This document shows positions 1 through 40,071 of a stretch of 40,071 bases of DNA, one piece after another (position 1 is the first letter of the stretch; every line of letters starts with the position of its first letter). The position numbers and the translations under genes were made by a program. Origin of the DNA: Minisyncoccota bacterium. Its GTDB lineage: Bacteria > Patescibacteriota > Minisyncoccia > Phycocordibacterales > UBA9973. Location of the stretch: positions 1-40,071 of the forward strand of contig JAGOSX010000005.1 in NCBI GenBank assembly GCA_018062065.1, given 5' to 3'. Below the pieces are notes generated by a model, which worked only from the letters and a program-made list of their open reading frames with translations, was not told the DNA's origin and ran no database searches.

Positions 1-1350
1 GCAGCTTTAGAAGAGAAGAAATTTATTTTCGGTTTTAAGCGCGTAGATCGCCGCCGGCACTTATATATTATCGGTAAATCTGGAGTAGGTAAGACTAAAC
101 TCCTAGAGCTTTTCTTGCGTCAAGATATTACTTATGGGCACGGACTTTGCCTTATTGATCCGCACGGAGATGTTATTGATTCGATGCTTGACTATATACC
201 CGAAGAACGTATTGAAGACGTTTGTATTATCGATCCTTCAGATGTGAATTTTCCTGCATCTTTTAATCCGTTGGCGAACGTTGACCCTATGTTTAAATTT
301 CAACTTACTCAAGGATTGATTGAAGTTTTTCAAAAGCAATTCGGTGCAAACTGGACTCCTCGTTTGGAGCACGTTTTTCGTTTTACTTGTCTAGCTCTGC
401 TTGACTACCCGTATGCAACTATGCGCGGTATGATTTCGATGCTTACTGATCGTAACTATCGTCAAAAGGTAGTTGAGTATATTACTGACGATATGGTTAA
501 AAGATTCTTTGCTATCGAATTCGCGGATTGGTCTGAGAAATTCGATACTGACGCTATTATCCCTCTCGTAAATAAACTTGGTCAATTCCTCTCAGATCCT
601 TTGCTGCGTAATATTTTCGGACAAAAGGAAAATAAGATTGATATTTCCAAATTAATGAATGAGCAAAAGATAGTACTTATTAATCTTTCCAAAGGTAAAA
701 TTGGAGAAGAAAATTCTTCTTTCTTTGGATCTATGTTCTTGACTAAGATCAAGCAAGCCGGTATGGAACGCGCGCATATCCTCGAGAAAGATCGTAAAGA
801 CTTTTATATTTACGTTGACGAGTTTCAAAACGTCGTTACTCAAACTTTCGAAAATATTCTCTCAGAGGCTCGTAAATACGGACTTAACCTTACTATGGCT
901 CACCAATACGTAGGTCAAATCCAACCAAAAATTTATCAGTCCATCCTCGGTAACGTCGGATCAATTATTTCTTTCCGTGTTGGTGGAGAAGACGCTACTC
1001 GTTTAAAGCCTGAATTCGATCCGTTATTCGGAGTCAAAGACATGATCAACCTCGCAGTAGGAGAATTTTATATCAAGATGACTATTGATGGAGAAAGTTA
1101 CGATCCTTTTTCTGCTGAAACTTTAAGAGTTTTACCTCCAACTCATCCTTCATATAGGCAAGATATCCTCGACGCTTCTCGTAGAAAATTCTCAATCAGA
1201 AAAGAAGACGCACAAAGATTGATCGAAGAAGAGGAATCTACTATAATTCGTAGTGCTGAAGAAAAAGCTGCTATCACAGGCAAAAAACAAGAAGAAAAAG
1301 AAGAAGTTTCAGATAAAAAAGAATCAGTCGAAGCTGAGCCTATGATATAA
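1..1350 (+). CDS. VirD4/TraG-like type IV secretion/conjugation ATPase (5' end outside window)
   Basis: The reading frame is open from base 1, so the N-terminus lies upstream; 449 codons are visible. A Walker A motif (GKSGVGKT, about residues 25-32) sits close to the window edge and is followed by LIDPHGD, the usual second motif of DUF87/VirD4-type ATPases. Further on come YVDEFQN (Walker B-like) and a TraM-recognition-like segment with MAHQY. The last 80 or so residues are charged and Glu/Lys rich. Family members are membrane-linked hexameric ATPases that feed DNA or protein into a type IV secretion channel; in CPR genomes such genes are often linked to type IV pilus or DNA transfer. The gene stops just before dnaJ, and its stop codon overlaps a possible promoter. 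The family is clear; the substrate is not known. Confidence 0.85.
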   Translation, partial: AALEEKKFIFGFKRVDRRRHLYIIGKSGVGKTKLLELFLRQDITYGHGLCLIDPHGDVIDSMLDYIPEERIEDVCIIDPSDVNFPASFNPLANVDPMFKFQLTQGLIEVFQKQFGANWTPRLEHVFRFTCLALLDYPYATMRGMISMLTDRNYRQKVVEYITDDMVKRFFAIEFADWSEKFDTDAIIPLVNKLGQFLSDPLLRNIFGQKENKIDISKLMNEQKIVLINLSKGKIGEENSSFFGSMFLTKIKQAGMERAHILEKDRKDFYIYVDEFQNVVTQTFENILSEARKYGLNLTMAHQYVGQIQPKIYQSILGNVGSIISFRVGGEDATRLKPEFDPLFGVKDMINLAVGEFYIKMTIDGESYDPFSAETLRVLPPTHPSYRQDILDASRRKFSIRKEDAQRLIEEEESTIIRSAEEKAAITGKKQEEKEEVSDKKESVEAEPMI

Positions 1351-1351
1351 T
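1343..1351 (+). promoter_or_regulatory. Extended -10 promoter candidate at the end of the VirD4-like gene
   Basis: TGA-TATAAT overlaps the stop codon of the preceding gene. The ten bases TATAATTTCG recur at 3338 and 5074, both times directly before a start codon. Here no start codon follows, so a transcript would enter the untranslated leader of dnaJ. I see no good -35 box. Confidence 0.4.
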
Positions 1352-1392
1352 TTCGTGGTCGCGAAAAAGTTGTTGATTTTTGGGTAGAGCTT

Positions 1393-1401
1393 TGGTAAAA
1401 T
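1393..1401 (+). promoter_or_regulatory. Extended -10 promoter candidate for dnaJ
   Basis: TGG-TAAAAT gives a predicted start of transcription near 1408. That is just before the first arm (1415) of the inverted repeats in the dnaJ leader, so the transcript would contain the whole foldable region. Another TATAAT at 1458-1463 would give a leader too short to hold the structure. Confidence 0.4.
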
Positions 1402-1414
1402 AGGAACTACTTGT

Positions 1415-1481
1415 CCCGTACTAAAATTTATGATTACGGGGTTTAAGTGTTTAATATTATAATTAAATTTTTAGTACTGGG
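1415..1481 (+). promoter_or_regulatory. Foldable dnaJ leader with two mutually exclusive hairpins
   Basis: The arm 1415-1430 (CCC then GTACTAAAATTTA) can pair with 1464-1481 (TAAATTTTTAGTAC then GGG), with one-base bulges at 1468 and 1478. The GGG in this stem touches the ATG at 1482. The same first arm can instead form a six-pair hairpin, CCCGTA (1415-1420) with TACGGG (1435-1440), which frees the start region. This is what an RNA thermometer or switch in front of a heat-shock chaperone would need. The pairing is read from the sequence; the function is inferred. It does not match the CIRCE operator. Confidence 0.5.
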
Positions 1482-2339
1482 ATGAGTAAAGACTATTATA
1501 AAATTTTAGGTGTAGATAAAGGCGCTTCTAAAGACGAGATCAAGAAGGCTTTTTATAAGCTTGCTCATAAATATCACCCAGATAAAAAAGAAGGTGATGA
1601 AGCAAAATTCAAAGAAGTAAATGAAGCTTATCAAACCCTTTCAGACGATCAAAAACGGGCACAATATGATAGATTTGGATCAAATTATCAAAATATGGGT
1701 GGAGGAGCTGGCGGATCTGGATTCGGAGGCTTTGGTGGATTTGAAGGATTTGATTTTGGCGGATTTCAAAATGGTGGTGGAGTAGAATTTGACTTAAATG
1801 ATATTTTCTCTGATTTTTTTGGAGGAGGTGGACGTGCTCAAGCTCGCCGTGGACGAGATTTACAAACTGAGATCAATATTACTTTTACTGAAGCTGTACT
1901 CGGAGTAAATAAAAAAATTACAATTACTAAAAATAATGAATGTGAAGTTTGTAACGGTAAAGGAGCGAAGAAGGGAACTAAGATGGAGACTTGCAAGACT
2001 TGTAGCGGTAAGGGAAAAATTCACGAAGTGAAAAGAACTATTTTAGGAAATATTAATAATACTCGCATTTGTGAGACTTGTTTTGGAGAAGGAGAAATTC
2101 CGAAAGAAGTTTGCGACGAATGTCGTGGTAAAGGAATTCTAAAGAAAACTGAAGAGATAAATATTCCTGTGCCTGCTGGAATAAATAATGGAGAGACTTT
2201 GCGTATGAGCGGGCAAGGTGAAGCTGTTTTTAAAGGTACGAAAGGAGACCTATACATTAAAATCAACATAAAAATTCCTCATAAAATCTCGTCAAAAGCT
2301 CGAGAACTCTTAGAAAAACTTAAAGAAGAAGGACTATAA
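1482..2339 (+). CDS. dnaJ: Chaperone DnaJ (Hsp40), shortened C-terminal part
   Basis: This is the co-chaperone that delivers unfolded clients to DnaK and stimulates its ATPase in the cytoplasm. The J domain spans residues 1-67 with the HPD motif at 32-34. A Gly/Phe-rich linker covers about 72-118. Four CxxCxGxG-type zinc repeats lie at Cys154/157, 171/174, 197/200 and 211/214. After them a single beta-domain segment ([18 protein letters not shown]) runs almost directly into the C-terminal helix. The protein has 285 residues, against roughly 375 in typical DnaJ, so most of one of the two C-terminal beta-sandwich domains appears to be missing. dnaK and grpE are not in the window. The start is the ATG at 1482, preceded directly by GGG from the leader structure. 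A bidirectional terminator follows. Confidence 0.92.
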
Positions 2340-2342
2340 AAT

Positions 2343-2364
2343 AAAAACCGCTTAAGCGGTTTTT
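2343..2364. terminator. Bidirectional terminator between dnaJ and the agmatinase gene
   Basis: AAAAACCGC-TTAA-GCGGTTTTT is a perfect palindrome with an A tract on one side and a T tract on the other. It lies between the ends of two converging genes, so it can serve both strands. Confidence 0.85.
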
Positions 2365-3298
2365 ATTTTAATTTATTTTGAAATTTTTTAGTGATGATAG
2401 TATAAGCGAGTTCTGCAGAAGCGTACTCTGTTATCACAGTTTCTTTTTGTGGACTTACTTCTACAATATCGGCACCAATTAATTCAAATTTAGATATTGC
2501 TTTATCGAGTAATTCCATTCCATAATCCCAAGTTAATCCGCCAGGCACAGGAGTTCCAGTTCCAGGCATTACCGAAGGATCAAAACCGTCTACGTCGATA
2601 GTAATATATAAATATTTGGTTTTAATAGAATTTAAGATAGTTTCTATATTAGGTAATTTTTTAGGATAGCCAGATTCGAAAATCGTAATATTTTTATTTT
2701 GATTAACATAATTAATTTCTTCAGTAGAAAAACTTCTAGCTCCAACATTTACTATATTGTAACCGAGCTCGTGAGCGCGACGCATAATAGTCGAGTGGGC
2801 GAGATGAGTAGGTTTAGTACTATAATCAGAATCATCATTGCGTAAATCTAAATGCGCATCGATTTGAAGTATAGTCACGTCTAGGGGATTATATTTATTT
2901 GCTAGAGCTTTATAAACTCCGAGCGGTACGGAATGTTCTCCACCTAAAGTAAAAATAAATTTATTATTTTTAACTAATTTTTCGGCGAGAGTATTAATTT
3001 TTTTATAAACTAATTCTGGTTTAAATTTATTAAGGTTACCTAGATCAGCATGAGCAGTTTTTACATAGTCGATAACTTCAACTTTGTATTCTCTATTATA
3101 AAATTCAATTTGACTAGCTAAGTTTTTAATAACTGCTTTGGGTCCGAGTACTGTACCTTTATGACTTGAAGCAGTTTTATCATAGGCCGCAGAAAGCATT
3201 ACTACGTCTGCATTTTCCCATTTAGGTTCATTGATTATTGATTTGATTTCCACGCCTGACTTCGTCATTCGGGCGAGTTTATTTTGTTTGGTTTTCAT
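2363..3298 (-). CDS. speB: Agmatinase/arginase-family ureohydrolase
   Basis: The 311-residue protein carries the signature motifs of the ureohydrolase family, which uses a two-manganese centre: GGEHS (119-123, His122 a metal ligand), DAHLD (147-151, ligands Asp147, His149, Asp151) and DVDGFDPS (235-242, ligands Asp235 and Asp237). The stretch around HSTIMRRA fits agmatinase better than arginase. Agmatinase splits agmatine into putrescine and urea. No other polyamine gene is nearby, so whether the cell uses imported agmatine or another guanidino compound cannot be told. The gene is alone on the minus strand, facing dnaJ across a shared terminator and diverging from the M24 peptidase gene. The family call is firm; the substrate is likely but unproven. 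Confidence 0.85.
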   Translation of the reverse strand: MKTKQNKLARMTKSGVEIKSIINEPKWENADVVMLSAAYDKTASSHKGTVLGPKAVIKNLASQIEFYNREYKVEVIDYVKTAHADLGNLNKFKPELVYKKINTLAEKLVKNNKFIFTLGGEHSVPLGVYKALANKYNPLDVTILQIDAHLDLRNDDSDYSTKPTHLAHSTIMRRAHELGYNIVNVGARSFSTEEINYVNQNKNITIFESGYPKKLPNIETILNSIKTKYLYITIDVDGFDPSVMPGTGTPVPGGLTWDYGMELLDKAISKFELIGADIVEVSPQKETVITEYASAELAYTIITKKFQNKLK

Positions 3299-3334
3299 AG
3301 GTAAATATTAGCATTTTATGATTTATATTAAAAG

Positions 3335-3343
3335 TGCTATAAT
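3335..3343 (+). promoter_or_regulatory. Extended -10 promoter, start codon at the predicted transcription start
   Basis: TGC-TATAAT ends six bases before the ATG at 3350. Transcription would begin on or next to the start codon, giving a leaderless mRNA for the M24 peptidase-ddl unit. No Shine-Dalgarno is present. Confidence 0.65.
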
Positions 3344-3349
3344 TTCGAA

Positions 3350-4111
3350 ATGAGTATAAAATTAATTCACGAAGTAAGAGCTCCGAAAAGTTCTAAAGAA
3401 TTAGCAAATATCGTTAAAGCTCAAAGGATTGCTGAGAAAGTTTTAGCTGATACTTTAGCTATTTTGCGTGTTAAAATTACTGAAATCGAAGTTGCAAAAT
3501 TTATCAAAGAAAGTTTTATAAAATATAAAGCTCCAGTTTTATCTTTCTCTCCGATAGTTGCCTTTGGAAAAAATTCTGCAAATATTCATCATACGCCTAG
3601 CGATACTAAACTTAAATTAGGAGATATTATTATGCTTGATTTTGGAACTACTTGGAATCATTATTGCTCAGATATGACCCGGACTTTTTTCTATGGTATA
3701 CCAGAAAAGAAAAAAGATAAAATTCGCCAAGATAAGCTTATGAAAGTTTATAAAGATGTATTAAAAGCAAACGAAATTGCTGCTTTAAAAATTATGCGTG
3801 GAGAAAAAAATGCCAAGAAAATAGACGACTCTGCTCGTAATTTCTTAGCTAAAAAGTATAAGAATAATTTCAAGCACGGACTTGGTCACGGCGTAGGGAC
3901 TGTAATTCACGAATGGCCAAATTTCAAACCGAATACTACTGATATTTTGCCTGTTGGTTGCGTAATGACTATTGAACCCGGAATTTATATTCGAGGACTT
4001 GGTGGGGTGCGTATTGAAGATATGATTCATATTACTGATAAAGGAGGAGAGAATTTAACAAATTTCCCGAAAGATATTAAAAGTATAATTTTAAAAGTTA
4101 ACAATGAATAA
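3350..4111 (+). CDS. M24 family metallopeptidase, Xaa-Pro aminopeptidase-like catalytic domain
   Basis: The 253-residue protein is a single pita-bread catalytic domain. The five expected metal ligands can be seen: Asp97 (MLDFG), Asp108 (SDMTR), His180 (GLGHGVG), Glu209 (IEPGIY) and Glu223 (VRIED). The surroundings (SPIVAFGKNSANIHH, YCSDMTRTF) resemble Xaa-Pro aminopeptidases or PepQ more than methionine aminopeptidase, but the N-terminal creatinase-like domain of those enzymes is absent. It probably removes N-terminal residues from peptides in the cytoplasm. Its last eight bases overlap ddl, so the two are translationally coupled. Methionine aminopeptidase is the alternative call; I favour the Xaa-Pro branch. 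Confidence 0.8.
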   Translation: MSIKLIHEVRAPKSSKELANIVKAQRIAEKVLADTLAILRVKITEIEVAKFIKESFIKYKAPVLSFSPIVAFGKNSANIHHTPSDTKLKLGDIIMLDFGTTWNHYCSDMTRTFFYGIPEKKKDKIRQDKLMKVYKDVLKANEIAALKIMRGEKNAKKIDDSARNFLAKKYKNNFKHGLGHGVGTVIHEWPNFKPNTTDILPVGCVMTIEPGIYIRGLGGVRIEDMIHITDKGGENLTNFPKDIKSIILKVNNE

Positions 4112-5078
4112 TAAAAAAATAAAAGTTGGAGTGATTTTTGGAGGGCGCTCTGCTGAGCATGAAGTTTCTATAAAATCTGCAAAGAATATTATTGCTTCTT
4201 TGTCTAAAGATAAATACGAAGTTATTCCTATTAAAATCGGCAAAGACGGGCAAGTCCCTTTTTCTAAATTTGCAAAATTAGACGTAGCTTTTCCGATAAT
4301 TCACGGACCTTTTGGAGAAGACGGATCTTTGCAAGGAGTTTTGAAGATTATGAATATTCCTTTTGTTGGGCCTTCGGTTTTAGGAAGTGCAGTTGGTATG
4401 GATAAAGATTTTATGAAAAGATTACTTTCTCAAGCTGGAATTAAAAATGCAAAAGCTATAGTTTTAAAATCTCACCAAAAGCTTACTTTTGAAAAAGCAA
4501 AAGGAGCCCTCGGTTTACCTATGTTCGTAAAGCCTGCAAATCTCGGTTCTTCGGTTGGAGTTAGTAAAGTCAATAACAAAAAGGATTTCGTAGAAGCATT
4601 AGCAGAAGCCTTTAAATACGATACGAAGATAATTATTGAAGAGATGATTAACGGTCGTGAACTTGAGTGCGCAATTTTAGGAAATGAAAAAGCGATAGCT
4701 TCTCCAATAGGCGAAGTGATAATGAATACAAGTAGCTTTTATTCTTATGATGCAAAATATATCGAGATAGACGGAGCGATAACTGAAATCCCTGCGAAAA
4801 ATCTTTCTAAAACAGATATTAAAAAGTTGCAAGAAGTCGCTCTTAAGGCTTATGAAGTATTATGCGCAGAAGGTTTATCGAGAGTTGATATGTTCTTAAC
4901 GAAAAAAGGACAAATTTACGTAAATGAGATAAATACTTTGCCTGGTTTTACTGATATTAGTATGTATCCAAAACTTTTTGAGCTCAAAGGTATTAGTAGA
5001 ACTGAATTGATGGATAAACTGATTTTGCTAGCAATAGAGAGATTTGAAAGAGATAATAAATTGCAAACTAGTGTATAA
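4104..5078 (+). CDS. ddl: D-alanine--D-alanine ligase
   Basis: This ATP-grasp enzyme joins two D-alanines for the peptidoglycan stem peptide. Visible family motifs are GGRSAEHEVS near the N-terminus, HGPFGEDG, FVKPANLGSSVGVS (ATP binding), EEMINGRELECAILGN, and ENTLPGF-type EINTLPGFTDISMYPKL near the C-terminus. The 324-residue length is normal for Ddl. The start overlaps the end of the peptidase gene by eight bases, and alr follows five bases after the stop. The pairing ddl-alr supplies both substrate and dipeptide for cell-wall synthesis. The last codons overlap the TATAAT box proposed for alr. Confidence 0.95.
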   Translation: MNNKKIKVGVIFGGRSAEHEVSIKSAKNIIASLSKDKYEVIPIKIGKDGQVPFSKFAKLDVAFPIIHGPFGEDGSLQGVLKIMNIPFVGPSVLGSAVGMDKDFMKRLLSQAGIKNAKAIVLKSHQKLTFEKAKGALGLPMFVKPANLGSSVGVSKVNNKKDFVEALAEAFKYDTKIIIEEMINGRELECAILGNEKAIASPIGEVIMNTSSFYSYDAKYIEIDGAITEIPAKNLSKTDIKKLQEVALKAYEVLCAEGLSRVDMFLTKKGQIYVNEINTLPGFTDISMYPKLFELKGISRTELMDKLILLAIERFERDNKLQTSV

Positions 5079-5079
5079 T
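5072..5079 (+). promoter_or_regulatory. -10 promoter candidate for alr inside the end of ddl
   Basis: TG-TATAAT overlaps the ddl stop codon and ends four bases before the ATG at 5084. It shares TATAATTTCG with 1346 and 3338. It may let alr be transcribed apart from ddl as a leaderless mRNA. The spacing is shorter than at the other sites, and a second in-frame ATG lies at 5102. Confidence 0.5.
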
Positions 5080-5083
5080 TTCG

Positions 5084-6247
5084 ATGAAGAATAATTTACC
5101 TATGACTTATATTGAACTTTCTCGTGAAAATTTAATTCATAATTTTTTAGAGTTTCGCAAATTACTTAAAAAGGGAACAGAGATTGCTTTTGCTATTAAA
5201 GGTAATGCTTATGGTCATGGGCAGAATGAGATAGCGAAAATTGCTGAATCTTACGTAGATTACTTTTTCGTGAATAGTTTACTTGAACTTAAATTACTCC
5301 GTAAAGTTTCCAAGAAAAAGACTTTTCTTTTCGGTTACGTAGAGAAAAAGGATTTAAAAGATGCTCTAAAGTTTGATGCGATTTTGGCTATTTTTAATAA
5401 AGAGCAACTTTTAGAATTGATTGATATAACTAATAAACAAAAGAAGAAAATTGAAATTCATATTCCAGTAGATTCATTCTTGGGACGTGAAGGATTTTTA
5501 GAAAATGAAATAGTAGAAATTTTAGAAATAATAAAACAAGCAAAATATTTAAAATTAGGAGGTATATATAGTCATTTTGCAAATATCGAGGATATCCGCC
5601 CGGATGAATCATTCGGACGGGCGCATAATTTTACTCATGCACAAAAGCAGATCAAAGAGTATCAAAAGTTTTTGAAAGTTTTAGCAAAATATAATTTTAA
5701 AAATGTAAAAACTCATATCTCAGCGACTTCTGGAGTTCTCGTTTATGAGAAGAATAAAGGAATTAATAATATTGTGCGGATAGGGATCGGAGGATACGGA
5801 CTTTGGCCTTCGCCTCATATTGAATTTTTATATCAAAATAAATTTGAATTAAAACCGGTCCTTGCTTTTAAAACTAAAATTGCTCAGATTAAAACTTTAC
5901 CTGCTGGGAGAACTATTGGTTACGGTTTAACTTATATGACAACTAAAGAAACTAAAATTGGGATTTTGCCCGTTGGGTATGCGGACGGACTTGACCGCCG
6001 GTATTCTAATAAAGGAGAGGTTTTGATAAATGGAACTAGGTGCAAGATTTTGGGTAGAGTTTCTATGAATATGACTGTTATTGATTTATCTAATTTAGAA
6101 AATGTTTCTATTGAAGACGAAGTAGTAATAATAGGCAAGCAAGGCAAAGAAGAAATTACATCCGAAGAAATAGGGGAAGTAATAGGGACTATAAATTATG
6201 AAGTTACGACTCGTTTAAGCTCTATTTTACCGAGAGTTATAAAGTAA
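5084..6247 (+). CDS. alr: Alanine racemase (PLP-dependent)
   Basis: It converts L-alanine to D-alanine, the substrate of the Ddl encoded just upstream. The PLP-binding lysine is Lys39 in AIKGNAYGHG. The C-terminal beta domain has GYGLTY, which carries the catalytic tyrosine, then PVGYADG and GRVSMNMTVIDLS, all standard for this fold. With 387 residues it has full family length. The first ATG (5084) is chosen because it directly follows the -10 box; the in-frame ATG at 5102 is an alternative that would remove six residues. The gene is followed by a short hairpin and then by the accessory patch. Confidence 0.95.
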   Translation: MKNNLPMTYIELSRENLIHNFLEFRKLLKKGTEIAFAIKGNAYGHGQNEIAKIAESYVDYFFVNSLLELKLLRKVSKKKTFLFGYVEKKDLKDALKFDAILAIFNKEQLLELIDITNKQKKKIEIHIPVDSFLGREGFLENEIVEILEIIKQAKYLKLGGIYSHFANIEDIRPDESFGRAHNFTHAQKQIKEYQKFLKVLAKYNFKNVKTHISATSGVLVYEKNKGINNIVRIGIGGYGLWPSPHIEFLYQNKFELKPVLAFKTKIAQIKTLPAGRTIGYGLTYMTTKETKIGILPVGYADGLDRRYSNKGEVLINGTRCKILGRVSMNMTVIDLSNLENVSIEDEVVIIGKQGKEEITSEEIGEVIGTINYEVTTRLSSILPRVIK

Positions 6248-6249
6248 AA

Positions 6250-6270
6250 AACTGGCCAATTTAGCCAGTT
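6250..6270 (+). terminator. Hairpin after alr, weak terminator
   Basis: AACTGGC pairs with GCCAGTT over a seven-base loop, two bases after the alr stop codon. The following sequence is T-rich but broken (GTATTTATT), so termination may be partial. Confidence 0.55.
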
Positions 6271-6297
6271 GTATTTATTAAAAGATAATAAAATTTT

Positions 6298-6618
6298 CTA
6301 GGAATATCTAGAATATTTTAAATCTTCTTTTGTTATTATATAATTTCCATCTTCTTTTTTGCATTCCGCATTGAAAATTTTATGTTGAAAAACTATTAAT
6401 TGAATTAGTTGTTTTAATTTACTATTACTTTGATTTTCCATTTTTTCTTTTATTAAATTAATTTCTTCTTTTGTTATCCATAGATAAGCTGTTTTTAGAA
6501 GTAGAAATTGAGGATGTTCTCTATTTAATTCTTTTTGAACATTTTTTATTTTAATAATTAATGAATTGTCTCCAGTGATTGATGTAAAATCTAATACATC
6601 TGTTTGTAAAAGTGCCAT
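6298..6618 (-). CDS. Hypothetical protein, 106 residues
   Basis: I do not recognise a family. The reading frame starts at an ATG and ends at TAG, one of only four TAG stops here. The protein is mostly charged and probably helical, with Leu/Ile-Lys-Glu patterns around residues 20-85, no signal peptide, no membrane segment and a single Cys near residue 81. It is divergent from the secreted protein gene at 6764; the 145-base spacer between them is extremely A+T rich and must hold both promoters. Nothing ties its role to a pathway. Confidence 0.55.
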   Translation of the reverse strand: MALLQTDVLDFTSITGDNSLIIKIKNVQKELNREHPQFLLLKTAYLWITKEEINLIKEKMENQSNSKLKQLIQLIVFQHKIFNAECKKEDGNYIITKEDLKYSRYS

Positions 6619-6763
6619 GTCAATTTTTTTTATATTTTAATTTAAAATTATATTCATAATATTTAATCATATTTAAATATAAAAATCAAATTACTATTGC
6701 TTATTTATTAAAAATATGGTTTAATATATATGGATTATTTTTTTAACATATAAAAATTTCATC
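6619..6763. other. Very A+T-rich divergent intergenic region
   Basis: This spacer between two divergent accessory genes is made almost wholly of A and T. TATAAT-like boxes are too many to pick one (for example TTTAATATAT near 6720). I see no clear operator. Confidence 0.4.
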
Positions 6764-7393
6764 ATGAGAAATTTAATTTTTTTATTGCTCTTTGTATTGG
6801 TATTGCCAGTTATTGTTGTATCGCAAGATGACAGTTTGTCATTCACATGTTCTGATTTAATAAGGGAGCATATGAATTCTTGTGAGCGTTGTAAAAATGG
6901 TGATAAATGTCACACTAGACGTGACCTGCTCGAATTTTGCTCTGGCAAAGACGAGCAAGAACTTATTGTCGTGGACCCTGGCCCTGAAAATTGCGGTTGC
7001 CCAACTTACGGATATTATTATAGACCTAGTTATAGGTATTATAGTAATTATTATTCACATTATAACAACGCTTATTATTATAATGGGCCGAGTTATAGAT
7101 ATGGTTATAATTTAAATCTTTCCGTTGGTTTGAGTGGAGGTTACTATCTTGGAACTTCTTATTATTCGAGAAGTAATTACGGTTATCGGGGTGGTCATAA
7201 TTCTTATGGCGGATACAACCGTCGAGGGAATTACTATGATCGTGGTAATTATCACGGATATGGTAATCACCAAGGTTATGGTAATTATAACCAAAATGGT
7301 CATCATCACGGAAACGGTAGCCATCAATTTTATGGCGGCTATCATCAAAGCGGGCATTATGGTTCGAGACCTCACTCCAGGAGAGGAGGTTAA
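6764..7393 (+). CDS. Secreted Tyr/Gly/His/Asn-rich protein with a Cys-rich N-terminal segment
   Basis: A classical signal peptide covers residues 1-20 (MRN, then a long Leu/Val/Phe core, ending VVSQ). The next part (21-80) holds seven cysteines at 29, 40, 43, 49, 59, 77 and 79 in CxxC-like spacing, compatible with disulfides or metal binding. From about residue 81 to 209 the chain is low complexity, built of Tyr, Gly, Asn, His, Arg and Ser in loose GYGN/GGYN/YHGYGN repeats, with an HHH cluster and an Arg-rich end. This resembles adhesive, cell-surface or phase-separating proteins but no family is recognised. It is a single gene with its own terminator. Two other frames are also open across the repeats, a side effect of the biased composition. 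Function unknown. Confidence 0.75.
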   Translation: MRNLIFLLLFVLVLPVIVVSQDDSLSFTCSDLIREHMNSCERCKNGDKCHTRRDLLEFCSGKDEQELIVVDPGPENCGCPTYGYYYRPSYRYYSNYYSHYNNAYYYNGPSYRYGYNLNLSVGLSGGYYLGTSYYSRSNYGYRGGHNSYGGYNRRGNYYDRGNYHGYGNHQGYGNYNQNGHHHGNGSHQFYGGYHQSGHYGSRPHSRRGG

Positions 7394-7417
7394 TTTAAAA
7401 AAATACATTTAATGAAG

Positions 7418-7454
7418 CCCTCTTTAACTAAAAACTAAAGAGGGATTTTTATTT
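7418..7454 (+). terminator. Terminator of the secreted protein gene
   Basis: CCCTCTTTA (7418-7426) pairs perfectly with TAAAGAGGG (7436-7444), followed by ATTTTTATTT. Confidence 0.9.
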
Positions 7455-7487
7455 GCATTTTTTTGGTTTTTATATTATTATTGAGAA

Positions 7488-7643
7488 ATGTCACAAGATA
7501 GATTAATTAAAATTCAAAACAAGGAAACTAAAGAGATTTACTTTACTCGCAAGAATAAGAAAACAACTACTAAAAAGCTTGCTCTTAAAAAGTACAGTAA
7601 AAAGCTTAGAAAACACGTAGTTTTCAACGAAATTAAGAAATAA
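7488..7643 (+). CDS. rpmG: Large ribosomal subunit protein bL33
   Basis: A 51-residue, strongly basic protein. The segment IKIQNKETKEIYFTRKNKK matches the start of bL33, and the remainder aligns with the usual KLxLKKYxxxxRKHVxFxExK end. It lacks the paired CxxC zinc cysteines, so it is the zinc-free form, while bL31 in this window keeps its cysteines. The start is the ATG at 7488. The gene stands alone between two terminators. Confidence 0.9.
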   Translation: MSQDRLIKIQNKETKEIYFTRKNKKTTTKKLALKKYSKKLRKHVVFNEIKK

Positions 7644-7675
7644 TTTTTCTTTTTAATAAGATTTCTGATATAATA

Positions 7676-7712
7676 ACAAAACGGTAAGTAAAATTACCGT
7701 TTTGTTCTTTTT
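7676..7712 (+). terminator. Terminator of rpmG
   Basis: ACAAAACGGTAA (7676-7687) and TTACCGTTTTGT (7694-7705) form a perfect 12-pair stem with a six-base loop, followed by TCTTTTTA. A TATAAT just before the stem (within GATATAATAAC) might also start a short transcript. Confidence 0.8.
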
Positions 7713-7715
7713 AGA

Positions 7716-7795
7716 GATACTTTTAGTATCACTATAAAATGCTTATTATTTATAATTACGCATTTTATTCCTTAGTATAGAAATATATTAAGGAA
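7716..7795 (+). other. Three further stem-loops between rpmG and tRNA-Trp
   Basis: After the rpmG terminator come GATAC/GTATC (7716-7720 with 7726-7730), ATAAAATGC/GCATTTTAT (7734-7742 with 7760-7768) and TTCCTTA/TAAGGAA (7768-7774 with 7789-7795). All are perfect. The last ends five bases before the tRNA. It could be a structured tRNA 5' leader or an unannotated small RNA. Confidence 0.45.
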
Positions 7796-7799
7796 GTTA

Positions 7800-7870
7800 G
7801 GGCGATTAGTTTAGTGGTAGAACAACGGTCTCCAAAACCGTTGGCGGGAGTTCGATTCTCTCATCGCCCG
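7800..7870 (+). tRNA. tRNA-Trp (anticodon CCA)
   Basis: The acceptor stem pairs GGGCGAT (7800-7806) with ATCGCCC (7863-7869), with G7870 as discriminator. The anticodon arm is ACGGT-CTCCAAA-ACCGT, which puts CCA in the loop. The T arm is GGGAG-TTCGATT-CTCTC. The 3' CCA is not encoded, because CAAAATG follows. An anticodon of CCA reads only TGG, in line with the standard code. Confidence 0.95.
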
Positions 7871-7874
7871 CAAA

Positions 7875-8165
7875 ATGAAAAATTTTCCTTATTTAAAAGA
7901 TTTTCTGTTTGTCTTGATTCTATGTATTACATCAATTTTTATTTTATTTTTTTATGAGTTAATATCTTTTTCAGAAACTTTAGAATTAATAGGAATGTCT
8001 ATTTTTTTAGTTATTTCCCAATTTTTTCTAAGAATACGAAAAGAAAGATTTTATGCTTATTTACAAGATTCTAAAAATAATATTAATAAAAAAGATGAAT
8101 ATAAATTTTTTTTAAAACAGATTCTTTTTATTATTGTAATACTTGTTTTTTATTATTTCCGTTAA
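7875..8165 (+). CDS. Small membrane protein of unknown function
   Basis: The 96-residue chain has about three hydrophobic segments: residues 9-28 (FLFVLILCITSIFILFF), 38-52 (LIGMSIFLVISQFFL) and 83-95 (ILFIIVILVFYYF). Charged residues lie between the second and third. I recognise no family. The ATG lies only four bases after the tRNA-Trp discriminator base, so its mRNA would be released by tRNA 3' processing or start from a separate signal. A similar arrangement is seen at tRNA-Ile (15088). The codon use is A+T rich like its neighbours. Its reality is supported by the clear hydrophobic pattern, not by homology. Confidence 0.55.
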   Translation: MKNFPYLKDFLFVLILCITSIFILFFYELISFSETLELIGMSIFLVISQFFLRIRKERFYAYLQDSKNNINKKDEYKFFLKQILFIIVILVFYYFR

Positions 8166-8215
8166 TTTAATTTATTTTTCTTGCTGTTAATATAATACAT
8201 ATAAAACTAATAACT

Positions 8216-8380
8216 ATGCACGGCACAGTCCACATGAAAAAGGGAATTTGGAAATAGTATCATAGTAATGATTCTTCATATTTTAAAAAATTTGAAGAAT
8301 ATCTATCTTTAAATGATGGTCCAAAAGCCGATAAACTTGCGAATTTTCAGTTTTTGATATATAATCATCCGTATGTTTAA
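8216..8380 (+). pseudogene. Possible broken small gene with an in-frame TAG
   Basis: From the ATG at 8216 the frame reads 13 codons, meets TAG at 8255-8257 and then stays open for 40 more codons to a TAA at 8378. The second part (around FEEYLSLNDGPKADKLANF) has the composition of a normal soluble protein, not of random A+T-rich spacer. A TATAAT at 8191-8196 lies upstream. The end overlaps the first codons of the bL25 gene. It may be a gene remnant, or chance. No family is recognised. Confidence 0.3.
8355..8365 (+). promoter_or_regulatory. -10 promoter candidate for rplY
   Basis: TATAAT (8360-8365), with a TG at 8355-8356, ends seven bases before the ATG at 8373. This predicts a leaderless mRNA. 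Confidence 0.5.
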
Positions 8381-8990
8381 TATTCAAGCGAAAAAAAGAG
8401 ATTTAAAAGTTAAATTAGAAAAGGATCAAATCCCAGCTGTTTTTTACGGCGCAAAGACTCCTAGTACACCTATTGAAATTTCAGTTAATGAATTTAAAAA
8501 AGTTTGGAGAGAAGCAGGGGAAACTGCAACTGTAAAATTATCTGTTGACGGTAGTAACGTAGACGTTTTGATCAGTGAAGTTCAATTAGACCCTATTAAA
8601 AATACTCCAACTCATGTAGACTTCTTAGTAGTTGATATGAATAAGAAAATATCAGTTGCGGTACCGATAGAATTTATTGGTGTATCTCCTGCTGTTAAAG
8701 CAGGGTTAGGAGTTTTGGTAAAAGTTTTATATGAAGTAGAAGTAGAAGCATTACCAAAAGATTTACCTCAAAAACTAGAAGTAGATATCGCTCCTTTAGT
8801 TGACCTAGATAGTAGTCTAAAGGCAAGTGATATAAAGCTTCCTTCTGGAGTATCCCTAATCACTAAAGATACTGAAATTCTAGCTGCTGTTGCTCCTCAT
8901 AAAGAAGAAAAAGAAGCAGAACCTGTAGATTTATCTAAGATTGAAGTAGAAAAGAAAGGTAAGAAAGAAGAAGAAGCTGAAGCTCAATAA
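8373..8990 (+). CDS. rplY: Large ribosomal subunit protein bL25 (CTC-type)
   Basis: This is the 5S rRNA-binding ribosomal protein in its long form with a C-terminal CTC/TL5 domain. The N-terminal part has the R-x-L...IPAVFYGAKTP region and the downstream VDFLVVDMNKKISVAVPIEFIG strand that leads into the second beta domain. The last 30 residues form a charged Glu/Lys tail. At 205 residues the length fits the CTC type. The ATG at 8373 directly follows a -10 box, which supports this start. A separate promoter and gene for the transglycosylase follow. Confidence 0.92.
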   Translation: MFNIQAKKRDLKVKLEKDQIPAVFYGAKTPSTPIEISVNEFKKVWREAGETATVKLSVDGSNVDVLISEVQLDPIKNTPTHVDFLVVDMNKKISVAVPIEFIGVSPAVKAGLGVLVKVLYEVEVEALPKDLPQKLEVDIAPLVDLDSSLKASDIKLPSGVSLITKDTEILAAVAPHKEEKEAEPVDLSKIEVEKKGKKEEEAEAQ

Positions 8991-9009
8991 AGAAAAATTT
9001 TTAAAAATA

Positions 9010-9018
9010 TGCTATAAT
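9010..9018 (+). promoter_or_regulatory. Extended -10 promoter for the transglycosylase gene
   Basis: TGC-TATAAT ends seven bases before the ATG at 9026 (ten before a second ATG at 9029). This gives a leaderless or almost leaderless mRNA. Confidence 0.65.
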
Positions 9019-9025
9019 AAGAACT

Positions 9026-10387
9026 ATGATGAAAAAGATCATAGTTTTTATTTTTATATTTATATCAACATTTTCTGTGGTTAAGAATAAGGTTTTTGCT
9101 GTGGATTGTTTAGCAATTACTCCAGCCTCATCTGACTCTGATAAAAATATTTGTCGTAGTGAATTAGCAAATATTGAAGCTGAGCTCCAAGAATTAATCA
9201 AAAAGCAAGAAGCTCAAAAGAAAAATACTGGAACTTTGACTGGGGATGTTAATTATCTTAATAGTCAAATTAACGCATTAAAAACTAAAATTAAAGGTAG
9301 GTCTTTAGCTATAGCACAACTCAAGGTTTCTATTAAAGAAAAAAGCTCTAAAATAGAAGATTTGAGTGATAAAATTGAAAATCAATATGAAAGTTTAGCT
9401 CAACTCATTAAAAATACCAACGATTTAGATAATGGAAATTTAGTTCATTTATTATTATCAAACGACAATATCTCTGATTTTTATAGTGATGTTGAATCTT
9501 ACTCTTCTTTAAAAGAAGCTATTAAAATATCAGTAGATGAAATTAAAGGAGTCAAAACTAACGTCGAAGAAGAGAAAAAAGAATTAGAAGTTAAGCAAGA
9601 TGCAGAAACTGATGCTAAAGCAGAACTTGAAAGTGCTCAAAAGAAAACTGCTCAAGCTGAAGCTGAAAAGAAAAGATTACTTTCTTTATCAAAGCAAAAA
9701 GAAACAGAATATCAAAAACTTGCTGCCGAGAAAAAAGCTAAAGCTGATAAAATTCGTCGTGCTTTATTCCAACTCGCGGGTACAAGTCAGAAGATTGATT
9801 TCGGTACAGCTTTGAAATATGCAAATGAAGCTAATAAGCTCGTAAATATTGAACCTGCATTCTTGCTCGCTATCTTGCGTCAAGAAAGTAACCTCGGCTC
9901 AAACGTAGGGCGTTGTTATTTGACCGATACTTCTGGGCCTAAAGCCGGTTACGGTATTAATCGCTCGACTGGGAAAGTTTGGACTAATTTAATGAAACCT
10001 ACTCGCGATATAGAACCATTTTTAGCTATTACTGATCGTTTAGGATTAAACCCTCTTGAGACTGCTGTGTCTTGTCCTGTTGCTGGAATTGCAGGGTATG
10101 GAGGAGCTATGGGTCCTGCGCAATTTATTCCTTCAACTTGGAAAATTTTTGAAAAAAGGTTGAAAGCTTTACTCGGTTACGAAGCTAGTCCTTGGGAACC
10201 TCGTGACGCATTTATGGCTTCAGCTATGTATTTGACTGATTTAGGAGCTACTGGAACAAGTACTGCTGCTCAGCAAAAAGCAGCTTGTAAATACTACGGT
10301 ACAGGAGGCGCTACTTGTTCTTATAGCAGAAGTGTTATGAAATATAAGGCTGAAATTCAAGCCAATATAGATTTGCTTTCTAATTAA
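9026..10387 (+). CDS. Secreted coiled-coil lytic transglycosylase-like peptidoglycan hydrolase
   Basis: A signal peptide occupies about residues 1-25 (MMKK, hydrophobic core, KVFA). It is followed from about 40 to 245 by a long, charged, PcsB-like coiled coil rich in Lys, Glu and Gln. The C-terminal 190 residues form a lysozyme-like fold: Glu287 in LRQESNLGS is the expected catalytic acid, and GGAMGPAQFIPSTW is the signature that follows in SLT/MltB-type transglycosylases. Such enzymes cut glycan strands between MurNAc and GlcNAc. The coiled coil suggests control by a membrane complex such as FtsEX, as known for PcsB and EnvC; that partner is not in the window. Likely role: cell separation or making room for surface structures. 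Confidence 0.88.
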   Translation: MMKKIIVFIFIFISTFSVVKNKVFAVDCLAITPASSDSDKNICRSELANIEAELQELIKKQEAQKKNTGTLTGDVNYLNSQINALKTKIKGRSLAIAQLKVSIKEKSSKIEDLSDKIENQYESLAQLIKNTNDLDNGNLVHLLLSNDNISDFYSDVESYSSLKEAIKISVDEIKGVKTNVEEEKKELEVKQDAETDAKAELESAQKKTAQAEAEKKRLLSLSKQKETEYQKLAAEKKAKADKIRRALFQLAGTSQKIDFGTALKYANEANKLVNIEPAFLLAILRQESNLGSNVGRCYLTDTSGPKAGYGINRSTGKVWTNLMKPTRDIEPFLAITDRLGLNPLETAVSCPVAGIAGYGGAMGPAQFIPSTWKIFEKRLKALLGYEASPWEPRDAFMASAMYLTDLGATGTSTAAQQKAACKYYGTGGATCSYSRSVMKYKAEIQANIDLLSN

Positions 10388-10392
10388 TTTTG

Positions 10393-10401
10393 TGATATTA
10401 T
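10393..10401 (+). promoter_or_regulatory. Extended -10 promoter for rpmE
   Basis: TGA-TATTAT ends seven bases before the ATG at 10409, the leaderless layout seen elsewhere in the window. Confidence 0.55.
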
Positions 10402-10408
10402 TCAATTT

Positions 10409-10624
10409 ATGAAAAAAGATATACACCCAACATACAGTGGACAAACAAAAGCAAGTTGTGCTTGCGGAGCTACTTTTGTAGTAGGTTCTACTTTGACAGA
10501 AATCAATATGGAAATCTGCAGTAAATGCCATCCTTTTTATACAGGTAATGAAAAATTAATGGATACTGCTGGACGTGTTGATAAATTCAATAAACGTCGC
10601 GCTGCTTCAGCAAAAGCTAAATAA
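10409..10624 (+). CDS. rpmE: Large ribosomal subunit protein bL31 (zinc form)
   Basis: The 71-residue protein starts MKKDIHPTY and has the four zinc cysteines of the C+ form in CACG and CSKCHPFYTG. The latter is the diagnostic bL31 motif, followed by the usual DTAGRVDKFNKR. bL31 of this type can store zinc. The gene is followed at once by a long hairpin with a T tract. Confidence 0.95.
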   Translation: MKKDIHPTYSGQTKASCACGATFVVGSTLTEINMEICSKCHPFYTGNEKLMDTAGRVDKFNKRRAASAKAK

Positions 10625-10627
10625 CGG

Positions 10628-10733
10628 ACTGAACTATACTTTTGAAAGTACGAATTTTTTAGATAAAATTCTTCCTGCTCGTTTCTCGATTTTGGGAACC
10701 TTTCAAAAATATAGTTCAGTTTTTTGTTTTTTA
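10628..10733 (+). ncRNA. Long nested stem-loop with T tract: unusual terminator or small RNA
   Basis: ACTGAACTATA...GAAAG (10628-10648) pairs with 10700-10720 over 21 positions with one mismatch. The 51-base loop holds a second hairpin, GAATTTT/AAAATTC (10652-10658 with 10665-10671). TTTTTT-G-TTTTTT follows. The end works as a terminator for rpmE. The large loop is not needed for that and suggests an RNA with its own structure, perhaps released as a fragment of about 95 bases. Confidence 0.5.
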
Positions 10734-10747
10734 TTGTAAAAATATTT

Positions 10748-11719
10748 ATGACTTACGATATAGAAGAATTAAAAAAGAATCATAATACTAACTATCTAGC
10801 TAGCGTTTTGGAGCGTTTAGAAAGAGAAGAGCGTGAAGTGCGCGAAATGCTAGATTCTGATGAGACTTTGCATGAATTAGCAAAAGAAGAATTAGCTAGA
10901 ATTCAAAATGAAAGAGAGATAACCTTAAAACAAGTTGAAGATATTTTAGCGAAAGAACGCGAAGAAGAGGAATTTCCTAATGAAATAGTGCTCGAAGTTC
11001 GTGCAGGAGCAGGAGGAGATGAAGCAGCTCTCTTTGCTTGGGAATTAGCAAATGCTTATGAAAAATATTCTGAAATTAAAGGTTGGGATTGGAAGGTAAA
11101 CTATGAATCTAAAAACGACGTCGGAGGATATAAAGAAGCTAGTTTTGAAATTCGTGGTAATGACGTTTATAAATTAATGCGTTATGAAACCGGAGTGCAT
11201 AGAGTGCAACGCGTGCCAGCAACCGAGAAGAACGGACGTGTGCATACCTCGACTTGTTCTGTTGCGATTTTACCAATTCGTAAAAAAGTAACTTTTGAAG
11301 TTAATCCTGCTGATATTGAGATGGAATATTCTCGAGCTGGAGGTAAAGGAGGTCAAAACGTTAACAAAGTTGAAACAGCAGTTAGATTAATTCACGTACC
11401 TACAGGTATAGACGTCCGTTCGACAAATCAACGTTCTCAAGTCGCTAACCGTGAGAAGGCTATGCAAATTTTGCTTTCTAAATTGCAAGCCCTTAAAGAA
11501 GAAGAAGAAGCGAAAAAGTATTCCGGCGAAAGAAAAAATCAAATCGGTACAGGAGATCGAAGTGAAAAAATCCGAACTTATAATTTCCCTCAAGATAGAC
11601 TTACTGATCATCGTATTAAAAAATCTTGGCATAATTTACCGAAAATAATGCTAGGAGAATTAGATCCGATTTTTGAATCTTTACTTTCAGGAGAAACCGG
11701 AGACGAAGACGAAGATTAA
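10748..11719 (+). CDS. prfA: Peptide chain release factor 1
   Basis: RF1 ends translation at UAA and UAG. The GGQ motif that triggers peptide release is at residues 201-203 ([13 protein letters not shown]). The PAT tripeptide that reads the stop codon and separates RF1 from RF2 (SPF) is at 157-159 ([12 protein letters not shown]). With 323 residues it is shorter than the usual 360, the loss being in the N-terminal helical domain. The ATG at 10748 gives [10 protein letters not shown], a good RF1-like start; an upstream TTG is less likely. All stops in this window are of the type RF1 can read. HemK/PrmC, often next to prfA, is not here. Confidence 0.95.
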
Positions 11720-11733
11720 TACTTGGTACTAAA

Positions 11734-11805
11734 ATGCCAAGTGAATTAAATTATGAATCCCGTAGTAGATTTTCAAATCATTATTGGGATAATAGGTTCG
11801 AATAA
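11734..11805 (+). CDS. Possible 23-codon leader peptide upstream of the ABC exporter
   Basis: An ATG at 11734 opens a frame of 23 codons (MPSELNYESRSRF, then SNHYWDNRFE) ending in TAA. The peptide is rich in Arg, aromatic residues and Ser. It includes the first copy of ATTTTCAAAT, a repeat that also forms the hairpin just before the ABC gene. It could be an attenuation-type leader peptide, or chance. There is no ribosome site to support it. Confidence 0.25.
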   Translation: MPSELNYESRSRFSNHYWDNRFE

Positions 11806-11840
11806 AATACAAGTTTATTTTTATTATTAATTTTAATTAC

Positions 11841-11885
11841 ATTTTCAAATAAGGTTTTAAAACAATTTGAAAATTCACTAACGGG
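11841..11885 (+). promoter_or_regulatory. Leader hairpin in front of the ABC exporter start
   Basis: ATTTTCAAAT (11841-11850) pairs perfectly with ATTTGAAAAT (11865-11874). The stem ends 11 bases before the ATG at 11886, which is preceded by CGGG. An identical ATTTTCAAAT at 11769-11778 could compete for the same partner, so two alternative folds are possible. Confidence 0.45.
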
Positions 11886-13646
11886 ATGAATATAAAAAGA
11901 ATTTTTCATTATTATTGGCAAGCAGTAAAGCAATATAAAATTGCAATTTTTTCAATTTTACTTTTAGGAACTAGCCGAATTTTGTTTTCTATGATTGCTG
12001 CTGGTTATATTTATAAAAATATTATTGATACTTTAAGTAATAATGTTTTTTCATTAGAACAAAAATATCAAATATCAGTTTTCTTATTAATTGCTATGGG
12101 TATATCTTTCGTAATTTCTCTTTCGTCTGCAAGATTGATTGATTTTATATTTTATAGGTTTCTGACTAGATCAATTAATAATATATATCAAATAAGTTTT
12201 AAAAAATTTATAAATCATTCTTATAATTTTTTTACAAATAACTTTGCTGGAAGTTTAGTAACTAAAATTAAAAGATTTACGCAATCTTTTGAAAATATTT
12301 CTGAGGCCATTATTAAAAGTTTTTGGGAAATTTTGATAGCTATTACTTTTGCTTTTTTATTTCTTTATTTGCAATCTAAAATACTAGCTTTTTATTTATT
12401 AATTTGGTGTGTTCTGTACATGCTCATGGTTTTGTTTTTTATTAAAAGTAAAGTAGATATAGATATAAAATGGGCAGCATCAGATTCTAAAGTCACAGGT
12501 TTTTTATCGGATTCTATTTCTAATGTTTTTAATATAAAAATATTTTCTGCATTTAAAAAAGAAAATCATTCTTTTAATTTATTTGTTGATGATTATTTAA
12601 AAAATTATACAAAATCTTATAAATATTATGTTATTAGAGCATCAATGCAAGCTGGTTTCATGGTTATATTTCATATATTTATTTTATATACTATGATTAA
12701 TCTTTGGAATCAAGGATTGATTACTATTGGAGTTTTTGTTATGACTTATGTTTATATTTTAGGATTATTTGATAAGTTATGGGAATTATCCTCTTTACTC
12801 ATAAGAGTAATGAAATCTATGACTGATGCTAAAGAAGCAGTAGATATCTTAGATAAACCGCTTGATATTTTAGATCCAGAAAACCCTGAAGAATTAAGCG
12901 GAGGTAGAGGAGAAATAGAATTTAAAAATGTAAATTTTGAATATGTTGAAGATAATCAAGTCTTTAGTAATTTGAATTTGAAAATCAAAGCAGGAGAGAA
13001 GGTTGGACTCGTAGGTCATTCTGGTTCTGGAAAATCTACTATTACTAAAATGCTACTGCGTTTTGTTGATGTTAAAGATGGAGAAATTTTAATCGACGGG
13101 CAAAATATAAAAAACGTAACTCAAGACGATTTAAGAAGTAAAATCTCATACGTGCCTCAAGAGCCCATCCTATTTCATCGTAGCATAGGAGAGAATATCG
13201 GTTATTCAAAAGAAAATGCAACAGCAGAAGAAATTATCGAAAGCGCCAAGAAAGCTCACGCTCACGAATTCATTTCAAAATTGCAAAACGGTTATGATAC
13301 TCCCGTAGGGGAAAGAGGAATTAAGCTTTCCGGAGGAGAGCGTCAAAGAGTAGCGATAGCTCGCGCTATGCTCAAAGATTCACCTATCTTAGTCTTAGAC
13401 GAAGCTACTTCCGCCCTCGATAGTATTTCTGAATCTTATATTAAACAAGCTTTGAATGTTTTGATGGAAAATAAAACCGCAATAGTTATTGCGCATAGAC
13501 TTTCTACTATTTCTAAGATGGATAGAATTATCGTTTTAGATAAAGGGCAAATTGTTGAAGAAGGAACTCACGAAGAGTTAATCTCTAAAGACGGGTCTTA
13601 TGCTAAGCTTTGGAATTACCAAACTGGTTTTCTGAATGAAGAATAA
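11886..13646 (+). CDS. ABC exporter, fused membrane and ATPase domains
   Basis: The 586-residue protein is a half-transporter that would work as a dimer. Residues 1-310 form a six-helix type I exporter domain, with hydrophobic stretches near 20-42, 62-80, 147-185 and 257-292. The ATPase domain has Walker A GHSGSGKS (377-384), the Q-loop in SYVPQEP, the signature LSGGERQ (481-487), Walker B ILVLDEATSALD (501-512) and the switch His in IAHRLS. All catalytic residues are present. Exporters of this group move drugs, lipids or peptides; the cargo cannot be read from sequence. The membrane half is much more A+T rich than the ATPase half. It is a single gene with a 166-base structured leader; the lipoprotein downstream is 84 bases away. 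Confidence 0.93.
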   Translation: MNIKRIFHYYWQAVKQYKIAIFSILLLGTSRILFSMIAAGYIYKNIIDTLSNNVFSLEQKYQISVFLLIAMGISFVISLSSARLIDFIFYRFLTRSINNIYQISFKKFINHSYNFFTNNFAGSLVTKIKRFTQSFENISEAIIKSFWEILIAITFAFLFLYLQSKILAFYLLIWCVLYMLMVLFFIKSKVDIDIKWAASDSKVTGFLSDSISNVFNIKIFSAFKKENHSFNLFVDDYLKNYTKSYKYYVIRASMQAGFMVIFHIFILYTMINLWNQGLITIGVFVMTYVYILGLFDKLWELSSLLIRVMKSMTDAKEAVDILDKPLDILDPENPEELSGGRGEIEFKNVNFEYVEDNQVFSNLNLKIKAGEKVGLVGHSGSGKSTITKMLLRFVDVKDGEILIDGQNIKNVTQDDLRSKISYVPQEPILFHRSIGENIGYSKENATAEEIIESAKKAHAHEFISKLQNGYDTPVGERGIKLSGGERQRVAIARAMLKDSPILVLDEATSALDSISESYIKQALNVLMENKTAIVIAHRLSTISKMDRIIVLDKGQIVEEGTHEELISKDGSYAKLWNYQTGFLNEE

Positions 13647-13730
13647 ACCTAGACTTTTTGCTACTTATATGATTTAATTAGCGGAGATTAGCTATTTGAA
13701 ATTTTTTTTCTAACCATTAAATTTATTCTA

Positions 13731-14318
13731 ATGAAAGTAGTAGTTTTTTTAGTATCAATCTTAGCTTTATTTTCTTGTCGAGAAAATTTATCTAATAATA
13801 AATTAGGAATTATCTTTAAAGAAGATAGTGCTGTTCGCTTTATTGATAGTAACACAATAGCTATCAATAAAGAAAAAATTGAATTTACTTATACTAATAA
13901 GCATTATTTAGCTTTAAGTATGAATTTTTGCTCGAGTGAAGCAATCGTAAAATTAGTAAATTTAATATTGAAAGAATATTCTAAAGAATACACAATATTA
14001 AATTGGGAGATTGCTCGTAAAGGAGAACAGGGTGACGTAATAGGTATTTGGATTTATGTAAGTCCTAAGGATACTTTTTCTTTAAAATCCATAGAAGATG
14101 AAAATCTTCAAAAAGATTTTATAGAAATACAGCCAGGAAATTCTCTTTGTGGCACCTTAGGTATGACCACAGAAGAAGCTTTAAGTTTTGCAAATAAGTT
14201 TAATTACCCTTTAAGATATAATTCTTGGGGTCAATTAAATGTGATTCTCCAACCTGGAGAAAAATTTAAAAAAACTTGGCAACCAGATACTTTAAAATAT
14301 TTGGTAAAAAAGAATTAA
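13731..14318 (+). CDS. Predicted lipoprotein of unknown function
   Basis: Residues 1-16 form a lipoprotein signal (MKVVVFLVSILALFSC) with Cys16 as the lipid-carrying residue. The mature part of about 180 residues is soluble and of mixed charge, with a Trp-containing strand pattern (NWEIARKG, VIGIWIYVSP) and two other cysteines near residues 66 and 143. I recognise no family. The lipobox LFSC is loose but acceptable. It follows the ABC exporter by 84 bases on the same strand and could act with it as a surface partner, though nothing in the sequence proves this. It ends in a strong terminator. The style of signal and the composition resemble lipoproteins of Bacteroidetes, so transfer is possible. 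Confidence 0.7.
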   Translation: MKVVVFLVSILALFSCRENLSNNKLGIIFKEDSAVRFIDSNTIAINKEKIEFTYTNKHYLALSMNFCSSEAIVKLVNLILKEYSKEYTILNWEIARKGEQGDVIGIWIYVSPKDTFSLKSIEDENLQKDFIEIQPGNSLCGTLGMTTEEALSFANKFNYPLRYNSWGQLNVILQPGEKFKKTWQPDTLKYLVKKN

Positions 14319-14340
14319 TAAAAGATAGTTTTCTTATTTT

Positions 14341-14357
14341 GAGTTCAACAAGAACTC
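14341..14357 (+). other. Small hairpin after the lipoprotein gene
   Basis: GAGTTC and GAACTC form a perfect six-pair stem over a five-base loop. It stands just before the main terminator and may protect the mRNA end. Confidence 0.4.
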
Positions 14358-14364
14358 AGGCCTT

Positions 14365-14401
14365 AAGGGTTTGGTATCAGAAGTGATATCAAACCTTTTT
14401 T
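14365..14401 (+). terminator. Strong terminator of the lipoprotein gene
   Basis: GGTTTGGTATCA (14368-14379) pairs with TGATATCAAACC (14384-14395) through 12 pairs including one G-T, with loop GAAG. A run of T follows directly. Confidence 0.9.
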
Positions 14402-14485
14402 ATTTGCTTTATTTCTACGTATGTGGCATACTTTGAGGGTAGTAGTTTATTCATAGGATTTGTTTTCGTGAGTGAAGTTTCTACT

Positions 14486-14507
14486 CCTGACCTATCGGAT
14501 AGGCAGG
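14486..14507. repeat. GC-rich palindrome upstream of the RRM gene
   Basis: CCTG-A-CCTAT...ATAGG-CAGG folds with one bulged A. Its G+C content is far above the surroundings. It lies just upstream of the -10 box for the RRM gene, so it could be a dispersed repeat or an operator. No second copy is in the window. Confidence 0.4.
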
Positions 14508-14510
14508 CAT

Positions 14511-14516
14511 TATAAT
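14511..14516 (+). promoter_or_regulatory. -10 box of the RRM protein gene
   Basis: TATAAT predicts transcription from about 14523, which gives a leader of about 35 bases before the ATG at 14558 and begins right at the leader hairpin. Confidence 0.5.
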
Positions 14517-14524
14517 TAGTTTTT

Positions 14525-14550
14525 GCCCGATTTTTAAAAAACGGGAGAAG
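14525..14550 (+). promoter_or_regulatory. Leader hairpin covering the ribosome site of the RRM gene
   Basis: CCCG (14526-14529) pairs with CGGG (14542-14545), and the T and A runs between them can add pairs. The sequence GGGAGAAG (14543-14550), the only Shine-Dalgarno-like stretch I note in the window, is partly locked in this stem, seven bases before the ATG. The weak stem would open easily. Confidence 0.45.
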
Positions 14551-14557
14551 TAATAGT

Positions 14558-14863
14558 ATGGCTACAAAGCTATATGTAGGGGGTTTACCTTACTCAACAA
14601 ATGACGAAGCTCTAAAAGAGTACTTCGCTCAAGCAGGTTCTGTAACATCTGCAGTTATTATAATGGACAAGATGTCTGGTCGTTCTAAAGGTTTCGGTTT
14701 CGTTGAAATGTCAAACGACGAGGAAGCACAAAATGCTGTCTCAATGTTCAACGATAAAGAATTCGAAGGACGCAGATTGACTGTTAATGAAGCTCGTCCT
14801 ATGGAAGCTCGTCCTCCAAGAACTGGCGGTTTTAACCGTACTGGTGGAAGAAGAGAATACTAA
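14558..14863 (+). CDS. RRM-type RNA-binding protein
   Basis: A single RNA recognition motif fills residues 1-80 of 101. RNP2 is LYVGGL (5-10) and RNP1 is KGFGFVEM (45-52), with the aromatic residues that stack on RNA present in both. The tail is short and rich in Arg, Gly and Pro (TGGFNRTGGRREY). Proteins of this kind occur in cyanobacteria and many other bacteria, where several are cold-induced and bind mRNA. Here it is a single gene with a -10 box, a hairpin over the ribosome site and a strong terminator, which fits an abundant protein under post-transcriptional control. Autoregulation by binding its own leader is possible but not shown. Confidence 0.93.
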   Translation: MATKLYVGGLPYSTNDEALKEYFAQAGSVTSAVIIMDKMSGRSKGFGFVEMSNDEEAQNAVSMFNDKEFEGRRLTVNEARPMEARPPRTGGFNRTGGRREY

Positions 14864-14874
14864 ATCTCTAAAAT

Positions 14875-14902
14875 AAAAATCCCCTTATATAAGGGGATTT
14901 TT
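14875..14902 (+). terminator. Terminator of the RRM gene
   Basis: AAAAATCCCCTTAT and its exact reverse complement make a 28-base perfect palindrome with a closing T tract. Confidence 0.92.
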
Positions 14903-14995
14903 ATTTGCTTAAAAGTATTATTTTTGATATATTCTATATAAGGACTCTGTCCTGTTATTTTTGTAGGTTTATTGAGTAAATAAATATTAGATTAT

Positions 14996-15070
14996 GAGTG
15001 TGTAGTTCAGTGGTAGAACGCTGTCCTGATAAGACAGAGGTCGATGGTCCGATTCCATCCACACTCACCA
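14996..15070 (+). tRNA. tRNA-Ile (anticodon GAT)
   Basis: The acceptor stem pairs GAGTGTG (14996-15002) with CACACTC (15060-15066). The anticodon arm CTGTC-CTGATAA-GACAG places GAT in the loop. The T arm is GATGG-TCCGATT-CCATC. Discriminator A15067 is followed by an encoded CCA, unlike the tRNA-Trp above. A short hairpin, AGTGC-TTAG-GCACT (15070-15083), follows and may aid 3' processing. Confidence 0.95.
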
Positions 15071-15087
15071 GTGCTTAGGCACTTATT

Positions 15088-15312
15088 ATGATAGAAAAAC
15101 AAGATTGGTGGAAACCCGCAATATTTTTTTATACTAAAGTTACATCTTGGATTATAATACCGGTTTTGCTATCTTTATTTTTATCAAGAACTTTAAACAT
15201 AAAAAATAATCAAATTTTGTTTTTTATATTGATTCTGATTAGTTTCTGTTTAACTTGTTATGGTATATATCGTGAAATAAAAATTTACAAAAACTCAATT
15301 GATAAAAAATAA
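15088..15312 (+). CDS. AtpZ/AtpI-like small membrane protein at the head of the ATP synthase operon
   Basis: The 74-residue protein has two hydrophobic helices (about 18-35 and 43-62), with a charged N-terminus containing WWKP and a Lys-rich end. This size and two-helix layout match the AtpZ/AtpI accessory proteins that often lead F1Fo operons and help assemble the c-ring or carry ions. Direct sequence similarity is too weak to be sure, so the call rests mainly on position one base before atpB. It begins 17 bases after the tRNA-Ile CCA end, so the operon may be transcribed through the tRNA. Confidence 0.6.
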   Translation: MIEKQDWWKPAIFFYTKVTSWIIIPVLLSLFLSRTLNIKNNQILFFILILISFCLTCYGIYREIKIYKNSIDKK

Positions 15313-15313
15313 T

Positions 15314-16267
15314 ATGGCAACCGAAAATAATTTACATACAACCGAAACCACAAATGAAACTGTAGAAAATACAGTTAATGAAATCCATGAAGAAACTAAA
15401 CCAACTCATGAAGTTACTATTTTTGCTGAACCAGTTTTTCATATAGGTAACTTTACTGTTACTAATTCTTTACTCAATTCTTGGTTAACCGTATTTGTAG
15501 TTTTTATTTTGGCTTTAGCTATTCGTCTGAAAATCAAAAAGATACCTGGTAAATTGCAACATATCTTTGAAATATTTATTGAAGGCTCTTTGTCTTTGCT
15601 CGATCAAATCACTAATAATAGAGTAATTTCTAATAAAATTTTTCCATTTATTTTTACTGTATTCGTATTCATCTTGTTTAATAACTGGCTAGGAATTATG
15701 CCTTTTATTGGTTCTATGGGTTTTTATGCTCTTCATGAAGGTCATCAAGTATTTGTGCCTTTGTTTAGAGGAGGAACTGCAGATTTGAATACCACTCTTG
15801 CTTTAGGTATTATGTCTGTTGTTGGTTCAAACATATTCGGTATCATAATTTTAGGTGTCTGGAAAACTTTTAATAAATATGTTAGAATAGGAGCGCTTGT
15901 AGAAATTTTTACAAAAATCAAAAAAGATCCAAGCATTATAGTAGTTGCCCCTATTTCGTTCTTTGTTGGTTTAATAGAATTTATCGGCGAGATTGCTAAA
16001 ATTGCATCACTTTCTTTCCGTTTATTCGGTAATATTTTTGCTGGAGAAGTTCTCTTATCATCTATGGCTGCTATTTTTGCTTTTGTTTTACCTACACCAT
16101 TTCTTTTCTTAGAAGTTTTCGTAGGTTTTATTCAAGCTTTGATATTTAGTCTGCTTACTGCGGTTTACTTTACAATAGCTGCAGAAGACCACGATAATCA
16201 TAATGAAGATCACGAGCACAGTCATAGCAAAGACCACAAAGAAGAAAATAGTTTAGCAGTTAGTTAG
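15314..16267 (+). CDS. atpB: F1Fo ATP synthase subunit a, with His-rich tail
   Basis: Subunit a is the membrane stator through which ions pass to the c-ring. The essential arginine is Arg236 in SLSFRLFGNIFAGE, the diagnostic motif. About six hydrophobic segments are visible between residues 55 and 288. Two parts are unusual: a Thr/Glu/Asn-rich N-terminal extension of about 35 residues, and a tail from 291 to 309 with six histidines among Asp, Glu and Asn, which could bind metal ions. The ATG at 15314 is preferred over a TTG five codons upstream that overlaps the preceding gene. The stop is TAG. A 95-base spacer with two hairpins separates it from atpE. Confidence 0.95.
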   Translation: MATENNLHTTETTNETVENTVNEIHEETKPTHEVTIFAEPVFHIGNFTVTNSLLNSWLTVFVVFILALAIRLKIKKIPGKLQHIFEIFIEGSLSLLDQITNNRVISNKIFPFIFTVFVFILFNNWLGIMPFIGSMGFYALHEGHQVFVPLFRGGTADLNTTLALGIMSVVGSNIFGIIILGVWKTFNKYVRIGALVEIFTKIKKDPSIIVVAPISFFVGLIEFIGEIAKIASLSFRLFGNIFAGEVLLSSMAAIFAFVLPTPFLFLEVFVGFIQALIFSLLTAVYFTIAAEDHDNHNEDHEHSHSKDHKEENSLAVS

Positions 16268-16291
16268 TTGGTTAGTTATAAGTTTAAACAT

Positions 16292-16599
<308 letters not shown>

Positions 16600-16614
16600 T
16601 AAAATTAAAAAATA

Positions 16615-17106
16615 ATGGAAGCTTTAATTGAAACATTTCACATAGATATAAAATTAATGATTGCTCAAATCATTAATTTTATATTAGTGTTTTTGGCTAT
16701 TTATTTACTTGCGGCAAAACCGCTTCGTAAAACAATAGAAGATAGAACTAAAGAAATCGAAGAAGGTTTACATAATAGTAAAAAGAATCGTGAAATTCTA
16801 GAAAATACAAAAAAAGAATACGATAGTATTGTACTTTCCGCTCGTAAAGAAGCAGAAGGAATATTGAAAACTACTCGTGAAGATGCAGAAAACAAAAAGC
16901 GTGAAATGCTAGAAGTTGCTAATAAAGAAGTCGCGACTTTAATAGAAAATGGCAAAAAAAGCTTAGAGCAAGAACGTGAAATAATAATGAAATCAGTTAA
17001 AAAAGAAATAGTTGATTTAGTTATTGCAACGTCTGAAAAAGTATTAGGAGAACAAGTAGATAATAAATACAAAGATAAAGTAGTAAAAGAATTAGGTAAT
17101 TTATAA
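16615..17106 (+). CDS. atpF: F1Fo ATP synthase subunit b
   Basis: The peripheral stalk subunit has 163 residues. One N-terminal membrane helix (about 11-31, LMIAQIINFILVFLAIYLLA) is followed by a long charged helix rich in Glu, Lys and Arg, which forms the b dimer, and a C-terminal part (VIATSEKVLGEQVD) that contacts delta. The order c-b-delta is canonical. The next gene starts two bases after its stop. Confidence 0.94.
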   Translation: MEALIETFHIDIKLMIAQIINFILVFLAIYLLAAKPLRKTIEDRTKEIEEGLHNSKKNREILENTKKEYDSIVLSARKEAEGILKTTREDAENKKREMLEVANKEVATLIENGKKSLEQEREIIMKSVKKEIVDLVIATSEKVLGEQVDNKYKDKVVKELGNL

Positions 17107-17108
17107 TT

Positions 17109-17510
17109 ATGGCAAATATTTCTTACAATGAAATAGCTCGGAGTATTTATGAAGCTTCTTTAAATAAAGAGGTTGATCAAAATACTTTCGCCAAAAACGT
17201 TATCAGTTTTTTAAACAGAAGAAAATTATTTTCAAAATCTAAAATTATATTAAAGCATTTAGACAAAATTCTAAATGAAGACAAGGGTTTGCTCGAAGTT
17301 CGTTTAATCACAGCATATCCTTTAATAGAAAAAGATAAAAAGTCTATAGCGAATGAACTCAAGAAAATTTATCAAAAAAACAGTGTAATTTTTGAAGAGA
17401 GAATCGATATGAGACTTATAGGAGGTTTTCGTTTAGAAATTGGTGAAGAAATTATAGATTTATCAATCTCAAATAAATTACAAAAGTTACAAAAATATTT
17501 AACAAAATAG
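17109..17510 (+). CDS. atpH: F1Fo ATP synthase subunit delta, short
   Basis: Delta joins the b stalk to the top of F1. The C-terminal segment [20 protein letters not shown] matches the conserved end of delta. At 133 residues it is about 45 shorter than the usual form; the shortening is in the N-terminal helical domain, which still begins with a typical helix ([12 protein letters not shown]). Identification also rests on its place between b and alpha. The stop is TAG and atpA begins two bases later. Confidence 0.88.
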
Positions 17511-17512
17511 TT

Positions 17513-19012
17513 ATGAACAACACAATTATACAAAACTTAAAAAAAGAAATTGAAAATTTTTCTTTAAAATCAAAGATTGAAAAGGTAGGTCAAGTAACAG
17601 AAGTTTTTGACGGTATTGCTAAGGTTTCTGGTTTAGGAGATGTAAAATCTTCTGAAATGGTTACTTTTGCTGGAGGTGAAGTTGGAGTTGTTCTTAACTT
17701 GGAAGAAGATAGTGTTGGAGTAATTATTTTAGGTGACTTTTCTAAAATTAAAGAAGGGGATGAAGTAAAAGGAACTTCTCGTATTTTAGAAATTGGAGTA
17801 TCAAATAATCAAATCGGGCGTGTTTTAAATGCACTAGGTAATCCTATTGATGGAAAAGGTGACATTCAAACAGAAAAGACTTACCCTATTGAACGTGTAG
17901 CTCCGGGAGTAGTAACTCGTCAAAGTGTTGATCAACCTTTGCAAACTGGTATTAAAGCTATCGACTCTCTTATCCCAGTAGGACGCGGACAACGTGAGCT
18001 TATCATTGGAGATAGACAAACAGGTAAAACCGCTATTGCTATCGATACTATTTTAAATCAAAAAGATCAAAATATAATTTGTGTTTATGTATCTATTGGT
18101 CAAAAAGATTCTAAATTACGTAAAATTGAAACTCGTCTTCGTGAAGGAGGTGCTATGGATTATACTATTATCGTATCCGCAGGGTCTTCTGAGCCAGCAG
18201 CGCTTTCTTATATTGCGCCTTACTCTGGGGTTGCGATTGCTGAATACTTTATGGATCAAGATAAAGATGTTTTGATAGTTTATGATGATCTTTCAAAGCA
18301 CGCAGTAGCATATCGTGAGATTTCTCTTCTTCTTCGTCGTCCACCAGGCCGTGAAGCTTATCCTGGAGACGTTTTCTATTTGCACTCACGTTTACTCGAA
18401 AGAGCTTGTCGTCGTAATAAAGAATACGGAGGAGGAAGTATCACAGCACTCCCTATCATTGAAACTCAAGCAGGAGACCTATCAGCTTATATTCCTACTA
18501 ACGTAATTTCTATTACTGACGGACAAATTTTCCTCGAAACTGATTTATTCTATAAAGGAGTTCGTCCTGCTGTAAACGTAGGATTCTCTGTATCACGTGT
18601 AGGAGGAAGTGCTCAAATTAAAGCTATGAAAAAAGTAGCAGGAACTTTGAAGCTTGACCTTGCGCAATATCGTGAACTTGAAGCTTTTGCTCAATTCGGT
18701 TCAGATCTAGACGACGCTACTAAACGTCAACTAGAAAGAGGCAAAAGAGCAGTAGAATTATTGAAACAACCTCAATATTCTCCTTTACTAACTGTAAACC
18801 AAGTTATTTTGCTTTACGCTTTAGTTAAAGGTTATTTGGATGATGTAGAAGTATCTGAAATTAAAAATTTCGAAAAAAGTTTACTTGAATATACAGAAAA
18901 TAACGCTAAGACTTTTATTAAACAAGTTAACGAAAAGAAAATGTGGGAAGATGATGGCGAAGAAGAATTAAAGAAAGCCATTTTAGATTTCAAGCAAGGT
19001 TTTAATAAATAA
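17513..19012 (+). CDS. atpA: F1Fo ATP synthase subunit alpha
   Basis: The regulatory nucleotide-binding subunit of the F1 hexamer has 499 residues, close to normal. Its P-loop is GDRQTGKT (166-173). [10 protein letters not shown] holds the arginine finger that reaches the catalytic site of beta. [12 protein letters not shown] and the C-terminal helical domain are also standard. It lies between delta and gamma in the usual operon order. Confidence 0.97.
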
Positions 19013-19020
19013 TATTTTTT

Positions 19021-19926
19021 ATGGCGGGTACAAAAGAAATTAAAAGAAGAATAAAGTCGGTGAAGAGTACTAAGAAAATCACCAAAGCGATGGAGCTCGT
19101 AGCTGCAAGTAAAATGAAACGTGCTGTTTCTTCTACTTTGGCTTCGAGGCTTTATGCAAATTATTCTTGGGAGCTTTTAACTTCTTTTGTTTCTCAACTA
19201 GAAAATAGTACACACCCATTTCTAAATAAAAGAGAAGAAGTAAAAAATAAAATTTTATATATTTTGATTACTTCAAATCGTGGACTTTGCGGAGGTTATA
19301 ATGCTCAAGTAATCAAAAAGATAATTGCAAATATCAAAAACAATAAAGACAATGTAGATGTAATTACTATTGGTAAAAAGGGTGATAATGCTATGCGTAG
19401 ATTAGGTCTTAATGTTACAATGACGTTTTTAGATTTACCTGATAATTTAACATTACGTGATATCGATCCTCTCGCTTTATTTATAAAAGAAAAATTTAAA
19501 GATGCGACTTATGATGAAGTATACCTAGTATATACTAATTATGTTTCTGCTTTAACTCAAAAACCTGAAACTCGCAAACTCTTGCCAATCTCTAAAGAAG
19601 AATTAAAAGAATCTATAGAGAGTATTGGTGAGGAAAGAAGTAAAGAAAATTTAAACCAAGTAAATAAAAATGAATACTTATTCGAAGGAAATATAAATGA
19701 ACTGACTGAAGAATTAGCAGAGAAATTAGTAAAGATGCAGATTTATCAAATGTTCTTAGAATCAAATGCTTCTGAACAATCCGCGAGAATGATGTCGATG
19801 AAAAATGCTGGAGATGCTGCTACTGAAATGATAGATGACCTTACTTTAGTATTTAACAAGGCTCGTCAAGCAAATATTACCAGAGAAATAAGTGAAATTA
19901 GTGCCGGTATGGCAAGTATTACTTAA
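19021..19926 (+). CDS. atpG: F1Fo ATP synthase subunit gamma
   Basis: Gamma is the central rotating shaft. The N-terminus (IKRRIKSVKSTKKITKAMELVAASKMKRA) and the C-terminus (ASEQSARMMSMKNAGDAA, then LVFNKARQANITREISEI) carry the conserved coiled-coil ends. SNRGLCGGYN marks the Rossmann-like middle. The 301 residues include a slightly long, charged insertion near 195-225 (SIGEERSKENLNQVNKNE), which is not typical. Confidence 0.95.
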   Translation: MAGTKEIKRRIKSVKSTKKITKAMELVAASKMKRAVSSTLASRLYANYSWELLTSFVSQLENSTHPFLNKREEVKNKILYILITSNRGLCGGYNAQVIKKIIANIKNNKDNVDVITIGKKGDNAMRRLGLNVTMTFLDLPDNLTLRDIDPLALFIKEKFKDATYDEVYLVYTNYVSALTQKPETRKLLPISKEELKESIESIGEERSKENLNQVNKNEYLFEGNINELTEELAEKLVKMQIYQMFLESNASEQSARMMSMKNAGDAATEMIDDLTLVFNKARQANITREISEISAGMASIT

Positions 19927-19953
19927 AAATTTATAAATATTATTAATTATTAA

Positions 19954-21333
<1,380 letters not shown>

Positions 21334-21352
21334 TAATTAATTTTAATACTTG

Positions 21353-21799
21353 ATGTCAAAACAATTCAAATTAAAAATCATAACTCCTGAAAGATTAGTT
21401 CTAGAAGATATGGTAGATCAAGTTAGTATTCCTACGAAAGAAGGAGAAATTACAGTACTTGATTCTCATATACCTCTTATAGCCAGTCTTTCTAAAGGAG
21501 AAATTATAGCTAAATCTTTTAACGAAGATATTCCTTTTCTAGTAGTTGGAGGATTCGTTGAAGTTAAAAATAATGATCAAGGCGAAACAGAAGTAGCTAT
21601 TTTAGCTGATTTTGCAGAACACGTTAGTGAAATTAACGAAGAAATAATAGCGAAAGCTTATACTAACTCTGAAATCTTGCGTCAAAAAATGGCTGATAAA
21701 TCTCATGTTGATTTTGAACACTTTGAAACTGAACTAGAAAGATCTCTTTCTCGTATTAAAATCGCTGACAAGTGGAGAAATAAAAAATATCGTAGATAA
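21353..21799 (+). CDS. atpC: F1Fo ATP synthase subunit epsilon
   Basis: Epsilon binds gamma and can brake ATP hydrolysis. The N-terminal beta sandwich shows TPERLV, STPTKEGEI-type VSIPTKEGEITVLDSHIPL and VVGGFVEV, all typical. The C-terminal two-helix part is somewhat long, at 148 residues in total. The ATG at 21353 is chosen over a TTG one codon earlier. rsmI starts one base after the stop. Confidence 0.93.
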   Translation: MSKQFKLKIITPERLVLEDMVDQVSIPTKEGEITVLDSHIPLIASLSKGEIIAKSFNEDIPFLVVGGFVEVKNNDQGETEVAILADFAEHVSEINEEIIAKAYTNSEILRQKMADKSHVDFEHFETELERSLSRIKIADKWRNKKYRR

Positions 21800-21800
21800 A

Positions 21801-22478
21801 ATGAGTAATTTCTATATCGTAGCTACTCCCATAGGGAATTTAGGAGATATAACTTTTCGAGCTATAGATGTTTTAAAATCTGTTGATTTGATTTTGTGTG
21901 AAGATACTCGCACTACTAAAAACCTTTTAGATAAATATAATATAAATGTCAAAACTATGAGCTACCATGCTCAGAGTAAACTATCTAAAGCAGACAAGAT
22001 TTTTGAACTTCTAGAAGAAGGAAAAAACCTCGCTTTGGTTACTGATGCTGGAACCCCGACTATCTCTGATCCGGGGTCTTTGCTCGTATCTCAAATTAAA
22101 GAAAAGTTTGCTGAGCAAGTTAAAATCATACCTATTCCAGGGGCCAGCGCTTTAATCACAGCCTTATCTGCTTCAGGAGTAATATCACACGAATTTACTT
22201 TTTTAGGATTTTTACCTCATAAAAAGGGGAGAGAAACTTTATTTAAAGAGATTGCGAATTCTTCTCGGGCTTGTGTGTTTTATGAATCACCTCATAGAAT
22301 TATGAAAACCTTAGAATCTTTAGAAAAATTTGCTCCAGACAAAAAAGTAACTATTGCAAGAGAATTAACAAAAATCTACGAGCAATTTATTTCTGGAAAT
22401 CCTAAGGAATTGATTTTATATTTTGAAAATAATAAAGATAAAGTCAGGGGAGAATTTGTAGTTATGGTAGGGAATTAA
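21801..22478 (+). CDS. rsmI: 16S rRNA (cytidine-1402 2'-O) methyltransferase
   Basis: The enzyme adds a 2'-O-methyl group to C1402 in the ribosomal P site using S-adenosylmethionine. The tetrapyrrole-methylase fold is recognised from VATPIGNLGDIT at the start, LCEDTRTTKNLL, VTDAGTPTISDPG and IPGASALITALSASG. At 225 residues it lacks the roughly 60-residue C-terminal extension of the E. coli enzyme. It is joined to the ATP synthase operon by a one-base gap, so the two are probably coupled in translation. Confidence 0.94.
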   Translation: MSNFYIVATPIGNLGDITFRAIDVLKSVDLILCEDTRTTKNLLDKYNINVKTMSYHAQSKLSKADKIFELLEEGKNLALVTDAGTPTISDPGSLLVSQIKEKFAEQVKIIPIPGASALITALSASGVISHEFTFLGFLPHKKGRETLFKEIANSSRACVFYESPHRIMKTLESLEKFAPDKKVTIARELTKIYEQFISGNPKELILYFENNKDKVRGEFVVMVGN

Positions 22479-22480
22479 AA

Positions 22481-22512
22481 AAGAGTATTCACAAATTTAT
22501 GAATACTCTTTC
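22481..22512. terminator. Terminator at the end of the ATP synthase-rsmI operon
   Basis: AAAGAGTATTCA (22481-22492) and TGAATACTCTTT (22501-22512) form a perfect 12-pair stem over an eight-base loop, followed by CGTTTTTT. It may also end the converging regulator gene. Confidence 0.88.
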
Positions 22513-22517
22513 GTTTT

Positions 22518-23495
22518 TTATTCTGCAAAACTTAGTCCCTTGCTTTGCAACAATTCTTCAATTTCAGCAAGAGATTTTTTACCAGCATTTCTCCACTTCA
22601 AAAAATCTGAGGGTGTTATTTTTGTTATGTCACCAAGGGTTTTGATTCCGCCGGCGTATAAACAATTATGTGCACGCACTTTAAGATCTAAATCTTCAAT
22701 TGGTGTATTTAATAATTTTGCTGTTTCGATTTCTTTGATGTGAATTGGTTTCGGTTCATATATTTCCAATCTTTCTTTGAGAATTTTGTTTTCAATTTTA
22801 GCTTTCTGCAGGTCATTTACATATTCAACCAGTTTATCTGGCTCTATATGTAAAAAATTAGCTTTATCTAAAGATTGCATCCATGATTCAGTAAAATAAA
22901 GCTTTGAGATACTTCGACGAAATGATTTGTTGATGATTTGTTGAATTCTACTATGAGTTAAATCATTATGAATCTTTGAAATATTGTCTAAGTTTGCTCC
23001 GCTCAAATAAGCAAGAAAAATTTCTCTTTGCTGATCTGTTAAGTTTGCTACCTTTGCTACCTTTTCCAAAAATCCACTGAGTTCTAAGAAATATTTTAAT
23101 CGTGCAACTTTTTCATATTCAAATGGAAAGTGTTTTAGTTTCATTGAAAGGTAAGAATCAATCTCAGATTTTCTAAAAAGTAATTCTGTTTTTAAAGAAT
23201 TTTTTAGACGGTAATAATTCAATCCTTTGTTTTTGCAATATGACTCATTAATACGTCCAATAGGTAACTCAAGCATTTCGTGAGCTTCCTTGCTGGAGAT
23301 AAATGGTTCGTTAAAATTTTTAACACCCATTTCTTTCGCTAAAGCTACTGCATCAATAGTGAAGTTTTCTTCATCTATTGCAATTTCAGGAATCCACCCG
23401 TTTTTTACATAAGACTTTACTGTTCTCATATCTTTCACAAGTAAAATATCTCTTACTTGTTCAAAAGTAAGTTTTTGGTTAAGCTCTTCGTTCAT
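22518..23495 (-). CDS. Chimeric regulator: helix-turn-helix segments, sigma region 4-like segment and RNA polymerase alpha C-terminal domain
   Basis: The 325-residue protein joins parts usually found in separate proteins. Residues 8-35 and about 64-116 look like MerR/excisionase-type helix-turn-helix units (FISSKEAHEMLELP, RKSEIDSYL). Residues 151-199 resemble sigma-70 region 4: LTDQQREIFLAYLSG, then SRIQQIINKSFRRSISK. A short coiled coil spans 222-248. Residues 258-323 match the RNA polymerase alpha C-terminal domain, with LDLKVRAHNCL, IKTLGDIT and GKKSLAEIEELLQSKGLS. Both of the last two domains are known to bind DNA and polymerase or activators. It probably acts as a transcription regulator or accessory factor. 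It lies downstream of priA but has its own sigma70-like promoter. The domain reading is firm for the alpha part, moderate for sigma4 and tentative for the N-terminus. Confidence 0.8.
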   Translation of the reverse strand: MNEELNQKLTFEQVRDILLVKDMRTVKSYVKNGWIPEIAIDEENFTIDAVALAKEMGVKNFNEPFISSKEAHEMLELPIGRINESYCKNKGLNYYRLKNSLKTELLFRKSEIDSYLSMKLKHFPFEYEKVARLKYFLELSGFLEKVAKVANLTDQQREIFLAYLSGANLDNISKIHNDLTHSRIQQIINKSFRRSISKLYFTESWMQSLDKANFLHIEPDKLVEYVNDLQKAKIENKILKERLEIYEPKPIHIKEIETAKLLNTPIEDLDLKVRAHNCLYAGGIKTLGDITKITPSDFLKWRNAGKKSLAEIEELLQSKGLSFAE

Positions 23496-23539
23496 TTCTA
23501 TTTAATTTTGAAGGTCAATTAATATTTTTGTTCATTTTT

Positions 23540-23568
23540 AATTTAACATGAAATATAATATTTGTCAA
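23540..23568 (-). promoter_or_regulatory. Sigma70-type promoter of the chimeric regulator gene
   Basis: On the minus strand TTGACA (plus 23563-23568), a 17-base spacer and TAAATT (plus 23540-23545) precede the start at 23495. The leader would be about 38 bases. This is the best -35/-10 pair in the window and differs from the TGn-TATAAT sites. Confidence 0.6.
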
Positions 23569-23571
23569 TTT

Positions 23572-25500
23572 TTAAACCAAATCTGTAGGGTCTATAGAAA
23601 TTTGAAAATCTTTAGGGAGGGAAGTTAGTTTATTATAAAAGTCTAAATTTTTATTAGTATTTTTATTTAAATACGGTTCTTGCCAGTTGTTTTTATCTAA
23701 TTTCATTAATAAATTTAATACGTATTTATCTTTTTGATTTTTAATATAACCACTAAAAATAATAGGATTATATTCACTAAAATTATGATTTAAACTTTCT
23801 TTAATTTCTAGAATATTTTCTTTAGTATCTATTAAATTAATTTTAATAAATCTTTTATAAGGAGGATAATCTAATTCTTTTCGGATTTTTAATTCTTCTC
23901 TAACGAAGTTTAGCAAATTACCAGTATTAATTTCACTTAAGATTTCATTATCAGGGTTTTTAGTTTCAATGATTAATTTACTTTGACTTTTTTCTAAAAT
24001 ATTTAAAATAATACTAATTATTTTCTCACTAATTTTATAATTCGGTATCGTAAATAAAGTGTCAAAAGAAGCGATAATAGAAAGATCTAAATTTTTAGAA
24101 AGGTAAGGTAAAGCCATCTCAGTCCCTATTAAAATATTTTTATTTGACTCATTAAATTCTTTGACGATATTTATAGCTTGCTTGTTAGTTTTTACGTTCT
24201 CTTTATCTAAGATGAGAGTTTGATTTTCGTCTATATATTCCTTTAATTCTTCGAGAATTGTTCTAGTACCTATTCCTAAAGGAACGAGATCCCAACTACC
24301 ACAATTCGGGCAAGTCATCAATGGATTTTTCTCAGTTTTACATTTATTGCAAGCAAAAATTCTTTTCTTTGTTTTACTTGATTCGTATAAAACTAAAGGC
24401 ATTTTACAAGTATCGCAATTTATCTCTTCACTGCAATTTCGACATATTGTATAAGTAGCGAGTCCTTTTCGGAGCGAGAAAATAAAAACCTTCTGATTTT
24501 TATTTATCTTATTTTTTATTTCTTCGATAGTTGTATCATTAAAAATCTTGAATTTATTATTTTCTATTTTCTTCCTTTCTTTGATTTCTATTTCTATTGA
24601 TTCGTCTATCCGATAAGAGAGGTTTTTAACTTCACCGATATGCTCAAAATCTTTTTTGGCAATAGTCTCAAAACGCAAAATATTACTCGCGAGGATTAGT
24701 TTAATATTTTCAAATAAAGCATAAGTCTCAATAAAAACTCTCAAATCTAAAAATGGTTTAAAGAAAGTATTATAACTAGGAGAATTTTCTTTCTCTAAAA
24801 TTATAGTATCTAAATCAGTCCTAGGTAAAACTAAATAAGGGGGAGTAGTGATGATTAAAATTGGGTGAGTTTCGTTACCTATTTTTTTAATTCTATCTAA
24901 AAGCTTTTTATTACTAAGCGAACTATAAAGAGAAATCACAAAGTCTTCTATGCCTTTTTTAAGTTTCTCTTCAAATTCTAAAACTTCGTTTTCGGTAGGT
25001 AGTACTATAACTATAGATTTTTTGTTTGCAAAGTTTGAACGAATGAGAGTCTTATAGTAATCTATCCTTTCTTCAAGTCTTGCTTGGAAAAGTAATTTTT
25101 CGGATTTAACGCTATCAATTTTATTTTTGGTATTTTGAATATTGTAAATTTTTGCAATTTCGTCGTAGTTTTCTTTTATGATATTTGGAATTAAATAAGA
25201 AGCGAGCATGCTTTTATTTATTAAAAAGTATTCACTAGTTTTTAGTATAGCTTCGATATAAGAATCTTTAAAAATTGAAACTTCTTTTGTTTCTTCAATT
25301 TTTTTCATTGTGAAGTCGAGTTTTTTAACTTCACCTTTTACACTACTGGCATTTTTTGTATCAACGACTAAAGCGAGAGTATTTTGATTTCTTAATTTAA
25401 CTCTGACTATACTACCGACTTTAATATTAGAAACAGAAAAATACGAAAGTTCTTCGCGGAAAGGGGTCTTTTTAAGCGGTATGACTGTCAAAATATTCAT
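23572..25500 (-). CDS. priA: PriA-like primosomal protein N' with degenerate ATPase motifs
   Basis: PriA restarts stalled replication forks and loads DnaB through other primosome proteins. The family is recognised from the N-terminal DNA-binding domain, the eight zinc cysteines (353, 356, 362, 365, 384, 387, 397, 400) with PLGIGTRTILEELK after them, ILIGTEM (456-462) and the YPPYKR segment. The helicase core, however, is eroded. Where Walker A (GxTGSGKT) should be, residues 137-152 read LFQARLEERIDYYKTL. Where the DEEH box should be, 231-243 read DTIILEKENSPSY. The GRAGR motif after IGTEM is missing. The frame is intact over 642 residues, so this is a full-length protein that has probably lost ATP hydrolysis, not a pseudogene. 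It may act as a structural loader. Confidence 0.85.
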   Translation of the reverse strand: MNILTVIPLKKTPFREELSYFSVSNIKVGSIVRVKLRNQNTLALVVDTKNASSVKGEVKKLDFTMKKIEETKEVSIFKDSYIEAILKTSEYFLINKSMLASYLIPNIIKENYDEIAKIYNIQNTKNKIDSVKSEKLLFQARLEERIDYYKTLIRSNFANKKSIVIVLPTENEVLEFEEKLKKGIEDFVISLYSSLSNKKLLDRIKKIGNETHPILIITTPPYLVLPRTDLDTIILEKENSPSYNTFFKPFLDLRVFIETYALFENIKLILASNILRFETIAKKDFEHIGEVKNLSYRIDESIEIEIKERKKIENNKFKIFNDTTIEEIKNKINKNQKVFIFSLRKGLATYTICRNCSEEINCDTCKMPLVLYESSKTKKRIFACNKCKTEKNPLMTCPNCGSWDLVPLGIGTRTILEELKEYIDENQTLILDKENVKTNKQAINIVKEFNESNKNILIGTEMALPYLSKNLDLSIIASFDTLFTIPNYKISEKIISIILNILEKSQSKLIIETKNPDNEILSEINTGNLLNFVREELKIRKELDYPPYKRFIKINLIDTKENILEIKESLNHNFSEYNPIIFSGYIKNQKDKYVLNLLMKLDKNNWQEPYLNKNTNKNLDFYNKLTSLPKDFQISIDPTDLV

Positions 25501-25516
25501 GGTTCTATTGTATCAC

Positions 25517-25546
25517 CATGACCCTGAGTTTGCCGAATGGGTCATG
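25517..25546. repeat. REP-like palindrome between priA and mreB
   Basis: CATGACCC (25517-25524) pairs with GGGTCATG (25539-25546) around CTGAGTTTGCCGAA. The core resembles the CCCTGAG-N-TCGAAGGG-type intergenic repeats seen in many bacterial genomes. It stands between two divergent genes. Confidence 0.5.
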
Positions 25547-25566
25547 TTTTTATTCTAACATAATTG

Positions 25567-25575
25567 TGCTATATT
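25567..25575 (+). promoter_or_regulatory. Extended -10 promoter of mreB
   Basis: TGC-TATATT ends six bases before the ATG at 25582, predicting a leaderless mRNA for the mreB operon. Confidence 0.6.
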
Positions 25576-25581
25576 AGGTTT

Positions 25582-26595
25582 ATGAGCATTTTTTCAAAGA
25601 AATTAGGAATAGACTTAGGAACGGCAAATACTTTGGTTTTTGTGCCTGGGAAAGGTATCGTTTTAAACGAACCTACTGTGGTTTCAGTTTCTCTAGAAAA
25701 CAACAAAATCCTCGCAATCGGTAAAGATGCAAAAAGTATGATAGGTAAAACCCCTGATGAAATCCGGACTTATTGCCCTATGAAAGACGGAGTTATAGCT
25801 GATTATAAAGTTACTGAAGCTATGCTAAGGTATTTTATTGGTAAGTCTTTAGGTAAATGGAATCTCGTAAAGCCAGACGTTATGGTATCTGTACCGGCTG
25901 GAGTTACTTCGACTGAACGTCGAGCCGTAGTAGAAGCGACTCTTAAAGCCGGAGCTAAGAACGCTTATGTGGTGAAAGAGCCTATCTTGGCTGCTATTGG
26001 AGCGGGAATACCGATTCACGAATCTATGGGTCATATGGTTGTAGATATTGGAGGAGGAACTACTGACGTAGCGGTTATTTCTCTCGGTGGAATAGTTTCT
26101 TGTACTTCGGTAAAATGCGCCGGAAATAAAATCGATCAAGCGATAGCCGACTATATCAAGAAAACTTTTAACCTTGCAATAGGAGATAAAACTGCAGAAG
26201 AAGTTAAGATCAAAATCGGCGCTGCGATTCCTCTCGAAGAAGAATTAAAAGTTACTATCAAGGGTCGCGACTATATTCAAGGTTTACCTAAAACTGCGCA
26301 AGTTTCAACTAATGAAATCGTTAAAGCTATCGACGGTGAATTAAAGCAAATCGTTAAAGCTATCAAAGACGTTTTACAAGAAATTCCTCCTGAACTAGCT
26401 TCAGATATAATAGATAATGGTATCATCATGACCGGAGGATCTTCATTACTTCGTAATTTAGCGGATTTAGTTTATCGTAAAACCGGAGTGAAAGCTACCG
26501 TGGCTGAAGATGCCTTATACTGCGTAGCAAAAGGCACAGGTATAGCACTTACTCATTTAGACGTCTACAAAAAAGCAATTATAAGTAAAAAGTAA
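25582..26595 (+). CDS. mreB: Rod shape-determining protein MreB
   Basis: MreB is the bacterial actin that guides lateral cell-wall synthesis under the membrane. The actin-type ATP motifs are in place: GIDLGTANTLV (phosphate 1), VVDIGGGTTDVAVIS (phosphate 2) and ITGG-type IIMTGGSSLL (adenosine). It has 337 residues, the normal size. The ATG at 25582 is chosen over an upstream TTG because it directly follows the -10 box and gives the standard MSIFSKKLGIDLGT start. mreC, mreD and rodA are not adjacent; a clamp-loader gene follows two bases after the stop. Confidence 0.97.
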   Translation: MSIFSKKLGIDLGTANTLVFVPGKGIVLNEPTVVSVSLENNKILAIGKDAKSMIGKTPDEIRTYCPMKDGVIADYKVTEAMLRYFIGKSLGKWNLVKPDVMVSVPAGVTSTERRAVVEATLKAGAKNAYVVKEPILAAIGAGIPIHESMGHMVVDIGGGTTDVAVISLGGIVSCTSVKCAGNKIDQAIADYIKKTFNLAIGDKTAEEVKIKIGAAIPLEEELKVTIKGRDYIQGLPKTAQVSTNEIVKAIDGELKQIVKAIKDVLQEIPPELASDIIDNGIIMTGGSSLLRNLADLVYRKTGVKATVAEDALYCVAKGTGIALTHLDVYKKAIISKK

Positions 26596-26597
26596 TT

Positions 26598-27272
26598 ATG
26601 CTAAGTCATATTAATAAAAATAATCTCCATCACGCTTATTTACTCGAAGGGGGAGAAGAAATTATCCCTAAACTTTTTTTATATTTAGAAAATGAATTGA
26701 ATTTTCATTTAAACGGAAACCCAGATTTATATTTTAAAAAGTACGACACTTTTAAAATTGAAGATGCTCGGGTTTTAAACCAAATAAAAGACGAAAAGTC
26801 TCTTAGCGGTAAAGAAAAAATAATCATAATCAAAACTAATTCATTCTTAAGAGAAGCTCAAAATGCATTATTAAAAATGTTCGAAGAGCCGATAGAAAAT
26901 ACTTATTTCTTTATTATTGTTCGTGATAAAAATACTTTACTTTCAACCTTTTTATCTCGTTTTTATTTTATTCCGAATAGCACTAAAGTTTTAAACTTTG
27001 AGAGGGAAGTTATTAAATTTCTAAAAATGAATTTAAAAGAAAGAATAGATTTTATTAAAGACTTTACAGCAAAAGAAGATGAGGATGAAGAGAACTACGT
27101 AGCCCCGAGGCATAAAGCTTTAGAATTTTTAGATACCTTAGAGTCAAAGCTCAGTGAATCTAAAAATAAAAATCCAAAAACTCTTGAGCAGATTTTCACT
27201 ACTCGCTCTTTCCTTCGCGACCACTCAAGCTCGGCTAAAACTTTACTTGAAGCTTTAGCCTTAAACATATAG
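26598..27272 (+). CDS. holB: DNA polymerase III delta'-like clamp loader subunit
   Basis: The protein has 224 residues. It shows the clamp-loader pattern HAYLLEGG near the start, then KIIIIKTNSFLREAQNALLKMFEEP (about 74-98) and LLSTFLSRF with the SRC-like position. The Walker A lysine is absent, as is usual for the delta' subunit, which does not hydrolyse ATP. The C-terminal collar domain is short. It starts two bases after mreB and ends in TAG nine bases before the zinc-ribbon gene, so all three are likely co-transcribed. It may equally be annotated as a general AAA-family delta' homologue. Confidence 0.82.
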   Translation: MLSHINKNNLHHAYLLEGGEEIIPKLFLYLENELNFHLNGNPDLYFKKYDTFKIEDARVLNQIKDEKSLSGKEKIIIIKTNSFLREAQNALLKMFEEPIENTYFFIIVRDKNTLLSTFLSRFYFIPNSTKVLNFEREVIKFLKMNLKERIDFIKDFTAKEDEDEENYVAPRHKALEFLDTLESKLSESKNKNPKTLEQIFTTRSFLRDHSSSAKTLLEALALNI

Positions 27273-27281
27273 AATATAAAT

Positions 27282-28985
27282 ATGTCTTATCGATCCGAAA
27301 CTAAAAATTGTCAGAACTGTAAAAATGATTTTACTATCGAGTCAGACGATTTTTCTTTTTATGAAAAAATGAAAGTTCCAGCACCTACTTGGTGCCCAGA
27401 ATGTAGATTTCAAAGACGTCTTTCTTTTATGAATATTTTTTCTTTATATAAAAGTAATTGTTCAAAATGTAAAGAATCTATAATATCAATGTTTCATAAA
27501 GGTAAAGATTTAATTGTCTATTGTCCAAAATGCTGGTGGGCGGACGATTGGGATGGAACCGAATACTCTATAGAATATGATCCAAACCGCACCTTTTTTG
27601 AACAATGGTTTGAATTAAAACAAAAGACTCCTCACATGGCTTTAGATACATTATATTCTTCCTTAGTTAATACTAATTACACAAATTATTCTTCTTACCT
27701 AAAAAATTCTTATTCTTTGTTTTTTGCTGATTATGCAGAAAATTCGCTTTATTCTCAATTTTTAAACACAATGAAAGATACTTCTGATTGTTTAAGAATT
27801 AGGGAATCTGAATTATGTTATGATTCTGTAGGTCTTTATAAATGTTTTGGTTGTATTGGATCTTTAGAATGTAATAATTCAGTAAATATGATTTTCTCTA
27901 AAAATTGCTCTAACTGTAATGATTGTTTCGGTTGCATGAATTTAAAAAGTAAATCATATTGTATTTTTAATAAACAATATTCTAAAGAAGAATACTTGGA
28001 ATTTATGCAGAATATTAATTTAGAAAATTATGATAACTATCAGAAATATAAAGAGCAGAGTAAGATATTCTGGCTTACTCAACCTAATCGTAGTTTTTAT
28101 GGAAATAGTTTAAATATTAATGTTTCGGGTGACTACACCTATGAATCAAAAAATACTAAAAATTCTTATCTAGTAACTTCAGCTGAGGATTCAAAATTTA
28201 TACAGATGATATCTGTTCCTAAAACAAAAGATGCTTACGATTATACTTGCTGGGGAGGGAATTCAGAAAAAATTTACGAAACTTTAATAGCAGGACATGG
28301 CGCGTCTAATATACGATTTTCTATAGCTGCTTATCCTGATGTTTTAAATATTGAATACGGTTATTATAATGCTACATGTAAAAATACTTTTGGTTCTGTT
28401 AATTTAAAAAGAAAAAATTATTGTATTCTCAATAAAGAATATTCAAAGGAAGATTACGAGATTCTAAGAGAAAGAATTATTAATGATATGAATAATAACC
28501 CATATGTTGATAAAAGAGGACGAGTCTATAAATATGGTGAATTTTTTCCAGTAGAATTCTCTTCTTTTGGTTACAAAGAAACTTTTGCAACTCAATATTT
28601 TAATTTATCAGATAAAGATATTGAATTTTTCGGTTTTAATGATTTCGAAGGTTCTAATAATGAATACCAACATGACATGCTCTCTTCAGAGTTACCTAAT
28701 TCATTGTTTGATTTTGAAAATTTGTTTAGTAAAGTTATTAAATGTGATTGTGGTAAATGTTATAAAATAATTGAGCAAGAATATCAGATTTTAAAAAAAT
28801 TAAAATTACCAATTCCTAGACAGTGTCCTGATTGTCGGAAGGGCGAAAGGTTTGCTTTAGTTTTACCACCAAAAACTTTTGAAAGAAGTTGTTCTAAATG
28901 TAATTCTTTAATCTTAACAGCTTATGATTCTAGTAGACCAGAAATAGTCTATTGTGAAAAATGTTATCAGCAGGAAGTTTATTAA
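27282..28985 (+). CDS. CPR-type Cys-rich zinc-ribbon protein of unknown function
   Basis: The 567-residue protein begins with a zinc ribbon (CQNCKNDF, then WCPECRFQRR), then a second one (CSKCKES, YCPKCWW). A long middle part with scattered Cys pairs follows (CFGCIGSLEC, CSNCNDCFGC), containing NLKSKSYCIFNKQYSKEEY and later NLKRKNYCILNKEYSKEDY, an internal repeat. It ends with two more ribbons: CDCGKCYKI with QCPDCRKGER, and CSKCNS with YCEKCYQQEVY. I know this pattern as a large family found mostly in CPR genomes, sometimes labelled CaiB/BaiF by error; that name has no support here. There is no signal peptide and no catalytic motif. It may bind nucleic acid or metal. It appears to be the last gene of the mreB unit; frr starts 29 bases later with its own -10 box. 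Confidence 0.8.
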   Translation: MSYRSETKNCQNCKNDFTIESDDFSFYEKMKVPAPTWCPECRFQRRLSFMNIFSLYKSNCSKCKESIISMFHKGKDLIVYCPKCWWADDWDGTEYSIEYDPNRTFFEQWFELKQKTPHMALDTLYSSLVNTNYTNYSSYLKNSYSLFFADYAENSLYSQFLNTMKDTSDCLRIRESELCYDSVGLYKCFGCIGSLECNNSVNMIFSKNCSNCNDCFGCMNLKSKSYCIFNKQYSKEEYLEFMQNINLENYDNYQKYKEQSKIFWLTQPNRSFYGNSLNINVSGDYTYESKNTKNSYLVTSAEDSKFIQMISVPKTKDAYDYTCWGGNSEKIYETLIAGHGASNIRFSIAAYPDVLNIEYGYYNATCKNTFGSVNLKRKNYCILNKEYSKEDYEILRERIINDMNNNPYVDKRGRVYKYGEFFPVEFSSFGYKETFATQYFNLSDKDIEFFGFNDFEGSNNEYQHDMLSSELPNSLFDFENLFSKVIKCDCGKCYKIIEQEYQILKKLKLPIPRQCPDCRKGERFALVLPPKTFERSCSKCNSLILTAYDSSRPEIVYCEKCYQQEVY

Positions 28986-28998
28986 AAAGTTATTTTTA

Positions 28999-29007
28999 TG
29001 CTAAAAT
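28999..29007 (+). promoter_or_regulatory. Extended -10 promoter of frr
   Basis: TGC-TAAAAT ends seven bases before the ATG at 29015. It supports this start over longer upstream frames and predicts a leaderless mRNA for frr-rseP. Confidence 0.55.
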
Positions 29008-29014
29008 AGAGGAT

Positions 29015-29554
29015 ATGTCATACAATTTCACAAATTTTAAATTAGAAGTTAAAAAGGCCGAAGAGTTTTTGAGTAAAATTTATCGTGAGCTTAATATCGG
29101 ACGGGCGAGCCCTATGGTACTCGATAGTATTATGATTGAAGCTTATGGAGATACTCAACCGCTTAAGAACGTAGCTTCTATTAACGTAGAAGATCCGAAG
29201 ACTTTGCGTATCGCTCCTTGGGATAAAACTCATATTAAAAATATTGAGAAAGCTATAATGCTTGCTGATTTAGGTTTATCTACTGCTGTTGATGATTCTG
29301 GAATGAGAGTAATTTTCCCGCAACTCACTACTGAGAATAGACAAAAGTTAGTAAAAATTCTAAAAGAGAAACTAGAAGATGCGCGCATTACTGTACGTCA
29401 AATTAGGCAAGACGCTATGAATGATATTGAAAATAGTGAAATGACAGAAGACGAAGTGAAGAGATCAAAAGACGAATTACAAAAAATAGTCGATGAAGTA
29501 AATAAAAATCTAGAAGAATCTTTCAAAAAGAAAGAATCTGAAGTGATGAACTAA
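29015..29554 (+). CDS. frr: Ribosome recycling factor
   Basis: RRF splits post-termination ribosomes with EF-G. The 179-residue length is standard. Conserved parts are IGRASPMVLDSIMIEAYG, PLKNVASINVEDPKTLRIAPWD, the LTTENRQKLVKILKEKLEDARITVRQIRQDA helix start and the final helix EDEVKRSKDELQKIVDEVNK. The ATG at 29015 gives MSYNFTNFKLEVKKAEEFL, a good RRF N-terminus. rseP starts one base after its stop, which indicates one operon. Confidence 0.95.
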   Translation: MSYNFTNFKLEVKKAEEFLSKIYRELNIGRASPMVLDSIMIEAYGDTQPLKNVASINVEDPKTLRIAPWDKTHIKNIEKAIMLADLGLSTAVDDSGMRVIFPQLTTENRQKLVKILKEKLEDARITVRQIRQDAMNDIENSEMTEDEVKRSKDELQKIVDEVNKNLEESFKKKESEVMN

Positions 29555-29555
29555 T

Positions 29556-30671
29556 ATGAATATTTTACTTTTCTTTATTGTTTTATTAGTTGTAGTTTTA
29601 GTTCACGAAGCTGGGCATTTCTTCGTAGCAAAATTTTTCAAAATTCGAGTAGATGAGTTCGGTTTCGGTTTTCCTCCGAAAGCTGTGACGCTCTTTAAAA
29701 AAGGAGAGACTGAATATACTCTAAACTGGTTACCGATTGGAGGTTTCGTTAAAATTTACGGAGAAAATCCTGATGAAGAAAATACTAACGGACCTGATGC
29801 TAGTCGTAGCTTTGTGAATAAACCTCGCTGGCAACAAGCTTTAGTCCTATTTGCTGGAGTATTTATGAATTTTATTTTAGCTTGGGTTTTATTTTCTATT
29901 GGATTTATGAGCGGATTACCTACTTCAGCCGGAGCCGAACCTAAAGGTTATCAAATTCAAGATAAAAACTTAGTAGTTGTTTCGGTATTGCCTGGATCAC
30001 CAGCCGAGCAAGGTGGTTTAGCAACTGGAGATAAAATTAAAAAGGTAGAGAACGTAGATCAATTCCAAAACGTAAGAGTTTTAGAAGAAATTACTCCTGA
30101 AAATTTTCGTAACTTTGTTCTTGCTTCTAAAGATAAAACTTTAAATATTTTTTATACGAGAGGTAAAGATGAAGAATTAAAAACTACCACTATTAATCCA
30201 AAATTAAATTCTGATAATAAAGTTGCCATTGGTATTGCTATGGATACTATTGGGACTTTAAAATTACCTTTCTTTGTTTCTTTGTCTGAAGGAATGAAAT
30301 TAACCTTATTCCAAACTAAAACTACTGCTGTAGGACTTTATAATTTATTGAAAGATAGCGTCTTAGGTCGCGCAGATTTGTCGTCTGTTTCTGGTCCTGT
30401 AGGTATGACTAAAATTATCGGGGATGCTTATGATTTCGGATTTATATATTTGCTTTCTTTTACGGCTTTGATTTCAGTAAACTTGGCGATAATAAACCTC
30501 GTACCTTTTCCTGCACTCGATGGAGGAAGACTTCTTTTCTTGTTAATAGAAAAAATTAAAGGCTCTCGATTGAATCGCAATTTTGCAAATACTGCAAATA
30601 TGGTAGGTTTCTTCTTATTAATATTCTTTATGTTAGTGATAACTTATCACGATATAGTAAAGTTGTTTTAA
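29556..30671 (+). CDS. rseP: Site-2 type membrane zinc protease (RseP/RasP)
   Basis: This intramembrane protease cuts membrane-bound regulators and leftover signal peptides. The zinc motif HEAGH is at residues 17-21 in the first membrane helix and the second metal site is NLVPFPALDGGRLL near residue 315. A single PDZ domain lies between them (about 125-215; SVLPGSPAEQGGLATGDKI). Three to four membrane helices are visible. The 371 residues fit the one-PDZ form. Genes for its usual partners (rseA, sigE, uppS, cdsA) are not in the window. The terminator shared with cysS follows. Confidence 0.94.
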   Translation: MNILLFFIVLLVVVLVHEAGHFFVAKFFKIRVDEFGFGFPPKAVTLFKKGETEYTLNWLPIGGFVKIYGENPDEENTNGPDASRSFVNKPRWQQALVLFAGVFMNFILAWVLFSIGFMSGLPTSAGAEPKGYQIQDKNLVVVSVLPGSPAEQGGLATGDKIKKVENVDQFQNVRVLEEITPENFRNFVLASKDKTLNIFYTRGKDEELKTTTINPKLNSDNKVAIGIAMDTIGTLKLPFFVSLSEGMKLTLFQTKTTAVGLYNLLKDSVLGRADLSSVSGPVGMTKIIGDAYDFGFIYLLSFTALISVNLAIINLVPFPALDGGRLLFLLIEKIKGSRLNRNFANTANMVGFFLLIFFMLVITYHDIVKLF

Positions 30672-30676
30672 TAAAT

Positions 30677-30706
30677 AAAAAACCCTCTATGTATAGAGGG
30701 TTTTTT
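30677..30706. terminator. Bidirectional terminator between rseP and cysS
   Basis: AAAAAACCCTCTA and TAGAGGGTTTTTT flank TGTA, giving T tracts on both strands between two converging genes. Confidence 0.92.
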
Positions 30707-30707
30707 A

Positions 30708-32060
30708 TTATATTTTATTTATTTTAAATCCATCTTCAGTATCTTTGACCTCGTAACCGAGAGAAGCTATTTGATTTCGGATTTCATCGGATTTAGCATA
30801 ATCTTTATTTGATTTTGCAATTTGTCTTTCTTTAGCAAGTTTGATTATTTCACTCGGAATTTCATCTGCTACTACATTTTCAAAATCTAAACCTAGAACT
30901 TTATCAAAATCTAAAATAGTAGCTTTTTTGTCAGCGTTACTAACATTCGGATCTTTAACTAAATCCCAAAGCAAAGATAAAGCCATAGGAGTATTTAAAT
31001 CGTCAGAAATACGTTCTTTAAAGATTTTTAGATAATTTGAGTCTGGAGTTCCAATCTCATCCCCAAGCTCTAAATAAAGCCGATAAAGGCGTTTTAGGGC
31101 TATTTGGGAAGCTTCTAAGGCTTCCCAGACGAAGTTTACTCTAGTTCTATAAATAGCCATAAGTAACCAGAACCGGTAGGCGATAGGGTCAATCCCTTTC
31201 TCTATTAAATCTTGAAGTACGTAAAAGTTTCCTTCGCTTTTAGACATCTTTTTATTATCAACTAAAACCCATTCATTATGCATCCAATACTTTACAAATT
31301 GTTCTCCAGTATAAGATTCAGATTGAGCTATTTCGTTTTCATGATGCGGAAAAATATTATCAACTCCACCAGTATGAATATCGAGCGAGTTACCTAAATT
31401 TGCAATACTCATAGCCGAGCATTCGATATGCCAACCTGGGCGACCCTTGCCTAAACTTGTTTCCCAAAAAACTTCCCCGTCACTTTCATCATAAGCTTTC
31501 CAAAGTGCAAAGTCTTGAACGTTTTCTTTATCGTATTCATCAGTCTTGATACGTCCGCTCGCATTTTCTTTTTGTTCATCGAGAATTAAGTTTGAAAGTT
31601 TTCCGTAATTTGAGAATTTTTTGATATCAAAATAAATAGATCCGTCGGTGCTTTTGTATGCATAACCTTTATCAATTAAACTTTCAATAATCTCTACCAT
31701 TTTATTGATATAGTTAGTAGCTTTAGTAAAAGTTGTTGGAGGAATTACGTTTAATTTTGCTAAATCTTTTGTAAATTCAAGCGTATAAAATTCAGTAAAT
31801 TCTTTTAGACTTTTACCAGCTTTTTGCGAATCACGAATAGTCTTATCATCTATATCAGTGATATTCATAATATGTTTAACTTCGTAGCCGAGATAGGTGA
31901 GAGTGCGTTTTAAAGTATCAGCAAATATATAAGAACGATAATTTCCAATATGAGGATAATTGTAAACTGTTGGTCCACAAGAATAAAAAGAAACCTTACC
32001 GTCTTCGTTAGGTATGAATTCTTCTTTTGCTTTAGTTAAGGTATTATAAAACTTAATCAT
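30708..32060 (-). CDS. cysS: Cysteinyl-tRNA synthetase
   Basis: The enzyme charges tRNA-Cys. The zinc site that recognises cysteine is formed by Cys28 (SCGPTVYNYPHIGN), the Cys in GWHIECSAMS and the His pair in NIFPHHENE. The HIGH motif appears as PHIGN (36-40), and KMSKSEGN holds the KMSKS loop. NITDIDDKT is also typical. At 450 residues the protein is complete. It starts one base after the AI-2E-like gene upstream on the same strand, so the two form an operon. Confidence 0.97.
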   Translation of the reverse strand: MIKFYNTLTKAKEEFIPNEDGKVSFYSCGPTVYNYPHIGNYRSYIFADTLKRTLTYLGYEVKHIMNITDIDDKTIRDSQKAGKSLKEFTEFYTLEFTKDLAKLNVIPPTTFTKATNYINKMVEIIESLIDKGYAYKSTDGSIYFDIKKFSNYGKLSNLILDEQKENASGRIKTDEYDKENVQDFALWKAYDESDGEVFWETSLGKGRPGWHIECSAMSIANLGNSLDIHTGGVDNIFPHHENEIAQSESYTGEQFVKYWMHNEWVLVDNKKMSKSEGNFYVLQDLIEKGIDPIAYRFWLLMAIYRTRVNFVWEALEASQIALKRLYRLYLELGDEIGTPDSNYLKIFKERISDDLNTPMALSLLWDLVKDPNVSNADKKATILDFDKVLGLDFENVVADEIPSEIIKLAKERQIAKSNKDYAKSDEIRNQIASLGYEVKDTEDGFKINKI

Positions 32061-32061
32061 T

Positions 32062-33087
32062 TTATTTATCTTCTGATGTTGGTTTGAATTCGTGATTATA
32101 AATAGAAATTAAAGAATAAAGCAAACTAACAGTCAGCGGACCCATCAAAAATCCAATTGGTCCAAGCAAAACTAATCCTCCTAATACAGAGAAAAGAACC
32201 ATGATTTGGGGAATATTAATCTTTGAAGAAATGATAATTGGATTTAATAAATTATCTACCCAACCTACAATCATAAAAGCCCAAATTGCCATACCAATAC
32301 CTCCAGGAGTATTACCAGTCGCAAAAAGGAAAATCGTAGCAGGAACTGAAACTAGCGCAGTTCCGACTGTAGGTATTAGAGATCCAATCGCAGCAATAAC
32401 TCCCCAAAGTGCAGAATTTGGAACTCCGAAAAATGCCATACCGAAGCCCATAAGTAAACCTTGAATTATAGCAATTAAAAGATATCCTTTGATTATTCCG
32501 TTAATAGATAGAGAAAGTTTGTTTAATATTTTTTCATCGTCTTCGTTGCGAAGAGGACTTAGCATAACGAGAGCTTTTCTCCAGCGTCGGCCATCTTTCA
32601 AGAAGAAGAAAAGTGAAACTATTACCAAGAAAAATGAGAATAAAGTAGTAAGAGTAGAAGTAAAAATCTTCGCTACGTTACGAGATATAAAAGTCGCTAA
32701 TTCTCCAACTTTATCATTGATGCTAAAAGCGAAATCTTGAGGCACGTATTGGTTTATTGCGTTCTCTATGTTGTGAAAATATACAGTAGCTCCGCCTGTA
32801 GAACTAATAGTCTCGTATAAGTTTTTAGATTGATCAAAAACTAAAACCCCAATCCCAAATACCGGTCCGCAGATAAGTATGATAAATAGAAATACAGTTG
32901 CGAAAGCCGACAAAGCATCAGGAATTTTCTTGCTCTGTAAATATTTATAAATAGGGTATAAAACTACGGCAAAAGACGCACTAATAACTAAAAGAGGTAA
33001 AAACGGTTTAAATATAAGAAAAGTAAAAGCTAAGGTTCCTAATAATAAACTAAAGAAGAAATATCTTTCTACGATTTTTGTTTGCAT
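32062..33087 (-). CDS. AI-2E family membrane transporter
   Basis: The 341-residue protein has about seven to eight hydrophobic helices, starting at FFFSLLLGTLAFTFLIF. It contains the PerM/AI-2E family features: FFLKDGRRWRKAL after the fourth helix, and WGVIAAIGSLIPTVGTALVSVPA followed by PIIISSKINIPQIMVLFSVLGGLVLLGPIGFLMGP at the end. Members export small molecules or ions, and a few carry the AI-2 signal, but the substrate is mostly unknown. I take the ATG at 33087, not an upstream start at 33123, because a TGT-TATAAT box ends six bases before it. It precedes cysS by one base. Confidence 0.88.
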   Translation of the reverse strand: MQTKIVERYFFFSLLLGTLAFTFLIFKPFLPLLVISASFAVVLYPIYKYLQSKKIPDALSAFATVFLFIILICGPVFGIGVLVFDQSKNLYETISSTGGATVYFHNIENAINQYVPQDFAFSINDKVGELATFISRNVAKIFTSTLTTLFSFFLVIVSLFFFLKDGRRWRKALVMLSPLRNEDDEKILNKLSLSINGIIKGYLLIAIIQGLLMGFGMAFFGVPNSALWGVIAAIGSLIPTVGTALVSVPATIFLFATGNTPGGIGMAIWAFMIVGWVDNLLNPIIISSKINIPQIMVLFSVLGGLVLLGPIGFLMGPLTVSLLYSLISIYNHEFKPTSEDK

Positions 33088-33093
33088 TGCTTT

Positions 33094-33102
33094 ATTATAA
33101 CA
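33094..33102 (-). promoter_or_regulatory. Extended -10 promoter of the AI-2E-like gene and cysS
   Basis: On the minus strand TGT-TATAAT ends six bases before the ATG at 33087, again a leaderless layout. Confidence 0.6.
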
Positions 33103-33150
33103 TTTACCCTTAAATTTAAGCAAAATATGTCATGCAAAAAGACGGGGCTT

Positions 33151-33180
33151 GCCCGAGCACTCATACATGAGTGCTCGGGC
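33151..33180. repeat. GC-rich 30-base perfect palindrome upstream of rplU
   Basis: GCCCGAGCACTCAT (33151-33164), two bases, then ATGAGTGCTCGGGC (33167-33180). The 14-pair stem is the most stable in the window and far richer in G+C than its surroundings. It sits between divergent genes, 21 bases before the rplU -10 region. It has no T tract, so it is not a normal terminator. A mobile REP-like element or an operator are both possible. Confidence 0.6.
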
Positions 33181-33201
33181 TTGCAATTTTACAAAATATC
33201 G

Positions 33202-33209
33202 TGTAATAT
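33202..33209 (+). promoter_or_regulatory. -10 promoter of rplU
   Basis: TG-TAATAT ends seven bases before the ATG at 33217 and supports that start over two upstream in-frame candidates. Confidence 0.5.
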
Positions 33210-33216
33210 GGTATTT

Positions 33217-33534
33217 ATGGAATTTGCAGTAATAAAAACAGGTGGTAAACAATACAAGGTCTCTAAAGACGCGGTAGTTACTATTGAGAAAATCAAGGGT
33301 GAATACAAGAAAGGGGACAAGGTTGTTTTTGATAAAGTTTTACTAGTAGATAATGGTAAAGATACTACTTTAGGAACTCCTTTTATTGAAGGAGCAAAAG
33401 TAGAAGGCGAAATCACAGTTATAGGCAGAGCAAAGAAAGTTCTTGTTATGAAATATAAGCAAAAATCTCGCTATCTAAAGAGAAACGGTCACCGTCAACC
33501 TTACTTTAAAGTTAAAATAACTTCTATAAAATAA
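33217..33534 (+). CDS. rplU: Large ribosomal subunit protein bL21
   Basis: The 105-residue protein begins MEFAVIKTGGKQYKV, the standard bL21 start. It ends with the signature KYKQKSRYLKRNGHRQPYFKVKI, which binds 23S rRNA. rpmA (bL27), the usual next gene, is absent here; recR faces it instead from the other strand. Confidence 0.96.
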   Translation: MEFAVIKTGGKQYKVSKDAVVTIEKIKGEYKKGDKVVFDKVLLVDNGKDTTLGTPFIEGAKVEGEITVIGRAKKVLVMKYKQKSRYLKRNGHRQPYFKVKITSIK

Positions 33535-33559
33535 AAAATCCCCGAAAGGGGCTTTTTTA
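33534..33559. terminator. Terminator of rplU
   Basis: CCCC-GAAA-GGGG (33540-33551) with an A run before it and CTTTTTT after it. The GNRA-like tetraloop makes the short stem stable. It overlaps the end of recR on the other strand and may serve both. Confidence 0.8.
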
Positions 33560-34171
33560 TTTTCTATTTTTTAGGGCGTTTTTGAGAGTTTCGTTATCTG
33601 AATATTCGAGTTCAGTTCCGGTAGATAGTCCTCGGCCAAGAGAGGAAATACTAACATTATTTTTTTCACAAATATCTTTGAGTTCGTTGCGAATATAAAA
33701 GTCCGTATGGTCTCCAGTAGATGAAATAGAAAAGGCTAGAATAATTTCTTTAAGATTAGTTTCTTTATTTATTTTATTTATTAATTCTTTCATTCGTACA
33801 AACTTTAAGGTGTCTTTTTCAACTATAGGTACTAATCCTCCTAAAACAAAGTATTTTCCATTATAAGTCCGACTTTTTAAAATACTTTCTAAATCAGAAT
33901 CTTTCTCAACTACAAGCAGCGTAGAAGAATCCGTATTCGGATTTTCACAAATATTGCAAAGATGATTATTTTCTTTTTTATTATTCAAGAAAAAGCGAAA
34001 GCAATCATTGCATCTTGTAATATCTTTTTTAAGTTCTAAAATCATTTTAGCTAAATTTTCACTATAATTAGAATTTTTAGCCATAAGAAAATATACGAAA
34101 CGCCTTGCTTGGCGTTCGCCTATACCTGGAAATTCTTTAAATATTTCAGTCAATTTATCTATAATATCCAT
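33557..34171 (-). CDS. recR: Recombination protein RecR
   Basis: RecR joins RecO and RecF to load RecA on gapped DNA. The protein has an N-terminal helix-hairpin-helix (FKEFPGIGERQARRF), a four-Cys zinc finger (CNDC ... CNIC), a Toprim domain (LLVVEKDSDLESI) and the end segment SSLGRGLSTGTELEYSD, which contains the Walker-like G-rich turn of RecR. The ATG at 34171 gives 204 residues and leaves one base after the dnaB stop; an ATG at 34183 would overlap dnaB by some bases and add four residues. The close spacing shows co-transcription with dnaB. Confidence 0.94.
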   Translation of the reverse strand: MDIIDKLTEIFKEFPGIGERQARRFVYFLMAKNSNYSENLAKMILELKKDITRCNDCFRFFLNNKKENNHLCNICENPNTDSSTLLVVEKDSDLESILKSRTYNGKYFVLGGLVPIVEKDTLKFVRMKELINKINKETNLKEIILAFSISSTGDHTDFYIRNELKDICEKNNVSISSLGRGLSTGTELEYSDNETLKNALKNRK

Positions 34172-34172
34172 A

Positions 34173-35576
34173 TTAAAAATCATCTAAACTTCCTTCAGTT
34201 TTACGAGGAGCAAAATCTGAAAGACTACTTTTTTCTAAATTAAGGAAGCTTGTAGTTTTACCGTCAAAGTAAAGTTCGACTTTTCCAGTAGGACCGTTAC
34301 GATGCTTTTCGATTAAGATTTCTGCGATATTAGTTTGTTCGCTTTCGTCTTTACCTTTATCTTCACGATGAATAAACATAACAACGTCGGCATCTTGCTC
34401 GATAGATCCTGAATCACGCAAATCTGATAAACGAGGTTTACCTCCACGACTCTCAACAGCACGAGAAAGCTGAGAAAGAGCTAGTACTGGTACATCTAGT
34501 TCTTTAGCTAAGCTTTTTAGAGAACGAGAAATTTCAGTAACTTGGTTTACCATAGAATCGTAATTCTTGCTCGTAGTCATCAGTTGCAAGTAATCGACTA
34601 CTATCATATCGAGACCTTTTTCGGCTTTTATACGACGAGCAGTAGCTTTCATTCGTACAATAGAATTTCCAGGTTGATCATCAATATAAATTTTTGCTTT
34701 AGAAAGTTTATCTAAAGAATCACGTAGTTGAGAAAAATCTTTATCTCCGTTTAATCTTCCTGTACGTAAATTCCAAGCATTAACTCGAGACTCTGCTGAG
34801 AGCATACGATCTACTAGTTGTTGAGAGGACATTTCAAGAGAAAAAATAAGCACTGATTTATTGTGAACTGTAGCAGACATACGAGCCATATCAAGAGCTA
34901 ATGTTGTCTTACCGACAGAAGGACGAGCTGCGAGTATTATTAAGTCTGAAGGTTGAAGTCCAGAGAGCATATTATCAAGCTCAGTAAATCCAGTAGGAAT
35001 ACCTCGGAGTAAACCTTTGTTCTCGTGAAGTTTTTCTAGTCTTTCATAAGCGAGAGGTAGGGCTTCTTTAAGACTTGTGAATTTTTGATTTTTTGGACTA
35101 GATACAACTGAGAAAATTTTCTTTTCTGCCATATCTAAAATATCATCCATATGTTCATCTCCTTCAGCAAAAGCCATTTCGGAAATTGTATCTGAAGCTT
35201 CAATTAGAGAACGAAGTACGAATTTTTTCTGAACTATATTTGCATAGTATTTGATATTAGAAGAAGAAGGAACAGTATTTACTAATTCAGCCAAGTATTG
35301 ATTACCCCCGATATTATCTAAAATCTTTTTCTCAGCGAGTTTACTAGATAGAGAAAGCATATCGATCGGTTCGTTTTTTAAGAAAAGCTCGAGCATGCTT
35401 TCGAATATTTTTCTGTGTTTATCGACGTAGAAAGAATCTCCATTAATAATATCTTCTATTTCTGCGAGACTATCTTTACGAAGTAATATTGAACCCAAAA
35501 CAGCTTTTTCTGAATCTATATGTTGAGGTGGAAGTCTTAAACCAGGGTTATTTTTTTTATTTTGATCTTTCTGCAT
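34173..35576 (-). CDS. dnaB: Replicative DNA helicase DnaB
   Basis: The hexameric helicase unwinds the replication fork. The N-terminal helical domain (about 12-115) begins LPPQHIDSEKAVLGSILL. The RecA-like motor has Walker A ARPSVGKTT (217-225), followed by VLIFSLEMS, DMIVVDYLQLM (Walker B) and the arginine-finger region DLRDSGSIEQDADVVMFIHRED. 467 residues is the usual length, and no intein is present. It is the first gene of the pair with recR. The 151-base spacer to trpS must hold its promoter; none stands out. Confidence 0.97.
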   Translation of the reverse strand: MQKDQNKKNNPGLRLPPQHIDSEKAVLGSILLRKDSLAEIEDIINGDSFYVDKHRKIFESMLELFLKNEPIDMLSLSSKLAEKKILDNIGGNQYLAELVNTVPSSSNIKYYANIVQKKFVLRSLIEASDTISEMAFAEGDEHMDDILDMAEKKIFSVVSSPKNQKFTSLKEALPLAYERLEKLHENKGLLRGIPTGFTELDNMLSGLQPSDLIILAARPSVGKTTLALDMARMSATVHNKSVLIFSLEMSSQQLVDRMLSAESRVNAWNLRTGRLNGDKDFSQLRDSLDKLSKAKIYIDDQPGNSIVRMKATARRIKAEKGLDMIVVDYLQLMTTSKNYDSMVNQVTEISRSLKSLAKELDVPVLALSQLSRAVESRGGKPRLSDLRDSGSIEQDADVVMFIHREDKGKDESEQTNIAEILIEKHRNGPTGKVELYFDGKTTSFLNLEKSSLSDFAPRKTEGSLDDF

Positions 35577-35712
35577 TAACTCTATTTTCTAGTAATTAGA
35601 ATAAATAGTCAAACTGACATAAAGCATAAATATGTGGTAAAAATGGGGATAAATTAATAAGTTAAAAGCTAACCTGATTTATAAAGTAAAAAGTAGCAAA
35701 TCATGATAATTA

Positions 35713-35721
35713 TGATAAAAT
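35713..35721 (+). promoter_or_regulatory. Extended -10 promoter of trpS
   Basis: TGA-TAAAAT ends six bases before the ATG at 35728, the leaderless layout. The rest of the spacer 35577-35712 is A+T rich and shows no other clear signal. Confidence 0.55.
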
Positions 35722-35727
35722 ACATAT

Positions 35728-36678
35728 ATGTCAAAAAAGATATTATTAAGCGGTATACAGCCTTCAGGGCGACCTCATATTGGAAACTATTTTGGAGCTA
35801 TGAAGCAATTCGTAGATTTGCAAGATGATTACGAAAGCTATATTTTTATAGCTGATTATCATGCACTTCATGCTCTCCGTGATCCAAAAATGATGAATGA
35901 AAATATCAAGAATGTTTTGCTTGATTATTTAGCTATTGGACTTGACCCGAAGAAAGTTACTATTTATAAGCAATCTGATATTGGTGAGCATACTGAACTA
36001 GCTTGGATTTTTGATACTTTAGTAACTATGCCTTATCTTATGCGAGCTCACGCTTTCAAAGACGCCGAAGCTAAGAATAAAGAAATTTCAGTTGGAACTT
36101 TTAATTATCCAGTACTTCAATCTGCAGATATTTTGATGTATGATGCAGATGTTGTTCCGGTGGGTCAAGATCAAAAGCAACATATAGAAATCGCTCGCGA
36201 TATAGCTTTAAAGTTCAATAATCAATATGGAGAAACTTTCAAACTTCCAGAATCCTTGATTTTAGAAAGTGTCTCTATTGTACCGGGAACTGATGGACAA
36301 AAAATGAGTAAAAGTTATGGAAATATAATTCCACTTTTTGCGACTAAAGATGAAGTTAAAAAAGCAGTTATGAGTATTGTTACTGATTCGGGAGAAGGAA
36401 TTCCAGAGAACGTTTATAATATTCATAAGTTACTTCGAAACGAAGAAGAATTAAAATCTCTTTATGAAGAGAAAAAAGGTAAATACAAAGACTTAAAAGA
36501 AGCATTGCTCGAAGATATAGAAAAACTTTTAGAACCTATGCGCGAGAAAAGAGCGTATTGGGAAGAACATATGGACGAAGCATTAGAAATTCTAAAATCT
36601 GGCGGAGAAAAAATGAAACAAAAAGCTTCACAAAAAATGCAAATTGTTCGAGAAAAATTAGGAGTTAAGGTTTATTAA
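35728..36678 (+). CDS. trpS: Tryptophanyl-tRNA synthetase
   Basis: The class I synthetase charges tRNA-Trp, whose gene lies at 7800. The HIGH-like motif is PHIGN (16-20) within SGIQPSGRPHIGNYFGAM, and KMSKS is exact at 192-196. SADILMYDADVVPVGQDQKQHIEIARDIA is the tryptophan-binding region. 316 residues is a normal length. aspS follows after 14 bases. Confidence 0.97.
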   Translation: MSKKILLSGIQPSGRPHIGNYFGAMKQFVDLQDDYESYIFIADYHALHALRDPKMMNENIKNVLLDYLAIGLDPKKVTIYKQSDIGEHTELAWIFDTLVTMPYLMRAHAFKDAEAKNKEISVGTFNYPVLQSADILMYDADVVPVGQDQKQHIEIARDIALKFNNQYGETFKLPESLILESVSIVPGTDGQKMSKSYGNIIPLFATKDEVKKAVMSIVTDSGEGIPENVYNIHKLLRNEEELKSLYEEKKGKYKDLKEALLEDIEKLLEPMREKRAYWEEHMDEALEILKSGGEKMKQKASQKMQIVREKLGVKVY

Positions 36679-36692
36679 CTTAAAAAATAATT

Positions 36693-38039
36693 ATGAAAGA
36701 TAGAATATATATTAAAGATTTAAATACAAAAATAGGTGAAGAAGTAATCATTGCTGGATGGGTGAACGTGCGTCGTGATCAAGGCAAGATGGTGTTTTTT
36801 GATATGAGAGATATGAGTGGAATTGTGCAGTGTGTGACTTTGCCGGGAAGTGAAGATATCGAAAAAGCAAAAGAAATTCGCCCAGAATGGGTTTTAAAAA
36901 TTACTGGTAAAGTAAACGCTCGCCCTGAAAGAAATATTAAAGTCGGAGTTTTAAATGGGGAACTAGAGCTTGAAGTTTTAAAAATTGAAGTTTTATCTCG
37001 GGCACACACTTTGCCTTTCGATATGTCTTTAGACGGATATAATCTTGAGTTAACTACTGAGTTAGATAATCGTTCTTTAGTCTTAAGACAACCTAAAGTT
37101 CAAGCAGTTTTCAAAGTACAAGAGACAATCATAGATTCTTTTAGAGAATTTATGAAAAAAAATAATTTCTTTGAATTTCAAGCTCCAGCAATAACTCCAG
37201 CAACAGCTGAAGGAGGAGCAGAAGTATTCGAAGTAAATTATTTCGATAAAAAAGCTTATCTTTCTCAATCACCTCAACTCTATAAGCAAATAGTTATGTC
37301 CGCTTTTGAGAGATGTTTTTCTGTGAATAAAGTTTTCCGTGCTGAGCCTTCTTCTACAACTCGTCACTTGACTGAAATCGTTTCTTTGGATGCGGAGATG
37401 GCTTTTATCGAGTCTTGGACTGATGTGCGCGATATGGCAGAAGAAACTGTAAGATTTATTTTAAATAAAGTAAATGAAAAGCATCAAAATGAACTTAAAA
37501 TTTTAGGAGCTACTATTCCAAGTATGATAGATAAAACTCCGACTTTGTCTCTCGCTGAAGTGCAACAAAAGATTTTTGAAAAAACCGGACGTGATGTTCG
37601 TGGAGATAAAGATACTAATCCAGAAGACGAAAGGGTAATTTGTGAAATTATAAAAGAAGAAACTGGATCTGATTTCGTATTTATTTATGGATACCCAACT
37701 CGCAAGAAACCTTTCTATGTTTATCCAAACCCAGAAAATCCTGAATTTAACGAAGGAATGGATCTTATTTGTAGGGGAGTCGAATGGCTATCAGGAGGAC
37801 GTAGAATTAACGAATATGATCAATTGATGGAGCATGTGAAGATCTGGAATATGAATCCTGATAAAGTGAAAATGTTTTTAGAAGCTTTCAAATACGGAGT
37901 TCCACCTGAAGGAGGATTTGCTTTTGGAGCAGAAAGAATTACTATGCAATTATTAGGACTTAAAAATATTCGTGAAGCTTCTATGTTTCCGAGAGATATG
38001 AACCGTATTGATGAACGACTTAATGAAGATGGTTACTAA
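36693..38039 (+). CDS. aspS: Aspartyl-tRNA synthetase, archaeal/eukaryotic type
   Basis: The class II enzyme has an N-terminal OB fold (VIIAGWVNVRRDQGKMVFFDMRD) that reads the anticodon, then the catalytic core with SQSPQLYKQ, FRAEPSSTTRHLTE (motif 2) and FAFGAERITMQLLGL (motif 3). The roughly 100-residue GAD insertion of typical bacterial AspRS is missing and the length is 448, close to archaeal forms. Such enzymes often charge both tRNA-Asp and tRNA-Asn; the amidotransferase GatCAB would then be needed. That specificity is inferred. AsnRS is the main alternative name, but GGRRINEYDQLMEH favours AspRS. The end overlaps the riboflavin kinase gene. Confidence 0.9.
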   Translation: MKDRIYIKDLNTKIGEEVIIAGWVNVRRDQGKMVFFDMRDMSGIVQCVTLPGSEDIEKAKEIRPEWVLKITGKVNARPERNIKVGVLNGELELEVLKIEVLSRAHTLPFDMSLDGYNLELTTELDNRSLVLRQPKVQAVFKVQETIIDSFREFMKKNNFFEFQAPAITPATAEGGAEVFEVNYFDKKAYLSQSPQLYKQIVMSAFERCFSVNKVFRAEPSSTTRHLTEIVSLDAEMAFIESWTDVRDMAEETVRFILNKVNEKHQNELKILGATIPSMIDKTPTLSLAEVQQKIFEKTGRDVRGDKDTNPEDERVICEIIKEETGSDFVFIYGYPTRKKPFYVYPNPENPEFNEGMDLICRGVEWLSGGRRINEYDQLMEHVKIWNMNPDKVKMFLEAFKYGVPPEGGFAFGAERITMQLLGLKNIREASMFPRDMNRIDERLNEDGY

Positions 38040-38400
38040 TGTTGAAATTACTTTTAAAGGTAAAGTAATTCACGGAGATAATTACGGTAGTAAGATTGGT
38101 TTTCCGACTATTAATATAGATCGTAGGAATTTTAATTCTTTAAAAAGAGAAATTAAATTCGGTATTTATAAAGGTGAAGTAATACTAAATAATAAAATTT
38201 ACAAAGCAGGTATAATCATAGGCCCAGCAGATAAGAAAGGTTTACCTAAACTTGAAGCACATTTATTGAATTATAAAGGTAATGCTTATGGAAAAATAGT
38301 AGTATTTAAATTAGAAAAATTTTTGCGTAAATATAAGGTTTTTAAAACAGAACAAGAATTAATTAATCAAATCAACCAAGACATAAAATTATGCAAATAA
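38029..38400 (+). CDS. Stand-alone riboflavin kinase
   Basis: The product phosphorylates riboflavin to FMN. The segment GKVIHGDNYGSKIGFPTINI near the start and GIIIGPADKKG, LEAHLLNYKGNAYGK and FEKFLR-type LEKFLRKYKVF are the riboflavin kinase half of bacterial RibF. The FAD synthetase half that normally precedes it is absent, so FAD must be made elsewhere or be taken up. The ATG at 38029 overlaps aspS by 11 bases; ATGs at 38008 and 38023 are other options. The next gene overlaps its stop. Confidence 0.85.
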   Translation: MVTNVEITFKGKVIHGDNYGSKIGFPTINIDRRNFNSLKREIKFGIYKGEVILNNKIYKAGIIIGPADKKGLPKLEAHLLNYKGNAYGKIVVFKLEKFLRKYKVFKTEQELINQINQDIKLCK

Positions 38401-39290
38401 CTAAAAAGAATTTTGGACCACTTTTAATTATTACTGCTGCACTACTTTGGGCCCTCGACGGAGTTATTCGTAGATATTTATATTCTTTGCCTCCAGTTAC
38501 GATAATATTCTTTGAGCATTTAATCGGAACTATTTTACTGTTTCCATTTTTTGCCAGAACTATATTTAAGGTTAAATTCTCTAAAAGGGAATGGTTTCTA
38601 CTTATCTTAGTTTCTATTTTAAGTGGACTTTTAGGGACTTTGTTTTTTACTACAGCGTTATTAAAGGTAAATTTTATATCTTTCTCAGTCGTATTTTTAT
38701 TGCAAAAACTTCAACCAATTTTCGCCATTCTTTCAGCTAGAATATTCTTGAAAGAAAAATTCAAGAAAGGATATTTACCTTTTGCTTTGCTTGCATTAAT
38801 TTCAGCTTATTTTGTAACTTTTTCAAACGGTATAGTTAACTTAAATACAGGTGAGGGGACAGTTGTTGCTGCTTTATTTGCTCTTGGGGCTGCAGTTTTC
38901 TGGGGTACTTCGACTACTTTCTCCAAAATGCTATTAACAGATATCCGTCCTGAAGTAAGTACTTTTTATAGATTTTTAATTACTACTATATTGTCTTTTA
39001 TATTAATATTTATTTTAGGTAAGAGTAGTTCGATTGATGATGTAACTTTGAATCAATATGGATTTTTGAGCCTTATTGCTGTGTCTACGGGTATGGTAGC
39101 GTTGCTTATTTATTATCGAGGGTTAAAGAGGACCCCAGTTCATGTTGCGACGATTTTAGAGCTAGTTTTTCCTCTTGTTGCTATAATAATAGATATGAAG
39201 TTATATGGTAATGTATTATCTATAACTCAATGGATTGCCGGAATAGTTTTGATTTTTTCAGTTTATAAAATTAGTAAATTAAAAGAATAA
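38391..39290 (+). CDS. EamA/DMT-family transporter
   Basis: The 299-residue protein has ten hydrophobic helices arranged as two repeated five-helix halves. Features of the drug/metabolite transporter superfamily are ALLWALDGVIRRYL in helix 1, FFEHLIGTILLFPFF, and, in the second half, LGAAVFWGTSTTFSKMLL, which repeats the first. Members move amino acids, nucleotides or other metabolites, and the cargo is not readable. The start overlaps the riboflavin kinase stop by ten bases. Flavin transport would fit the neighbour, but this is only context. Confidence 0.9.
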   Translation: MQITKKNFGPLLIITAALLWALDGVIRRYLYSLPPVTIIFFEHLIGTILLFPFFARTIFKVKFSKREWFLLILVSILSGLLGTLFFTTALLKVNFISFSVVFLLQKLQPIFAILSARIFLKEKFKKGYLPFALLALISAYFVTFSNGIVNLNTGEGTVVAALFALGAAVFWGTSTTFSKMLLTDIRPEVSTFYRFLITTILSFILIFILGKSSSIDDVTLNQYGFLSLIAVSTGMVALLIYYRGLKRTPVHVATILELVFPLVAIIIDMKLYGNVLSITQWIAGIVLIFSVYKISKLKE

Positions 39291-39296
39291 AATATT

Positions 39297-39635
39297 ATGG
39301 ATTTAGCTAAAAGAAAATGTATACCGTGTGAAGATAAAAGTTTGAAACCTTTTGATTTCGAGCGTGCCGAAGAATATATGGTAGATGTAAAAGGTTGGGT
39401 TTTAGATAATAAAGAAGACGTATTAAAGATTTCTCGTGAATTTATATTTCGAGATTTTATAGATGCTTTAGAATTTGTGAATAGAGTAGGGGATTTGGCC
39501 GAAACTGAAGGTCATCACCCTGATATACTTATCCATTCTTGGAATAAAGTTTTGATAACTCTTTATACTCATTCGATAGGAGGACTTTCTGAGAACGATT
39601 ATATCCTCGCTGCTAAAATAAATGATATAAAATAA
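39297..39635 (+). CDS. phhB: Pterin-4a-carbinolamine dehydratase
   Basis: The 112-residue protein shows the active-site pair EGHHPDI (around residues 74-80) and THSIGGLSENDYILAAKI, both characteristic of PCD/DCoH. The enzyme recycles the pterin cofactor of aromatic amino acid hydroxylases. No hydroxylase or pterin biosynthesis gene is visible here, so the role may lie in molybdopterin, folate or another pterin path. The start is the ATG at 39297, six bases after the transporter. Confidence 0.9.
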   Translation: MDLAKRKCIPCEDKSLKPFDFERAEEYMVDVKGWVLDNKEDVLKISREFIFRDFIDALEFVNRVGDLAETEGHHPDILIHSWNKVLITLYTHSIGGLSENDYILAAKINDIK

Positions 39636-39655
39636 AAACCACAATTGTGGTTTTT
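39634..39655. terminator. Bidirectional terminator after the dehydratase gene
   Basis: AAAAACCACAA and TTGTGGTTTTT make a perfect 22-base palindrome between two converging genes. Confidence 0.88.
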
Positions 39656-39658
39656 ATT

Positions 39659-40071
39659 TTATATTCCGCTGTAAAGCATATCTTGATAATCGCGGAGGCG
39701 TTCCCAGTCTCCTTCGCTAGCGAGGCGAGCTTGCTCAGGCCAAGTTTTAGGGTTTGCCATTTTGAAATGGTGTCCGGCATTATCGAGAATTCTTTGCAAA
39801 TCTTCTGGAGAAGTATAAGCGAGGGTGTCAAAAGTGTGAATATTTGAGTTGTGGAGTAATTCGTTAATTTTAGGACCGATACCCTCGATAGCGATAAAGT
39901 CATCGTACTTGCCAGGATCAGTTTCTATAGTTTTAGCACTTGCGATATGATCAAGCTCAGCTATTAATTCTTTTTCTATTTGGGTTTTTTCTTCAGGTTC
40001 TAATTTTATTTCTTTATTTATATTAATTTCTTCGAAAGATCTATAATGCTTTGATAAAATCCATAATACAA
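39659..40071 (-). CDS. Helix-hairpin-helix protein of the DUF4332-like type (N-terminus outside window)
   Basis: The minus-strand frame is open from the window edge to a TAA at 39659-39661, giving 137 codons. The C-terminal part reads DDFIAIEGIGPKINELL (a helix-hairpin-helix), then LAYTSPEDLQRIL and NPKTWPEQARLASEGDWERLRDYQ, a pattern I know from small predicted DNA-binding or structural proteins in many bacteria. The first residues seen (VLWILSKHY) may be the end of a membrane helix, which would make it membrane-anchored. The start codon is not in the window. Function unknown. Confidence 0.75.
   Translation of the reverse strand, partial: VLWILSKHYRSFEEININKEIKLEPEEKTQIEKELIAELDHIASAKTIETDPGKYDDFIAIEGIGPKINELLHNSNIHTFDTLAYTSPEDLQRILDNAGHHFKMANPKTWPEQARLASEGDWERLRDYQDMLYSGI

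Follow-up and report, generated by a model that had tools for sequence, protein, structure and literature searches.

The helicase motifs of PriA are widely conserved, yet the helicase activity is dispensable in Escherichia coli, which raises the question of why selection maintains PriA. The question arises at a locus of Candidatus Nomurabacteria, in which a full-length gene encodes a protein with the fold of PriA that has lost motifs I, II and VI of the helicase. In this work we analyzed this gene in a stretch of 40,071 nucleotides (hereafter the window; contig JAGOSX010000005.1 of assembly GCA_018062065.1), together with its counterparts in the genus, in the further relatives (Zambryskibacteria, Taylorbacteria, Vogelbacteria and Campbellbacteria) and in other Patescibacteria. 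The coordinates of the features are given in Table 1.

Table 1. Features of the priA locus and of its counterparts in relatives; positions are those of the window unless a contig is named
Feature	Position	Strand	Remarks
priA-like gene, predicted PriA pseudohelicase	23572..25500	-	642 aa, ATG start
3'-DNA-binding domain (residues 1-105)	25186..25500	-	PF17764 at residues 15-103
Former Walker A position (residues 139-150)	25051..25086	-	now Q-x5-R-x3-Y-K; from alignments
Former Walker B / DEEH position (residues 232-244)	24769..24807	-	now LEKENSPSY; from alignments
Cysteine-rich (zinc) region	24301..24444	-	8 Cys: 353, 356, 362, 365, 384, 387, 397, 400
Former motif VI (QVAGRAGR) region (residues 494-512)	23965..24021	-	lost and shortened; from alignments
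C-terminal domain (residues 530-642)	23575..23913	-	YPPF and VDPxxLL blocks conserved; PriA fold
Promoter-like box AATATAGCACAATTATGTTAGAATAAAAAC	25546..25575	-	common to priA and its replacement in relatives
mreB	25564..26595	+	divergent neighbour bordering the slot throughout the genus
Presumed rsmI-like gene	21801..22478	+	flanks the slot opposite mreB in most members of the genus; similarity across relatives
Replicative helicase DnaB	34173..35576	-	TIGR00665, 530 bits, over the cut-off
~110-aa slot gene, PriA-negative genus members	L216:1504-1836, L217:1410-1742, L219:1385-1696, L221:1360-1668, L222:1401-1742	+	
~110-aa slot gene, PriA-negative genus members	L218:4881-5225, L220:5646-5978	-	

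The identity of the protein was established by profile and structure searches. The open reading frame matched NF004066 with an E value of 1.6e-57 and TIGR00595 with an E value of 2.5e-55, both matches lying under the curated cut-offs (188 bits against 230 bits for TIGR00595), and the Pfam family PF17764 (PriA_3primeBD) scored 23.8 bits, above its cut-off (22.7). All the significant sequence matches in the PDB were PriA structures (best E value 4e-16). An AlphaFold2 model of the protein reached a pLDDT of 85.9 and a pTM of 0.83; the best nine matches obtained with it in Foldseek were all PriA (E values from 4e-36 to 6e-26), and the leading matches of a VIA comparison were PriA as well, the fork-bound PriA 8fak giving a Z score of 25.3 over 579 residues, with an rmsd of 6.0. 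The protein thus combines a full-length match to PriA profiles with the fold of PriA, of which, as the sequence and the predicted model show, the 3'-DNA-binding domain, the two RecA-like lobes, the zinc region and the C-terminal domain are kept.

In the alignment with E. coli PriA, the TGSGKT sequence is replaced by ARLEERIDYYK (residues 140-150), DEEH by EKEN within the sequence LEKENSPSY (residues 235-243), and GSATP by ASNIL (ASNILRFET), while the QVAGRAGRAGKQGE block is shortened and has no GRxGR. The hallmarks of an active SF2 helicase (Walker A GxGKT, DEEH and QxxGRxGR) are therefore missing, and the protein shows the erosion of motifs I and II by which a PriA pseudohelicase of the Deinococcus radiodurans type is defined. 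The residues for ATP binding and hydrolysis are gone from the sequence, and the erosion goes far beyond what chance or an annotation error would produce. The original prediction had located an intact frame of 642 codons, quoted the residues that occupy the Walker A and DEEH positions, and described a protein that had lost motif VI and kept its zinc core and flanking domains; its coordinates, residues and intact frame were right, motif VI is indeed absent, and the retention of the remaining domains is borne out by the eight zinc cysteines, all present, by PF17764, by the conserved C-terminal blocks and by the fold.

Two other departures from E. coli PriA were observed. The winged-helix domain is missing, and the position of Asp17, which in E. 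coli belongs to the 3'-end pocket, is occupied by T/S, a change that counts against the scaffold reading discussed below. Since the canonical PriA sequences of Patescibacteria also carry T/S at this position, and those displayed lack the winged helix as well, neither character is a marker of the eroded class.

The erosion is a trait of the whole genus and order within a broad clade of Patescibacteria, and not an oddity of one genome. A homologue was present in 43 of the 60 relatives searched, none with an internal stop, and every one that was aligned showed the same erosion; a P-loop, DEEH or GRxGR match was found in 0 of 71 aligned sequences of the genus and the order. An assembly artefact was ruled out by the occurrence of the same erosion in independent genomes and named records. 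Other Patescibacteria retain a canonical PriA: 136 of 380 genomes of the phylum passed the curated PriA cut-off, and the motifs were intact in 30 of the best-scoring proteins, which were read individually. Lower-scoring proteins sampled over many families were eroded, and many of the 380 genomes gave weak background matches only. One record titled Burkholderiales bacterium (JAMPXW010000002.1) encodes a PriA of the Nomurabacteria type and seems to carry a wrong label or contaminating sequence.

In a tree calculated without the motif columns, 51 eroded sequences grouped together (SH-aLRT 97), and another eroded pair joined a nearly intact sequence, L102, apart from them; this placement indicates at least two losses, a count that is a rough guide given that the tree was a quick one with long branches. 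The PriA of L102 belongs to the same class and has motifs that are altered and nearly intact (GPAAAGKTE, LDEEQD and GRTGRPG). It is possible that it represents an intermediate of a second erosion.

The eroded gene bears the marks of purifying selection. All full-length copies in the genus have an open frame, and for the closest genus pairs dN was 0.11-0.15 and dS 0.9-1.4, giving a dN/dS of 0.08-0.15 for priA; the ratio was 0.01-0.02 in mreB and 0.04-0.10 in rsmI. In addition, a new consensus occupies the places of the lost motifs: among the 71 sequences, Q139 and Y149 are invariant and R145 is present in 98% at the old Walker A site, E238 is present in 100% at the old DEEH site, and the position of S272 in the window protein is D in 95%. 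All eight zinc cysteines occur in practically every one of them, and the equivalent of Asp438, which contacts PriB, is D in 18/20 genus and 16/16 order sequences. The new consensus shows that the former ATPase sites are not drifting, and suggests that they may have taken on a structural or binding role.

A search of the window genome, which is 90.5% complete, gave no second PriA: the remaining matches to TIGR00595 were short, and that on contig 7 proved to be RecG. In 80 genomes of the genus the profile search likewise gave one PriA or none per genome; three genomes had two partial matches that together make up one gene. With the frames open, dN/dS low, the zinc region and fold conserved and no second priA found, the earlier view that selection maintains a non-helicase PriA is supported; what it had missed is the age of the trait and its spread over the clade, and the fact that the gene can be done without, about one third of the genus having a different gene at this site.

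This dispensability was revealed by the genomic context. In the seven PriA-negative relatives that were read first, the exact slot beside mreB holds a gene for a protein of ~105-115 aa in the same direction. Among 80 genomes of the genus, 52 carry PriA, 25 the small gene, none both, and three neither; two of these three have no slot-bordering copy of mreB and in the other the slot runs off the end of the contig, so the slot is unassembled in all three and 77/77 readable genomes carry exactly one of the two genes. The small gene adjoins mreB in 25/25 genomes, and rsmI is next within the fetched flank in 21/25. The two slot states require eight changes on an MreB+RsmI tree, and five are forced by the starred branches alone, so that at least five switches are counted on a tree that was built from linked genes flanking the slot. 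PriA looks ancestral, because several relatives outside the genus have it beside or near mreB. The priA locus of the genus has therefore been exchanged repeatedly for an unrelated gene encoding a phage-type protein of ~110 aa. Other features were noted around the slot. The gene at 22518-23495 of the window, between priA and rsmI, joins PF03118, the C-terminal domain of RNA polymerase alpha (E value 4.7e-19), to a weak HTH_17 match; three PriA-bearing relatives that were read (L223-L225) have no such gene at this place. On the other side, downstream of mreB and of a DNA polymerase III delta-prime-like gene, positions 27282-28985 encode a protein of 567 aa with many Cys-x2-Cys pairs.

Most of the small genes sit behind the same promoter-like box as priA. 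In the genus the box is close to AATATATCACATTTRTGYTAAAATnAAAnnATG and in most cases only a few bases separate it from the start codon. Its TAAAAT/TAGAAT element was present upstream of 29/34 PriA genes and of 22/23 small genes extracted, the latter figure being somewhat favoured as the starts of the small genes were chosen partly by this element; a separate comparison in which starts were not chosen in this way showed the same box upstream of both genes. In the window, ~45 nt of extra sequence separate the box from the ATG of priA; here a short inverted repeat (ATGACCC...GGGTCAT) is found at 25518-25545, and an upstream ATG opens a frame of 10 codons that ends in TGA. Extra sequence between the start of mreB and the box was also seen in three genomes that carry the small gene, G030, G606 and G004 (L240, L247, L243), and in G030 its two ends are inverted and match each other, as in a small inserted element.

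With a mean column identity of 73%, the small protein is well conserved, and it is not a fragment of PriA (hhalign probability 0). No credible match was obtained for it in Pfam, PHROGs or the PDB, and a suspected likeness to DnaD-type loaders was unsupported by Pfam. The AlphaFold2 model made from five viral sequences is helical (pLDDT 75), and fold searches with it returned weak matches to unrelated proteins only. The family was not found in the window genome, in 197 genomes of the order and 380 of the phylum (samples that held no known positive), or in known phage genomes. The other relatives found were five IMG/VR viral contigs (L292-L295 and L299), whose proteins are related to the slot protein of the 25 genomes and have no homology to PriA; those of L292-L295 are 55-58% identical to the slot protein. 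In L293, L294 and L295 the gene follows a YqaJ-type exonuclease at a distance of a few genes downstream, in L293 and L294 it is immediately upstream of a RecA gene, and in L292 and L299 a DnaE-like gene is nearby, as well as a PD-(D/E)XK nuclease or other genes of DNA metabolism; the exonuclease and RecA of L293 and the nuclease of L292 were confirmed by profile, the other neighbours being read from the sequence. Given that the small gene was not seen in the other genera searched, transfer from phage to host is the simpler direction, and the tree of the 25 host and five viral copies is compatible with one or two captures.

What the exchange means depends on whether the two proteins share a task. 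It could be that the small protein performs the step of PriA that is still required, for instance helicase assembly or ssDNA mediation. The exact positional exchange in the same direction, the shared box and the strict alternation fit the replacement of a restart step or of a fork-associated recombination step, and the repeated switches and the presence of YqaJ exonuclease and RecA in the viral clusters point the same way; in contrast, the small protein is without a fold, family or functional match, recombination between shared flanks would yield mutual exclusion mechanically, and the switches were counted on genes linked to the slot. We consider that functional replacement falls a little short of even odds. 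The exchange may instead be neutral or hitchhiking, two functionally unrelated genes trading places through flanking homology. Swapping around a conserved gene is mechanically easy, and the flanks are shared and highly similar (MreB is ~82-87% identical in the genus); against this, every readable slot keeps one of the two genes, PriA was never retained elsewhere once the slot was taken, and the small protein is well conserved. An exchange of this kind is an appreciable possibility that is rather more probably wrong than right. The complete scenario, in which a restart initiator stripped of its helicase was repeatedly displaced behind its own promoter by a phage-derived protein doing the same step, can be proposed only tentatively and with some doubt.

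For the eroded PriA itself, the reading that we favor, with a probability of about 0.72, is that of a fork-binding primosome scaffold without ATPase, possibly replaceable by the phage-derived protein. The retention of the fork-recognising domains and the loss of the ATPase would fit a scaffold for reloading DnaB, which is encoded in the window and is its likely client. Precedents exist in well-characterized proteins. D. radiodurans PriA has no ATPase or helicase activity, binds ssDNA and forks, and there is evidence for its interaction with DnaB (PMC4504706); ATPase-dead E. coli PriA has been used for DnaB loading in vitro (PMC10175261). In PriA structures the fork is recognised via the 3'-DNA-binding domain, the lobes and the C-terminal domain, the zinc region moves to enclose the lagging strand, and the helicase activity is used if the lagging strand is duplex (PMC10175261, PMC13377028). 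By analogy with these proteins, the eroded PriA would most likely recognise branched DNA at a collapsed fork, its zinc region may enclose the lagging-strand ssDNA, and it would recruit the DnaB loading machinery without unwinding DNA. The absence of PriA from 25/80 genomes of the genus and the alteration of the aromatic-rich loop after DEEH count against a scaffold. The repeated exchange for a protein of ~110 aa suggests, for its part, that only a small portion of the job of PriA may still be needed, which another protein could supply.

The eroded protein could also have been repurposed to bind DNA outside restart, for example in recombination, DNA uptake or fork protection. The extensive re-specialisation of the lobes and the fact that some strains have instead a protein with viral relatives in DNA-metabolism clusters would agree with such a change; nonetheless we judge it unlikely, as the zinc region, the second lobe and the C-terminal domain show about the same degree of conservation as the remainder of the protein, and the fold still matches the fork-bound PriA 8fak best. 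An active ATPase with divergent motifs is highly improbable: the RecA-like lobes persist in the model, but the P-loop, the DE pair and the arginines of motif VI are all missing, and in E. coli PriA the K230R substitution alone abolishes ATPase and helicase activities (PMC4504706). A decaying pseudogene, open by chance, would account for the lost motifs and for the absence from about a third of the genus, and is scarcely credible at all in view of the open frames, the invariant cysteines, a dN/dS well below 1 and an erosion common to the whole order.

Since a PriA pseudohelicase is already known in D. radiodurans, the scaffold proposed here would be of a known kind, with the erosion carried further. 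Both proteins are full-length, have degenerate Walker A and B motifs and carry an arginine at the position of the Walker lysine (PMC4504706), the activity of the window protein being judged from its sequence. The erosion in D. radiodurans is milder; the clade of the window retains nothing of the P-loop, of DEEH or of motifs III and VI, and has a new consensus at these sites. It also belongs to a different phylum, shows the trait in the whole order, and in one genus exchanges the gene for an unrelated one. Compared with canonical PriA, from E. coli and many Patescibacteria, the window protein shares the domain order, the 8-Cys zinc region, the GTEM/GTQM and YPPF blocks and the fold, and differs in having no intact motif I, II, III or VI. 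The PriA of Actinobacteria is annotated as being without detectable helicase motifs, and would be another lineage with this likeness to the window protein. In the open-access papers covered we found no report of PriA motif loss in Patescibacteria; as far as these searches show, an erosion this deep and this widespread in the group is new, and so is the repeated exchange, at the same site, for a phage-type gene.

A broad clade in which PriA has been kept and its ATPase lost reveals which surfaces of the protein matter, and a genus in which each slot holds either PriA or a phage-type protein of 110 aa offers a natural test of the minimal restart function. If the small protein does perform the remaining step, the exchange would be a non-orthologous replacement that has occurred naturally and repeatedly, and it would show what the minimal function of PriA is.
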